DNA from: Lachnospiraceae bacterium
Lineage (GTDB): Bacteria > Bacillota > Clostridia > Lachnospirales > Lachnospiraceae
DNA length: 54,441 nucleotides
Direction of reading: 5' to 3'
Assembly: GCA_017463225.1 (NCBI GenBank)
Contig: JAFTPO010000052.1
Location: 1-54,441 of the forward strand
A program made the translations under genes and the position numbers. The notes under the pieces were generated by a model. The model worked only from the letters and a program-made list of their open reading frames with translations, had not been told where the DNA came from and ran no database searches. Each line of letters opens with the position of its first letter. The first letter of the stretch is position 1. Positions 1 through 54,441 of this stretch are shown piece by piece.

Positions 1-2
1 AG

Positions 3-503
3 GAGGAAGAGGATCCTCGTGCAGAGCTTGTTAGAAGACTTTTGGAGTATAAGATGTATAAATATGCATCCTATGAGCTTAAAGATATGGAAATGGATGC
101 ATTTAAGGCATATTATAAACCTTCATCTATTCCTGAAGAAGTAAAGCAGTATAAAGAGGAGATAGATCCTGCTGAGGTTGTTGGAGATACAACTCTTGCT
201 ATGTTGAACGAGATTTTTAACCAGGTTATGAGACGTACTGTTGACAGAGTTGATCCTATAAGGAGTAAGTTTGGAACCATTGAAAAAGAAGAAGTTCGTA
301 TAGAAGATAAGATGGATGAGATAAGAGGAAGTGTCAGAGGACTAAAGGGTATTAACTTTAGAACATTATTAGAGATGCAGGCCTCTAAGATTAATATCAT
401 AGTAACCTTTTTAGCCATTCTTGAGCTTATGAAGGTTGGAGATATTACCATTAGACAGGATGAATTATTCGGAGATATTATTATAGATTCTTTAGAGAGT
501 TAA
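3..503 (+). CDS. scpA: Segregation and condensation protein A (5'-truncated)
   Basis: This is the 3' part of scpA; the reading frame is open to the window edge, so the true start lies upstream. ScpA is the kleisin subunit that bridges the SMC heads in the bacterial condensin complex and acts on the nucleoid. The first visible residues, DPRAELVRRLLEYKMYK, are the conserved central segment of the family. The C-terminal winged-helix domain is recognisable from TFLAILELMKVGDITIRQ near the end. The stop is followed at once by scpB, its usual partner, which implies one operon. A TTG at 42 is in frame but falls inside the conserved segment, so it is not the start. smc itself lies far away at 27.5 kb. 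Confidence 0.93.
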   Translation, partial: EEEDPRAELVRRLLEYKMYKYASYELKDMEMDAFKAYYKPSSIPEEVKQYKEEIDPAEVVGDTTLAMLNEIFNQVMRRTVDRVDPIRSKFGTIEKEEVRIEDKMDEIRGSVRGLKGINFRTLLEMQASKINIIVTFLAILELMKVGDITIRQDELFGDIIIDSLES

Positions 504-522
504 TGTAATGGAGGAAACCATT

Positions 523-1134
523 GTGGAAGAAAATACAGTGATAAATCATACAACCTCAATAGGTGACAGTGTTGTAAAGCATCAGGCTGCCATAGAGGCT
601 ATACTTTTTTCTATGGGTGATGCAGTGTCAGCTAAGGATATTGCTAAGGTCTTAGAACTTGATGAGAAGGATGTTATAAAGCTTCTTGTTGATATGATGG
701 ATAAATATGAGGCTGAGGATAGAGGAATAAGGTTAGTTAAGCTTGAGGATTCATATCAGCTTTGTACAAAGAATGAATATTATGATATTTTAAGTCAGCT
801 GGTAAATATGCCTAAAAAACATAATCTTACTGATTCTCTAATGGAAACACTTTCCATAATTGCATATAAACAGCCTGTTACAAGACAGGAGATAGAAGCA
901 ATACGTGGAGTATCATGTGTTCATGCCATAAATAAGCTTGTAGAATATAAGCTTGTAGCAGAGGTAGGAAGATTAGATGCAGTTGGAAGACCTATATTAT
1001 TTGGAACAACAGAGGACTTCTTAAGAAGCTTCGGTGTTACATCTATGGATGAACTACCTGTTATTACACCTGATAAGATAGAAGACTTTAAGCAGGAGGC
1101 TATGGAAGAGGCTCAGCTTAAGATTGAGGTATAA
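523..1134 (+). CDS. scpB: Segregation and condensation protein B
   Basis: ScpB dimers bind ScpA and regulate the SMC ATPase in chromosome segregation. The protein consists of two winged-helix domains; AAIEAILFSMGDAVS near the N-terminus and ETLSIIAYKQPVTRQEIEAI in the middle are family signatures. I prefer GTG 523 as the start, because GGAGG at 510-514 lies 8 bases before it. The longer alternative is ATG 508, which adds five residues but has only a weak AGAG upstream. The gene follows scpA after a few bases, as expected for a translationally coupled pair. It ends in a strong hairpin shared with the convergent HD-GYP gene. Confidence 0.93.
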   Translation: MEENTVINHTTSIGDSVVKHQAAIEAILFSMGDAVSAKDIAKVLELDEKDVIKLLVDMMDKYEAEDRGIRLVKLEDSYQLCTKNEYYDILSQLVNMPKKHNLTDSLMETLSIIAYKQPVTRQEIEAIRGVSCVHAINKLVEYKLVAEVGRLDAVGRPILFGTTEDFLRSFGVTSMDELPVITPDKIEDFKQEAMEEAQLKIEV

Positions 1135-1138
1135 AAAT

Positions 1139-1177
1139 AAAAGAGATTATTCCGTTTATTTGGGAATAATCTCTTTT
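1139..1177. terminator. Bidirectional intrinsic terminator between scpB and HD-GYP gene
   Basis: A perfect 15-bp stem pairs 1139-1153 with 1163-1177 around a 9-base loop. T-rich sequence follows on the plus strand, and the A-run at the left foot serves as a U-tract on the minus strand. It sits between two convergent genes and can serve both. Confidence 0.85.
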
Positions 1178-1186
1178 ATTATATTG

Positions 1187-2269
1187 TTAAAGTATTTTTT
1201 CTATAGATACATGATAGTTTTTGGATAAATCAATAAAATTATCCTTAGTTTTTATTAATGGCTTTGAAAGATTCACCTTATTTATATAAACTATGTCACC
1301 TTCCTCGCCATTACTGAGCTTTACTTTACAATTCATATAGCTGTTTACCACATTTTCTAAGAAGGTTAGGAGATATTTAGGATTGTATTTTCTAAGTCCA
1401 TTCTCTTCGAAGTTATTAATTACAGTAAACGGACTTAAAGCACCTCTGTATACTCGTTTTGAAGTCATTGCTTCGTAAATATCGGCTATTGTGACTATCT
1501 GAGCTACCCAATCAATTTGATTTTCAGTAATGCCAAGTGGATAACCGGTTCCATCACATTTTTCATGATGCATAAGAGCAGCATATTGAACATGCATATC
1601 TGCATTTTTCTTTTTCAACAAATCATATCCAAGCTTAGAGTGGGTTTTTATTATTTTATATTCTTCATCTGTAAGCTTGCCTGGTTTCTTTATTATATTT
1701 TCCGGTATTAAAAGCTTGCCAATATCGTGAAATAAACCGGCAGTTGTAACAAGCTCAATATCTTCGTCCTTAAGATTAAGCCATCTGCCAAATATGTTAC
1801 ATATAAGAGAAACATTTAATGAATGATTAAATGTGGAATCATCATAGTCCTTCATAGTTGAAAGCATAGTAAATATACTAAGAGGAGAGTCAGTTGATTT
1901 TAATATGTTCATAGTTGAATCAAGCATAGCTACAGTGTCAATAGAAGCATTCTTATTAACTATATCATTAAGGTGATCGCTAATATCTAAAACATTTTTC
2001 TCGTAGCGTCTTCTGAATTTCTTATATTCCGGTTTCGATTTTATAGTTTCCTCATCTATTCCAAAGGTATTTCCAGAGGAATTTTCTGATATTAATTCAA
2101 CAACCTCGTCTTCAACCTCAACAAAAAGAACATCATTGCTTACTAATCTTGTAATGATGCTTTTGGTAATTACTGTATTTTTAGGAAGTATAAGCTTACC
2201 TTTTGTAGAATATGTATCTGTAAGGGTTACCATACCTTCCTTTAGCTCTGAAGTGAATTTTGAACTCAT
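1187..2269 (-). CDS. HD-GYP domain cyclic-di-GMP phosphodiesterase
   Basis: This 360-residue protein carries a C-terminal HD-GYP domain, which in this family hydrolyses cyclic di-GMP. The key motifs are present: HDIGK at 181-185, HHE at 234-236 and DGTGYP at about 239-244, followed by ADIYEAMTSKRVYR. The N-terminal ~100 residues form no recognised sensor domain. There is no signal peptide or membrane segment, so the protein is probably cytoplasmic. It is a single-gene unit with its own promoter. The ribosome site AAAGGA lies just upstream of the ATG. With the GGDEF protein at 22.3 kb and the membrane HD-GYP protein at 45.5 kb it makes a local set of c-di-GMP enzymes. The signal it senses cannot be read from the sequence. 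Confidence 0.9.
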   Translation of the reverse strand: MSSKFTSELKEGMVTLTDTYSTKGKLILPKNTVITKSIITRLVSNDVLFVEVEDEVVELISENSSGNTFGIDEETIKSKPEYKKFRRRYEKNVLDISDHLNDIVNKNASIDTVAMLDSTMNILKSTDSPLSIFTMLSTMKDYDDSTFNHSLNVSLICNIFGRWLNLKDEDIELVTTAGLFHDIGKLLIPENIIKKPGKLTDEEYKIIKTHSKLGYDLLKKKNADMHVQYAALMHHEKCDGTGYPLGITENQIDWVAQIVTIADIYEAMTSKRVYRGALSPFTVINNFEENGLRKYNPKYLLTFLENVVNSYMNCKVKLSNGEEGDIVYINKVNLSKPLIKTKDNFIDLSKNYHVSIEKIL

Positions 2270-2298
2270 ATATATTTTCCTTTGTATTTGATAAAATT

Positions 2299-2327
2299 AT
2301 TATACAAAAATATGTATAGAATTTCAA
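2299..2327 (-). promoter_or_regulatory. Sigma-A type promoter of the HD-GYP gene
   Basis: On the minus strand, TTGAAA (2327-2322) and TATAAT (2304-2299) are separated by exactly 17 bases, about 30 bases upstream of the start codon. The opposite gene has a TATAAT at 2358-2363 but no clear -35 box. Confidence 0.7.
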
Positions 2328-2392
2328 TTATAAAGTATATTTCTGCATTAAATTAAATATAATATACAAAATGAAAATATTTAGTACATATT

Positions 2393-3574
2393 ATGCAAAT
2401 CAATAGAATCAAAAGTATATTTTTAGCGACAGTTTTTTTTCTTGTTAGTTTATTTCACATACCTGTCAATGCACAGGGAGAAGAATTAGATTATAATGAG
2501 TTGTATTCTTTATCATGCGCATTGATAGATGGTGACACTGGCAGAATTTTGTACGAAAAGGATGGTTATACTAAGCGTCCTATGGCTAGTACAACCAAAA
2601 TTATGACTCTTATATTAACTCTGGAATATGGAGATATTGATGAGCTTGTTACGATATCCTCATATGCATCCAAAATGCCGGACGTTCAGCTACATATAAA
2701 AGAAGGTGAACAATATTATCTTAAGGACTTATGTTATAGCTTAATACTAGAAAGCCATAACGATGTTGCTGTTGCAATTGCAGAGCATATAGGTGGTGAT
2801 GTAAAAGGCTTTGCTGATATGATGAATAAAAAGTCTCGTGAGCTTGGACTTAGTAATACATATTTTATTACACCTAATGGATTGGATGAAAAGAATGAAA
2901 ACGGTACACATTCAACCACAGCTGTTGATTTGGCCAGACTTATGAAGTATTGCGTAATGGATTCACCTGCTAAAGATGAATTTATAAACATATGTCAGAC
3001 CCAAACATATAGTTTTTATGATTATAGTGGTGAAAGAAGCTTTCAGGTTAATAACAAAAATGCTTTTCTTGATATGATGGAAGGAGTAATTGCAGGTAAA
3101 ACAGGATTTACTGCTGATGCAGGCTACTGTTACGTTGCAGCTTTAAATAAAGATGATAAAACCTATGTAATAGCATTACTTGGCTGCGGATGGCCTAATA
3201 ATAAGAATTATAAATGGTTAGATAGTAAGAAACTATTTGATTATGGTATTGAAAATTATAGCTTTAAAAGTGCAACAGATAGTGTAACACCCATGAAACA
3301 AATATATATAAAACACGGAACACCTGAGGAATATATTGATACCTATATAGAAGATTATATTAATATTATTGTATCTGATGAAGAAAAAATAGCTTTAGAA
3401 TATAACGTGCCTGATTGTTTATCGCCACCCATAAAAAAAGGTCAATGTGTAGGCTATATCGATATAATAATAGACAACAGCTTATTTAAAACAATTAATG
3501 TTTATTCTTCAGATACAGTTTATGAAAAGGATTATAGATATTATTTGGATATGATTTTATATACAATATTTTAG
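2393..3574 (+). CDS. D-alanyl-D-alanine carboxypeptidase (penicillin-binding protein, peptidase family S11)
   Basis: This is a low-molecular-weight penicillin-binding protein of the DacF/DacB type, which trims the terminal D-Ala from peptidoglycan stem peptides outside the membrane. A signal peptide occupies about residues 1-27 (hydrophobic run FLATVFFLVSLF). The active-site triad motifs are visible: S66-T-T-K69, the S-x-N motif as SHN (often SGN), and KTG in AGKTGFT. The C-terminal ~100 residues fit the usual beta-rich PBP5-type C-terminal domain. The protein is 393 residues long. No clear ribosome site precedes the ATG. It lies directly upstream of dipicolinate synthase; S11 carboxypeptidases are often sporulation genes, but a role in spore cortex is only inference here. 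A paralogue is at 8.1 kb. Confidence 0.92.
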   Translation: MQINRIKSIFLATVFFLVSLFHIPVNAQGEELDYNELYSLSCALIDGDTGRILYEKDGYTKRPMASTTKIMTLILTLEYGDIDELVTISSYASKMPDVQLHIKEGEQYYLKDLCYSLILESHNDVAVAIAEHIGGDVKGFADMMNKKSRELGLSNTYFITPNGLDEKNENGTHSTTAVDLARLMKYCVMDSPAKDEFINICQTQTYSFYDYSGERSFQVNNKNAFLDMMEGVIAGKTGFTADAGYCYVAALNKDDKTYVIALLGCGWPNNKNYKWLDSKKLFDYGIENYSFKSATDSVTPMKQIYIKHGTPEEYIDTYIEDYINIIVSDEEKIALEYNVPDCLSPPIKKGQCVGYIDIIIDNSLFKTINVYSSDTVYEKDYRYYLDMILYTIF

Positions 3575-3627
3575 TTACATTTTATTGGTATATGAATATT
3601 ATATAGTATAGTTTGGAGGTAATGGAT

Positions 3628-4389
3628 TTGTATTTTGCTGTTATAGGTAATGATAAAAGAATGGATTATGTTGCTCAGCAGTTGTATTCTCTTGGCTGTG
3701 ATGTGGGTAGAGATTTAAACAAGCTTCAAACAGATACTGTTTTAATCCTACCACCACCTGTAACGCTAGAAAGCTTTAATATTATTGAACCGTCCTTGGA
3801 AAAAATATCATGCATATATGCAGGTAATGTACCGGAAGAGTTCGAAAAGCTATTGCCGGCACATGTACCATTATATGATTATCTTAAATGGGACACAGTA
3901 ATAGCTGAAAATGCTATGCTTACAGCATATGGTATTATAAGAGAAGCATATCATAATAAGGCATGGCTAAAGGAGTCAAATGTTTTAGTTACCGGCTTTG
4001 GATACTGCGGTAAAGCGTTGGCCTACTGTTTAAAGGAACAGGGAGCTAGGGTAACAGTGGCAGTAAGAAATGTTATGCTAAAAAATGAAATAGAGGACTT
4101 AGGCTATGATTATATTGATATTAAAGCTATGAGCAGTATTGATTTAGATATATTTCCATATATTTTTAATACGGTGCCTGCTCTTGTTATTGATGCAGCT
4201 GTAATTGATAGATTAAATCCAAATGCTTATATATATGATATAGCCTCAAAGCCTGGTGGTACCAATTTTTTATATTGCCATGAAAAGAATATAGGTGCTG
4301 TCTTAAGTCTTGGTATACCTGGCAAGATGTATCCTGAAGAAGCAGGTATATTAATTGCAAATGCAATATATAACCATATAAGCAAATAA
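3628..4389 (+). CDS. dpaA: Dipicolinate synthase subunit A
   Basis: With DpaB this subunit oxidises the lysine-pathway intermediate dihydrodipicolinate (or its hydroxy precursor) to dipicolinic acid, the main small molecule of the spore core. The N-terminal part resembles SpoVFA (FAVIGNDKRMDYVAQQL). The central VTGFGYCGKALA is a dinucleotide-binding glycine motif. The downstream gene is clearly subunit B, which makes the call firm. I place the start at TTG 3628: GGAGG at 3615-3619 is 8 bases away. ATG 3622 is only 2 bases from that site, and TTG 3613 lies upstream of it. Presence of dpaAB suggests spore formation, although no other clear sporulation gene is in the window. Confidence 0.9.
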   Translation: MYFAVIGNDKRMDYVAQQLYSLGCDVGRDLNKLQTDTVLILPPPVTLESFNIIEPSLEKISCIYAGNVPEEFEKLLPAHVPLYDYLKWDTVIAENAMLTAYGIIREAYHNKAWLKESNVLVTGFGYCGKALAYCLKEQGARVTVAVRNVMLKNEIEDLGYDYIDIKAMSSIDLDIFPYIFNTVPALVIDAAVIDRLNPNAYIYDIASKPGGTNFLYCHEKNIGAVLSLGIPGKMYPEEAGILIANAIYNHISK

Positions 4390-4400
4390 TCAAATTCGTT

Positions 4401-4422
4401 ATATCCTTATAAGAAAGGATAT
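4401..4422 (+). promoter_or_regulatory. Hairpin overlapping the dpaB ribosome-binding site
   Basis: ATATCCTT (4401-4408) is perfectly complementary to AAGGATAT (4415-4422), with a 6-base loop. The 3' arm contains part of the ribosome site GAAAGG that serves the ATG at 4428. Folding would limit ribosome access, perhaps setting the ratio of subunit B to subunit A. There is no T-run, so it is not a terminator. Confidence 0.4.
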
Positions 4423-4427
4423 ATAAT

Positions 4428-5003
4428 ATGTTATCAGATTTAAATGTAGGATTCGGAATTACCGGGTCCTTTTGCACCTTTGATAGAATTAAAGGTCATA
4501 TAAAGAATCTTAAGAATGAAGGTGCTAATATAACACCTGTTTTTTCATTTAATACACAGTCTATGGATACAAGATTTGCGAAAGCTTCGGATTTTATAGG
4601 TGAGATTGAGGAGATTACAGGGAATAAGGGAATATATACAATTCAACAGGCAGAAACTGTTGGCCCTGGAAAGTTATTTGATGTTATGATAATAGCTCCT
4701 TGTACAGGTAACACATTAGCTAAGTTTACTAATGGAATAACTGATACACCTGTGCTAATGGCAGCTAAGGCACATATAAGAAACGAAAGACCACTGGTTA
4801 TTGGAATATCAACAAATGATGGACTAGGCATGAATTTTCAAAATCTTGGAAGACTTATGAATGTAAAGAATTTATACTTTGTTCCTTTTGGTCAGGATGA
4901 TTGTATTAAGAAGCCTAACTCTCTTGTAGCACATTTTGACAAAATAAATGATACATTGGAAAACGCTATTAATAATAAACAGATACAGCCCGTTATTATT
5001 TAA
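4428..5003 (+). CDS. dpaB: Dipicolinate synthase subunit B
   Basis: This is the flavoprotein-like second subunit of dipicolinate synthase (SpoVFB family, related to HFCD flavin-binding decarboxylases). Recognisable blocks are GFGITGSFCTFDR at the N-terminus, DVMIIAPCTGNTLAK in the middle (the HFCD-type P-C-T-G-N segment) and FVPFGQDDCIKKPNSLVAHF near the C-terminus. Its length of 191 residues is normal. It follows dpaA after 38 bases and both end at a strong hairpin, so they form a two-gene unit. The reading starts at an ATG whose ribosome site lies within a small hairpin. Confidence 0.94.
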   Translation: MLSDLNVGFGITGSFCTFDRIKGHIKNLKNEGANITPVFSFNTQSMDTRFAKASDFIGEIEEITGNKGIYTIQQAETVGPGKLFDVMIIAPCTGNTLAKFTNGITDTPVLMAAKAHIRNERPLVIGISTNDGLGMNFQNLGRLMNVKNLYFVPFGQDDCIKKPNSLVAHFDKINDTLENAINNKQIQPVII

Positions 5004-5017
5004 AGCAAATAATTAAT

Positions 5018-5045
5018 AAGGATTAAGGTAAAAACCTTAATCCTT
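5018..5045. terminator. Bidirectional terminator between dpaB and asnB
   Basis: A perfect 12-bp stem pairs 5018-5029 with 5034-5045 around an AAAA loop. It lies between convergent genes. The downstream T-run is short, so its strength is uncertain. Confidence 0.7.
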
Positions 5046-5051
5046 AATTTG

Positions 5052-6896
5052 TTATAGTGCCAAATTATATTTTCTCATCCAATAATCTATCTGGATTAAA
5101 TAAGCAAACATCTGTGGCTTTGCCATTAGCTGACCATACCATGGCTTTACATTATTCTCAGGACCATCAATTATAGCTTCTAAATATTGAATATTTAGGT
5201 ATGGACGAAGAGGAGAGGTGTGGTCGTGAATTATCTCTTTCATCCTTTCCTTTAGAAGTTCTTCATACTTAGGATGATAAGTCTTTGGATAAGGGCTTTT
5301 TGGTCTATTCATTATGGTATCGGGCAAATAATCCTTAGCTATTCTTCGCAATAGTCCCTTAGGTCTGTTATCACATAGCTTTATATCCCAAGGGATATTA
5401 AATACATAATCCATTAATCTATAATCTGCAAATGGTACTCGTGCCTCTAAACCATTATGCATTGATGTTCGATCCATTCTATCCAAAAGAGTTTGCATAA
5501 ACCATCTAATATTAAGAAAGGATATTCGTCTAAGTTTTTTATCCTTTTCAGATTCATGTGGAAGATAATTAATTTCTGAAACAGTCTTGTTATAAGCATT
5601 CTTAATGTACTTTTCCATTTGAAGTGTAGCTGCAAATTCCGGATTCAAAACGGATTTTCTAAATGTAATATCACTCATCCAAGGGAAGGTTCCCTGATTA
5701 ATCATTTCGTCTCTAAAAAACCAAGGATATCCGCCAAATAATTCGTCGGCACATTCTCCTGTTAATGCTACCTTATGAGTATTTGATACAAGAGAGCAGA
5801 AGTATAGTAAGGAGGAATCTATATCTGCCATAGTTGGTAAGCATCTTGAATCAACAGATTCTTCCAGTAAATCATATAAGGTCTCGTATTTACACGTTAA
5901 ATAGCTATGTTCTGAAGATATATAATCCTTCATAATATCTACATATGGTCTGTCCTCGCTTAACTGAAAGCTATGTGATTTAAAATGTTTTGAATTATCT
6001 TCATAATCGAAGGAGTATGTTGATAGCTTTTCACCTTTTGGAATATATTTACTACATATTGCTGATACAATAGAAGAATCAATTCCGCCGGATAAAAATG
6101 TACAAATTGGGACATCAGAAATCATCTGACTTTTAATACTGTCCTCAAGTAATTGTTTTGTTTTCTCTAAAGTAACATCAAAACTATCTTCATGAGGCGT
6201 GGATAATAATCTATAATAAAATCTTTTGTTTAACCCCTCTGAAGAATAAGCAAGATATTCACCTGGGAGAAGTTCTTTAATCCCATAAAATACACCACCA
6301 CCATAGGTTTTAGCAGGGCCGATTGTAAATATTTCATTAAATCCGTTGATATCTAAGCTTGGTTTTACACCTTTATATTCAAATAGTGTATCTATACGGG
6401 ATCCAAAGATAATTGTTTTACAATACATAGTATAGTACAATGGCTTAATCCCGAAATGATCTCTAAATAAAAAAAGAGCATTTTCCATATGGTCATATAT
6501 GGCTATAGCAAATATTCCATTTAAATGCTTGGCAAATTCAGGACCATATTCAATAAACATGTAGCCAATAACCTCTGTATCAGATTGTGTTTCAAAATCA
6601 TATCCCTTAGATATTAAATTGTTTTTAAGTTCCTTATAGTTATATATTTCTCCATTAAATACTATATGATAATGATTCCCATTAAAAGAGAGGCTCATAG
6701 GCTGGCTCCCTCCGTCAAGGTCTATAATAGATAGTCTTGCGTGAGCGAGACAGCAGGAGTTGATGATTTTAACACCATCTCCATCAGGGCCTCTTCTTTT
6801 AATGGTTTTAACCATATTATTAAGTATTTTAAAGTTATCCTTTGGATTGTTTGAAAAATTTATGTCTGGATTGTAAAAACCTGCGATTCCACACAT
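5052..6896 (-). CDS. asnB: Asparagine synthase (glutamine-hydrolysing)
   Basis: This enzyme makes asparagine from aspartate, glutamine and ATP. The protein starts MCGIAGFY, so Cys2, the nucleophile of the class II glutaminase domain, is exposed after removal of the methionine. The N-terminal glutaminase half (FNGEIYNYKELK, SDTEVI) is followed by the ATP-pyrophosphatase synthetase domain, with the P-loop-like SGGIDSSI and later LTGECADELFGGYPW. The length of 614 residues is typical of AsnB. It lies 44 bases downstream of the DAHP synthase gene on the same strand, which suggests co-transcription, although the two pathways are not directly linked. An 8-bp inverted repeat (TATAAAAC 6901-6908 / GTTTTATA 6921-6928) overlaps the leader just before the start codon. 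Confidence 0.95.
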   Translation of the reverse strand: MCGIAGFYNPDINFSNNPKDNFKILNNMVKTIKRRGPDGDGVKIINSCCLAHARLSIIDLDGGSQPMSLSFNGNHYHIVFNGEIYNYKELKNNLISKGYDFETQSDTEVIGYMFIEYGPEFAKHLNGIFAIAIYDHMENALFLFRDHFGIKPLYYTMYCKTIIFGSRIDTLFEYKGVKPSLDINGFNEIFTIGPAKTYGGGVFYGIKELLPGEYLAYSSEGLNKRFYYRLLSTPHEDSFDVTLEKTKQLLEDSIKSQMISDVPICTFLSGGIDSSIVSAICSKYIPKGEKLSTYSFDYEDNSKHFKSHSFQLSEDRPYVDIMKDYISSEHSYLTCKYETLYDLLEESVDSRCLPTMADIDSSLLYFCSLVSNTHKVALTGECADELFGGYPWFFRDEMINQGTFPWMSDITFRKSVLNPEFAATLQMEKYIKNAYNKTVSEINYLPHESEKDKKLRRISFLNIRWFMQTLLDRMDRTSMHNGLEARVPFADYRLMDYVFNIPWDIKLCDNRPKGLLRRIAKDYLPDTIMNRPKSPYPKTYHPKYEELLKERMKEIIHDHTSPLRPYLNIQYLEAIIDGPENNVKPWYGQLMAKPQMFAYLIQIDYWMRKYNLAL

Positions 6897-6940
6897 TTAA
6901 TATAAAACCTCATAAAAATAGTTTTATATATAATATGCAA

Positions 6941-7969
6941 TTAAAGTAAATCTGCTACCTCGAAAAGGAGTTTTTCTGTTTTTTCCCAGCCAAGACAAGG
7001 GTCAGTAATAGATTTTCCGTATACACCTTCTCCTATAGCCTGGTTTCCGTCTTCGATATAGCTTTCTACCATAACACCTTTAACAAGCTTTTTTATGTCA
7101 TCGTTATGACGACAGGAGTGAAGTACCTCTTTTACAATACGAGGCTGCTCAGCCCATTTCTTTCCGGAATTATTATGATTAGCATCAACGATACAAGCAG
7201 GGTTAGCAACATCAAATTTAGCATATTCATCAACAAGTCTTACTAAATCATCGTAGTGGTAATTTGACATAGATTTACCATATTTATCCAATCCACCTCT
7301 TAATATACAATGTGTATAAGGATTTCCGGAGGTTTCAACCTGATTGCCCTTGTAACTAAACATATGAGAGGTCTGACCGGCGAGACAGGAGTTAAGCATT
7401 ACTGTGTAATCGCCACTTGTAGGGTTCTTCATACCTACAGGTACATCTATACCACTGGCAGTAAGTCTATGCATCTGATCCTCAACGCTTCTGGCACCTA
7501 CAGCATGGTACGCTATAAGGTCATCAACATATCTGGTGTTTTCAGCGTAAAGCATCTCATCAGCAGCAGCCATACCTGTTTCTGCTATAGCTCTAAGATG
7601 AAGCTTTCTTATAGATCTTAAACCTTCAGCCATATCAGTTTTTTTGTTAGGATCCGGCTGGTGGACCATTCCTTTATAACCTGCACCGGTAGTACGAGGC
7701 TTTCCTGTATATATTCTTGGAATAATCATAATCTTATCCTTAATCTGCTCCTGTACCTTAGCAAGTCTATTGAGATAATCCATAACAGGCTCCTCGCTGT
7801 CAGCAGAGCATGGACCAATTACAAATATAAATTTGTCCGATTCCCCTCTAAATATTTTCTTAATCTCCTCATCGCGAGCTTCTTTTATAGCTTTAAGCTC
7901 ATTACTTAGGGGAAGCTCACTTTTTAATTCATCCTCAGTAGGAAGCTTCTGGATAATTTTAATACTCAT
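6941..7969 (-). CDS. 3-deoxy-7-phosphoheptulonate synthase (DAHP synthase, type I)
   Basis: This enzyme joins phosphoenolpyruvate and erythrose 4-phosphate in the first step of the shikimate pathway to aromatic amino acids. It is of the AroG/AroF/AroH type I family. Signatures are VIGPCSADSEEP, the substrate-binding KPRTTGAGYKG, GMKNPTSG and the metal-site region VDANHNNSGKK. The length of 342 residues matches the family. A good ribosome site (AAAGGAG) precedes the ATG, and a near-consensus promoter lies about 40 bases upstream with an inverted repeat inside it. Which aromatic amino acid inhibits this isozyme cannot be told by eye, so I give no specific gene symbol. Confidence 0.95.
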   Translation of the reverse strand: MSIKIIQKLPTEDELKSELPLSNELKAIKEARDEEIKKIFRGESDKFIFVIGPCSADSEEPVMDYLNRLAKVQEQIKDKIMIIPRIYTGKPRTTGAGYKGMVHQPDPNKKTDMAEGLRSIRKLHLRAIAETGMAAADEMLYAENTRYVDDLIAYHAVGARSVEDQMHRLTASGIDVPVGMKNPTSGDYTVMLNSCLAGQTSHMFSYKGNQVETSGNPYTHCILRGGLDKYGKSMSNYHYDDLVRLVDEYAKFDVANPACIVDANHNNSGKKWAEQPRIVKEVLHSCRHNDDIKKLVKGVMVESYIEDGNQAIGEGVYGKSITDPCLGWEKTEKLLFEVADLL

Positions 7970-8002
7970 TGTCTACATCTCCTTTAATTAAAATCAACTA
8001 AG

Positions 8003-8039
8003 CACTTTAAAGTTTAGCAGTGTAAAGTGAAAAAGTCAA
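8003..8039 (-). promoter_or_regulatory. DAHP synthase promoter with overlapping candidate operator
   Basis: On the minus strand, TTGACT (8039-8034) and TAAACT (8016-8011) are 17 bases apart. A perfect 7-bp inverted repeat, CACTTTA (8003-8009) and TAAAGTG (8023-8029) with 13 bases between, covers the -10 box and part of the spacer. That placement would suit a repressor responding to aromatic amino acids, but the regulator is unknown. Confidence 0.6.
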
Positions 8040-8103
8040 TATAATTTATCATTTTTTTCTATGATGTTAGTATAATATATAAATGATATTTTTAGGAGTT
8101 CTT

Positions 8104-9318
8104 ATGAAATCTTTTTTCACGCTGGTTTTATCAGCAATACTTACATTGAATATAAGCTGTTTAAGTTTATTTCAAAACATTAGTAGTTTTTATCTTAACA
8201 CATCTATGGTTGATGAATTATCATCAGAGGTAGATCTTGGTATTACATCTAAATCTGCAATTCTTATAGAGGCAGAGACAGGAAGGGTTTTGTATGAAAA
8301 AAATTCTGATGAAAGATTAAAACCAGCCTCTGTTACAAAAGTAATGACATTGCTTCTTATTTACGACGCAATTAAATCAGGAGCTATCACATTAGAAGAT
8401 ACTGTTATAATTAGCGAGCATGCAGCATCTATGGGAGGTTCTCAATGCTTTTTTGAAGCTGGGGAAGAACAAAAGGTTATGGATATGCTTAAATGTATCG
8501 AGGTTTCATCCGGAAACGATGCAGCGGTAGCAATGGGAGAACATTTGGCTGGCTCTGAACCAGAGTTTGTGAAGCAGATGAATGAAAAAGCATATGAGCT
8601 TGGAATGGAAAATACAAATTTTGTAAATGCATGTGGTTTAGATGATGAAAATCACTACACCAGTGCAAGAGATATAGGTATAATGTCCCGAGAGCTTATT
8701 ACAAAGCATCCTGAGATATTTGAAATTTCTACCATATGGATGGATTACATAACTCATAAAACATCTAAGGGTGAATCCAGATTTGATTTGGCTAATACAA
8801 ATAAATTTTTAAGACAATACACAGGGGCAAATGGACTTAAGACCGGGTATACAAGTGAGGCAGGGTACTGTATATCTGCTACAGCCACACGTGATGATAT
8901 AACTTTAATAGCTGTTATTATGGGAGCGGAAACAAAGGAGATAAGAAATTCTGAGGCAGGCAAGCTTCTTGATTATGGTTTTTCAAAATGTAAGATTTAT
9001 ACTGATTCACAGGTTGTTGATAATTCTTATAAGATTAAAATAATGGATGGTGTTATGGAATATACATACCCACTAGAGATTAAAGAACATAAAATATCCA
9101 TGCTGGATGGTAATATAGATGATATTAAAAAAGAGATATGTGTTTACGATGATTTAAAGGCACCTATTAGGCAAGGCGATGAGATTGGTGTTGTGAAATA
9201 CAGTATTAATGGTGAAGTGATTGAGGAGATAAAAATGTATTCAGCTATTGATATAGCAAAAAAATCGTATAGATTAAGTATTAGGGATTTATGTAACTAT
9301 TTTTTTGTGGTAGAATAG
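8104..9318 (+). CDS. D-alanyl-D-alanine carboxypeptidase (peptidase family S11), second copy
   Basis: This is an extracytoplasmic S11 carboxypeptidase that removes terminal D-Ala from peptidoglycan pentapeptides. From the start chosen here, residues 1-25 form a signal peptide (FFTLVLSAILTLNISC). The catalytic motifs are S76-V-T-K79, SGN in EVSSGNDAAVAMGEH, and KTG in NGLKTGYTSEAGYC. The C-terminal part is the usual beta domain, ending in a possible amphipathic anchor (SIRDLCNYFFVV). ATG 8104 is preferred because AGGAG at 8094-8098 precedes it by 5 bases; the upstream in-frame ATG 8083 has no ribosome site. A TATAAT at 8071-8076 may be the -10 box, without a clear -35. It shares domain order with the carboxypeptidase at 2.4 kb. 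Confidence 0.93.
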   Translation: MKSFFTLVLSAILTLNISCLSLFQNISSFYLNTSMVDELSSEVDLGITSKSAILIEAETGRVLYEKNSDERLKPASVTKVMTLLLIYDAIKSGAITLEDTVIISEHAASMGGSQCFFEAGEEQKVMDMLKCIEVSSGNDAAVAMGEHLAGSEPEFVKQMNEKAYELGMENTNFVNACGLDDENHYTSARDIGIMSRELITKHPEIFEISTIWMDYITHKTSKGESRFDLANTNKFLRQYTGANGLKTGYTSEAGYCISATATRDDITLIAVIMGAETKEIRNSEAGKLLDYGFSKCKIYTDSQVVDNSYKIKIMDGVMEYTYPLEIKEHKISMLDGNIDDIKKEICVYDDLKAPIRQGDEIGVVKYSINGEVIEEIKMYSAIDIAKKSYRLSIRDLCNYFFVVE

Positions 9319-9352
9319 TTAGGCTGATATTTTGAAAGGACGAAATCATTAT

Positions 9353-10228
9353 ATGAGGATTATTGAGATACTATGCACTTTATTACTAATACTCTTGATA
9401 ATAGTATTTTTAGAAAGTGCCAGGGAGATAAGAAAATTAAATATAACCAGATATAGCTTGTCTCTAAAGAAGCTTCCTAAAGAGTTTAATGGCTATAAAA
9501 CCATCATTATGGCGGATCTTCACAATTCATTTTATAACATTGACAGAATAATTGAAGTCATAAAGAACGAAAAACCCAATGGCGTTATTGTGGCCGGTGA
9601 TATGCTTGTGTATAGAGATAATCAGCAGGAGAATAATGTTAAATCCCTTCAAATTCTAGCTGAAATATCAAAATATGCAGATGTGTATTATGCACCTGGT
9701 AATCATGAAATGGGATATATGACAAAAAAACCTGAGGAATGGCTGATATATGAAAAGCAGCTACTGGAATATAGAGATGACAATCTATATTTTCTCGATA
9801 ATAAGTTTATAGAATTAACCAGAGGAAATTCTAATATAAGAATATATGGTTTACATCTAACAGATGGATATTATAAACGTTTTATAGGAAAAGAACTAAG
9901 CAAGCAACAAATGGATACACTATTAGGGGAATGTAGGGGAGAATGTTTAAATATTCTTATTGCACATAACCCGGATTATTTTGAGAAATACTGTGAATGG
10001 GGAGCAGATGTTGTCATTAGTGGTCATAACCATGGAGGTCTGATGAGATTACCCCTATTGGGGGGTGTAATATCACCTAGATTACGTATTTTCCCAAAGT
10101 ATGATTATGGTTTATTTTATAACAATGATAAAGCCATGGTTTTATCTGGTGGATTAGGCGCACATTCCTTGAAAATCAGGGTTAATAACAAGCCTGAACT
10201 GGTGGTTTTGGAGTTATCGAATAAATAA
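9353..10228 (+). CDS. Membrane-anchored calcineurin-like metallophosphoesterase (YkuE/YaeI type)
   Basis: The protein has an N-terminal membrane anchor (about residues 2-22) and a metallophosphoesterase domain with the standard metal-binding motifs in order: MADLHN (variant of D-x-H), VAGDM, PGNHEM and SGHNHGG. Members of this family are membrane-bound phosphoesterases; YkuE has been linked to cell-wall or lipid phosphates, but the substrate here is unknown. The gene follows the carboxypeptidase closely, so it probably shares its transcript. I choose ATG 9353; the ribosome site GAAAGGA is about 12 bases upstream, somewhat far. The alternative TTG 9332 overlaps that site. Confidence 0.85.
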   Translation: MRIIEILCTLLLILLIIVFLESAREIRKLNITRYSLSLKKLPKEFNGYKTIIMADLHNSFYNIDRIIEVIKNEKPNGVIVAGDMLVYRDNQQENNVKSLQILAEISKYADVYYAPGNHEMGYMTKKPEEWLIYEKQLLEYRDDNLYFLDNKFIELTRGNSNIRIYGLHLTDGYYKRFIGKELSKQQMDTLLGECRGECLNILIAHNPDYFEKYCEWGADVVISGHNHGGLMRLPLLGGVISPRLRIFPKYDYGLFYNNDKAMVLSGGLGAHSLKIRVNNKPELVVLELSNK

Positions 10229-10250
10229 AAAAGAAATATTAGCATAATAA

Positions 10251-10311
10251 TGTAAAGATTTTACAAACTTAAGTTTAAAATATTGAAATTATTTATAATT
10301 TAATATATTAT
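10251..10311 (+). promoter_or_regulatory. Promoter region of the L,D-transpeptidase gene with two upstream palindromes
   Basis: TTGAAA (10283-10288) and TATTAT (10306-10311) are 17 bases apart and match a housekeeping promoter. Directly upstream are TGTAAA-GAT-TTTACA (10251-10265) and the 12-base palindrome AAACTTAAGTTT (10265-10276). Either could be a protein-binding site or, for the first, a weak hairpin after the upstream gene. Confidence 0.45.
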
Positions 10312-10345
10312 ATCAAAGATTATAATTATATGTGAGGATAAAGTC

Positions 10346-12100
10346 ATGAGTGATAAAACACAACAGGAAAAATTTAATGATATTCCTAATACTAACGACA
10401 AAAACGAAGAAGAAATTGTATTAAAAATAGAATTTGATGATGAACCGGAGATTAAAGCTGTAGACAAGAATCAATTGGATGTAATTGATGATGTAGTTGA
10501 TACTAAAGATACCAAAAAAGATATTGTAATAGATTTAGATGATACTATTGAAAGTAGTACCACTAAATCTACTATAGAATTTACAGAGAATACAGAAAAG
10601 AATCAAACTACAGAGAATACTGATGATCAGGATAATAATGAAAATGATATCCCATTTATTGATCCATCAGTTTATACCTATAAGAAAAAGAAGAGTGTAA
10701 AAAAATATGTTATTGCCGGAATTGTAGGTTTACTTGCTGTTTTCTATTTTTCAGGCGTGCTTTACTTTAATCTTCATTTTGGTACATATACAACAATTAA
10801 TGGATATAATGTATCCGGATATACCATAGATGAGGTAGAGCAGCTAATAATCAAAGATTTGAATGCCTATGAGGTTACTATAAGATTTAAGAACGGTGAA
10901 GAAAAAATTAGTAATGGTGATGGTAGCCTTAATATTAACACCTCAGCCTCAGTTAAGCATATTAAGTCCCAGACTAATCCATTTCTTTGGTTTATAGGTT
11001 TGAATGAAGAGAAGGACTATACGCTTGAATTTGTTGTTGAGTATGACAAAGAGTCTATGAAGTCATATTTATCACAGTCTCCATTTATGGATGAATCAAA
11101 GATGATTGATTCCACAGATGCTAAGGTTGTTATGGAAGAAGGTAAGGTTTTGGTTGTTCCTGATGTTACCGGAACCAGACTTGATAAGGAAAAGGTTTAC
11201 GAAACTGTTTTTAACACTCTTGATAATGGAGATATTATTGTTTCTCTTGAGGAGAGTGATTGTTATATCCCGGCAAATATAACTGTAGATTCTGAAATCA
11301 TTCAGAAAAGTGCTGAAAATGCGGAAGCATTTTTATCCATAGAAGCAAATTATGATTTCCTGGGAAATATTTATACAATACCTAAGGAAGACCTTTGTAG
11401 CATGGGATATCTTGCAGAGGATGGTACTGTAAAGCTTAGCAAGACCAATATAGAGATGTACGCAAGAGATTTTGCTGAGAAATATACTACTGTAGATAAA
11501 AAGAGAAAATTTAGAACTCATGATGGAAAGCTTATATATATTCAGGGTGAAGATGGCTATGGTTGGGAATTAGATCCTGAGCAGGAGGCTATAGAACTTT
11601 ACGATTATATGTGCAAGATGGAAAGCTTTACTAAAAAGCCTGCAACTATACAGGAAGGTTATGCGTTTTGGGAGCTTAATGATATAGGCGGAAGTTATGT
11701 TGAAGTAGATTTGGCAGATCAAAGAGTGTATGTATATCAGGACGGTCTTAGAATATATGAGACACCTTGCGTTTCAGGATATCCGGATTGGTTACACAAT
11801 ACTCCTGCAGGTCTATATGATATTACATATAAAGATACATATGTAAAGCTTAGAGGTGAGGATTATGAATCTCCAGTTACTTATTGGATGCCATTTAATG
11901 GAGATATAGGACTTCACGATGCTACATGGAGGACAGAGGATAATTACACTCCTGATAGATATACATGGGATGGTTCCCATGGCTGTGTAAACTTACCTTT
12001 TGCTGCTGCTGCAAGAATTTATGAGCTTGTTGAAGCAGGTTCACCGGTAGTTTGCTACTGGGATGATGAGGTTGAGTATGTGCCTGCTGATGAGCAATAA
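10346..12100 (+). CDS. L,D-transpeptidase with peptidoglycan-binding domain
   Basis: This 584-residue protein makes 3-3 cross-links or anchors partners in peptidoglycan. An acidic, Asp/Thr/Asn-rich cytoplasmic tail of about 110 residues is followed by a basic patch (YKKKKSVKKY) and one membrane helix (about 118-140), so the bulk lies outside the cell. The middle ~300 residues fit the repeated PG_binding_4 module seen upstream of YkuD domains in clostridia. The C-terminal YkuD catalytic domain has the motif HDATWR...SHGCVNLP; the cysteine of HGCVN is the nucleophile. The ATG follows GAGGATAA. A promoter lies just upstream, and metH follows after 21 bases, so some transcripts may run on into it. 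Confidence 0.9.
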   Translation: MSDKTQQEKFNDIPNTNDKNEEEIVLKIEFDDEPEIKAVDKNQLDVIDDVVDTKDTKKDIVIDLDDTIESSTTKSTIEFTENTEKNQTTENTDDQDNNENDIPFIDPSVYTYKKKKSVKKYVIAGIVGLLAVFYFSGVLYFNLHFGTYTTINGYNVSGYTIDEVEQLIIKDLNAYEVTIRFKNGEEKISNGDGSLNINTSASVKHIKSQTNPFLWFIGLNEEKDYTLEFVVEYDKESMKSYLSQSPFMDESKMIDSTDAKVVMEEGKVLVVPDVTGTRLDKEKVYETVFNTLDNGDIIVSLEESDCYIPANITVDSEIIQKSAENAEAFLSIEANYDFLGNIYTIPKEDLCSMGYLAEDGTVKLSKTNIEMYARDFAEKYTTVDKKRKFRTHDGKLIYIQGEDGYGWELDPEQEAIELYDYMCKMESFTKKPATIQEGYAFWELNDIGGSYVEVDLADQRVYVYQDGLRIYETPCVSGYPDWLHNTPAGLYDITYKDTYVKLRGEDYESPVTYWMPFNGDIGLHDATWRTEDNYTPDRYTWDGSHGCVNLPFAAAARIYELVEAGSPVVCYWDDEVEYVPADEQ

Positions 12101-12121
12101 TATATATTTTGAGGATGGTTT

Positions 12122-14539
12122 ATGGATAAAGTATTATTTAATAGATTGTTTAGTGATAGAGTAGTGATGCTTGACGGAGCAACTGGTAGTAATCTTATTG
12201 CCTGTGGTATGCCTGTTGGTGTTTCTACTGAAAAGTGGATAATAGACAATCCTAAACATCTAATTAAATTACAAAGAGAATATATAAGGTCTGGAAGTAA
12301 TATTTTACTTGCACCAACCTTTACAGCTAATAGAATTAAGCTTGCAGAATATGGTTTACAGGATAAGGTAGAAGAAATTAACACAAAGCTTGTCGCATTA
12401 TCCAAAGAAGCTGTAGCCTTAGAAGGACATAGAGGATATGTTGCCGGAGATATGACTATGACCGGCAGACAGCTTAAGCCTATAGGAGATCTTGAATTAG
12501 AAGAGCTTATAGATGTATACAAGGAACAAGCAAATGCTCTAGTTAATGCCGGTGTAGATCTTTTTATAGTTGAAACTATGATGAGTCTAAGCGAGGCAAG
12601 GGCAGCTGTCTTAGCAATTAAAGAAGTTTGTGACCTTCCTATAATGGTTAGCCTAACCTTTAATGAGGACGGGAAAACCTTATTTGGCTCTACACCAGAG
12701 GCTGCTGTAGTTGTATTACAATCTATTGGAGCTGATGCTGTTGGTGTTAATTGCTCTACAGGACCAAAAGAGATGAAGAGTATAATCAGGAAAATGCTTG
12801 ATTATGCAAAGGTTCCAGTATTTGCAAAGCCTAATAATGGAAAGCCTGAGTTAATAGATGGTGAAACTACATATCGCATGACTCCTGAGGAATTTGCTGA
12901 ATTAGCAAGAGATATAGTCGACCTAGGTGTAGGTGCAATTGGTGGATGCTGTGGTACTACACCTAAGCATATAGCTGCATTAAGATCACTTATTAGAGGT
13001 TGTACTGTTATCCCACCAAAGCCTAAATATAAAAGAGTATTAAGCAGTGAAAGTAAGGCAGTAAATATAGAATTAGACCAATGCTTTATGGTAATTGGTG
13101 AAAGAATCAATCCTACCGGTAAAAAGAAGTTACAGGAAGAACTTAAAAACGGTTCTCTTAATTTAGCCTTAAAGATGGCAGAAGAGCAGACTGAAAATGG
13201 AGCTAGTATATTAGATATCAATATGGGAATGAATGGTATAGATGAAGCTCAGATGATGGAAAATATACTATATGAGCTTCCTGCAGTTACAGATTTACCA
13301 CTATCTATTGATTCAAGTTATATAGAAGTTATTGAGAGAGCCCTTAGATTATATCCTGGTCGTGCTTTAATAAACTCTATATCTCTTGAGGAAAAGAAAT
13401 GCAGACCTCTTATGAGAATAGCTGCAAAATACGGTGCGATGTGTATATTGTTACCTTTGTCAGATAAAGGATTGCCAGAGAATTTGCAGGAAAAGAAGGA
13501 TATTATAAACAGACTTCTTGAAATAGCTGCTGAGGAAGGTGTTCAGCGAGATAGTATTATAATAGATGGTTTGGTTACAACAGTAGGAGCCAATAAGCTT
13601 GCTGCCTTAGAAACATTAGAAACAATACGATACTGTAAAGAGGAACTAGAGCTTCCAACTGTTTGTGGACTATCAAATATTTCTTTTGGATTACCTGAAA
13701 GAATTAATGTAAATACAGCATTTCTTACTATGGCTATTGCAAATGGACTTACTATGGCTATTTGTAATCCTGACCAGGCTACACTTATGAATGCAGCACT
13801 TGCCTCAGATTTGTTGCTTGCTAAGGAATCTTCAGATAACCGTTATGTTGAAAATGTTGTTTCGGTGGTTTCTTCTCATACCGAGGTTAAAAATAAAGAA
13901 CAAGGGTTAGATGATGGTTCGGCAATATATAGGGATGTTGTAAAAGGAAATAAAAATGATATAGAAGCTCATATTAAAGTAGAGCTTGATAAGGGTACTA
14001 ACCCGCAGGATATTATTGATAATGAGCTTATACCTGCAGTTACAAAGGTCGGTCAGCTGTTTGAGGAGAAAAAGTATTTTCTTCCACAGCTAATAGCCGG
14101 TGCAACAGCTATGGATAAGGCTGTAACATACCTGACACCATATCTTAAGGTTAATGATAACGATGAGCCAAAGGGAACTGTGGTGATGGCTACTGTCGAA
14201 GGTGATATCCATGATATAGGGAAAAATCTTGTGGTACTTATGTTAAAGAATTATGGTTACAAGGTTATAGATTTGGGCAAAGACGTTAAGAAGGATACAA
14301 TAATAGATGTTGCCATTAAAGAGAAAGCTGATATTATTGGTTTATCGGCATTAATGACAACAACTATGATGCGTATGAAGGATGTCTGCCAGGAAGTTCG
14401 TGATAGAAAGCTTCCTTTTAAGATTATTGTAGGTGGAGCTGTTGTTTCACAGAACTTTGCCGATGAGATTGGTGCTCATGGATATTCTGAGGATGCTAAT
14501 GAAGCAGTCAAAGTAGTGAATAATTTATTGTCAAAATAG
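12122..14539 (+). CDS. metH: Cobalamin-dependent methionine synthase lacking the reactivation domain
   Basis: This enzyme transfers a methyl group from methyltetrahydrofolate via cobalamin to homocysteine. Domains in order: homocysteine/zinc domain (about 1-300; zinc cysteines C211, C276 and C277 in VNCSTGP and GGCCGTTP), pterin-binding domain (about 315-575), B12 cap domain (about 590-680) and B12-binding domain (about 680-805) with D695-x-H697-x-x-G700, where His697 is the lower cobalt ligand. The protein ends after the B12 domain at 805 residues. The C-terminal AdoMet-binding domain that rescues oxidised cobalamin in the ~1,230-residue E. coli enzyme is absent, as is common in clostridia. 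A separate activator must exist; the ATPase at 33.4 kb is a candidate. There is no room for a SAM riboswitch in the 21-base gap upstream. Confidence 0.95.
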   Translation: MDKVLFNRLFSDRVVMLDGATGSNLIACGMPVGVSTEKWIIDNPKHLIKLQREYIRSGSNILLAPTFTANRIKLAEYGLQDKVEEINTKLVALSKEAVALEGHRGYVAGDMTMTGRQLKPIGDLELEELIDVYKEQANALVNAGVDLFIVETMMSLSEARAAVLAIKEVCDLPIMVSLTFNEDGKTLFGSTPEAAVVVLQSIGADAVGVNCSTGPKEMKSIIRKMLDYAKVPVFAKPNNGKPELIDGETTYRMTPEEFAELARDIVDLGVGAIGGCCGTTPKHIAALRSLIRGCTVIPPKPKYKRVLSSESKAVNIELDQCFMVIGERINPTGKKKLQEELKNGSLNLALKMAEEQTENGASILDINMGMNGIDEAQMMENILYELPAVTDLPLSIDSSYIEVIERALRLYPGRALINSISLEEKKCRPLMRIAAKYGAMCILLPLSDKGLPENLQEKKDIINRLLEIAAEEGVQRDSIIIDGLVTTVGANKLAALETLETIRYCKEELELPTVCGLSNISFGLPERINVNTAFLTMAIANGLTMAICNPDQATLMNAALASDLLLAKESSDNRYVENVVSVVSSHTEVKNKEQGLDDGSAIYRDVVKGNKNDIEAHIKVELDKGTNPQDIIDNELIPAVTKVGQLFEEKKYFLPQLIAGATAMDKAVTYLTPYLKVNDNDEPKGTVVMATVEGDIHDIGKNLVVLMLKNYGYKVIDLGKDVKKDTIIDVAIKEKADIIGLSALMTTTMMRMKDVCQEVRDRKLPFKIIVGGAVVSQNFADEIGAHGYSEDANEAVKVVNNLLSK

Positions 14540-14554
14540 ACATAACACATTGAC

Positions 14555-14583
14555 TTGACATTAACACGTTAAAATATTAAAAT
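14555..14583 (+). promoter_or_regulatory. Promoter of ilvN with palindrome in the spacer
   Basis: TTGACA (14555-14560) and TAAAAT (14578-14583) are separated by 17 bases. The spacer opens with TTAACACGTTAA (14561-14572), a 5-2-5 inverted repeat, which is a candidate repressor site. Confidence 0.6.
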
Positions 14584-14630
14584 AAAAAATAGCGAATTTT
14601 TGAGATACATGTTGAAAGGTGGATACGATA

Positions 14631-15125
14631 ATGAAAAAGATGGTTTTATCATTATTGGTTGATAATACTTCCGGTGTTTTAAGTAGAGTTTCCGGAATGT
14701 TCAGCCGTAGAGGATATAATATTGACAGTTTAACAGTAGGTGTTACTGAGAACCCTCAGTACTCACGTATGACAGTTGCTGTCAGCGGAGATGACAGAAT
14801 ATTAAGCCAGATAAAGAAGCAGCTTCTTAAGCTTGAGGATGTTATATCTATTACAGAGCTTAAGGACGGTGAGTCTGTATGTAGAGAGCTTGTATTAGTT
14901 AAAATTAAGGCTTCTACTGATGAAAGACAGCAGATTATCTCTTTAGCTGATGTATTTAGAGCTAAGGTAGTTGATGTTTCTAAGGATTCTGTTATGTGCG
15001 AGATTACAGGTAACGTATCTAAGATAGAGGCATTTATCTCACTTCTTGATGGATTTACTATTGAGGAGATGGTTAGAACAGGTCTTACAGGTCTTACAAG
15101 AGGTCATATTAAGGCTGAGGATTAA
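14631..15125 (+). CDS. ilvN: Acetolactate synthase small (regulatory) subunit
   Basis: This is the regulatory subunit of acetohydroxyacid synthase, which commits pyruvate to valine, leucine and isoleucine synthesis and carries feedback inhibition by valine. The N-terminal ACT domain (LSLLVDNTSGVLSRVSGMFSRR, then YNIDSLTVG) and the C-terminal ACT-like half (FRAKVVDVSKDS) are typical, and the length of 164 residues is normal. ATG 14631 is chosen because GAAAGGTGG ends about 8 bases upstream; the in-frame GTG 14619 overlaps that site. The catalytic subunit ilvB is not adjacent and is not in the window. ilvC follows after 71 bases. The symbol could equally be ilvH. Confidence 0.93.
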   Translation: MKKMVLSLLVDNTSGVLSRVSGMFSRRGYNIDSLTVGVTENPQYSRMTVAVSGDDRILSQIKKQLLKLEDVISITELKDGESVCRELVLVKIKASTDERQQIISLADVFRAKVVDVSKDSVMCEITGNVSKIEAFISLLDGFTIEEMVRTGLTGLTRGHIKAED

Positions 15126-15184
15126 TTTAGTTAGTTAATTACTTACTGAAAAAGTAATGCTAATATATTATTTAAAGATTCTAG

Positions 15185-16216
<1,032 letters not shown>

Positions 16217-16235
16217 GATTAATAATTAATTACAT

Positions 16236-16274
16236 AAGAACCTGGACCTTAGAACGGGTCTAGGTTCTTTTTTT
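16236..16274 (+). terminator. Intrinsic terminator after ilvC
   Basis: A 13-bp stem (16236-16248 with 16257-16269, one G-T pair) is followed by a run of T. Confidence 0.93.
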
Positions 16275-16310
16275 AAAACATATTAATTTTTGTATTATGG
16301 AGGATATGGT

Positions 16311-16844
16311 ATGACCTGTCTTGAGGCACAATCAAATATTATGGCTTTTGTTGATAAAAAGCTTGATGATGACAAGATATCAGACTTTGTCCGTCATATG
16401 AAGCATTGTCCTAATTGTTCAGAAGAATTAGAGATATATTATACACTTATAGTTGGAATGAAACAGCTGGATAATAACGAAGAACTGTCTCATGATTTCA
16501 AAAAAGACTTGGATGATGAATTAACTAAACTTGATAACCGTGTTAAGAATGCAAAGAGATTTAAGCTTTCAACCTTTAGCGTTGTTTTTATTGCTGCTAT
16601 TATTGGATTCTTTTTCTTTTACTCCAGCACTCTTAATAAGGTGTACAATATTGAACAGAATATGATTAGGGAAGCACAGGGTGAATATTACTTTTATAAT
16701 CACCTTTCAAAATATATTGAAATATGTCATGATGATGTAATTGTTGAGGCTAAGGAAAGAAAAAAGCCTATAGAGAAGACCTTTTATCAAAAAGTACATT
16801 CCTATAACATTACACATCCTGTATGGACAGAAATAGAGTATTAG
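16311..16844 (+). CDS. Zinc-finger (anti-sigma-like) single-pass membrane protein of unknown function
   Basis: The N-terminus resembles the zf-HC2/ZAS zinc-binding fold of anti-sigma factors: C at residue 3, then H-M-K-H-C-P-N-C around residues 30-38. A cytoplasmic linker (about 40-90) is followed by one membrane helix (about 92-112, TFSVVFIAAIIGFFFFYSS) and an outside tail of about 60 residues. Such proteins usually hold an ECF sigma factor, but none is adjacent; polA follows after 14 bases. ATG 16311 is chosen because GGAGG at 16299-16303 is 7 bases upstream. The partner and function are unknown. It could be an orphan anti-sigma factor or a membrane sensor that has taken another role. Confidence 0.7.
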   Translation: MTCLEAQSNIMAFVDKKLDDDKISDFVRHMKHCPNCSEELEIYYTLIVGMKQLDNNEELSHDFKKDLDDELTKLDNRVKNAKRFKLSTFSVVFIAAIIGFFFFYSSTLNKVYNIEQNMIREAQGEYYFYNHLSKYIEICHDDVIVEAKERKKPIEKTFYQKVHSYNITHPVWTEIEY

Positions 16845-16858
16845 GAGGCATGTAGTCT

Positions 16859-19489
16859 ATGAATAAACTATTATTAGTTGATGGCAATAGTATTCTTAAC
16901 AGAGCATTTTATGGTTTGCCGGATCTTACAACAAAGGATGGAAGACATACTAATGCTGTATTAGGATTTTTAAATATTATACTTCGTGTTATAGAGGAAG
17001 AAAAAGCTACACATTTATGTGTGGCTTTTGATGTTAAGCACCCAACCTTTAGACATGAAATGTATTCTGAATATAAGGGTAATAGAAAAGGTATGCCGGA
17101 TGAGCTTAGGGAACAGGTTCCGCTTATAAAGCAAGTCTTAAATTCAATGAATATAACTATCATAGAAAGACCTGGCTATGAAGCTGACGATATATTAGGT
17201 ACTCTGTCTAGGATAGGTGAAGGGCAGGGCTATGTTGTAACGCTGCTATCCGGTGATAGGGATTTACTACAGCTTGCTACTGATAAGATTAAAGTTAAAC
17301 TGCCTAAAACTAAGGCAGGTAAAACAATAATAGAAGAGTACTTTGCTTCAAATGTAGAGGAAACCTATGGAGTTGACCCTATAACCTTTATAGATATGAA
17401 AGGTCTAATGGGAGATACCTCTGATAATATTCCCGGAGTTCCTAAAATAGGAGAAAAAACAGCTGCTAAATTACTTGCTGACTATGGCTCTCTTGATGGT
17501 ATATATCAGAATATTGATTCTATGAAAGCTAGTAAGATGAAGGATAACTTAGTTGAATTCAAGGATTTGGCATATTTATCCAGAACCTTAGCAACCATTA
17601 AGCTGGATTGTGAATTAGATGTTGATATCAATAAAGCACAGCTTAATAATATGTTTAATCAGGATTCATTCGACTTGTTTGCTGAGTTAGAGTTTAAAAG
17701 TCTATTAAAACGCTTTGAAGATGATATGCTTGTTAAGGAATTTGATTTTACTACAGAGGTAATTGAGGATTTTGACAGCTATCAGCAGCTGATTACAAGG
17801 ATTAATAAGAATAAACACTTTGGTTTTTCCCTGGCAGAAGCAGATGGAGAAGCTATTGGTGCAACTATTTGTATTGATGATGATAAAACATATTATATTC
17901 CTTTTATAAATTTTATAACTAAGGAAATGGTTGTATCAGATACTATTAAGGCTATTAGAAGCAATGTAGTGTGTTGTTTTATGGATATTAAGAGTCATTT
18001 AAAATTCCTTCCTTTAAAGGAAGAAGACTCAGTATTTGATTGTAGTATAGCAGCCTATTTGTTAAATCCACTAAAAAGCTCCTACGGATATGAAAATATA
18101 GCCGGAGATTATTTAGGTATTACTGTAAATTCAGCAAAGGATTTAGTTGGAAAAACAGACATTAATATGTTTACGGTTAACGAGCCTAATATATTAAAGC
18201 ACTTTGGATTAATGACAATAATACCTTATATGGCTATGGAAAAGCTGATAGATGAATTGAAATCAAAAAATATGTATCAGCTATATAAGAATATTGAGCT
18301 TCCATGTGTATATTCACTATATGATATGGAAAAATATGGTATTAAAGTAAACAAGGATGAGCTGATTGCCTTTGGAAAAAAGCTTGAAGATGGTATAAAT
18401 AAACTTGTTAGTCAGATATATGACATGGCAGGCAAAGAATTCAATATTAATTCTACGAAGCAGTTAGGTGAGGTATTGTTTGAGGATTTAGGCTTGAAAT
18501 CTGGTAAGAAAACAAAAACCGGATATTCCACAAGCGTTGAAGTACTTGAAAAACTTTCCAATCAGCATCCTATTATACCTTTAATATTAGAATATCGAAC
18601 ACTGACAAAGCTTAATTCAACCTATGTTGTAGGTATGCTTCCGTATATTAGAGAAGATGGTAGAATACATGGTAAATTTAATCATACAGTAACAGCCACA
18701 GGTAGAATTAGCTCTACAGACCCTAATCTTCAAAATATTCCTACAAGGACTCAGCTGGGAAGAGAAATTAGAAAGGTTTTTGTTCCTGAAGAAGGCTATG
18801 TATTTCTTGATGCAGATTATTCGCAAATAGAGCTTAGGGTGTTGGCTCATTTTTCTGATGATGAAACTCTTATAAATGCATACAACAAGGATTCAGATAT
18901 ACATTCTATAACAGCTTCAGAGGTGTTTGATGTACCAATGGATCAGGTGGATAGCCTGATGCGTAGACGTGCAAAAGCGGTTAATTTTGGAATAGTATAT
19001 GGAATAAGTTCATTTGGCTTAGGACAGGATTTGGATATATCAAGAAAGGAAGCTGAAGGATATATAACAAAGTATTTTGAAACCTATAAAGGTGTGAAAA
19101 CATATCTGGATAACACAGTTACAGCAGCGAAGGAAAAGGGATATGTGGAAACCATCTTTAATAGAAGAAGACCAGTTCCGGAGCTTTCATCATCGAATTT
19201 TATGACTAGGAGCTTCGGTGAAAGAGTAGCTATGAATTCTCCTATACAGGGTACTGCTGCTGATATAATCAAGATAGCTATGATTAATGTTAACAAAAAA
19301 CTTAAAGCCCTAGACCTTAAATCCAGACTTATTCTTCAGGTACATGATGAGCTTATTATTGAAACAGCCATAGATGAGAAGGAACAGGTTAAAGAATTGC
19401 TTGTACAAGAAATGATGGAGGCTGCAAAACTTAAGGTTAAGCTTGTTGTTGATGTAAATGAGGGAAGCAGCTGGTACGATGCAAAATAA
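16859..19489 (+). CDS. polA: DNA polymerase I
   Basis: This polymerase removes RNA primers and fills gaps in repair and lagging-strand synthesis. Domains in order: 5' nuclease (about 1-290, LLVDGNSILNRAFYGL, HLCVAFDVKHPTFRH, GLMGDTSDNIPGVPKIGEKTA), a 3'-5' exonuclease-like domain (about 295-465) and the polymerase domain (about 470-876) with motif A LDADYSQIELRVLAH, the O-helix RRRAKAVNFGIVYG and motif C LQVHDELIIE. The exonuclease-like domain has FGFSLAEADG where E. coli has the metal-binding D-x-E, so proofreading is probably lost, as in Bacillus-type enzymes. AGGAGG lies 10 bases before the ATG. It is co-transcribed with the zinc-finger gene and coaE. Confidence 0.97.
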   Translation: MNKLLLVDGNSILNRAFYGLPDLTTKDGRHTNAVLGFLNIILRVIEEEKATHLCVAFDVKHPTFRHEMYSEYKGNRKGMPDELREQVPLIKQVLNSMNITIIERPGYEADDILGTLSRIGEGQGYVVTLLSGDRDLLQLATDKIKVKLPKTKAGKTIIEEYFASNVEETYGVDPITFIDMKGLMGDTSDNIPGVPKIGEKTAAKLLADYGSLDGIYQNIDSMKASKMKDNLVEFKDLAYLSRTLATIKLDCELDVDINKAQLNNMFNQDSFDLFAELEFKSLLKRFEDDMLVKEFDFTTEVIEDFDSYQQLITRINKNKHFGFSLAEADGEAIGATICIDDDKTYYIPFINFITKEMVVSDTIKAIRSNVVCCFMDIKSHLKFLPLKEEDSVFDCSIAAYLLNPLKSSYGYENIAGDYLGITVNSAKDLVGKTDINMFTVNEPNILKHFGLMTIIPYMAMEKLIDELKSKNMYQLYKNIELPCVYSLYDMEKYGIKVNKDELIAFGKKLEDGINKLVSQIYDMAGKEFNINSTKQLGEVLFEDLGLKSGKKTKTGYSTSVEVLEKLSNQHPIIPLILEYRTLTKLNSTYVVGMLPYIREDGRIHGKFNHTVTATGRISSTDPNLQNIPTRTQLGREIRKVFVPEEGYVFLDADYSQIELRVLAHFSDDETLINAYNKDSDIHSITASEVFDVPMDQVDSLMRRRAKAVNFGIVYGISSFGLGQDLDISRKEAEGYITKYFETYKGVKTYLDNTVTAAKEKGYVETIFNRRRPVPELSSSNFMTRSFGERVAMNSPIQGTAADIIKIAMINVNKKLKALDLKSRLILQVHDELIIETAIDEKEQVKELLVQEMMEAAKLKVKLVVDVNEGSSWYDAK

Positions 19490-19525
19490 TACTATACACA
19501 GATAACATGAACGAGGTTAAAAGCT

Positions 19526-20146
19526 ATGAAAATATTGGGAATAACCGGTGGTGTTGGTTCAGGAAAAAGTAAAGTGTTATATGAATTAAAGGAGAAATAT
19601 AATGCTTTTGTAGTTGAGGCTGATAAGGTAGCTCATGAGCTTATGGAGCCAGGTAAACCTATATACAATGAAATAGTAGCTGCTTTTGGTAAGGATATAT
19701 TATGTGAGGAGGAGCCCTATCAAATAGATAGGGCTGCTCTTGGTTTTGTTGTGTTTAATGATAAAAACTATCTTGAACGGCTTAATTCCATAACACATCC
19801 TGCTGTTAAATTATATATTAAAGAGCTTATTAAAGATAAAGAAGACAATCAAAGTGTAAAGCTTTTCGTAATTGAAGCAGCTTTGCTCATTGAAACCGGA
19901 TATAGTGATATATGTGATGAAATTTGGTACGTATGGGTTGATAAAGAAGAGCGAATCAATCGTTTAATGGAAAGTCGTGGCTATACAAGAGAAAAATGCT
20001 TAAGTATTTTTGAGAATCAACAAAGTGACGATTATTATAAAAAGTATGCAAATGTCACTATAAACAACCAAAATAGCTTTGATATTACGTCAAAACAGCT
20101 AAAAGATTTATTGAATAAGTTTATGGAAGATGATATAATAAGTTGA
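19526..20146 (+). CDS. coaE: Dephospho-CoA kinase
   Basis: This enzyme phosphorylates the ribose 3'-OH of dephospho-CoA in the last step of coenzyme A synthesis. The P-loop is GITGGVGSGKSKV near the N-terminus. Later segments VVEADKVAHELMEPG, RLNSITHPAV and WYVWVDKEERINRLMESRGYT match the family. The length of 206 residues is normal. It follows polA after 36 bases, a common clostridial order, with GAGG before the ATG. Confidence 0.95.
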   Translation: MKILGITGGVGSGKSKVLYELKEKYNAFVVEADKVAHELMEPGKPIYNEIVAAFGKDILCEEEPYQIDRAALGFVVFNDKNYLERLNSITHPAVKLYIKELIKDKEDNQSVKLFVIEAALLIETGYSDICDEIWYVWVDKEERINRLMESRGYTREKCLSIFENQQSDDYYKKYANVTINNQNSFDITSKQLKDLLNKFMEDDIIS

Positions 20147-20194
20147 TTTATGTCTATTATTGCATAAATAAAAAAGTATTGATGGAGGGTGCTT

Positions 20195-22297
20195 ATGGCA
20201 GCTATAACAAAATATCCGGAACCACTAATATTTGGACTTGATATAGGTACTAGAAGTATTGTTGGTACTGTTGGCTACAAGGAGAAGGATAAATTTAATG
20301 TTGTAGCTATGTCTGTAAAATATCATGATACACGTTCTATGATAGATGGACAAATTCATGATATAGCCAAGGTTAGTCAGGATATAATATGCGTAAAAAA
20401 TGAGCTTGAAGAACAGTTGGGAGGCAGAAAGCTAAATGATGTCTGTATTGCAGCGGCAGGTCGAGTTCTTAAAACAGCTATTGGTCATGGTGAATATGAA
20501 TTCCCTGAGAATACTATGATTAACCAGGAATACATACACTCCATAGATCTTATAGGAGTTGAGAAGGCTCATGAAATAGTTATGGATGAGCTTTCATTAA
20601 ATAAAGAAACAACCAAATATTATTGTGTAGGTTATACAGTAATTAAGTATTTTTTAAATGATTATGAGATTAATAACCTGGAAGGACACAAGGGTACTAA
20701 GATTGCTGCCGATGTTCTGGCTACATTTTTACCGGAAGAGGTTGTAAGCAGTCTTTATTCTGCTGTTGAAAATGCAGGTCTGGTTGTAAATAATCTTACA
20801 CTTGAGCCTATTGCAGCCATCAACGTTGCAATACCAGAGAATTATCGTCTGTTAAATATCGCCTTGGTTGATGTAGGCGCAGGAACATCTGATATATGTA
20901 TCACTAAGGATGGTAGTATCATTGGTTACGGTATGATTCCTTCTGCCGGAGACGAGATGACAGAGTGTTTAATCAAAAAATTTCTCATAGACTTTAACAC
21001 TGCTGAAAAGTTAAAGCTAGTTAGTCCTAAGAAGAAATCGGTTACTTATAAAGACATTATGGGCATTAGTCATAAGACTACACCTGATGAAATCTTTTCT
21101 GCATTAGAAAGCGCAAAGAAGAATATTGCTAAGAAGGTTGCAGAAAAGATTATTGAATTGAATGGCGGCAGCTCCGTTAGTGCAGTATTTATAGTTGGTG
21201 GTGGAGGTAAGATTACAGGATTCTCTGAGATGGTAGCATCATACCTTAAATTACCAAACGAAAGAGTTGCACTAAGAGGTCCGGAAGTAATGAATGACAT
21301 TAATTTCTTAGTAGACAGTTTTAAGAAGGATGCTCTATATGTAACGCCTATAGGAATATGCTTAAATTATTTCGACCAGAAGAATAATTTTATCTTTGTA
21401 AATGTTAACGGTGATAGAATTAAACTTTATAACAATGATAAGCTTACAATCTATGATGCAGCAGTGCAGTTTGGTTTTCCTAAAGAGGATATATTCCCTA
21501 AGAGGGGTAATGATATAACCTTTAAAATAAATGGTAAAACAAGAATTGTCAGGGGTTACAACGGAGAACCTGCTGTAATACTTCAAAATGATGTAGAGGT
21601 TGGTATGAATTCCATAATATCAGCCAATGATAGAATTAAGATTACACCATCTACTAAGGGCGAGCCTGCCTCTATGGAGCTTGGTTCTCTACCGGAATAT
21701 GCAGGTACTTTAACATTTAACGTAAATGATCAAGAGGTTATCTGTCCGAAATTTGCTATGGTTAATGGTAATCCTGAATCACAGATGTATAAAATTTGTG
21801 AAGGTGATGATATAGAGATGCAATCTTATTACACTCTAGAACAGCTGTTGACATTTATGGATGTAAAGCCTGATGCAAATTTCTTTATTAACAACAAAGA
21901 AGCTGATATGCAGGATAAAATATATGAAAACTTCGTTGTATATTGGATAGATAAGTCTGTTGAATTACCAAAGGACGAGATTGATTCCGAGGATAAATCT
22001 ATAGTTAATAATGAGGAGACTAAAATAACCAATAATTCTGTAGCAGATTTTAAAAATGATACAGTAAATAATATTAATAATAACGATATAGTTTCAATGG
22101 GCATTATCGTCAATAAAACGCCTGTCACAATGACAGGTAAATCAAGCTATAAATTTGTTGATATATTTGATTTTTATGAGTTTGATCTGTCGGTGATGAG
22201 AGGTAAGAAGCTTATAACTAAGATTAACGGACATGATGCTGAATTTATGGAGACAATTATAGAGGGCTCTATAATCGAAATTTATTGGGAGATGTAA
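20195..22297 (+). CDS. FtsA-like actin-fold ATPase with repeated C-terminal modules
   Basis: The first ~390 residues form an actin/Hsp70-fold ATPase of the FtsA/PilM group: phosphate-1 loop FGLDIGTRSIVG, an inserted domain, phosphate-2 loop LVDVGAGTSDICI and adenosine motif FIVGGGGKITGFSEM. FtsA normally tethers FtsZ to the membrane and is about 420 residues long; this protein is 700. The extra ~300 residues hold three related beta-rich modules marked by VNG/ING turns (VNVNGDRIKLY, TFKINGKTRIV, FNVNDQEVIC, FFINNKEAD, GIIVNKTPV, TKINGHDAEF), each closing with an I-x-I strand, reminiscent of beta-grasp folds. A Asn/Asp-rich linker precedes the last module. I see no C-terminal amphipathic membrane helix. 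ATG 20195 is chosen (GGAGG 6 bases upstream). A diguanylate cyclase gene follows after 8 bases. Function unknown; a polarity, pilus or division role is inference. Confidence 0.75.
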   Translation: MAAITKYPEPLIFGLDIGTRSIVGTVGYKEKDKFNVVAMSVKYHDTRSMIDGQIHDIAKVSQDIICVKNELEEQLGGRKLNDVCIAAAGRVLKTAIGHGEYEFPENTMINQEYIHSIDLIGVEKAHEIVMDELSLNKETTKYYCVGYTVIKYFLNDYEINNLEGHKGTKIAADVLATFLPEEVVSSLYSAVENAGLVVNNLTLEPIAAINVAIPENYRLLNIALVDVGAGTSDICITKDGSIIGYGMIPSAGDEMTECLIKKFLIDFNTAEKLKLVSPKKKSVTYKDIMGISHKTTPDEIFSALESAKKNIAKKVAEKIIELNGGSSVSAVFIVGGGGKITGFSEMVASYLKLPNERVALRGPEVMNDINFLVDSFKKDALYVTPIGICLNYFDQKNNFIFVNVNGDRIKLYNNDKLTIYDAAVQFGFPKEDIFPKRGNDITFKINGKTRIVRGYNGEPAVILQNDVEVGMNSIISANDRIKITPSTKGEPASMELGSLPEYAGTLTFNVNDQEVICPKFAMVNGNPESQMYKICEGDDIEMQSYYTLEQLLTFMDVKPDANFFINNKEADMQDKIYENFVVYWIDKSVELPKDEIDSEDKSIVNNEETKITNNSVADFKNDTVNNINNNDIVSMGIIVNKTPVTMTGKSSYKFVDIFDFYEFDLSVMRGKKLITKINGHDAEFMETIIEGSIIEIYWEM

Positions 22298-22305
22298 ACT
22301 GGCAT

Positions 22306-23988
22306 ATGAAAGAGTTATTTTCTGAGCATAGACAAACCTATCAGAAAATTAAATACACCGGTAGTATTATTTTACTTGCCGGAGCAGGTGCTTTTGGGGT
22401 AACAAAATCCATAGGATTAATAATAGCAGCTGTATTTTTTATGGTGCTATTTTATACATTCGATGAGCTTATTAGCAGAGAAATACTTCATCCTAGCAAA
22501 AACACCTTTGTTATTTATAGGTTTAGTGAGTTATCTGTATATTGTATTTTTGATTATTTATTCCCTACAAATAACTTTATTATAGTATTTTGGACTTTGA
22601 TGATTTTATTATCGGGGCTTGAATACATTGTTCGGGCATCAGAGTATGATAGAGCTACGATTTTTCTCAGGAAAATACTTTTCTTAGCTCCAGTTGTTAT
22701 AAAGGTTTTAGTATCATTTACCAAATATGCTGAATCAGATTGGTTTGTATATGCATTCCTACAGGTTATAGTTTCTATAGCATTGTTTTCAATAGCTGAT
22801 GCATTTACATACCAAAGCGAATTATTTGATATAAAGAAAAGACAGCTTACTATCGAAAAATCAAATATTGAGAGCAATAATGAAAAACTTTTAGATTACC
22901 AGGAAAAGGTTAAGACTATTAATGAACAGATAAATTATCAGAAGATAGATTTAGCCAGAACTCTAAGGGAGCTTGAACAGGTTAATGTTGAAATCGAATC
23001 CCAGTCTGAGATATTAAAATACATGGCATCAACATTTGATGTATTAAAATGTATGAATGTGGTTACTGATTCGATTATGGAAGTAAAAAAACCAAAGCTT
23101 TGTGCTTTATATATTGACGAGAATGTTTATCAAAATAAATATAGTAGTTGCACAATTAAGACTAATTATAGTTCTATGAATCGTAGACTAAAGAAGGAAA
23201 TTGACACTATATTTAAAGATTGCGCTATGATTAATGACAGTAAAAGAATTATAAAAGGTGATTTACTGAAGCGTTTTAAATTTATAGGTGAAGCAAATAT
23301 AAATTCTATTGGATTATTTTTACTTAAAGATAAGAAAAAACCATATTGTCTTATGATGATAGGTTCAGATGTAGAAGACCATTTTGATCATAGTACAAAG
23401 TATTACGAAAATGTTCTCATAGAGTTTGGAGCAGCATTAAAGAGTACTAAACTGTATCTAAAGATGGAAGATATGGCAAGAAAAGATGGACTTACCGGCA
23501 TATTTAACCGAGTTTATAATACTGAATTATTTAAAAAGGTATCAAAGGAGGCTATATCAAAAAATGAACCGTTAACTGTAGCCCTTTTTGATATAGATAA
23601 ATTCAAAAATGTCAATGATACATATGGTCATCTGGCAGGAGATGAGGTTATAAAAATGGTAGCCAGAGTGACTGAAAAATATGCTGAGAAGTATGAAGGA
23701 TTTGCCTGTCGATTTGGTGGAGAGGAGTTTCTTCTAACACTTCCCGGATATGATGATAAACAGGCACTGGAAATACTCGAAACAATGCATGAAGAAATAA
23801 AGTCAACCACAGTTGAATCTGAGGGAAACAGTATTTCTATTAACGTGTGTATTGGCGTTTCTTCGTATCCAAGCATATGTTCAGACCCTAGTCTTTTGGT
23901 TAGCAGAGCAGATAATGCAATGTATTATGGAAAGAAAAATGGAAGAGGAAGACTTGTATTAGATAGTCCTAATATAATTAATGATTAA
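22306..23988 (+). CDS. Membrane-bound diguanylate cyclase (GGDEF domain)
   Basis: This protein makes cyclic di-GMP from two GTP. Hydrophobic segments in the first ~175 residues suggest a multi-pass membrane sensor. A coiled coil (about 185-235, rich in K, E, Q, N and I) and a GAF-like region (about 240-380) follow. The GGDEF domain occupies about 390-560, starting DGLTGIFNR; the active site is GGEEF at 471-475. The product-inhibition site RxxD expected just upstream is KYEG here, so feedback inhibition is probably missing. ATG 22306 is 8 bases after the previous stop; a GGGAG lies rather far upstream at 22287-22291, and TTG 22285 is an alternative start. The close spacing implies coupling with the FtsA-like gene. 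Confidence 0.9.
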   Translation: MKELFSEHRQTYQKIKYTGSIILLAGAGAFGVTKSIGLIIAAVFFMVLFYTFDELISREILHPSKNTFVIYRFSELSVYCIFDYLFPTNNFIIVFWTLMILLSGLEYIVRASEYDRATIFLRKILFLAPVVIKVLVSFTKYAESDWFVYAFLQVIVSIALFSIADAFTYQSELFDIKKRQLTIEKSNIESNNEKLLDYQEKVKTINEQINYQKIDLARTLRELEQVNVEIESQSEILKYMASTFDVLKCMNVVTDSIMEVKKPKLCALYIDENVYQNKYSSCTIKTNYSSMNRRLKKEIDTIFKDCAMINDSKRIIKGDLLKRFKFIGEANINSIGLFLLKDKKKPYCLMMIGSDVEDHFDHSTKYYENVLIEFGAALKSTKLYLKMEDMARKDGLTGIFNRVYNTELFKKVSKEAISKNEPLTVALFDIDKFKNVNDTYGHLAGDEVIKMVARVTEKYAEKYEGFACRFGGEEFLLTLPGYDDKQALEILETMHEEIKSTTVESEGNSISINVCIGVSSYPSICSDPSLLVSRADNAMYYGKKNGRGRLVLDSPNIIND

Positions 23989-24027
23989 ATTATTCCTAAA
24001 AAAAGACAAAAAATAAATTTTTAGGTA

Positions 24028-24056
24028 TTGAATAATGTAAGCGCTTACATTATAAT
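24028..24056 (+). promoter_or_regulatory. ackA promoter
   Basis: TTGAAT (24028-24033) and TATAAT (24051-24056) are 17 bases apart, about 60 bases before the ackA start. The cre box lies inside the spacer. Confidence 0.75.
24036..24049. promoter_or_regulatory. cre box (CcpA catabolite control site)
   Basis: TGTAAGCGCTTACA is a perfect 14-base palindrome that fits the cre consensus TGWAARCGYTWNCW. It lies between the -35 and -10 boxes of the ackA promoter, where a bound CcpA/LacI-type protein would block RNA polymerase. Confidence 0.88.
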
Positions 24057-24118
24057 ATAGCTATGTTATTAAAACGATGTTTTTTCGTTTAAGTCTAGTT
24101 ATGGGAGGAAATATTTGT

Positions 24119-25309
24119 ATGAAGGTTTTAGTAATTAACTGTGGAAGCTCTTCTCTTAAGTATCAGCTTATAGATTCTGAATCAGAGAAGGTATTAGCTA
24201 AAGGTATTTGTGAAAGAATTAAGCTTCCTATGGGAGAGATGAGTCACCAGACTATTGGAAAGGATAAGGTTAAGCTTGAAACACCAATTCCTGACCACAG
24301 TGTAGCTGTTAAGCTTGTTTTAGAAAAGCTTTTAGATAAGGAGCTTGGTGCTATAGATAGCTTAGATGAGATTGGAGCTATCGGACACAGAGTTGTTCAT
24401 GGTGGAGAGAAGTTTGCATCTTCTGCCGTAATAACAGATGAAGTATTTGCAGCAATAGAAGAGTGCAACGACTTAGCGCCACTTCATAATCCTGCTAACC
24501 TCATTGGTATTAAGGCTTGTCAGGAGCTTATGCCAAATCTACCACAGGTAGCTGTATTTGATACTGCATTTCATCAGACTATGCCAAGCGAGGCATATAT
24601 TTATGGTATACCATATGATTATTATGAGAAGTATAAGGTTAGACGTTATGGCTTCCACGGAACAAGCCACAGCTTCGTATCAAAGAGATGCGCTGAAATT
24701 CTTGGAAAGAATATAGAAGATACTAAGATAATCGTATGTCACTTAGGCGGTGGAGCTAGTATTACTGCCGTTAAGGGTGGTAAATCAATAGATACTACTA
24801 TGGGTCTCACTCCACTTGAGGGTATTACAATGGGTACTCGTAGTGGAAACATTGATCCCGCTATCATAGAATTCATTGCAAAGAAGGAAGACAAGAATAT
24901 AACTGAGATAATGAATATCCTTAATAAGGAATCTGGTGTTATGGGTATTTCAGGAGTTTCAAGTGATTTTAGAGATATAAATAGCGGAATCGAAAATGGA
25001 GATGAGAGATGTAACATCGCTATGAATGTATTCTGTTATCAGGCAGCAAAGCTTATTGGTGGATATATTGCAGCTATGGATGGTGTAGATGCTATAGTAT
25101 TTACAGCAGGTGTTGGTGAGAATGATATCCTTGTTAGAAAGCTTACTATGTCAAGATTTGGATATATGGGTATTAAGCTTGATGAGGAAGCTAATAATAC
25201 TAAAGGCCAGGAGATTATGATTTCAACAAAGGATTCTAATATTCCTGTATATGTAATTCCTACAAATGAAGAGTTAGCTATCGCAAGAGAAACAGTTGCC
25301 CTTATATAA
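24119..25309 (+). CDS. ackA: Acetate kinase
   Basis: This enzyme converts acetyl phosphate and ADP to acetate and ATP, the energy-yielding end step of acetate fermentation. Signatures are VLVINCGSSSLKYQLID at the N-terminus, YGFHGTSHSFVSKR, CHLGGGASITAVKGGKSIDT and FTAGVGEND near the C-terminus. The length of 396 residues is normal. ATG 24119 is preferred because GGGAGGA at 24103-24109 lies about 9 bases upstream; a TTG further upstream at 24077 lies before that site. Phosphate acetyltransferase (pta), often the upstream neighbour, is not in the window. A cre box in the promoter points to catabolite repression. Confidence 0.97.
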   Translation: MKVLVINCGSSSLKYQLIDSESEKVLAKGICERIKLPMGEMSHQTIGKDKVKLETPIPDHSVAVKLVLEKLLDKELGAIDSLDEIGAIGHRVVHGGEKFASSAVITDEVFAAIEECNDLAPLHNPANLIGIKACQELMPNLPQVAVFDTAFHQTMPSEAYIYGIPYDYYEKYKVRRYGFHGTSHSFVSKRCAEILGKNIEDTKIIVCHLGGGASITAVKGGKSIDTTMGLTPLEGITMGTRSGNIDPAIIEFIAKKEDKNITEIMNILNKESGVMGISGVSSDFRDINSGIENGDERCNIAMNVFCYQAAKLIGGYIAAMDGVDAIVFTAGVGENDILVRKLTMSRFGYMGIKLDEEANNTKGQEIMISTKDSNIPVYVIPTNEELAIARETVALI

Positions 25310-25362
25310 TATGAATATATATAATCTTTGAAAATATTTGGAAATATTTTGTCAATTTTTTA

Positions 25363-25391
25363 TTGACAACCTTAAGCATTGTTTGTATAAT
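25363..25391 (+). promoter_or_regulatory. Strong promoter of rpmF
   Basis: TTGACA (25363-25368) and TATAAT (25386-25391), both perfect, are 17 bases apart, 35 bases before the start codon of L32. Confidence 0.92.
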
Positions 25392-25426
25392 ACAAAAAGT
25401 GTGATTTTTAAGGGAGGTGTAAACAA

Positions 25427-25606
25427 ATGTCAATTTGTCCAAAGAATAAAAGTTCAAAAGCAAGAAGAGACAAGCGTAGAGCTAATTGGAAGATGAGCGT
25501 TCCAGGATTAGTTAAGTGTAGCAAGTGTGGCGAGCTTATGATGCCACATAGAGTTTGTAAGGCTTGTGGTTCATATAATAAGAAGGAAGTTGTTAAGGCT
25601 GATTAA
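25427..25606 (+). CDS. rpmF: 50S ribosomal protein L32
   Basis: A short 59-residue protein of the large ribosomal subunit. It begins MSICPKNKSSKARRDKRRAN, the usual basic N-terminus, and has the zinc ribbon CSKCGEL...CKACG with cysteines at 31, 34, 44 and 47; it is therefore the zinc-binding form. GGGAGGTG lies 8 bases before the ATG. In many related genomes a DUF177 (YceD) gene comes just before rpmF; here there is only the promoter between ackA and rpmF. A terminator follows, making rpmF a single-gene unit. Confidence 0.96.
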   Translation: MSICPKNKSSKARRDKRRANWKMSVPGLVKCSKCGELMMPHRVCKACGSYNKKEVVKAD

Positions 25607-25623
25607 TTAGTACTTAACCAAGG

Positions 25624-25656
25624 ATAAGAGATATCAATGATATCTCTTATTTTTTT
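25624..25656 (+). terminator. Intrinsic terminator after rpmF
   Basis: ATAAGAGATATCA (25624-25636) pairs with TGATATCTCTTAT (25638-25650), followed by TTTTTT. In practice the innermost bases form the loop. Confidence 0.92.
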
Positions 25657-25664
25657 GCATTTTA

Positions 25665-25693
25665 TTGACTTACCACCTTAGAAAAGCTATAAT
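25665..25693 (+). promoter_or_regulatory. Promoter of the plsX operon
   Basis: TTGACT (25665-25670) and TATAAT (25688-25693) are 17 bases apart, directly after the rpmF terminator. The leader to the plsX start is about 80 bases and I see no known riboswitch in it. Confidence 0.88.
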
Positions 25694-25776
25694 ATTGTGA
25701 TACTATGGGTTTGCTTTGCGCAACTATAAATTTTTATTATATATATTTTTATTGCTAAATTTTTTTGAGGTGAAAT

Positions 25777-26793
25777 ATGAGTAAGATAACTATCGCAATT
25801 GATACTTTGGGTGGAGATAATGGAGCAGAACCAATGATTATAGGAATTAAAGATGCTCTATCAAAGCATGATGATGTGAATATAACTGTAACAGGAAATG
25901 AATCAGAGCTTAATTCACTTATTGAAAAATATAATGTACCTAAAGACAGAATTCAGGTTATTCATGCTGATGAGGTTATAACCTGTCATGATGCGCCTGT
26001 TGATGCTATTAGAAGAAAAAAGAATTCATCATTAGTGCTTGCACTTAATTTGGTTAAAGAAGGTAAAGCAGATGCAATAATTTCTGCCGGTAATTCAGGA
26101 GCTATTCTTGCTGGCGGCCAGTTTATAGTAGGACGTGCCAAGGGCGTAAAAAGAACTCCTTTAGCACCATTGCTTCCTCACTCAAAGGGCTCATCTCTTT
26201 TGATTGATTGTGGTGCAAATGTAGATGCAAAGCCGGAGAACCTTGTACAGTTTGCAAAAATGGGTTCTATATATATGGAGAATATTGTAGGTGTTAAGAA
26301 TCCAACTGTTGGAATTATAAATATTGGAGTAGAGGACGAGAAGGGCAATAGCTTAGTAAAGGAAACCATACCACTTTTAAGAGAGTGTAAGGATATTAAT
26401 TTTATCGGTAGTGTGGAATCAAGAGAAATACCAAACGGTGTTGCGGATGTTCTTGTCTGCGAGGCTTTTACAGGAAATGTTATGCTTAAGTTTTATGAGG
26501 GTGTTGGTTCTATGTTCAAGAATGAGATTAAGGGTACCCTTATGACTAATCTTAAGACTAAAATCGGTGCACTGCTTATAAAAAAGGAGCTTAATGCTAA
26601 TCTTCAGCGTTTCTCTGCAAATGATAAGGGTGGAGCCCCACTGCTTGGTCTAAAAGGACTTGTTGTTAAAATTCATGGAAATTCAAAGGATACCGAGGTT
26701 TCCAGCGCCATAACACAGTGTAGAAACTTTGTTATAAATGATGTTAGCGGAAAAATTGTTTCTGCTTTTGAAGGTTCAGATAGCAAGGAGTAG
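25777..26793 (+). CDS. plsX: Phosphate acyltransferase PlsX
   Basis: This peripheral membrane enzyme turns acyl-ACP and phosphate into acyl phosphate, feeding phosphatidic acid synthesis through PlsY. Signatures are IAIDTLGGDNGAEPMI at the N-terminus, ISAGNSGAILAGG and VCEAFTGNVMLKFYEG. The length of 338 residues is normal. Ribosome site GAGGTGA precedes the ATG. It opens an operon plsX-rnc-smc-ftsY. The acpP gene, which often lies between plsX and rnc, is missing; only 5 bases separate them. Confidence 0.96.
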   Translation: MSKITIAIDTLGGDNGAEPMIIGIKDALSKHDDVNITVTGNESELNSLIEKYNVPKDRIQVIHADEVITCHDAPVDAIRRKKNSSLVLALNLVKEGKADAIISAGNSGAILAGGQFIVGRAKGVKRTPLAPLLPHSKGSSLLIDCGANVDAKPENLVQFAKMGSIYMENIVGVKNPTVGIINIGVEDEKGNSLVKETIPLLRECKDINFIGSVESREIPNGVADVLVCEAFTGNVMLKFYEGVGSMFKNEIKGTLMTNLKTKIGALLIKKELNANLQRFSANDKGGAPLLGLKGLVVKIHGNSKDTEVSSAITQCRNFVINDVSGKIVSAFEGSDSKE

Positions 26794-26798
26794 ATATA

Positions 26799-27479
26799 AT
26801 GCCTAATAATTATAATGAATTAGAAAAATTAATAGGCTACAGCTTTAAAGATAAAAGCCATTTGGATATTGCTTTTACTCATAAATCCTATACCAATGAA
26901 AATATGGTAAAAAAGCATCAATCCTATGAGCGTTATGAATTTCTAGGAGATGCAATACTGGAATTTTTGGTAAGTGATTATCTATACAACGAATATCCTA
27001 ATAAACCTGAAGGGGAGCTGACAAAGCTAAGAGCAAGTATTGTATGTGAGTTTACGCTGTCAGGATTGGCCAGAGAGCTAAAGCTGGGACAATATGGATA
27101 TTTTAGTAAAGGTGAAAGAAATACCGGAGGAAACAACAGAGATTCCATATTATGTGATATGTTTGAGTCTCTTCTGGGTGCTATTTACCTAGATGGCGGG
27201 TTAGAATACGCAAAAGCATTTGTTAAGAATTTACTATTAACTGATATTGATTCCAAAAAGCTCTATTACGACTCAAAAACCAGTTTACAGGAGTATGTCC
27301 AAAAGAACGGAAAAATCTTAGAGTATAAGGTAGTTAAGGAAACCGGCCCGGAGCATAACAAAGAGTACACTGTTGAATTGTTAATAGATAACAAGCTTGT
27401 GTCGTCAGGAATAGGACACTCTAAGAAAACAGCTGAGCAAAATGCAGCTTATCAGGCATTAACAGCAATAAATAATTAA
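26799..27479 (+). CDS. rnc: Ribonuclease III
   Basis: This endonuclease cuts double-stranded RNA in rRNA maturation and mRNA decay. The catalytic RNase III domain (about 1-150) has the signature YERYEFLGDAILEFLVSDYLY and a second acidic site in CDMFESLLGAIYLDGG. The double-stranded RNA-binding domain follows (about 155-226, SLQEYVQKNGK...GIGHSKKTAEQNAAYQAL). The length of 226 residues is typical. The ribosome site AAGGAG lies within the end of plsX, so translation is probably coupled. Confidence 0.97.
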   Translation: MPNNYNELEKLIGYSFKDKSHLDIAFTHKSYTNENMVKKHQSYERYEFLGDAILEFLVSDYLYNEYPNKPEGELTKLRASIVCEFTLSGLARELKLGQYGYFSKGERNTGGNNRDSILCDMFESLLGAIYLDGGLEYAKAFVKNLLLTDIDSKKLYYDSKTSLQEYVQKNGKILEYKVVKETGPEHNKEYTVELLIDNKLVSSGIGHSKKTAEQNAAYQALTAINN

Positions 27480-27504
27480 TTTAGTACGAATGGTAAGGTA
27501 AAAT

Positions 27505-30500
27505 ATGTATTTAAAAAGTATAGAGGTAAATGGTTTTAAATCCTTTGCCAATAAGATTAATTTCAAATTTAATAATGGTATAACAGGCATAGTAGGACCA
27601 AATGGCTCAGGAAAGAGTAATGTTGGTGATGCAGTAAGATGGGTATTAGGAGAACAAAGTGCCAAGCAGCTGAGAGGCTCGAAAATGGAGGATGTTATAT
27701 TCTCCGGAACCGAGCTTAGAAAGCCTCAAGGCTCTGCTTATGTTGCCATTACTTTGGATAACAGCGACCACAAGCTTCCTATCGATTTTAACGAAGTTAC
27801 TATAGCTCGTAGAGTATACCGCTCAGGTGAAAGTGAGTATCTTATCAATGGTGTTGTGAGCCGTTTGAAGGATGTAAATAGACTTTTCTTTGATACAGGT
27901 ATTGGAAAAGAAGGATATTCTATCATCGGTCAGGGTCAGATTGAACGTATCTTAAGTGGTAAGCCTGAGGAACGTAGAGAGCTTTTTGATGAGGCTGCAG
28001 GTATAGTAAAATATAAGAAAAACAAAGCTGCTACTGAAAAACAGCTTGAAGCAGAAAGAGATAATCTTTCCAGAGTAACAGATATTTTACGAGAGTTAGA
28101 GAAGCAGGTTGGACCTCTTAAGGAACAGTCAGAAACTGCAAGACGTTATCTTATATTCAAGGATGAATTAAAAAAGCTTGATATTAACGCATTCCTTCTA
28201 GATGTTGATCAGAACAAGGAACAGCTTAAGGATTTTGAGGAAAAGCTTAATATTGTAGAGGATGATGCTACTAGACTTAGAGGCGAATACGATCAGGCTA
28301 AAGAAGAATACGATGAGATTGAAGCAAAGCTTGAAAGCTACAATATAAAAATTGATGAGGCAAAGAATGAGATTCATGAGAAGAAGCTTACAAACCAGAA
28401 ATACGAAGGTGAGATAAATCTTATTAATCAGCAAATTCTTTCCTACAGACAAAACGAAGATAATGTTAATGAGCAGTATACTAAGGTTACTGCAGATTTA
28501 AAGAATTATAACGAGGAATTAAACAAGCTATATCAGGTAAAGTCTGACTTGGACGAAAAACTTGATAATGCTGATGATGTGTTAGATAAAGCAACCACTG
28601 CATATGAAGATTTAAAGCAGACAATAAGTGACAAAGAGGAAGAGATTGAATCATCCAAGAGTGATATTATCGAATTTCTTAACGAAGGTGGTACTTTAAA
28701 GGCTAAGGTTGGAAGATATGATACTATGCTTGAAAGTCTTAATCTTCGCAAAACACAGCTTAATCAGAAATTCCTTGAAACTAAGTCTGATGAAGAAAAG
28801 TTTAGTGAGGAAAAAACTAACTTAGATAAGGGACTTGCTTTAATTGACGAAGAAATTACTGAAAACAATAACCAGCTTACTCAAGTAACATCAGATTTGG
28901 ATGAAAACAATAGAAATACAGCAAAAGCCAATGAAGATATAACCAACTGTAATAATAGAATTATCAGTCTTAAATCAAAAAAGGAGTCTTTGAGAAATCT
29001 AACAGAAAGATATGAAGGCTACGGAAACAGCATTAAACGTGTTATGGAGCAAAAGACTAATAATCCAAAGATAGTTGGTGTAGTTGCTGATATTATAACA
29101 GTTGATAAGAAATATGAGACTGCCATAGAAACAGCCTTAGGCGGAAGTATTCAAAATATTGTAACTGAGGATGATGTAACTGCTAAGAGAATGATAGAAT
29201 TCTTAAAGCAAAACAAATATGGTAGAGCTACATTTCTTCCTATAAATTCTATAGTTGACAGAAGCTATACAAATAATGATGTTACCAAGGAAAATGGAGT
29301 AATTGGTATTGCTTCTAAGCTTGTATCAAGTGATAGTAAGTATCAGACTATTATAAGTCATCTTTTAGGTCGTATTATAGTTGTTGATACAATTGATAAT
29401 GCCATTTCTATATCCAGAAAATACAAGCAGTCACTTAGAATAGTTACACTAGAGGGCGAGTTAATTAACCCAGGTGGAGCTATGACTGGAGGAACCTTCA
29501 AAAATGCATCCAATCTTTTGGGACGCAAGAGAGAGCTGGAAGAAATAGATGAAGAGATTGAAAGCATTAAGCTTAAGCTTGAGGAGTTATCTAAGCTGGT
29601 AGTTTCTTATACTGAGGCAAAGGAACAGCTTAAGAAGAGCAAAGAAGAGCTTTATGACAAGCTCCAGCAGCTTGAAATTAAGAAGAATACATATAAGCTT
29701 AATTTGGAACAGGCGGAGCAAAAGCTTGATGAGATTCAAAGAACATATGCAAGTATTAGTCGTGAGAACAATGATATTGCCTCTCAGATAAGCGATATCG
29801 ATAACAATAAAAAAGAGCTTTATGACAGTAATAAGAAGCAGGAAGAGGCCGTAAAAGACCTTGAAAAGAGAATTGAAGAGCTTGAAAAGGAGCTTGTTAC
29901 TGACAAGAATAATTTAGAAAAGGCACAGGAAAATATAAATGGCCTTAATATTGACTTTAATACAGTCAAACAGCAGTATGATTTCAATATGCAAAACATT
30001 CAAAGAGTTAGAGCTGATGAAAAGAATGCAAAGGAGACTCTTGAGACATTAAAGATTAAGCTTACAGCTGGCAACGAAGAGATAAAGAACCTGTCAGCAA
30101 AGATTGATGAGCTTAAATCTACCTCTGAGGAAAATTTAAGAATTATCTGCATTAAAGAACAAAAATTAGAAGAGCTTAACAACGAGAAAAATCTTCTTAA
30201 TGAGAGTCATAAAGAATTCTTTAAAAAGCGTGAAGAGCTTTCTGAGCAGATAAATGGTTTAGACAAATCTGCATTTAAGCTTAATGCTGCCATAGAAAAG
30301 ATATCAGAAAAAAGTGAGAATCTTACAAATTATATGTGGGAGGAATATGAGCTTACATATAATATGGCGTCCGAGTTTAAAGATACATCTATGACTGATA
30401 TCGCTAACCTTAAGAGAGAGATTTCTGCAGTTAAAGGAAAGATTAAGCAGCTTGGAGATGTCAATGTCAATGCTATAGAGGACTATAAGGCTGTTTCCGA

Positions 30501-31062
30501 AAGATATGAATTCCTTAAGACTCAGCATGATGATATCACCAAGGCTGAAGAAAATCTTATGGGAATTATCGCAGAGCTTGACCGTTCTATGAGAGAACAG
30601 TTTGCAGAGAAATTCAAGGAAATCAGAATAATGTTCTCAAAGGTATTTAAAGAGCTTTTCGGTGGAGGAAAGGCTGATCTTGAGCTTGTAGATGAAGAAG
30701 ACATTCTTGAGACAGGAATTAAGATTAATGCACAACCACCTGGAAAGAAGCTTCAGAATATGATGATGTTATCAGGTGGAGAGAAGAGTTTGACTGCCAT
30801 AGCATTACTTTTTGCTATTCAAAGTCTTAAACCATCACCTTTCTGTCTTTTAGACGAGATTGAGGCAGCATTAGATGACTCTAACGTTAAGCGATTTGCA
30901 AAATATCTTAACAAGCTTACAAAGGATACTCAGTTTATTGTAATTACTCATAGAAAGGGTACTATGGAGGCTGCAGATATTTTGTATGGTATAACTATGC
31001 AGGAGAAGGGAGTTTCTACTCTTGTATCTGTAAATATGATAGAAAATGAGCTTGATGACTAA
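27505..31062 (+). CDS. smc: Chromosome partition protein SMC
   Basis: SMC is the long ATPase arm of bacterial condensin and works with ScpA and ScpB (genes at the window start) to compact and segregate the chromosome. Walker A GPNGSGKSN is at residues 31-39. Two long coiled coils, rich in K, E, L and N, flank a hinge at roughly 515-670 (IVGVVADIITVDKKYETAIETALGG...LIGLEG-like LINPGGAMTGGTFK). The C-terminal head has the signature LSGGEKSLTAIALLFAI and Walker B FCLLDEIEAALDDSN. The length of 1,185 residues is standard. It starts 26 bases after rnc with a modest ribosome site (AAGGTAA) and lies upstream of ftsY, a classic order. Confidence 0.98.
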   Translation: MYLKSIEVNGFKSFANKINFKFNNGITGIVGPNGSGKSNVGDAVRWVLGEQSAKQLRGSKMEDVIFSGTELRKPQGSAYVAITLDNSDHKLPIDFNEVTIARRVYRSGESEYLINGVVSRLKDVNRLFFDTGIGKEGYSIIGQGQIERILSGKPEERRELFDEAAGIVKYKKNKAATEKQLEAERDNLSRVTDILRELEKQVGPLKEQSETARRYLIFKDELKKLDINAFLLDVDQNKEQLKDFEEKLNIVEDDATRLRGEYDQAKEEYDEIEAKLESYNIKIDEAKNEIHEKKLTNQKYEGEINLINQQILSYRQNEDNVNEQYTKVTADLKNYNEELNKLYQVKSDLDEKLDNADDVLDKATTAYEDLKQTISDKEEEIESSKSDIIEFLNEGGTLKAKVGRYDTMLESLNLRKTQLNQKFLETKSDEEKFSEEKTNLDKGLALIDEEITENNNQLTQVTSDLDENNRNTAKANEDITNCNNRIISLKSKKESLRNLTERYEGYGNSIKRVMEQKTNNPKIVGVVADIITVDKKYETAIETALGGSIQNIVTEDDVTAKRMIEFLKQNKYGRATFLPINSIVDRSYTNNDVTKENGVIGIASKLVSSDSKYQTIISHLLGRIIVVDTIDNAISISRKYKQSLRIVTLEGELINPGGAMTGGTFKNASNLLGRKRELEEIDEEIESIKLKLEELSKLVVSYTEAKEQLKKSKEELYDKLQQLEIKKNTYKLNLEQAEQKLDEIQRTYASISRENNDIASQISDIDNNKKELYDSNKKQEEAVKDLEKRIEELEKELVTDKNNLEKAQENINGLNIDFNTVKQQYDFNMQNIQRVRADEKNAKETLETLKIKLTAGNEEIKNLSAKIDELKSTSEENLRIICIKEQKLEELNNEKNLLNESHKEFFKKREELSEQINGLDKSAFKLNAAIEKISEKSENLTNYMWEEYELTYNMASEFKDTSMTDIANLKREISAVKGKIKQLGDVNVNAIEDYKAVSERYEFLKTQHDDITKAEENLMGIIAELDRSMREQFAEKFKEIRIMFSKVFKELFGGGKADLELVDEEDILETGIKINAQPPGKKLQNMMMLSGGEKSLTAIALLFAIQSLKPSPFCLLDEIEAALDDSNVKRFAKYLNKLTKDTQFIVITHRKGTMEAADILYGITMQEKGVSTLVSVNMIENELDD

Positions 31063-31083
31063 ATATAAATAGGAGGACTTGAT

Positions 31084-32121
31084 ATGGGAGAGGATTTTAG
31101 AGAAGAAGCTGTTGGAGAAGTCAAAGAAAAGAAAGGTTTTTTTAAGAGACTTAAGGAAGGCTTATCTAAGACTAGAAATAACATAACAGAAAGCTTCAAT
31201 AATCTATTTAAGGCAAGTGAGCTTGATGATGATTTTTATGATGAGCTTGAAGAAACACTTGTAATGAGTGATATGGGCTTTGAAACTACAGAGAAGATAA
31301 TAGATGATTTAAAGTCTAGAGTTAAGGAGCTTAAAATCAAAGAAGCTGAAGCATGTAGAGACTTGGTTATTAACATTATTAGAGACCAGATGTCTGTTGA
31401 TGATTCTGCCTATGATTTTGAGAAGAAGAAAACCGTAGTTTTTGTTATAGGTGTAAACGGTGTAGGAAAGACAACATCTATAGGAAAGCTTGCTGCACAG
31501 TATAAGGCTCAGGGTAAAAAAGTTCTTATGGCTGCTGCAGATACATTTAGAGCTGCTGCCATTGATCAGCTTAAGACCTGGTCTAACAGAGCAGGAGTTG
31601 ATATTATTGCTCAAAATGAAGGTGCTGATCCATCAGCAGTTGTATACGATGCTGTAGCAGCTGCAAAAGCTAGAAATACTGATATATTATTAGTAGATAC
31701 TGCCGGTAGATTACACAATAAGAAGAATCTTATGGATGAGCTTGCTAAAATGAGAAAGATTATAGATAAGAATTATCCTGAGGCTAATGTTGAATCACTT
31801 ATTGTGTTAGATGGTACGACCGGTCAGAATGCATTAGAGCAGGCTAGACAGTTTAGCTCTGTAACAGAGATAAATGGTATAATTATTACTAAGCTTGATG
31901 GTACTGCAAAGGGCGGTATAGCTATAGCAATTCAGTCTGAATTAAATGTACCTGTAAAGTATATTGGTATTGGCGAAAAGATTGAAGATTTACAAAAGTT
32001 TGATCCAAACAGCTATGTAACAGCGTTATTCTCGGATTTTGATATGAAGTCAGATATTGAAATTATTGTAGATTCAGATATTCAAAAAATTGACGCTGAT
32101 GATGATTTATTTGATATGTAA
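31084..32121 (+). CDS. ftsY: Signal recognition particle receptor FtsY
   Basis: FtsY is the membrane receptor that meets the signal recognition particle (Ffh with its RNA) and delivers ribosomes to the Sec translocon. A short acidic/basic N-terminal region (about 1-30; no long A domain) precedes the helical N domain and the GTPase G domain: GVNGVGKTTSIGKLA, DTFRAAAIDQLK, DTAGRLHNK and TKLDGTAKGG. About 27 residues follow the usual end of the G domain (ALFSDFDM...). The length is 345 residues. GGAGG lies 8 bases before the ATG. Confidence 0.97.
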   Translation: MGEDFREEAVGEVKEKKGFFKRLKEGLSKTRNNITESFNNLFKASELDDDFYDELEETLVMSDMGFETTEKIIDDLKSRVKELKIKEAEACRDLVINIIRDQMSVDDSAYDFEKKKTVVFVIGVNGVGKTTSIGKLAAQYKAQGKKVLMAAADTFRAAAIDQLKTWSNRAGVDIIAQNEGADPSAVVYDAVAAAKARNTDILLVDTAGRLHNKKNLMDELAKMRKIIDKNYPEANVESLIVLDGTTGQNALEQARQFSSVTEINGIIITKLDGTAKGGIAIAIQSELNVPVKYIGIGEKIEDLQKFDPNSYVTALFSDFDMKSDIEIIVDSDIQKIDADDDLFDM

Positions 32122-32146
32122 TATGTTAAATTAAGGAGATTATAAG

Positions 32147-33364
32147 ATGTTAACATTAGAAAAATTTGAAGAAGCTTATAATGTGGTGCAAAAGGTTATC
32201 CATCCAACACCGCTTATAGAAAGTGAGTTTTTTTCTAATCAAACAGGTAATAAGGTATATTTAAAACCTGAAAACATGCAGCTCACAGGAGCATACAAGA
32301 TAAGAGGAGCATATTATAAAATAAGCACATTATCTGATGAAGAGAGAGCAAAGGGGCTTATTACAGCCTCTGCAGGTAATCATGCTCAGGGTGTAGCATA
32401 TGCTGCTAAAGCATACGGTGCTAAGGCTATAATAGTTATGCCTACCTCAACTCCACTTATTAAGGTTAATAGAACTAAAGCCTATGGTGCTGAGGTTGTT
32501 TTGTATGGAGATGTATACGATGAAGCATGTCAGCACGCTTTAAAGCTTGCTGAAGAAGAGGGTTATACTTTTATTCACCCATTTGATGACTTAGATGTTG
32601 CTACAGGACAGAGTACTGTTGCTATGGAAATATTAAAAGAGCTTCCTTTTGTAGATATTATACTTGTACCAATAGGAGGAGGAGGTCTTGCAACAGGTGT
32701 TTCAACCCTTGCCAAAATGCTTAATCCTAATATAAAGGTTATTGGTGTGGAACCTGCAGGGGCAGCTTGTATGAAAGCATCATTCTTAAGTAACGAGGTT
32801 GTTACTCTAGAAAGCGTAGATACAATTGCTGACGGTACTGCTGTAAAAACGCCTGGTTCCAATATTTTCCCATATATTAAGGATAATCTTGATGATATTA
32901 TAACTATAGAGGATTCAGAGCTTATTGTTTCATTCCTTGATATGCTTGAGAATCATAAGATGCTTGTAGAAAATTCGGGCTTACTTTCAGTAGCAGCACT
33001 TAAGCATCTCCCAGCTGAAGGAAAGAAGGTTGTCAGCATTTTAAGTGGTGGTAATATGGATGTTATTACATTCTCATCAGTTGTTCAGCACGGACTTATT
33101 GCCAGAAGCAGAATATTTACAGTATCTGTTCTTCTTCCTGATAAGCCAGGCGAACTTCAGAATGTTGCAGGTGTTATAGCTGCGGAAAATGGTAATATTA
33201 TCAAGCTTGAACATAACCAGTTTGTTACCGTAAACAGGAATTCTGCTGTTGAGCTTGTTATAACCATAGAGGCATATGGACCGGAACACAAGAATCAGAT
33301 ATTACAGGTATTAGCAGATAAGGGGTACAGACCTTTAGAGAAGAAGCAAAAGGCTATTTTTTAA
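32147..33364 (+). CDS. ilvA: Threonine ammonia-lyase (threonine dehydratase) with ACT domain
   Basis: This PLP enzyme deaminates threonine to 2-oxobutanoate, the entry to isoleucine or to catabolism. The PLP lysine is K51 in LTGAYKIRGAYYK; the phosphate-binding glycine loop is PIGGGGLATG and SAGNHAQGVA is the substrate loop. The C-terminal ~80 residues (from about 325, FTVSVLLPDKPGELQNVAGVI) form one ACT domain. This 405-residue form with one short ACT domain occurs in both biosynthetic and catabolic enzymes, so the physiological direction is open. A good ribosome site (AAGGAG) precedes the ATG. The next gene starts 14 bases after its stop. Confidence 0.93.
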   Translation: MLTLEKFEEAYNVVQKVIHPTPLIESEFFSNQTGNKVYLKPENMQLTGAYKIRGAYYKISTLSDEERAKGLITASAGNHAQGVAYAAKAYGAKAIIVMPTSTPLIKVNRTKAYGAEVVLYGDVYDEACQHALKLAEEEGYTFIHPFDDLDVATGQSTVAMEILKELPFVDIILVPIGGGGLATGVSTLAKMLNPNIKVIGVEPAGAACMKASFLSNEVVTLESVDTIADGTAVKTPGSNIFPYIKDNLDDIITIEDSELIVSFLDMLENHKMLVENSGLLSVAALKHLPAEGKKVVSILSGGNMDVITFSSVVQHGLIARSRIFTVSVLLPDKPGELQNVAGVIAAENGNIIKLEHNQFVTVNRNSAVELVITIEAYGPEHKNQILQVLADKGYRPLEKKQKAIF

Positions 33365-33378
33365 TCAAAAAAGAATAT

Positions 33379-34497
33379 ATGAAGGAATATAGAATTGCAG
33401 TTGATTTAGGCACAACAACGGTTGAGGTTGCCATTATTGATGGATTAGGTAATATTATATCAACCGCTAGTTTTAATAATCCCCAAAGCTTATATGGTAG
33501 GGATGTAATTAATAGAATAATGACTGCTACACGTGATAATAAATATATTCTAATTATGAAGAATATGTTTATTGATAAGCTAAAGGAATGCCTAAATGAT
33601 TTAATAAACAAAAACTTTCTTGAATTTAATAGCTTTAAAGCAATGTGTATCTGTGGAAATACTACTATGATTAGCATTCTTTTAGAATATGACTTAAAAG
33701 AATTAGGTGTATTTCCATTTAAACATAAGCTTGATAAATCAATTAAAACAAATTCTTTGAAACTGTTTGGAGATAATTTTCCACTTGATATTAATATATA
33801 TTTATCAGGCTGTTTCTCTGCATTTATAGGTGGAGATTGCTTAGCTGGACTTATGTCCTTGGATGATTATATATTTAAGGACAAACCTAAGTCTATTTTA
33901 TTTATGGACTTAGGAACCAACGGAGAACTAGTACTATATTCTGACAATAAATATTATTGTACATCCACAGCCTGTGGTCCTGCTTTTGAGTCCTGCTGTA
34001 GATCAGGTAATGCTTATGGTAGTAATTTGATTGATGCCATCACACTGGGAATTAAAACAGGTAAAATATCCAGAGAAGGAATATTGAAGGATGATTATCT
34101 TGCAGACGGCATAGAACTTATGGGTATAGAAATCACCGCAGATATTTTAAGAGAAATTCTAGTGGCTAAAGCAGCAATATCTACGGGGATAAAATGTTTA
34201 TTTAACGAGGCACGACTTAATCTAAACAACGTAGATGTTGTATATATCGCAGGAGGCTTTGGATTTCATATGAATACGCTTAATGCAACAACTATTGGTC
34301 TTATTCCAAAGGAATTATCAGGGAAGATTAAGATTGTAGGAAATGCTTCTCTTAAAGGCGCCATTAGTCTTGTAAATTGTCCTTCCAAGCTAGATTTATT
34401 AGATAGCTTTAAAACCAATGACGTTAAGCTTGTTCAGATGGCAAATCTCCCGGACTACCAGGATATTCTTATAGAAAATATGAATTTTAAAGAGTGA
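33379..34497 (+). CDS. RACo-type (DUF4445) ASKHA ATPase, corrinoid-activator-like, without ferredoxin domain
   Basis: The protein matches the C-terminal ATPase part of RACo/RamA reductive activators of corrinoid proteins: phosphate-1 loop AVDLGTTTVEVAIID at residues 7-21, the segment MCICGNTTM, phosphate-2 loop FMDLGTNGELVLYS, the typical STACGPAFESCC and adenosine motif YIAGGFGFHMN. RACo is over 600 residues with an N-terminal 2Fe-2S ferredoxin domain; this protein is 372 and begins directly at the ATPase, so electrons must come from another protein. In the known systems ATP drives reduction of inactive Co(II) cobalamin before methylation. MetH at 12.1 kb lacks its own reactivation domain, which makes it a plausible client (inference). 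Ribosome site is weak. Confidence 0.82.
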   Translation: MKEYRIAVDLGTTTVEVAIIDGLGNIISTASFNNPQSLYGRDVINRIMTATRDNKYILIMKNMFIDKLKECLNDLINKNFLEFNSFKAMCICGNTTMISILLEYDLKELGVFPFKHKLDKSIKTNSLKLFGDNFPLDINIYLSGCFSAFIGGDCLAGLMSLDDYIFKDKPKSILFMDLGTNGELVLYSDNKYYCTSTACGPAFESCCRSGNAYGSNLIDAITLGIKTGKISREGILKDDYLADGIELMGIEITADILREILVAKAAISTGIKCLFNEARLNLNNVDVVYIAGGFGFHMNTLNATTIGLIPKELSGKIKIVGNASLKGAISLVNCPSKLDLLDSFKTNDVKLVQMANLPDYQDILIENMNFKE

Positions 34498-34503
34498 TAG
34501 ATT

Positions 34504-35301
34504 ATGAAACTTATGAGTATAGCCAGCGGAAGTAATGGAAATTGTACTTATGTCGGTTCAGATAGTACAAATATACTAATAGATGTTGGTGTTAGCAAAA
34601 AAAGAATAAAAGAAGGTCTTGAAGGTATTGATGTAGATTTTAAAGATATAAATGGTATATTGATAACACACGAGCATTCAGACCACATTAAATCAATCGG
34701 AGTTATCGCAAGAGCATATAGTATACCTATATATTCTACGTCAGATACCTTAAACGAGATTAGAAACTGCAAATCATTAGGGGATTTTGATGAAGGGTTA
34801 TTAAATCCGGTAAAACCTGACGAAGAATTTGCCATAGGAGATATAGATATTGTTCCCCATAGCATATGGCATGACGCAGTTGACCCGGTTTGTTACAGTC
34901 TTTTTAACAGAGATAAAAAGATTTCTGTGGCTACAGATATAGGTAATTACGATGATTATCTGGTAAATTGTTTAAAAGATTCCGATGCATTATTGATTGA
35001 ATCAAATCATGATTTGCGTATGCTTCAGGTGGGTCCTTATCCTTATGAGCTAAAGCGTCGTGTTATGAGCGACAGAGGACATCTATCAAATGAAGCCAGT
35101 GGAAAACTTATAAAAAGCTTGCTAAATGAACATATTAAGGCAATCTTTTTGGGACATCTAAGCAAGGAAAATAATTATCCTGAACTTGCCTATGAAACAG
35201 TAAAGGTTGAGCTTGGAGATAATCCTTTCACCAACGATGTAAGAGATTTTAATTTACAGGTTGCAAGCAGAGATTGCTGTAGTCAACTTGTGTTAGTTTA
35301 A
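34504..35301 (+). CDS. Metallo-beta-lactamase fold hydrolase, YycJ/WalJ type
   Basis: A 265-residue MBL-fold hydrolase with the metal motif T-H56-E-H58-S-D60-H61. The N-terminal SIASGSNGNCTYVGS is the hallmark of the YycJ (WalJ) group, which in Bacillus and relatives has been linked to DNA-end processing and cell-wall homeostasis. Later metal ligands lie in WHDAVDPV, VATDIGNY and LGHLSKENN. In Bacillus the gene belongs to the walRK operon; here it stands between a corrinoid-activator-like gene and an ACT-domain gene, with no two-component genes nearby. The start follows the previous stop by 6 bases. The exact substrate is not known from the sequence. Confidence 0.88.
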   Translation: MKLMSIASGSNGNCTYVGSDSTNILIDVGVSKKRIKEGLEGIDVDFKDINGILITHEHSDHIKSIGVIARAYSIPIYSTSDTLNEIRNCKSLGDFDEGLLNPVKPDEEFAIGDIDIVPHSIWHDAVDPVCYSLFNRDKKISVATDIGNYDDYLVNCLKDSDALLIESNHDLRMLQVGPYPYELKRRVMSDRGHLSNEASGKLIKSLLNEHIKAIFLGHLSKENNYPELAYETVKVELGDNPFTNDVRDFNLQVASRDCCSQLVLV

Positions 35302-35366
35302 AAATGAAAATAACTCTAATTTATTTAGAGAAAAATATAATATGTGACTTTTAGGAGGAAGAAACC

Positions 35367-35639
35367 ATGAAAAAGACAATTATTACAGTATTAGGCAAAG
35401 ATAAGGTTGGTATTATAGCTAAGGTATGTAACTACCTGGCTCAGAACAATATCAATATATTAGATATTGCTCAGACAATTGTTGATGGTTATTTCAATAT
35501 GATGATGGTTGTTAACTGTGAAAATGCTTCAAAGGATCATGCAATGATTGCAGATGAGCTTGCTGACATCGGTAAGGAAATCGGTGTACAGATTAAGGCT
35601 CAGCAGGAGGAAATCTTCGATATGATGCACAGATTATAG
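35367..35639 (+). CDS. ACT domain-containing protein (UPF0237)
   Basis: A 90-residue stand-alone ACT domain (ITVLGKDKVGIIAKVCNYLAQNNINILDIAQTI as the beta-alpha-beta core, described here by its motif order rather than by homologue). ACT domains bind amino acids and act as regulatory modules. UPF0237 proteins are nearly always encoded next to a UPF0210/DUF711 gene, as here, so the two proteins probably act together. AGGAGG lies before the ATG. A TATAAT at 35336-35341 may belong to its promoter, but there is no good -35 box. No enzymatic residues are apparent. Confidence 0.9.
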   Translation: MKKTIITVLGKDKVGIIAKVCNYLAQNNINILDIAQTIVDGYFNMMMVVNCENASKDHAMIADELADIGKEIGVQIKAQQEEIFDMMHRL

Positions 35640-35680
35640 GCTGTGCTTAAAATCTAGATTTTAAAGAAAGGGCAAACATT

Positions 35681-37045
35681 ATGATTAGTATAAATGAAGT
35701 TATAGAAACCAATGAGATGATTCAGAAGATGAATCTGGATGTTAGAACTATTACCATGGGTATTAGTTTATTAGACTGTGTAGGTGCTGATTTAAAGGAA
35801 ACCTGCCAGAAGATTTATGACAAGATTACATCATCAGCTAAGGACCTTGTATCTACAGGACAGGATATATCTAAAAAGTACGGTGTTCCTATTGTTCATA
35901 AGAGAATATCTGTAACACCTATAGCTTTAGTTGGTGGCTCTGTATGTAAGACTGAGGATGATTTTGTCGAGATAGCTAAAACACTTGATGCTGCTGCAAC
36001 TACCTGTGGAGTTAACTTTATAGGTGGATATTCAGCATTAGTATCAAAGGGTATGACTAAGGCTGATGAGCTTCTTATTCGCTCAATCCCTAAGGCTTTA
36101 GCTACCACTAATAAGGTGTGTAGCTCTGTAAATGCAGGTTCAACTAAGACAGGTATAAATATGGATGCTGTTAAGCTTATCGGTGAGATAATTCTTGAAG
36201 CTGCAGAGCTTACTAAGGAAGCTGATTCTATCGGATGTGCAAAGTTTGTAGTATTTTGTAATGCTCCAGATGATAATCCATTTATGGCAGGTGCTTTCCA
36301 CGGTGTAACTGAGGCAGATAGAATTATTAATGTTGGTGTCAGCGGACCTGGTGTTGTTAAGGCAGCCATAGAAACTGTACGCGGTGAAAACTTCGAGGTT
36401 CTCTGTGAGACTATTAAGAAGACTGCATTTAAGATTACAAGAGTTGGACAGCTTGTTGCTAAGGAAGCATCTGAGCGTCTTGGTGTTCCATTTGGTATTA
36501 TTGATCTTTCACTTGCACCTACACCAGCTGTTGGTGATAGTGTTGGCGAGATATTGGAGGAAATTGGTCTTGAGTTTGCCGGTGCTCCAGGAACTACAGC
36601 GGCTCTTGCTATGTTAAATGATCAGGTAAAGAAGGGTGGAGTTATGGCTTCATCATATGTAGGCGGATTATCAGGTGCATTTATTCCTGTTAGCGAGGAC
36701 CAGAGAATGATAGATGCTGTTTCAGCCGGCGCACTTACACTTGAGAAGCTTGAAGCTATGACCTGTGTATGTTCAGTAGGTCTTGATATGATCGCCATCC
36801 CTGGAGATACAAAAGCTACTACAATTTCAGGAATCATTGCAGATGAGATGGCTCTTGGTATGATTAACCAGAAAACAACTGCTGTAAGAATCATCCCTGT
36901 AATAGGTAAGGGTGTTGGAGAGACTGTAGAATTTGGTGGATTACTAGGATACGCACCAATTATGCCGGTAAATCAGTTTTCTTGCGATGCATTTATAAAT
37001 AGAGGTGGAAGAATACCAGCACCAATACATAGTTTTAAAAACTAA
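35681..37045 (+). CDS. PFL-family protein (UPF0210/DUF711)
   Basis: A 454-residue member of the UPF0210 (DUF711) family, whose fold is related to pyruvate formate-lyase-like barrels but whose reaction is unknown. Blocks visible are [53 protein letters not shown] and [23 protein letters not shown]. It is encoded 41 bases after the ACT-domain gene, the usual pairing. The codon use is optimised compared with neighbours, hinting at good expression. A highly structured repeat element starts six bases after its stop codon and may serve as its terminator. Confidence 0.9.
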
Positions 37046-37050
37046 GCATA

Positions 37051-37253
37051 AACAATGAGTCATGCACATAATCGCATAAATATAGATGTTTAATCTTGCT
37101 TAATTACAGATATATTTATGCGATTATGTATACGACGAATGTCGCGATACTAACGAAGCAGTAGCTTCGTTAGGAAGCATGACTCATTGTTTTTTACGGC
37201 GAATGTCGCGATACTAACGAAGCGGTAGCTTCGTTAGGAAGCATGACTCATTG
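37051..37253. repeat. Nested inverted repeat plus 59-bp tandem repeat, structured intergenic element
   Basis: An outer 15-bp perfect inverted repeat (AACAATGAGTCATGC 37051-37065 with 37177-37191) encloses an inner 19-bp perfect inverted repeat (37066-37084 with 37111-37129, 26-base loop). A 59-base unit at 37131-37189 is repeated at 37195-37253 with 57 of 59 bases the same. Each unit carries a 4-bp stem with a GAAT loop and a 10-bp perfect stem (37150-37159/37164-37173 and 37214-37223/37228-37237) and ends with the outer arm sequence GCATGACTCATTG. TTTTTT follows the first arm, so part of it could terminate transcription of the upstream gene. It is richer in GC than the surrounding spacers. 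No coding sequence and no known RNA family is recognised. Confidence 0.9.
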
Positions 37254-37287
37254 CTATTTTATAAAAAATTTATAAAGGAATTAAATT

Positions 37288-39156
37288 ATGACAAAACTTG
37301 CCCTGCCGGAAAGAATTCTTATGAATATAGACAAACCGGCAAGATATATTGGAAATGAAGTAAATATAGTAAAAAAGGACTTATCAAACATAGATATTAG
37401 AATAGCTATGTGTTTTCCAGATGTCTATGAAATTGGTATGTCATATCTCGGTCTTCAGATTCTCTATGATATGTTCAACAAGCGTGAGGATACCTACTGT
37501 GAGAGAGTTTTCTCTCCATGGCCAGACCTAGATAAAATTATGAGAGAAGAGGATATAAAGCTTTTCACTTTGGAAACCCAGAGCCCTATTATGGATATGG
37601 ACATGCTTGGTATCACAATTCAGTACGAGATGTGTTATACAAACATTTTACAGATACTTGAATTATCAGGAATGCCTTTATACTCAAAGGATAGAACCAA
37701 GGATATGCCAATAGTTATTGGTGGCGGTCCTTGTACCGTTAATCCTGAGCCAATAGCTGATTTCTTTGATATGTTTTATATAGGAGAGGGTGAAACCAGC
37801 TACGATGAGCTATTAGAGCTTATAAAAACATATAAATCAACTGATATGGATAAGGAAGATTTTCTTAGAAGAGCTTCAAACATCCCTGGTATATATGTTC
37901 CTTCTATGCATATGATAAGCTACAATCCGGATGGAACTGTACAAGAAATATCTACAAAATATGATGATATCCCAAAGACAATAAAAAGACAGGTTGTAAC
38001 TGATTTTAGTCAGGTTAGCTATCCACTTGCACCTGTAGTACCATATATAAAGGCAACCCAGGACAGAGTATGTCTTGAAATTATGAGGGGTTGTATAAGA
38101 GGTTGTCGTTTTTGTCAGGCTGGTATGATATATAGACCGACCAGACAAAAGGATGTCGAAATGCTCAAAAAATATGCCAGAGCTATGCTAGATAATACGG
38201 GATACGAGGAAATATCCCTTAGTTCCCTAAGTTCAAGTGATTATGAAAGCTTAGACGAGGTACTTACCTACCTTATATCCTTAAAGGATGAGGACCATGT
38301 AAACGTTTCTCTACCATCACTTAGAATCGATGCATTTTCGCTTGATGTTATGAGTAAGGTTCAGGATATTAGAAAAAGCTCTTTAACCTTTGCTGCAGAG
38401 GCAGGTACTCAGAGACTTAGAAATGTTATAAATAAAGGTATTACAGAGGAAGATATTTTAAATGGTAGCCGTCAGGCCTTTATAGGTGGCTGGGATAAGG
38501 TTAAGCTTTATTTTATGCTTGGTCTTCCTACTGAAAACGAGCAGGATTTACTCGGTATAGCAGAGCTTGCAGAAAAGATATCTGAGGAGTACTTTGATGC
38601 GGTACCTAAGGAGAAAAGAAATGGAAGAGTTATGATTAACGCGTCTGCATCTTATTTCGTACCAAAGCCATTTACCCCATTCCAGTGGGCACCAATGATT
38701 CTTCCCGAGGAATTCACTAAACGTGCCTACTACGTTAAGGACTCCTTTATGAAGCAAAAGAACAAAAAAAGTCTTAAGTTTACTTATCACGATGCCTACA
38801 TATCAATATTAGAAGGCGTATTGGCAAGAGGTGACAGAAGACTTAGCAAAACCATATATGATGTTTATAAAAAAGGCGCAATATTTGATGCATGGACAGA
38901 GTACTTTGATATGGACAAGTACAAAGATACTTTTGCTCAAAATAATGTTGATATCGAATTCTATACAGCTAGGGAGCGTCAAGTTACAGAGATACTACCT
39001 TGGGATCACATAGACGCCGGTGTATCAAAGAATTTCCTTATAAAAGAGTGGGAGAGGGCTAAGAACGAGACAGTTACACCTAACTGTCGTATGAATTGTT
39101 CGGGATGTGGTTCTGCCACTTACGGAGGAGGTGTGTGCTTTGAAGCTAAGAATTAA
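37288..39156 (+). CDS. B12-binding-domain radical SAM protein (TIGR03960 family)
   Basis: A 622-residue radical SAM enzyme of unknown substrate. An N-terminal cobalamin-binding-like domain (about 30-200, including GGGPCTVNPEPIADFFD) precedes the radical SAM barrel, whose 4Fe-4S cysteines are C269, C273 and C276 in RGCIRGCRFCQAG. A cysteine-rich tail (NCRMNCSGCGSATYGGGVCF) ends the protein. This gene is regularly followed by the DUF2344 gene, RNase G/E and L21, as here, so a role in tRNA or ribosome modification has been suspected from context but is not shown. The next gene's start overlaps its last codons, implying coupled translation. Upstream is the repeat element; the ribosome site is AAAGGAA. 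Confidence 0.88.
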   Translation: MTKLALPERILMNIDKPARYIGNEVNIVKKDLSNIDIRIAMCFPDVYEIGMSYLGLQILYDMFNKREDTYCERVFSPWPDLDKIMREEDIKLFTLETQSPIMDMDMLGITIQYEMCYTNILQILELSGMPLYSKDRTKDMPIVIGGGPCTVNPEPIADFFDMFYIGEGETSYDELLELIKTYKSTDMDKEDFLRRASNIPGIYVPSMHMISYNPDGTVQEISTKYDDIPKTIKRQVVTDFSQVSYPLAPVVPYIKATQDRVCLEIMRGCIRGCRFCQAGMIYRPTRQKDVEMLKKYARAMLDNTGYEEISLSSLSSSDYESLDEVLTYLISLKDEDHVNVSLPSLRIDAFSLDVMSKVQDIRKSSLTFAAEAGTQRLRNVINKGITEEDILNGSRQAFIGGWDKVKLYFMLGLPTENEQDLLGIAELAEKISEEYFDAVPKEKRNGRVMINASASYFVPKPFTPFQWAPMILPEEFTKRAYYVKDSFMKQKNKKSLKFTYHDAYISILEGVLARGDRRLSKTIYDVYKKGAIFDAWTEYFDMDKYKDTFAQNNVDIEFYTARERQVTEILPWDHIDAGVSKNFLIKEWERAKNETVTPNCRMNCSGCGSATYGGGVCFEAKN

Positions 39157-39835
39157 GTATGAAAAGACAGGTGTTCTTAGATTCATAGGACATCTTGATG
39201 TTATGAGACTATTTCAAAAGGCAATAAGAAGGGCAAAGCTTGATGTAGCTTATTCAAAGGGCTTTTCTCCTCATCAAATCATATCATTTGCGGCACCTAT
39301 GCCACTGGGTATGACTTCTGAAGGAGAGTATTTTGACGGTGATTTTGAATCTGTTACATCAACTGAGGATATGATAAATAGATTTAATGCCACATTACCT
39401 GATGGAGTAAAGGTTCATGATATAGTAATACTTGACGAAGGTGCAAAACCTTCAATGTCAGTTGTTACTGCATCGGATTATTATATCTACAAGAACGAAG
39501 AGTGTGAAAATGATTATTTGAACAAGCTTATCGCATCTATAGATACCTTTTCTTTAGAACCAAAGATTGAGATTTTAAAGAAAACTAAGACAAAGGAAGA
39601 GATATCCGATATTAAACCTGCCATATATAAGCTTGAAGCAAGACCAGAGGGAATTTATATGCTTTTAGCATCAGGAAGCGCTCTGAATCTCAAGCCGGAG
39701 CTGGTTATTGAAGCATTATGTAAGTTCTCAGGTGTAGAATATAACAGATATGACTATATGGTTCATAGATTAGAGACATATATGGGAGAAAAAGATAATC
39801 TTAAATCTTTAATCGAAGCAGGAAAAAGATTCTAA
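39140..39835 (+). CDS. TIGR03936/DUF2344 radical SAM-associated protein
   Basis: A 231-residue partner of the upstream radical SAM enzyme; in some bacteria the two are fused. The N-terminal RIKYEKTGVLRFIGHLDVMR and GFSPHQIISFAAPMPLGMTSEGEY are family signatures. The start is TTG 39140, overlapping the end of the upstream gene by 17 bases: GGAGGAGGTG at 39124-39133 lies just before it, and the protein then begins M-K-L-R-I-K as in relatives. The longer in-frame ATG at 39107 lies upstream of this ribosome site. The biochemical role is unknown. Confidence 0.88.
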   Translation: MKLRIKYEKTGVLRFIGHLDVMRLFQKAIRRAKLDVAYSKGFSPHQIISFAAPMPLGMTSEGEYFDGDFESVTSTEDMINRFNATLPDGVKVHDIVILDEGAKPSMSVVTASDYYIYKNEECENDYLNKLIASIDTFSLEPKIEILKKTKTKEEISDIKPAIYKLEARPEGIYMLLASGSALNLKPELVIEALCKFSGVEYNRYDYMVHRLETYMGEKDNLKSLIEAGKRF

Positions 39836-39858
39836 AAATATGTATTAACCGGAATAAA

Positions 39859-41022
39859 ATGATTAAAAAATATGTAATTACTAATATCAACAATGTAATA
39901 TGTGGTTTCCTTTTAGAGGAGGGAATTCCAAAAGAAATCAAAGCATATGAACCTGAGTCTATTCTTGGAAATATTTATGTTGGAAGAGTTTCAAACATTG
40001 TAAAAAACATAAATTCCGCATTTGTAGATATAAAGAAGGGCTTAAGCTGTTATATGCCTCTAGAGGACTTAGGTATAGAAAATACACTTAAAATGGGAGA
40101 TTTAATTCCTGTTCAGCTCAATAAAGAAGCTATAAAAACTAAAGCTCCCTCAGTAACTACAAAGCTTTCTCTTGATGGAGAGTATGTAGTCGTTATGCTA
40201 GAGAGCAAAAAAGATAAAATAGGTGTATCCTCTAAGATAAAAACAGAAGCTGTTCGAGATAATCTTAAGGCAATAGCTGAGGACGCTTTAACAGAATTTA
40301 AACGAGAGAATAACATAGATAGTTTAAATTATAGTATCATAGTTAGAACAAAAGCTGAAGAAGCTAATACTGATGATATAAAACAGGAAACCATAAAATT
40401 ATTATGTAAACTTATTTCTATATTAAATAAATCTAAATATGAAGTAGCTTATTCTTGTATATTTGAGAAAACACCTTTAATTGTTAAGGATATTCTTACT
40501 TATAGTAATGATACTACTGAAATTATTACCGATTTAACAGAAGTTATAGAAATATGTAAGCAACATGACGCAAATTGTATTACATATTATAACGATACTG
40601 CAATAAGCTTGGATTCCCTATATAATCTTAAAGCTTATATAAACAAAGTCCTTAACAAAAGAGTATATTTAAAATCAGGTGCTTATCTTGTTATTGAACA
40701 TACAGAGGCTATGACTGTTATAGATGTTAATAGTGGTAAGTCAATTAAGGGTACTAATAAAGAGGAACAGGTGCTTAAAATTAATATAGAGGCAGCAAAA
40801 GAGATTTCCAATCAGCTAATACTGAGAAATATAAGTGGTATAATCATAGTTGACTTTATAAGTATGGAAAAAGAAATTAATCAAAACACATTACTGAAAG
40901 AATTTAGAAGCTACGCAGAAAAAGATAAGGTAAAAACAATAGTAGTTGATATTACAAGATTAGGCCTAATAGAGGTTACAAGAAAACGAATAAGTAAACC
41001 ATTATACGAATTAATAAAATAA
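39859..41022 (+). CDS. Ribonuclease G/E family endoribonuclease, short form
   Basis: RNase E/G enzymes cut single-stranded RNA during rRNA maturation and mRNA decay. An S1 domain is near the N-terminus (GNIYVGRVSNIVKNINSAFVDIKKG). The catalytic DNase I-like domain contains the two metal-binding acidic segments VIDVNSGKS and IIVDFISM. The 387-residue protein ends at TRLGLIEVTRKRISKPLYELIK, just where the family normally continues into the zinc-link C-P-x-C and the small domain used for dimer contacts. The short form therefore lacks the zinc-link. The reading frame ends in a normal stop 160 bases before the L21 start, with no sign of a frameshift. Position next to rplU is the usual one. Confidence 0.88.
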   Translation: MIKKYVITNINNVICGFLLEEGIPKEIKAYEPESILGNIYVGRVSNIVKNINSAFVDIKKGLSCYMPLEDLGIENTLKMGDLIPVQLNKEAIKTKAPSVTTKLSLDGEYVVVMLESKKDKIGVSSKIKTEAVRDNLKAIAEDALTEFKRENNIDSLNYSIIVRTKAEEANTDDIKQETIKLLCKLISILNKSKYEVAYSCIFEKTPLIVKDILTYSNDTTEIITDLTEVIEICKQHDANCITYYNDTAISLDSLYNLKAYINKVLNKRVYLKSGAYLVIEHTEAMTVIDVNSGKSIKGTNKEEQVLKINIEAAKEISNQLILRNISGIIIVDFISMEKEINQNTLLKEFRSYAEKDKVKTIVVDITRLGLIEVTRKRISKPLYELIK

Positions 41023-41066
41023 GTAATATTATTTAAACAAATTTATATTTATATTGACAAAAATAC

Positions 41067-41095
41067 TTGACATAATATTTTCTTGATGTTATATT
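41067..41095 (+). promoter_or_regulatory. Promoter of the L21-Prp-L27 operon
   Basis: TTGACA (41067-41072) and TATATT (41090-41095) are 17 bases apart, placing the transcript start at the 5' end of the L21 leader. Confidence 0.85.
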
Positions 41096-41101
41096 ATACG
41101 A

Positions 41102-41168
41102 GTATGCCGCACAGTGTGGTCTAAGTCTGCCATTTGGTAGCACCGAAACTGGCGAGTAATGATAATAG
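41102..41168 (+). ncRNA. Ribosomal protein L21 leader
   Basis: The short leader between promoter and L21 start has small adjacent stems, for example CTGCC-ATTT-GGTAG and CCGCAC-AGT-GTGTGG-like pairing, enclosed by GCC near 41106 and GGC near 41153. Position, length and the small-hairpin layout match the Firmicute L21 leader, which lets L21 repress its own operon. The family assignment is from memory and layout only. Confidence 0.65.
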
Positions 41169-41179
41169 GAGGTAACCAT

Positions 41180-41485
41180 ATGTACGCAATTATAGCAACA
41201 GGCGGAAAGCAGTACAAGGTAGCTGAAGGAGATATCATTAAGGTAGAAAAGCTTAATGCAGAAGAAGGCGCTGAGGTTTCATTTGACGTAGTAGCTGTTA
41301 GCACTGATTCAGATGTTATTTGTGGCGATGCTTGCAAGAAGTCTTCAGTAAAGGCAACTGTTCTTGGCGAGGGTAAGCACAAGAAGGTAGTTGTTTACAA
41401 GTACAAGAGAAAGACTGGCTATCATAAGAAGCAGGGTCACAGACAGCCTTATACTCAGGTTAAGATTGAAGCAATCAACGCTTAA
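41180..41485 (+). CDS. rplU: 50S ribosomal protein L21
   Basis: A 101-residue protein of the large ribosomal subunit. It begins MYAIIATGGKQYKVAEGD, the family hallmark, and ends with the basic KRKTGYHKKQGHRQPYT region that binds 23S rRNA. ATG 41180 is chosen because AGGAGG lies 7 bases upstream. It opens the operon rplU-prp-rpmA and is preceded by a leader RNA likely to carry autoregulation. Confidence 0.98.
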   Translation: MYAIIATGGKQYKVAEGDIIKVEKLNAEEGAEVSFDVVAVSTDSDVICGDACKKSSVKATVLGEGKHKKVVVYKYKRKTGYHKKQGHRQPYTQVKIEAINA

Positions 41486-41494
41486 TTTTAGATT

Positions 41495-41821
41495 ATGATT
41501 AAGGCAACACTTTATTTGAACCATGATGAAAAATATGTTGGCTTTGATATCAAGGGACATGCAAGATATGCCGAGTCCGGTAAAGATATTATTTGTTCAG
41601 CGGTTTCAACCTTATCCATAACAACCGTGAATGCAATTGAGACATTTACTGATGCATCATTTGATGGCGAGATGGATGAAAGTGGTTCAATACATTTTAG
41701 AATCACATCCGATTTGGATGACAAATCACAATTATTACTTAGTACACTTGCTTTAGGATTAACTGATATAAGCAACGAGTACGGTGAACAGTATTTAAAA
41801 GTACACTATAAGGAGGTGTAA
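41495..41821 (+). CDS. prp: Ribosomal-processing cysteine protease Prp
   Basis: Prp removes the N-terminal extension of ribosomal protein L27 in Firmicutes. The 108-residue protein has the catalytic pair His22 and Cys34 in GHARYAESGKDIICSAVS. It lies between rplU and rpmA, its usual place, and its substrate site is present in the next gene. It starts 9 bases after the L21 stop without a strong ribosome site of its own, so translation is probably coupled. Confidence 0.95.
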   Translation: MIKATLYLNHDEKYVGFDIKGHARYAESGKDIICSAVSTLSITTVNAIETFTDASFDGEMDESGSIHFRITSDLDDKSQLLLSTLALGLTDISNEYGEQYLKVHYKEV

Positions 41822-41827
41822 CTGACT

Positions 41828-42118
41828 ATGTTAAAGATGAATTTACAGCTTTTCGCACATAAGAAGGGAGTTGGTTCTACTAAGAACGGTAGAGACTCTG
41901 AGGCAAAGAGACTTGGTGCGAAGAGAGCAGACGGACAGTTTGTAAAGGCTGGTAATATTTTATACAGACAGCGTGGAACTAAGATTCATCCAGGTGTTAA
42001 TGTAGGTCGTGGTGGCGATGATACATTATTCGCACTTGTTGATGGTGTTGTTAGATTCGAGAGAAAGGGAAGAGATAAGAAGCAGGTTTCTATCTACCCT
42101 AGAGAGACAGCTGAGTAA
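41828..42118 (+). CDS. rpmA: 50S ribosomal protein L27 with cleavable N-terminal extension
   Basis: L27 reaches into the peptidyl-transferase centre with its N-terminus. The protein begins MLKMNLQLF and then [21 protein letters not shown]; cleavage by Prp after Phe9 would expose the mature Ala-His-Lys end. The length of 96 residues is normal. AAGGAGGTG precedes ATG 41828. A second ATG at 41837 is in frame but would leave a shortened extension. A clear terminator follows. Confidence 0.97.
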
Positions 42119-42130
42119 TTAAAAGCTATG

Positions 42131-42164
42131 CCGGGATATTATTTTATATCCCGGTTTTCTTTTT
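42131..42164 (+). terminator. Intrinsic terminator after rpmA
   Basis: CCGGGATAT (42131-42139) pairs with ATATCCCGG (42146-42154), followed by TTTTCTTTTT. Confidence 0.94.
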
Positions 42165-42276
42165 GATATTAAATATGGTAGAAATTTCAAGAATATGTTA
42201 TATTAATTTAATGAGCGAGAAAACTAGTATAAAGCAACTGCTTTATTAAACTATAGAAGATTAATGGAGGTTAATT

Positions 42277-43569
42277 ATGTTCGCTGATAGAGCAAAAATA
42301 TATTTAAAAGCCGGAAAAGGTGGAGATGGTCATGTTTCCTTCAGACGAGAGATGTATGTTCCTAACGGCGGACCAGATGGCGGTGACGGCGGAAAGGGCG
42401 GAGACGTTATATTTGTAGTTGATCCTGGCCTTAATACCTTAACTGATTTTAGACATGTAACAAAATATAAAGCTGAAGACGGACAAGAAGGTGGCAAAAA
42501 GAATTGCCATGGAGCTAATGGAAAAGATGTAATCCTAAAGGTACCTGCTGGTACAGTTGTAAAGGATTTCGAGACCGGAAAAGTACTTCTTGATATGTCT
42601 AATAAAACTGAGCCTGTTGTATTTTTAAAAGGTGGCCGTGGTGGAAAAGGTAACAGACACTACGTTACTGCAGTTATGCAAGCACCAAAATATGCTCAGC
42701 CAGGACAACCTGCTAAAGAGCTTTGGGTTACATTAGAGCTTAAGTGTATAGCTGATGCAGGACTTGTAGGCTTCCCTAATGTAGGTAAGTCAACATTTCT
42801 TTCAAGAGTTACCAATGCTAAGCCAAAGATAGCAAACTATCACTTCACTACACTTAACCCAAATCTAGGAGTAGTTGACCTTGGCCAAAACAATGGGTTT
42901 GTAATAGCTGATATACCGGGAATTATCGAAGGAGCATCTGAGGGCGTTGGATTAGGCTTTGAGTTTTTAAGACATATAGAGAGAACCAAGGTTCTAATTC
43001 ATATGGTCGATGCTGCATCTACAGAAGGCAGAGACCCAATTGCTGATATAGAAGCCATAAATAAAGAGCTTATGACCTATAATGAGGAACTTGCACAAAG
43101 ACCTCAGGTAATCGCAGCAAATAAGTGTGATGCTCTTTATGGGGATAATTATGATACTGTAATAACACTATTAAAGGAAGAATTTGAACCTAAGGGAATA
43201 AAAGTATTTCCTATATCAGCTGTTTCAGGAAAGGGCTTAGATGAGCTGTTATGGCATGTAAATAAGCTTGTAAAGGAAGCACCTGAAGATGTTATAGAAT
43301 TTGAGCCAGAGATGGATATAGACTTTATGGATATGCCGGAGCTTCCATTCGAAGTTAAGAAATCTGATGAAACAGAGGGTGTATATCTTGTAGAAGGTCC
43401 TCGTATAGAGAGAATGCTGGGATATACAAATCTAGAGTCTGAGAAGGGCTTTGCATTCTTCCAGAAATTCCTCAAGGATAACGGAATTCTTGACATGCTA
43501 GAGGAGCTTGGAATAGAAGAAGGAGATACTGTGAAGCTCTACGGATTAGAATTTGATTATTACAAATAA
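42277..43569 (+). CDS. obgE: GTPase ObgE/CgtA
   Basis: Obg is an essential GTPase in 50S ribosome assembly and stress response. The glycine-rich Obg fold (about 1-158, AGKGGDGHVSFRRE, GGDGGKGGDVIF, GGRGGKGN) precedes the G domain with G1 GFPNVGKST, G3 DIPGIIEGA and G4 NKCD. A C-terminal OCT domain (about 350-430) completes the 430-residue protein. GGAGG lies before the ATG. A gap of about 110 bases separates it from the rpmA terminator; I found no convincing consensus promoter there. A small hairpin TAAAGC-AACT-GCTTTA lies at 42230-42245. Confidence 0.97.
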   Translation: MFADRAKIYLKAGKGGDGHVSFRREMYVPNGGPDGGDGGKGGDVIFVVDPGLNTLTDFRHVTKYKAEDGQEGGKKNCHGANGKDVILKVPAGTVVKDFETGKVLLDMSNKTEPVVFLKGGRGGKGNRHYVTAVMQAPKYAQPGQPAKELWVTLELKCIADAGLVGFPNVGKSTFLSRVTNAKPKIANYHFTTLNPNLGVVDLGQNNGFVIADIPGIIEGASEGVGLGFEFLRHIERTKVLIHMVDAASTEGRDPIADIEAINKELMTYNEELAQRPQVIAANKCDALYGDNYDTVITLLKEEFEPKGIKVFPISAVSGKGLDELLWHVNKLVKEAPEDVIEFEPEMDIDFMDMPELPFEVKKSDETEGVYLVEGPRIERMLGYTNLESEKGFAFFQKFLKDNGILDMLEELGIEEGDTVKLYGLEFDYYK

Positions 43570-43580
43570 AGGAGATAACT

Positions 43581-43871
43581 ATGACCAGTAAGCAAAGATC
43601 ATATCTAAATGGACTTGCCATGACTATGGATCCTATAATCAATATAGGTAAAGCCAGCCTTACCCCTGAGGTTACTGAAGCTGTTCAGGAAGCTTTAGAC
43701 AAAAGAGAATTGATTAAGGTTGGAGTTTTAAAGAATTGTTTTGATGACCCAAAGGCTATTGCCTTTGCGTTGGCTGAGAGAACACACAGTGAGGTTGTTC
43801 AGGTTATCGGCAAAAAAATAATCCTATACAAAAAGCACAAGAAGGACCCAAAGATAATACTTCCACAGTAA
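43581..43871 (+). CDS. yhbY: YhbY-type RNA-binding protein (CRM domain)
   Basis: A 96-residue CRM-domain protein that associates with pre-50S ribosomal particles. Signatures are LTSKQRSYL-like TSKQRSYLNGLAMTMDPIINIGK at the N-terminus, which contains the G-K-A-S-L-T segment, and VQVIGKKIILYK near the end (the conserved G-x-x-G-type loop region). It follows obgE after 11 bases and precedes nadD, the standard Firmicute order. Ribosome site AAAGGAG is good. Confidence 0.93.
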   Translation: MTSKQRSYLNGLAMTMDPIINIGKASLTPEVTEAVQEALDKRELIKVGVLKNCFDDPKAIAFALAERTHSEVVQVIGKKIILYKKHKKDPKIILPQ

Positions 43872-43913
43872 TTGTCACATACTATACAAAATATATAAGG
43901 GTGGATTTATACT

Positions 43914-44564
43914 TTGAATGATTTATTACTCAAACGTGAGTTTGAAGCTTTAAACTGCATAGCAATACTAGGCGGTACATTTAATCCAGTGCACAAAGGG
44001 CATATTATGCTTGCTGAGGCAATAGTTGAACAGTATCCCCATATAGAGAAGCTATATATTATGCCAAACAATATTCCTGCATATAAGGATTCAAAGGGTG
44101 TAATATCAAGTAATCACAGAATAAATATGTTAAAACTAGCTATGAAGCATATTGAAAAAGCATGCATATCAGATATGGAAATTGTAAGAGGTGGCAATAC
44201 CTACACCATTGATACATTGAGACAAATCAAAAGTTATAATCCTGACATCAGTATATATTTTGTTATTGGTGCTGATTCCTTGTACAACATTGAAAAATGG
44301 CGTGAATTTGAACAAGTTCTTTCACTTTGTACTATTGTAGCTGCAAAAAGGGATTGTGATTTTGAAGATATTATAGATGTTTCAGAAGAACTAATGCGCA
44401 AATATCCTCAGTCAGATATTAAGCTTCTATCAACAAACGCAGTAAATATATCCTCAAGCCATTTAAGAAATGATATTAATAAAGGAATTTATGATAAAGA
44501 ATACTTATCAGATGATGTAGTTGATTATATCAAAGCTAACAGATTATATAGGATGGATAACTAA
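43914..44564 (+). CDS. nadD: Nicotinate-nucleotide adenylyltransferase
   Basis: This enzyme adenylates nicotinate mononucleotide to deamido-NAD in NAD synthesis. The nucleotidyltransferase motif is ILGGTFNPVHKGHIMLAE (G-x-F-x-P-x-H-x-G-H), the C-terminal ISSSHLR is the second ATP-binding motif, and FVIGADSLYNIEKW is diagnostic. The start is TTG 43914 after AAGGGTGGA at 43898-43906; the nearby ATG 43918 is out of frame. The 216-residue protein has a slightly long N-terminus before the fold begins. The last codons run into the HD gene, yqeK. Confidence 0.95.
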   Translation: MNDLLLKREFEALNCIAILGGTFNPVHKGHIMLAEAIVEQYPHIEKLYIMPNNIPAYKDSKGVISSNHRINMLKLAMKHIEKACISDMEIVRGGNTYTIDTLRQIKSYNPDISIYFVIGADSLYNIEKWREFEQVLSLCTIVAAKRDCDFEDIIDVSEELMRKYPQSDIKLLSTNAVNISSSHLRNDINKGIYDKEYLSDDVVDYIKANRLYRMDN

Positions 44565-44565
44565 T

Positions 44566-45129
44566 ATGAATCGAGACAAGATGATAGCAAGACTAAAATC
44601 CAAGATAAACGATAAACGTTTTGAACATTCCTTAGGAGTTGAATACACAGCTGCTTGTATGGCAATGGTTCACGGCGCAGATATAGAAAAAGCAAGAATA
44701 GCCGGTCTGCTACATGACTGTGCCAAGTGCTTACCAACTAAAGAAAAGCTTGAAAAAGCAAAAAAACATAAACTTGCAGTTAGTAAATTTGAAGAAAAGA
44801 ATCCTGATATGCTGCATGGTAAGCTTGGGGCATATTACGCAAAAGCACGATATGAAGTAGATGATGAAGAAATACTAGATGCCATAACATACCACACAAC
44901 AGGAAGACCCAATATGACATTGCTTGATAAGATTATATTTGTTGCGGATTATATTGAGCCTAATCGCAAGGAACTTAAGGATATGGAATTAATCAGAAAA
45001 GAAGCCTTTGTTGATTTGGATAAATGTGTTATTCATATACTAAAAAACACTTTAGATTATCTTGATAACACTACAAATGACATAGATTTAATGACCCAAA
45101 TGACCTATAATTACTATGTGAATAAATAG
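44566..45129 (+). CDS. yqeK: YqeK-type HD domain hydrolase (diadenosine tetraphosphatase)
   Basis: YqeK proteins are HD-domain enzymes that split Ap4A symmetrically into ADP. The HD motif is LLHDCAKCLP with upstream H in FEHSLGVEYTA and downstream AITYHTTGRPNM and VADYIEPNRK. The length from ATG 44566 is 187 residues. That ATG is one base after the nadD stop, with GGATGG nine bases upstream; a longer TTG start within nadD is less likely. The order nadD-yqeK-rsfS is conserved in Firmicutes. Confidence 0.92.
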   Translation: MNRDKMIARLKSKINDKRFEHSLGVEYTAACMAMVHGADIEKARIAGLLHDCAKCLPTKEKLEKAKKHKLAVSKFEEKNPDMLHGKLGAYYAKARYEVDDEEILDAITYHTTGRPNMTLLDKIIFVADYIEPNRKELKDMELIRKEAFVDLDKCVIHILKNTLDYLDNTTNDIDLMTQMTYNYYVNK

Positions 45130-45150
45130 TATAATTAAAAAGGAGACTAT

Positions 45151-45498
45151 ATGAATTCAAAAGATTTAGTAAAATTAGCCTATCAGGCACTTGAAGATAA
45201 AAAAGGACATGATATACGCATTATAGATATTGCTTCTGTTTCTTCTATGGGAGATTATTTTATTATCGCTGATGGTTCTAACAGAAATCAGGTTCAAGCT
45301 CTGTGCGATAATGTTGAAGAAGTTCTTCATAAAGCAGGTGCAAAACTTAAAAATCGTGAAGGTTATGCAAATGGAGGGTGGATATTACTTGATTATTATG
45401 GTATAATAATCCATATATTTGTAGAAGAAGAGCGTTCCTTCTATGACTTAGAACACGTATGGAGAGATGGTACTCCTATATCCATAAATGATTTATAA
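45151..45498 (+). CDS. rsfS: Ribosomal silencing factor RsfS
   Basis: RsfS binds L14 on the 50S subunit and blocks joining with 30S during starvation. The 115-residue protein shows IIDIASVSSMGDYFIIADGSN (described by its D-I-x-x-x-S-x-x-x-D-Y-F motif) and the C-terminal GGWILLDYYGIIIHIF with FYDLEHVW. AAAGGAG precedes the ATG. It completes the obgE-yhbY-nadD-yqeK-rsfS set. Confidence 0.96.
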   Translation: MNSKDLVKLAYQALEDKKGHDIRIIDIASVSSMGDYFIIADGSNRNQVQALCDNVEEVLHKAGAKLKNREGYANGGWILLDYYGIIIHIFVEEERSFYDLEHVWRDGTPISINDL

Positions 45499-45537
45499 TC
45501 TAAAATTATAACTTATATTGGAGTTTTACTAAAATAT

Positions 45538-46725
45538 ATGGAAAAGAACAAGTTAGCAACAGATAATTACAAACAGATTAATCAAATATCTGCCAGATGC
45601 ATGAGGATTATGTGTTTAGTCCTCTTATTTGCATTTGGCTATTGTTATTTATTAACAGAACTTGATTTCTATCTTATGATAATATTCTTTGGCTGTTCAA
45701 TATTTATTGCCTTAATCCCATCCCTAGTAGTAAATGTTTTTAAGGCAGACTCATCACCAGGTATAAAATATGTAGTTATAATATGTGTATGTATCATAGT
45801 TACATCTATGCTTACTCTGCTTGGCAGCTATGCATTTCCATTTATACTTTTCCCTATACTTTTAGCATCACTTTACTATAATCAGACATTGGTTCTTTTT
45901 GCATCCTTGTTAATGACAGTAGGTATTGTGTTATCAAATATATTATCTGTACAATTTAAGGAACATTTCATTGGTGTTATGTACGACAGCTTAGATGAAG
46001 CTTTGCTTGGGATTGCAACACCTCATATCGTAGTAGTATTTGCTATGTCTGTTGTTGCATATAGTATAGTTCAACGTAATTCTAATATGATTAATTCTGC
46101 AATTAAGACAGCTGTTACCATGCAGGAAAACCAGAAGGGTTTAATATATTCCTTTGCGGAAATCAGTGAGAGTAAGTCAAAGTTTACAGGTGAACATATC
46201 AAGAGAGTTGCAGAATATATGCGTGTATTAGGACGAGCATCCGGCTTCGACGAAGAATATGTAGATATGCTATGTACTGCATCTATGATGCACGACATCG
46301 GAAAACTTATGATAAGTGAGGAAATCCTTGATAAACCGGATAAACTGACTGACGAAGAATATGCTATAATGAAAAACCACGTTTTATATGGTGAAGCATT
46401 GCTAAAGAATTGTCCTGGTGAGCTTTTACATATCGCCTGTACTTTGGCAAAGGAACACCATGAAAGATGGGATGGTTCAGGATATCTTGGTATGAAGGGA
46501 GAGGAGATAGCATACATAAGCAGACTTATGGCAGTATGTGATGTTTTTGATGCGCTTACCTCTGACAGATACTACAAGAAGGGTTGGTCCTTAGAGGATA
46601 CCTTTGATGAGATTATTAGGCTGAGTGGAAAACATTTCGATCCTAAGGTTGTTCAGCTTTTCATCAGAAACTTTGATAAGTTTAAAGAGATACACAGAAA
46701 GATACCTGATAAACAGAAATACTAA
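45538..46725 (+). CDS. Membrane-bound HD-GYP-type phosphodiesterase
   Basis: About five or six membrane helices fill the first ~185 residues (for example MCLVLLFAFGYCYLL and IICVCIIVTSMLTLLG). A short linker leads to an HD-GYP domain (about 205-390): HTGEH-like TGEHIKRVAEYMR, MMHDIGKLMIS, KNHVLYGE, HHERWDGSGYLG and VCDVFDALTSDRYYKK. The GYP triplet is GYL here, a small departure from consensus; metal ligands appear intact. Likely activity is c-di-GMP hydrolysis, driven by an unknown membrane signal. GGAG lies about 13 bases before the ATG, which is long. It is followed by a small gene of unknown function. The other HD-GYP protein (1.2 kb) has no membrane part. Confidence 0.87.
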   Translation: MEKNKLATDNYKQINQISARCMRIMCLVLLFAFGYCYLLTELDFYLMIIFFGCSIFIALIPSLVVNVFKADSSPGIKYVVIICVCIIVTSMLTLLGSYAFPFILFPILLASLYYNQTLVLFASLLMTVGIVLSNILSVQFKEHFIGVMYDSLDEALLGIATPHIVVVFAMSVVAYSIVQRNSNMINSAIKTAVTMQENQKGLIYSFAEISESKSKFTGEHIKRVAEYMRVLGRASGFDEEYVDMLCTASMMHDIGKLMISEEILDKPDKLTDEEYAIMKNHVLYGEALLKNCPGELLHIACTLAKEHHERWDGSGYLGMKGEEIAYISRLMAVCDVFDALTSDRYYKKGWSLEDTFDEIIRLSGKHFDPKVVQLFIRNFDKFKEIHRKIPDKQKY

Positions 46726-46752
46726 CTATTCAGGTCATCTATGGAGGTTAAT

Positions 46753-47082
46753 ATGTATAAGGTTATAAATGAATACACAGCAAAAGTTAACCTTCAGGCT
46801 AACACAGAAATATATAACAGGATAACAAAGCTACTTCAAGATATTGCGTCAATTAAGAGTTTTTCTGTGTCAGATAGCTTTAATAGATATGTACTGGATA
46901 TAAAGCTAAAAAAATACTCAGTTGAACAGGCTTCAAAGGTATTTAATAAAATAAATACTGAGTTGTCATATGCATATTCATCATTATTTGTAAGATTTAA
47001 TGAAGGAAAATGCGTTCGATACAGATATATAACCAGTTGTGAGAATAAGTCTGCAATATATTGCGATATAATATTCAGTTAA
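46753..47082 (+). CDS. Small protein of unknown function
   Basis: A 109-residue protein I do not recognise. It has no signal peptide or membrane segment, a mix of charged and polar residues, and three cysteines in the C-terminal half. Secondary-structure feel is alternating strand-helix-strand (VINEYTAKVNLQ, NRITKLLQDIASI, YVLDIKLKKYS, VEQASKVFNKINTEL), which could be a small alpha/beta fold. ATG 46753 follows GGAGG at 46743-46747 by 5 bases; an earlier in-frame ATG (46741) overlaps that site. It lies 27 bases after the membrane HD-GYP gene, so both may share a transcript, and ends at a strong bidirectional terminator shared with lexA. Confidence 0.75.
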   Translation: MYKVINEYTAKVNLQANTEIYNRITKLLQDIASIKSFSVSDSFNRYVLDIKLKKYSVEQASKVFNKINTELSYAYSSLFVRFNEGKCVRYRYITSCENKSAIYCDIIFS

Positions 47083-47083
47083 C

Positions 47084-47117
47084 AAAAAAGCGCAAAGGTT
47101 GATTACCTTTGCGCTTT
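47084..47117. terminator. Bidirectional terminator between small gene and lexA
   Basis: A perfect 13-bp stem pairs AAAGCGCAAAGGT (47087-47099) with ACCTTTGCGCTTT (47105-47117). The A-run at 47084-47089 gives the U-tract for the minus-strand lexA transcript. Confidence 0.93.
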
Positions 47118-47132
47118 CTATATGTATAAATA

Positions 47133-47750
47133 TTAAAATGTTCTAAATAAACCTATAACCTTACCTAAAATAGACATATCACCATTTACAATAATAGGAT
47201 CCATGGAATCATTCTCAGGCTGAAGTCTAATATAGCCATCCTCTTTGTAAAAGGTCTTAACAGTAGCTTCATCCTCAATAAGTGCAACAACTATATCTGA
47301 ATTTCTAGCTGTATTAACCTTTTCTACCAAAACTAGATCTCCGTGGTATATACCAACGTTAATCATACTATCACCCTTAACCTTAAGCATAAATGACTCT
47401 TTATTATTAAGATACTCTGGTGGAACAGGGAAGTAGCCCTCAATATTCTCATTAGCAAGTATAGGAGCACCACAGCTTACTGCACCCACGATAGGAACAT
47501 TAACTAATTCACGTCTTGCTAAGTTAAAGGTATCATCAAGAATCTCTATAGCTCTTGGCTTAGTAGGGTCTTTACGGATAAATCCCTTTTCTTCAAGTGT
47601 CTCTAAATGAGCATGAACAGAAGATGTTGACTTAAGCTTAACAGCCTCGCAAATCTCCCTTACTGCAGGTGGATAACCCTTTTTAAGTATACACTCCTTT
47701 AGATATTCTAATATTTCCTTCTGCTTGGCAGATAAACTATTATAATCCAT
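47133..47750 (-). CDS. lexA: SOS repressor LexA
   Basis: LexA represses DNA-damage genes until RecA filaments trigger self-cleavage. The N-terminal winged helix (1-70, SAKQKEILEYLKE, STSSVHAHLETLEEKG) binds DNA. The C-terminal S24 peptidase domain has the nucleophile Ser128 in VKGDSMIN and the base Lys165 in ATVKTF. The cleavage site is Cys93-Gly94 (GAVSCGAPILA), where most LexA proteins have Ala-Gly; UmuD also uses Cys-Gly. The length of 205 residues is normal. AAGGAGG lies upstream of the ATG. Two SOS-box-like sequences overlap its promoter, which fits autoregulation. Confidence 0.97.
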   Translation of the reverse strand: MDYNSLSAKQKEILEYLKECILKKGYPPAVREICEAVKLKSTSSVHAHLETLEEKGFIRKDPTKPRAIEILDDTFNLARRELVNVPIVGAVSCGAPILANENIEGYFPVPPEYLNNKESFMLKVKGDSMINVGIYHGDLVLVEKVNTARNSDIVVALIEDEATVKTFYKEDGYIRLQPENDSMDPIIVNGDMSILGKVIGLFRTF

Positions 47751-47817
47751 AAAAATCCTCCTTATATCTAATATATAGGTATGTAAATAATTAGTATATT
47801 CATTCTAGTCAATATAT

Positions 47818-47856
47818 AGTTTAACACACATTTGTTCGAATTGCAAACGAATGTTC
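47818..47856 (-). promoter_or_regulatory. lexA promoter with two LexA (SOS) boxes
   Basis: On the minus strand, TTGCAA (47846-47841) and TAAACT (47823-47818) are 17 bases apart. GAACATTCGTTT (complement of 47845-47856) and CGAACAAATGTG (complement of 47827-47838) resemble the Gram-positive LexA site CGAACRNRYGTTYG. One touches the -35 box and the other fills the spacer, so bound LexA would block the promoter. Confidence 0.78.
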
Positions 47857-47943
47857 TTGTATTTTTAAATTTGTTGATAATAATAGAAAAATATAATATA
47901 ATTATACTAGATTTTTGTGCCATATTATATATATGTTTATGAC

Positions 47944-47972
47944 TTGACATTATGGGATCTTTTGCTTATAAT
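47944..47972 (+). promoter_or_regulatory. Promoter of the histidine operon
   Basis: TTGACA (47944-47949) and TATAAT (47967-47972) are 17 bases apart and both perfect. The leader to the hisZ start is about 60 bases; it holds a small stem (ACTTTA 48005-48010 / TAAAGT 48017-48022) but no T-box or His-rich leader peptide. Confidence 0.9.
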
Positions 47973-48041
47973 GGCATAAGATTTTACTATGGTAGCGAAG
48001 TAGCACTTTAATTTGCTAAAGTATGACGAGAGGTGATTATT

Positions 48042-49256
48042 ATGTACGACAAGCTATTACATACTCCAGAAGGAGTTAGAGATGTTTACAATTCAGAATG
48101 TAAGGAGAAACTCAAGGTTGTTGAACAGATTAACCATATTCTGAAAAGATATGGATATTCTAATATAGAGACACCTACCTTTGAGTATTTTGATATATTC
48201 AATTATGACAGAGGATCTGCACGCTCAAATGAGATGTACAAATTTTTTGATAGAAATAATAACACTCTTGTTTTAAGACCTGATATTACACCAAGCGTAG
48301 CAAGATGTGTTGCAAAATACTATTCAGATGTAGATTTGCCACTTAGATTAAGCTATAATGGCAAAACATTTATAAATGCTGCTCAGCACCAGGGTAAGCT
48401 TAATGAGCTTACTCAAATTGGTGGAGAGTTTATTAATGACGATAGCTCTGCTGCAGATGCTGAAATTATATCATGTGTAGTAAGCTGCCTTAAGGAAGTT
48501 GGTCTTGAGGAGTTTATGATAGAGATAGGAGAGGTTGAGTATTTCAAGGGCTTAATCAATGAAGCCGGCCTTGACCGTGATACAGAGGAAAAGATTAGAG
48601 AGCTGATTTGCTTAAAGAATTTCTTTGGATTAACAGAATATGTTTCTAAGCTTAATATTTCAGCTAATATGAAGAAAGCTTTGTCTGAATTCAACAGTCT
48701 TTTTGGTGGACTTGATATGCTTGACAAAGCACGTGCTTTAGTTACTAACCCACAGTCTATAGAGGCTATTGACCGTATGAAGAGAGTATATCAGGCTATT
48801 TCAACCTACGGCTATGAAAAGTATGTTAGCTTTGATTTAAGCCAGATAAACAACTATAACTATTATACCGGTATTGTTTTCAATGGATATACATACGGAA
48901 CAGGAGAAGCCGTGGTAAAGGGTGGCCGTTACAACAACCTCCTTTCACAGTTTGGAAAGGATGCTCCATCCATAGGCTTTGCAATATATGTTGATGAGCT
49001 TATGAACGCAATACATAGAAATGACGTTGAGGTAGAGGTTGATTATTCTAACAAGATGCTTATATATGAGATTGCAGCACAAAAGGAAGCTATACAGCAT
49101 GCTGTGCACCTTAGAAATAAAGGAATTAATGTAGAGCTTGTAAGAAAATCTAAGAGACATGACTTAGACGATTACGAAGCATATGCAAAGAAAATGCATA
49201 TTAAAACACTTACCTACATTGATTCTGATGGAAATATTATGGATATAATTGGTTAA
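48042..49256 (+). CDS. hisZ: ATP phosphoribosyltransferase regulatory subunit
   Basis: HisZ is a histidyl-tRNA synthetase-like protein that has lost aminoacylation; it binds short-form HisG and is needed for its activity and feedback inhibition. The class II synthetase-like core shows TPEGVRDVYNSE, RPDITPSVARCV and NNYNYYTGIVFNGYTYG. It lies directly upstream of a short hisG, which settles HisZ against a true hisS. The length from ATG 48042 is 404 residues; GAGAGG lies about 8 bases upstream, and GTG 48033 overlaps that site. It is the first gene of the his operon. A C-terminal region (MLIYEIAAQKEAIQHAVHLR) resembles an anticodon-binding-like fold, which many HisZ proteins lack. Confidence 0.93.
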   Translation: MYDKLLHTPEGVRDVYNSECKEKLKVVEQINHILKRYGYSNIETPTFEYFDIFNYDRGSARSNEMYKFFDRNNNTLVLRPDITPSVARCVAKYYSDVDLPLRLSYNGKTFINAAQHQGKLNELTQIGGEFINDDSSAADAEIISCVVSCLKEVGLEEFMIEIGEVEYFKGLINEAGLDRDTEEKIRELICLKNFFGLTEYVSKLNISANMKKALSEFNSLFGGLDMLDKARALVTNPQSIEAIDRMKRVYQAISTYGYEKYVSFDLSQINNYNYYTGIVFNGYTYGTGEAVVKGGRYNNLLSQFGKDAPSIGFAIYVDELMNAIHRNDVEVEVDYSNKMLIYEIAAQKEAIQHAVHLRNKGINVELVRKSKRHDLDDYEAYAKKMHIKTLTYIDSDGNIMDIIG

Positions 49257-49277
49257 CAGTCCAAATTGGAGGTTTAT

Positions 49278-49925
49278 ATGAGATATTTAACATTTGCATT
49301 GGCCAAGGGACGTCTTGCCAAAAAAACATTAGAATATTTTGAGAAAATGGGCATTACCTGTGAAGAGGCAAAGGATCCTAACACACGTAAGCTTATATTT
49401 ACAAACGAAAAATACAAAATTAAATTCTTTTTAGCTAAGGCTTCTGATGTACCAACCTATGTAGAGTATGGCGCAGCAGATATTGGTGTTGTCGGTAAAG
49501 ATACAATACTTGAAGAAGGAAGAAACCTATATGAGGTTATGGATTTAGGCTTTGGCAAATGTCGTATGTGTGTATGTGGACCTGAGTCTGCCAAGGAGCT
49601 TTTATCTAAAAACGAAATTATAAGAGTTGCCAGCAAGTATCCAAATATTGCTAAGGATTACTTCATTACAAAAAAGAATCAGACAGTTGAGATTATTAAG
49701 CTTAACGGCTCTGTGGAGCTTGCGCCACTTGTGGACTTAGCAGAGGTTATAGTTGATATTGTTGAGACAGGATCTACACTTAAGGAAAATGGTTTAGAAG
49801 TACTAGAGGAGATTTGCCCTCTTTCAGCAAGAGTTGTTGTGAATCAGGTAAGTCTTCGTATGGAACACGAGAGAATACTCAATATTTTAGATCAGCTAAA
49901 TGACTTAATTCAGAAGGAATCATAA
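49278..49925 (+). CDS. hisG: ATP phosphoribosyltransferase catalytic subunit, short form
   Basis: HisG joins ATP and PRPP in the first step of histidine synthesis. The 215-residue protein is the short form without the C-terminal regulatory domain and so depends on HisZ, encoded just upstream. Signatures are [38 protein letters not shown] and the PRPP-binding [17 protein letters not shown] 49278 follows GGAGG by 5 bases; the TTG at 49266 overlaps it. Confidence 0.97.
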
Positions 49926-49990
49926 AACATTATAATTGTGTTATTTTAAAAAATAGTATTACTGATACATAATCGGAGGCAAAAACAATC

Positions 49991-51283
49991 ATGAGAATTA
50001 TAGAGTTAAATGAGGAAAGCAAAAAAGATATACTAAGCAATCTCCTCAAGAGAAGTCCGGATAATTATGGCAGCTACGAGGCTACTGTTAAGGAAATCGT
50101 AGAAGATGTTCATGTTAATAAGGACGCAGCACTTTTTAAATACACAGAAAAGTTTGATAAGGCTATTATTAACGCAGACAATATAAAGGTTACAAAAGAA
50201 GAGATTGAAGAAGCATATAAGAGTGTTGATGAAAATTTTCTTGAGATAATCAGAAAAGCTATAGCTAACATAAAGGAATACCACGAGAAGCAAAAGCAGT
50301 ACAGCTGGTTTGATTCAAAGGATAATGGAAGTATGCTTGGTCAAAAGATTACACCTATCGAAAATGTCGGTGTTTATGTACCAGGTGGTAAAGCTGTATA
50401 TCCATCATCCGTTCTCATGAATGTAGTCCCAGCTAAGGTTGCAGGAGTTTCTAATATTATAATGACTACTCCATGTGATGCTTCAGGAAAGGTATATCCT
50501 ATGACTCTTGTTGCAGCTAATGAGGCAGGAGTAGATGCAATTTATAAGGCTGGTGGTGCACAGGCTATCGCTGCACTTGCTTATGGAACAGAATCAATCC
50601 CTAAGGTTGATAAAATTGTTGGCCCTGGTAATATTTTTGTTGCCTTGGCTAAGAGAACTGTATTTGGACATGTAAGTATTGACTCTGTTGCAGGTCCAAG
50701 TGAGATACTTGTACTTGCTGACGAAACTGCAAATCCAAGATATGTAGCTGCTGATTTACTTTCACAGGCAGAGCACGACGAGATGGCATCAGCTATCCTT
50801 ATTACTACATCTAAAGAGCTTGCGAATAAGGTTTCTGACCAGGTTGAAGTATTTATTGAAGAGCTTTCCAGAACAGAGATTATGAGAAAGTCTGTAGATA
50901 ATTACGGATATATTTTAGTAGCTAAGGATATGGATGAGGCTATTGACACTGCAAATGAAATTGCCAGTGAGCACTTAGAAATAATGACTAAGAATCCGTT
51001 TGACACTATGACTAAGATTAAGAATGCCGGAGCAATATTCTTGGGAGATTACTCATCAGAGCCATTAGGAGATTACTTTGCAGGTCCAAACCACGTATTA
51101 CCAACAAATGGAACAGCTAAATTCTTCTCACCACTTAGTGTTGACGACTTTATTAAGAAGTCCAGCATTATTTATTATTCAAGAGAAGCTCTTGAACCGG
51201 TATATAAGGATATTGTTGATTTTGCAAAATCAGAGCAGCTTACAGCTCATGCAAACTCTATAAGTGTTAGATTTGAAAACTAA
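49991..51283 (+). CDS. hisD: Histidinol dehydrogenase
   Basis: This zinc enzyme oxidises histidinol to histidine in two NAD-dependent steps. The core signatures are NVGVYVPGGKAVYPSSVLMN, AGGAQAIAALAYGTESIP, KIVGPGNIFVALAKR and the zinc-site region LLSQAEHDEMASA with ASEHLEIM and GPNHVLPTNG. The length of 430 residues is standard. CGGAGG precedes the ATG. A terminator-like hairpin follows, although further his genes lie beyond two inserted genes. Confidence 0.97.
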   Translation: MRIIELNEESKKDILSNLLKRSPDNYGSYEATVKEIVEDVHVNKDAALFKYTEKFDKAIINADNIKVTKEEIEEAYKSVDENFLEIIRKAIANIKEYHEKQKQYSWFDSKDNGSMLGQKITPIENVGVYVPGGKAVYPSSVLMNVVPAKVAGVSNIIMTTPCDASGKVYPMTLVAANEAGVDAIYKAGGAQAIAALAYGTESIPKVDKIVGPGNIFVALAKRTVFGHVSIDSVAGPSEILVLADETANPRYVAADLLSQAEHDEMASAILITTSKELANKVSDQVEVFIEELSRTEIMRKSVDNYGYILVAKDMDEAIDTANEIASEHLEIMTKNPFDTMTKIKNAGAIFLGDYSSEPLGDYFAGPNHVLPTNGTAKFFSPLSVDDFIKKSSIIYYSREALEPVYKDIVDFAKSEQLTAHANSISVRFEN

Positions 51284-51293
51284 TTAGTTTGTC

Positions 51294-51326
51294 AAAAAAC
51301 GTGTCAGTTTTTCTGATGCGTTTTTT
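51294..51326 (+). terminator. Hairpin terminator after hisD
   Basis: A 14-bp stem with two G-T pairs joins 51294-51307 and 51313-51326, ending in TTTTTT. It could end or weaken transcription before the two inserted genes and hisB. Confidence 0.75.
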
Positions 51327-51355
51327 GGTATTTATAACATAACAGGAGTACAACT

Positions 51356-51901
51356 ATGTTTGACAATTTATTTGATTGGAAAAAACCAAGTGATAAAACA
51401 TTAAATCACATAAAAGAATATGGAAAACAGGAATTAGCAAAGGCAAAAAGTTCTATTTTCTTAAAATTTTATATTATGTTAGTCACATTAGAATTTTATC
51501 CCTTTTTTATTACAGCAGGTATATTGGTAAATTATTATATCAATGAAACTGCTACAAAAAAGCATGTGTTTATGGGAATTTCATCTATATTTGTTATCTT
51601 AATTTTTGTAATCTCATATTATATCTTTACAGTTCGTAAAAAGAAAAAAGTATTAATAGACATTAATAACAATAAAATAAAAACATTTTCTACTGTTGTA
51701 CAAGAAAAAAGCAAAAAAAGAACTATATTAGTACAACTGCCAGGAGAAGATGACAAAAGCTATGCTATACCCAAAAATCTATATAATGAGATTGAATCGG
51801 GTTCACCACTTATAGCCATCAAATATGATAATAAAAATGGATTTAATGATAAATATGATTTTATTAAAGATCCTAACATTATAGCTCAAGACGAAGAATA
51901 A
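51356..51901 (+). CDS. Small two-helix membrane protein of unknown function, tandem copy 1
   Basis: A 181-residue protein I do not recognise. It starts with a short amphipathic region with FDWKKPSDKTLNHI, then two membrane helices (about 37-60 and 73-95, separated by a short loop), a basic stop (RKKKK) and a cytoplasmic-type domain of about 85 residues with a beta-rich feel (TILVQLPG) ending SGSPLIAIKYDNKNGFNDKYDFI. The downstream gene is a clear paralogue with the same layout. CAGGAG precedes the ATG. It sits between hisD and hisB after a terminator, so it interrupts the his operon. It uses more A-rich codons (AAA, TTA, ATA) than hisD, suggesting weaker expression or later arrival. Confidence 0.8.
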   Translation: MFDNLFDWKKPSDKTLNHIKEYGKQELAKAKSSIFLKFYIMLVTLEFYPFFITAGILVNYYINETATKKHVFMGISSIFVILIFVISYYIFTVRKKKKVLIDINNNKIKTFSTVVQEKSKKRTILVQLPGEDDKSYAIPKNLYNEIESGSPLIAIKYDNKNGFNDKYDFIKDPNIIAQDEE

Positions 51902-51927
51902 ATTATTGATAACAGGAGGACAATACT

Positions 51928-52467
51928 TTGGATTTTGATTGGAAAGACCCTGACCAAAAGGAACTTGATTACATATTAGAATTTGCTAATAAGGAGTATG
52001 AAAATAAGACTTCATCAGCATATCTAATAGGTGCATTAATACTTGTTTTTATTGAGATATTCCCTATATGTATGTTAATAGGTGCAGTTGCAAGTCATGG
52101 TTCGGTAGGGGATATTGTAAGAAATATTACTGGAATTGTTATACTGGGTGGATTATATGGAATTGTTTGTCATTCTATTAAAAAGAACAGACAAACTCTT
52201 ATTGATGACATAAAGAATAAAAATATAAAAATAATGGATGTTGTGGTTAGAGACAAGAAAACTGTTCAAAACGGTGACATGGAAACAAAGTATACAACAG
52301 TTCAAATGTCTGATAATGAATTAAAGGAGTTTAAAATTTCTGACGAGTTATATAATAAAATAGGACTTGGTTCACTTCTTATAGCAGTAAAATATGAGAA
52401 TAATACTGGCTTCATTGATGAATATGACTTGCTATTAAACCCTAATACAATTGCAGAAAACGATTGA
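51928..52467 (+). CDS. Small two-helix membrane protein of unknown function, tandem copy 2
   Basis: A 179-residue paralogue of the preceding gene. Shared features are the opening FDWK-D/K-P, an SS just before the first membrane helix (about 33-58), a second helix (about 65-88), a basic K-K-N-R stop, and the closing GLGSLLIAVKYENNTGFIDEYD against SGSPLIAIKYDNKNGFNDKYD in copy 1. The two have clearly diverged, so the duplication is not recent. The start is TTG 51928, with AGGAGGA ending 7 bases upstream. It follows copy 1 by 26 bases. The family and function are unknown. Confidence 0.8.
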   Translation: MDFDWKDPDQKELDYILEFANKEYENKTSSAYLIGALILVFIEIFPICMLIGAVASHGSVGDIVRNITGIVILGGLYGIVCHSIKKNRQTLIDDIKNKNIKIMDVVVRDKKTVQNGDMETKYTTVQMSDNELKEFKISDELYNKIGLGSLLIAVKYENNTGFIDEYDLLLNPNTIAEND

Positions 52468-52556
52468 AACCAATCATTTTAGATGATATAATAAGTTGTT
52501 AAAATATGTGTATATTTTACATATAAACCTAATAATAAAATTAAGGATGTGATTAT

Positions 52557-53150
52557 TTGGCTGCTAGAATTGCAAATGTTACTAGAGTAACAAAAGAAAC
52601 AAACATTGAATTAGAATTAAATCTTGATGGCTCTGGAATGGCAGAGGTTGATACAGGCATAGGATTTTTTGATCATATGCTTATTAGCTTTGCTAAGCAT
52701 GGCTTATTTGATTTAAAGCTTACAGTTAAGGGTGACCTTTTCGTAGACTGTCACCATACTATAGAGGACACTGGTATTGTTCTTGGACAGGCTATCGCAA
52801 AGGCTGTAGGAGATAAGGTAGGAATCAAAAGATATGGTTCATTTATGCTTCCTATGGATGAAACCTTAGTACTTTCAGCCATTGATTTATCTGGAAGACC
52901 ATACCTGGTATACGATCTTGATTTGACAGTTCCTCAGGTTGGATATATGGATACTGAGATGGTTAAGGAATTCTTCTATGCAGTAAGCTATGCAGCAGGT
53001 ATGAATTTACATATCAAGCAGATTCACGGTTCAAATAATCACCATATTATAGAAGCTGCATTTAAGGCCTTTGCTAAGGCTTTAGATATGGCAACAATGA
53101 AGGACATAAGATTGGAGGGACAGCTTCTTAGCACAAAGGGAAGCTTATAA
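52557..53150 (+). CDS. hisB: Imidazoleglycerol-phosphate dehydratase
   Basis: This manganese enzyme dehydrates imidazole glycerol phosphate in the middle of histidine synthesis. Signatures are [16 protein letters not shown], the duplicated metal motifs DCHHTIED and [18 protein letters not shown], and the 197-residue length of a monofunctional enzyme. The start is TTG 52557 (AAGGAT about 9 bases upstream), since no in-frame ATG precedes the conserved AARIANVTR. The 89-base gap before it has no strong promoter. It is followed after 4 bases by the HisIE fusion gene. Confidence 0.96.
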
Positions 53151-53154
53151 TATT

Positions 53155-54441
53155 ATGAGTAAGATAAAGCTTATTGGTAATATCAGCGTTCCATACACAG
53201 AGCCTAAAGAAAAAGTTGAAATTGCTAATTATTTTAAAAAGCTTGGAATAGATGAATTAATCTATACCGGCGAAGGTTCCTATGATGGATTTGTAGATGA
53301 GATAAAATACATCGCACAAAACACAGATTTACCTATAAATGTAAACATTACAGCCAAAAAATTTGACGATGTAAAATATACATTATATACCGGAGCAAGC
53401 AGAGTGTGCTGCAATGATGGAACAGGAACTAATACTTCAGCAGAGGTAGAACTGATCAACCAGTGCTCACTCCGTTTTGGAAGTGATAAAATATATATCA
53501 ATTCTTCTTTTGCAGAAGGCAAGCTCCCAATATTAGATTTAAAGGAATTTAAATTAGTTGGAGCCGGCGGCTTCGTTATATATGGATATAACGAAAACTA
53601 CATTGAAGAATTAAAAAGCTTTATAGAAGCAGTTGAAATTCCTGTATATGTATCTACGGAGTCTTTAACTAATTCCAAAGAAATTCCTGGAATGCTTGAA
53701 GCAACCAAAGAATTAATTAAGGCAGGAGTGGATACACTTATTATTAACTACACAGGCTATACAAGTCAGGAGTCTGATCCAACTGCTGAATATGTAAATG
53801 GTATTAAGGCATTAGTTGCAAAGGATTTAAACAAGGACGTAAATGCTATTCCTTTTGAAGATTTTAAGCTTAATTCTGATGGTCTTATACCGGTAATCGC
53901 TCAGGATTATAAAACAGGGGATGTTCTTATGATGGCTTATATGAACAAGGAAGCCTATGAGAAAACCTTAGAAACAGGTACAATGACTTATTTTAGTCGT
54001 AGCAGACAATCCCTTTGGGTAAAGGGTGAAACAAGTGGCCACTTCCAATATGTACAGGAGCTTATTATTGACTGTGATAAGGACACTATACTTGCTAAAG
54101 TTAAACAGATAGGTGTAGCATGTCACACTGGTAGTCCAAATTGCTTCTTTACACCACTTTATAAGAAAGAATATGACAGTGTAAATCCTTTGAAGATTCT
54201 TGAAGAGGATTACAATATAATTCTCGATAGAAAAAATAACCCAAGAGAGGGTTCTTATACCAATTATCTATTTGATTCAGGTATTGACAAAATACTTAAG
54301 AAGGTCGGAGAAGAAGCTACTGAAATAATTATTGCAGCTAAGAATCCTAATCCAGAAGAGATAAAATATGAAATGGCGGATTTCTTATATCACGCTATGG
54401 TGCTTATGGTAGATAAGGGTGTAACCTGGGATGATGTAGTA
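53155..54441 (+). CDS. hisIE: HisIE bifunctional enzyme with N-terminal degenerate HisA/HisF-like domain (3'-truncated)
   Basis: The visible 429 codons run off the window edge in frame. Residues ~243-345 are HisI, phosphoribosyl-AMP cyclohydrolase ([39 protein letters not shown], zinc residues in [13 protein letters not shown]). From about 357 begins HisE, phosphoribosyl-ATP pyrophosphatase ([45 protein letters not shown]). Residues 1-230 resemble a HisA/HisF barrel ([31 protein letters not shown]), but the catalytic aspartates expected at the ends of strands 1 and 5 appear as Asn (LIGNIS, IYINSS) and the phosphate-binding GGG-I-R is absent. So this part is probably structural or regulatory. 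ATG 53155 is 4 bases after hisB. hisA, hisF and hisH are not in the window. Confidence 0.9.

What the first reader, a model, noticed from the sequence alone, without database searches (positions are those of the whole stretch)
37046..37287. Nested inverted repeats with a structure-preserving 59-bp tandem repeat after the DUF711 gene
Directly seen: a 15-bp perfect outer inverted repeat (37051-37065/37177-37191) encloses a 19-bp perfect inner one (37066-37084/37111-37129), and a 59-bp unit occurs twice (37131-37189, 37195-37253). The two copies differ at only two positions: one changes C-G-A-C to C-G-G-C opposite GTCG, turning A-U into G-U and keeping the stem; the other lies in a 4-base loop. 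The left outer arm can pair with the arm at the end of either copy, 15 bp with the first or 13 bp with the second, giving two mutually exclusive folds. No known RNA or mobile element is recognised. It could be a non-autonomous (MITE-like) element, a structured 3' UTR or terminator complex, or an uncharacterised RNA.
Basis: partly seen in the sequence, partly recalled or inferred. Interest (0 to 1): 0.75.

Follow-up and report, generated by a model that had tools for sequence, protein, structure and literature searches.

The report
Hairpin-rich mobile element at gene ends
The odd nested repeats are one copy of an apparently undescribed family of small mobile DNA elements, found widely in the gut bacteria called Lachnospiraceae, that fold into a four-armed shape and often settle at the ends of genes, just behind their stop signals.

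Summary
The stretch is one copy of a ~150-bp dispersed element family. A covariance model from 14 copies matches 33 of 37 genomes of the window's genus (20 matches here, up to 36) and 133 of 299 genomes sampled from its family. In a 299-genome phylum sample it matches 4, all of the same family.

Copies share a four-way junction: outer stem, long hypervariable hairpin I, small hairpin II, hairpin III. 37 of 41 modelled pairs covary. Left ends often lie directly behind terminator T-tracts (35 of 145 copies; 0 of 141 right flanks), tRNA 3' ends or stop codons, mostly in sense. Relatives hold empty sites; target-site duplications barely exceed chance. Hairpin I is swapped at an orthologous site, and the 3' module is repeated in 22 of 138 copies, so the window's tandem repeat is a family trait. 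No Rfam family and no paper in my searches describes it. Resident Y1 transposases or reverse transcriptases do not explain it.

Best reading: a non-autonomous, terminator-homing element, sometimes retained as a 3'-end structure; the mobilising enzyme is unknown. It works like pneumococcal BOX/SPRITE repeats; membership there is not shown.

The parts
37043..37045 (+). stop codon TAA of the DUF711 gene; the element begins directly behind it
   Evidence: G013 and G031 have no element behind this TAA
37046..37052 (+). 5' end of the element (GCATAAA), read as a degenerate local version of the family's GCGCGTTA left terminus (the last three bases also pair in the outer stem)
37050..37065 (+). left arm of the outer stem (AAACAATGAGTCATGC)
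   Evidence: covaries in the family
37066..37129 (+). hairpin I, long, hypervariable in sequence but kept paired
   Evidence: compared with G003 and G009 at the same locus
37130..37132 (+). conserved linker ATA
37133..37144 (+). hairpin II (CGACGAATGTCG)
37150..37173 (+). hairpin III (CTAACGAAGCAGTAGCTTCGTTAG)
37177..37192 (+). right arm of the outer stem, first copy
37195..37258 (+). tandem repeat of the 3' module (hairpin II 37197-37208, hairpin III 37214-37237, right arm 37241-37253)
   Evidence: same kind of repeat in 22 of 138 family copies

Best explanation
37046-37258 is one copy of a family of small non-autonomous mobile elements of Lachnospiraceae. SHOWN: a typical copy has a 5' end GCGCGTTAGC (degenerate here) and a four-way junction of outer stem, hairpin I, hairpin II and hairpin III. 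Copies sit mostly in sense orientation at the 3' ends of transcription units, the left end often abutting a terminator T-tract, a tRNA 3' end or a stop codon, without a clear target-site duplication. Right-hand modules duplicate, and hairpin I differs wholly between otherwise alike orthologous copies. INFERRED: a trans-acting enzyme, perhaps no longer resident in this genome, recognises the folded + strand and joins its 5' end behind a T-run that is often presented by a terminator hairpin. Afterwards some copies stay for long periods because their hairpins serve as 3'-end or terminator structures of the upstream gene.
For: Dispersal: matches in 33 of 37 genus genomes, 20 in this genome. Restriction to the family: 133 of 299 family genomes and 4 of 299 phylum genomes, all four of the same family and one of them the window's own. 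Structure: 54 of 59 copies have an MFE multiloop with three branches. On 101 aligned copies 37 of 41 modelled pairs change on both sides; covariation score 0.565 against 0.174 (sd 0.006) shuffled and at most 0.123 when slid. Arm complementarity within a copy exceeds that between copies: hairpin I 0.82 against 0.51, hairpin III 0.79 against 0.50, 49 copies. Mobility: no element behind DUF711 in G013 and G031, at ssb in G013, G009 and G031, or at that place behind metF in G000 and G013. Target: a terminator-like hairpin plus T-tract directly at the left end in 35 of 145 copies, against 0 of 141 right flanks and 17 of 640 random TTTT ends; a run of three or more T in 78 of 145, no T in 20. Contexts include a T-box leader, a ZTP riboswitch and tRNAs. 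Orientation: the upstream gene points at the element in 75 of 109 copies with a called gene on both sides, of 119 examined. Exchange: at one ABC-transporter locus hairpin I differs wholly between G000/G003 and G013 while hairpins II and III are the same. 3'-end role: a T-rich run (at least 6 T in 8) lies in the 3' arm of hairpin I in 55 of 145 copies and in the 5' arm in 1 of 145; 27 of 45 copies at stop codons and 7 of 36 at terminator loci have it.
Against: No mobilising enzyme was identified. The strand preference in pairing is modest: in a model-independent set of 94 copies G.T 87 against A.C 50 in hairpin I, but 30 against 32 in hairpin III, so part of the pairing may be a DNA-level palindrome effect. 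The simple terminator scan finds no terminator in the window copy or in L023, and only minus-strand ones in L335. The stop-codon/terminator difference is confounded by genus: within the genus 21 of 30 against 2 of 6, outside it 6 of 15 against 5 of 30. The GCGCG-like left terminus is recognisable in 88 of 116 copies only, and the window's is degenerate. The T-tract preference could partly be selection against insertion in genes. Some counted copies are orthologous and not independent. Many genomes are incomplete drafts.
Confidence: 0.62

Rival explanations
1. An ordinary MITE: a deletion derivative of a DDE insertion sequence, mobilised through its terminal inverted repeats, whose internal structure is incidental.
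For: About 150 bp, inverted-repeat ends, dispersed; some copies keep a longer inverted end with GCGCG in both arms (L132, L178, L113). Two of 143 copies have direct repeats of 8 or more against 0.3 expected.
Against: No clear target-site duplication: direct repeats of 5 or more in 18 of 143 copies, expected 12.6, sd 3.1. Outer arms covary instead of being fixed. Internal stems are under pairing constraint. Mostly sense placement behind T-tracts. No longer element with these ends was seen among the loci read.
Confidence: 0.2
2. A single-stranded-DNA element of the IS200/IS605 or REP/RAYT kind, moved by a Y1 (HUH) transposase that reads folded hairpins and inserts behind a short T-rich target.
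For: No clear target-site duplication, folded + strand, a T-rich 5' flank at the left end. Y1 genes are present in 16 of 22 other carrier genomes.
Against: Y1_Tnp is not found in four of the five highest-copy genomes of the genus (G000, G003, G009, G013; G031 has one fragment), nor in 6 of 22 other carriers, one of which (G099) holds several similar copies. The model finds no copy (E up to 1) in 22 Y1-containing loci, mostly long-ORF and RAYT-like.
Confidence: 0.12
3. A conserved cis-acting 3'-UTR RNA (terminator or stabiliser) inherited vertically, with dispersal a side issue.
For: Present 3' of the phosphoglucomutase-like gene in 13 of 28 readable genus loci, with compensatory changes at one site. 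T-rich run almost only in the 3' arm.
Against: Presence and absence within a group with 99-100% identical DUF711 proteins. Non-orthologous dispersal. About a quarter of copies (35 of 145) lie directly behind a terminator-like hairpin already.
Confidence: 0.15
4. A group II intron-related retroelement fragment.
For: Sense insertion at intrinsic terminators, as reported for IIC introns (PMC4424553, passages read). A minority of copies begin GTGCG.
Against: No Rfam group II hit in the window, and none on the copies in 20 loci tested. RVT_1 is not found in four of the five highest-copy genomes of the genus (G000, G003, G009, G013; G031 has two). Most left ends read GCGCG.
Confidence: 0.05

Closest known systems
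Pneumococcal BOX repeats (boxA-boxB(n)-boxC), PMC3049150
   Same: Small interspersed, highly folded repeat with a module present in variable tandem number; probably non-autonomous (passages).
   Different: BOX has inverted ends and target duplications, as that paper states. Here no clear duplication, a different four-way junction, insertion behind terminators mostly in sense, hypervariable exchangeable hairpin I, and a family-wide host range.
SPRITE (S. [quoted passage not shown]
   Same: Enriched at 3' ends of genes, suggested co-option as terminator, no target duplication established (passages).
   Different: SPRITE is one 18-bp duplex plus a U-rich tract with AAAA/TTTT ends; this element is a three-hairpin junction placed behind existing terminators as well.
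Group IIC introns, PMC4424553
   Same: Insert at intrinsic-terminator motifs (passages).
   Different: No group II match in the window or on the copies of 20 loci tested (one match in L121 lies about 1.2 kb from the copy); no RT found in four of the five highest-copy genomes of the genus.
REP/BIME elements with RAYT transposases (recalled)
   Same: Non-coding, hairpin-rich, dispersed, extragenic.
   Different: No copies found next to RAYT-like genes, and no Y1 gene found in several carriers.

Membership tests
MITE of a DDE insertion sequence | short, non-coding, multi-copy | tested here: met
MITE of a DDE insertion sequence | terminal inverted repeats | tested here: inconclusive
   outer stem usually around 10-15 bp in the 112 of 145 copies with an anchor; the 5' GCGCG part is mirrored in only a few
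MITE of a DDE insertion sequence | target-site duplication | tested here: not met
   direct repeats of 5 or more: 18 of 143 against 12.6 expected (sd 3.1); of 8 or more: 2 against 0.3
MITE of a DDE insertion sequence | ends shared with an autonomous element | tested here: inconclusive
   none among the loci read; no complete genome screened
REP/RAYT | Y1 transposase present in carrier genomes | tested here: not met
   not found in G000, G003, G009, G013 and in 6 of 22 other carriers; drafts, so loss in gaps is possible
REP/RAYT | copies flank the RAYT gene | tested here: not met
   0 model matches at E<=1 in 22 loci; only isolated short look-alike motifs
Group II intron | group II covariance match | tested here: not met
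Group II intron | reverse transcriptase in carrier | tested here: not met
   not found in G000, G003, G009, G013; found in 14 of 37 genus genomes
Any Rfam 15 RNA family | score at or above gathering | tested here: not met
   0 in the window; in 20 carrier loci nine matches (T-box, ZTP, tRNA, TwoAYGGAY, one group II), none on a copy apart from about 10 bases of overlap with a tRNA end in L038
BOX repeat | boxA/boxB/boxC sequence homology | not tested
   no BOX sequence was fetched for comparison
Intrinsic terminator (role of hairpin I) | GC-rich hairpin plus T-tract on the transcribed strand | tested here: inconclusive
   T-rich 3' arm in 55 of 145 copies, but the simple scan does not call it in the three loci scanned

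The most novel reading that the evidence does not exclude
A new class of terminator-homing mobile element. The folded + strand (RNA or single-stranded DNA) is joined by its 5' end to the T-tract at the 3' end of transcription units. Its right arm can then fold back and be extended, copying host sequence (L067, L064 and L038 have outer stems of 21-25 bp that run into the CDS end or tRNA 3' end). Its hairpin I is an interchangeable cassette that can hold extra hairpins (L135, L319).
Probability: 0.2. Interest if true: 0.9.

Novelty: new variant of a known kind. Interest (0 to 1): 0.68.

Why it matters
It is a large, apparently undescribed mobile-element family in a dominant gut and rumen family of bacteria. 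It ties mobility to transcription termination and could rewire gene ends (terminators, C-termini) on a broad scale. The long hairpins that keep pairing while their sequence is replaced give a natural test of DNA- versus RNA-level structure selection. The unknown mobilising enzyme would be of interest as a terminator-recognising integrase.

Tried and rejected
Single locus-specific RNA: rejected by dispersal. Retron-like reading on the minus strand (arm - short hairpins - long hairpin - arm): considered; G.T exceeds A.C on the + strand in hairpin I, and RVT_1 is not found in four high-copy genomes. RAYT/REP: not supported. Integron attC reading of copies flanked by AAACTGAAAGTTT (L034, L106, L109, L161, L180, L194): the core motifs did not fit as recalled and no cassette array was seen in the two loci whose ORFs I listed; left unexplained. 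Autonomous partner: none found among the loci read. Canonical terminator in the window copy: the scan found none. Stem evolution faster than neutral: not supported; in pairs of G000, G003 and G009 hairpin I differs by 0.27-0.48 and DUF711 four-fold sites by 0.35-0.41; hairpin III is mosaic, 2, 15 or 16 of 24. Replication-strand bias: GC skew positive in 78 of 138, not informative. Literature: searches listed no paper on this family. That speaks for those searches only (open-licence PMC; no supplements; the catalogue of 3161 candidate RNAs of PMC8040213 was not compared). Papers: PMC3049150, PMC10969869, PMC8040213 and PMC4424553 seen as passages; all others as search listings only.

How counts were made: one search examined 119 copies with a crude ORF caller; one search lists 47 of these starting within 40 nt of, or overlapping, an upstream stop (a few of the ORFs are short and doubtful). 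One search uses 145 unique copies of 155 listed; some are orthologous. assign the terminator class by locus name, so it holds 36 copies where one search found 35. One search uses the 138 copies with enough right flank for the module count; one search uses 49 of 54 parsed folds; one search found an anchor in 112 of 145; one search uses 143. In some searches, 30 loci were fetched of 35 genomes with the phosphoglucomutase-like gene and 28 could be read; presence was judged by eye, one of the 13 lacking its right part. Model R1 was trained on 14 copies, all from the first BLAST hits, and models no pairs in hairpin III; the alignment is fitted to R1's structure, which leans towards it. R1's E-values are rough, and searches used stricter filters that lose weak matches. 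Gene names other than those (ssb, metF, pgm, groL, thrS, ABC transporter) and the label RAYT are my reading of the sequences, not a family search.

Full report
WHAT IS THERE. The stretch lies between a DUF711 gene (35681-37045, PF05167) and a radical-SAM gene (37288-39156). The RNA fold of the stretch is 11 standard deviations better than shuffles. The left outer arm can pair with either right arm at nearly the same energy, -96.1 and -95.4 kcal/mol.

IT IS ONE COPY OF A FAMILY. BLASTN of the stretch finds only this locus in its own genome, but three genomes of the genus each have four hits at different places. Fourteen copies were aligned and made into covariance model R1. R1 has matches at E<=0.01 in 33 of 37 genus genomes: 20 in the window's own genome, 36 in G009, 29 in G003, 25 in G031, 22 in G013, and 1-10 in each of the other 28; the four without are at most 80% complete. 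In an even sample of the family 133 of 299 genomes have a match at E<=1e-5. In a sample of the phylum 4 of 299 do: the window's own genome, one of its genus and two others of the same family. This serves as the negative control. Five stretches from Chloroflexi and Alphaproteobacteria have no R1 match and are probably chance. Equal contig lengths identify G003 with isolate SIG296 and G009 with SIG302, both titled Lachnospiraceae; the family name rests on that.

STRUCTURE. In 54 of 59 copies the minimum-energy fold has a multiloop with three branches. By eye, with a few departures (L005, L006, L053, L061), it is the same junction: outer stem; hairpin I of about 64 nt (loop often CTTG or TTTA); linker ATA; hairpin II (CGRC-GAAY-GYCG or GGC-GAA-GCC); hairpin III; right arm. 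On 101 aligned copies 90.4% of cells are paired (68.8% shuffled), 37 of 41 modelled pairs (outer stem, hairpins I and II) have changes on both sides, and the covariation score is 0.565 against 0.174 (sd 0.006) shuffled and at most 0.123 when slid. A simpler control agrees: arms of one copy match each other far better than arms of different copies (hairpin I 0.82 against 0.51, hairpin III 0.79 against 0.50; 49 copies). Strand preference is mixed. With 50 model- or BLAST-found copies G.T exceeds A.C 84 to 29. In 94 copies found by DNA pattern alone it is 87 to 50 in hairpin I (p 0.002; per copy 40 against 14, 40 ties) and 30 to 32 in hairpin III. So the + strand is probably the folded one, but a DNA-level contribution is not excluded.

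MOBILITY AND TARGET. Behind DUF711 the element is present in G000, G003 and G009, reduced to a right-end remnant in G030 and absent in G013 and G031, whose DUF711 proteins are 100% identical to the window's. At ssb it is present in G000 and absent in G013, G009 and G031. At metF it is present in G009 at the very end of the CDS and absent from that place in G000 and G013; in G031 a copy in the opposite orientation lies farther downstream. The left-end consensus is (T)TTTGCGCGTTAGCAATGAGCCATGC, with a GCGCG-like motif in 88 of 116 copies. In 35 of 145 copies a hairpin plus T-tract ends directly at the left end, against 0 of 141 right flanks and 17 of 640 random TTTT ends; 78 of 145 have three or more T before the start, 20 none. 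Contexts include the terminators of a T-box leader and of a ZTP riboswitch, and tRNA genes. 47 of 119 copies begin within 40 nt of, or overlap, an upstream stop codon, and in some the CDS runs into the element, which supplies the stop. Neighbouring genes, as (upstream, downstream) relative to the element, are (+,+) 50, (+,-) 25, (-,-) 21 and (-,+) 13. Direct repeats at the junctions hardly exceed chance: 5 or more in 18 of 143 (12.6 expected, sd 3.1), 8 or more in 2 (0.3 expected).

MODULARITY. The window's tandem repeat is a family habit: 22 of 138 copies have the 3' module (hairpins II and III plus arm) repeated within 230 nt, 0 of 138 shuffles reach the threshold. At an ABC-transporter locus three orthologous copies share hairpins II and III, but hairpin I belongs to one sequence class in G000 and G003 and to another in G013. 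In L135 and L319 the hairpin I slot holds several extra hairpins. In a few copies the outer stem runs into host sequence: 21 bp in L067 and 23 bp in L064 over CDS ends, 25 bp in L038 over a tRNA end. The right arm there is an inverted copy of the host's left flank, which suggests fold-back copying; this is an inference.

A ROLE AT 3' ENDS. Downstream of a phosphoglucomutase-like gene the element is seen in 13 of 28 readable genus loci (one of them lacking its right part), with substitutions that change both arms (GCAGG/CCTGC, GTAGG/CCTAC, GAAGG/CCTTC). A T-rich run in the 3' arm of hairpin I is found in 55 of 145 copies and in the 5' arm in 1 of 145, a direction bias expected of a terminator hairpin. 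It is commoner at stop codons (27 of 45) than at terminator loci (7 of 36; p 0.0003), but genus differs between these groups: within the genus 21 of 30 against 2 of 6, outside it 6 of 15 against 5 of 30. Against this role, the simple scan calls no terminator in the window copy or in L023, and only minus-strand ones in L335.

WHAT MOVES IT. Not shown. Y1 transposase and reverse-transcriptase families are not found in G000, G003, G009 and G013, four of the five highest-copy genomes; the fifth, G031, has one Y1 fragment and two RT matches (G003 and G009 are 87% and 82% complete). Y1 is also not found in 6 of 22 other carriers, and is found in 16. The model finds no copy in 22 Y1-containing loci, mostly RAYT-like. 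No longer element with the same ends was seen among the loci read. Group IIC introns also insert at intrinsic terminators (PMC4424553, passages), so the targeting has a precedent, but the window and the copies in the 20 loci tested have no group II match.

VERDICT. A real, large and apparently undescribed family of structured, terminator-homing small mobile elements. It works like pneumococcal BOX and SPRITE repeats (PMC3049150, passages) but differs in structure, target, lack of a clear target duplication and breadth of hosts; sequence homology to BOX was not tested.

Noticed in passing
L080 and L081 (G010, G005), just downstream of DUF711: A different long inverted-repeat element (GTTTGCGAATGTCGGTACTTAGCGAGG...) sits in the same intergenic region in two other species of the genus, so this site holds more than one repeat family.
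   Followed up: no
L034, L106, L109, L161, L180, L194: Copies flanked on both sides by near-direct repeats resembling the palindrome AAACTGAAAGTTT, in different surroundings; neither a usual target duplication nor an attC site as far as I can tell.
   Followed up: partly
L135:4600-4925: The hairpin I slot of one copy holds four similar hairpins (about 240 nt) and a fifth lies just downstream of the copy.
   Followed up: partly
L319 (G031, 3' of the phosphoglucomutase-like gene): Hairpin I holds nested extra hairpins, making the element much longer.
   Followed up: no
L018, L073, L117, L172: Reading frames run into the element and gain a C-terminal tail of the type ARxNEPC or ARYNETC before an element-borne stop.
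   Followed up: partly
L065:5302-5467 and 5671-5836: Two matches to the TwoAYGGAY RNA, on opposite strands, near a T-box locus of the window's own genome.
   Followed up: no
L121:6772-6842: A group II intron match in Butyrivibrio hungatei NK4A153 about 1.2 kb from a copy of the element.
   Followed up: no
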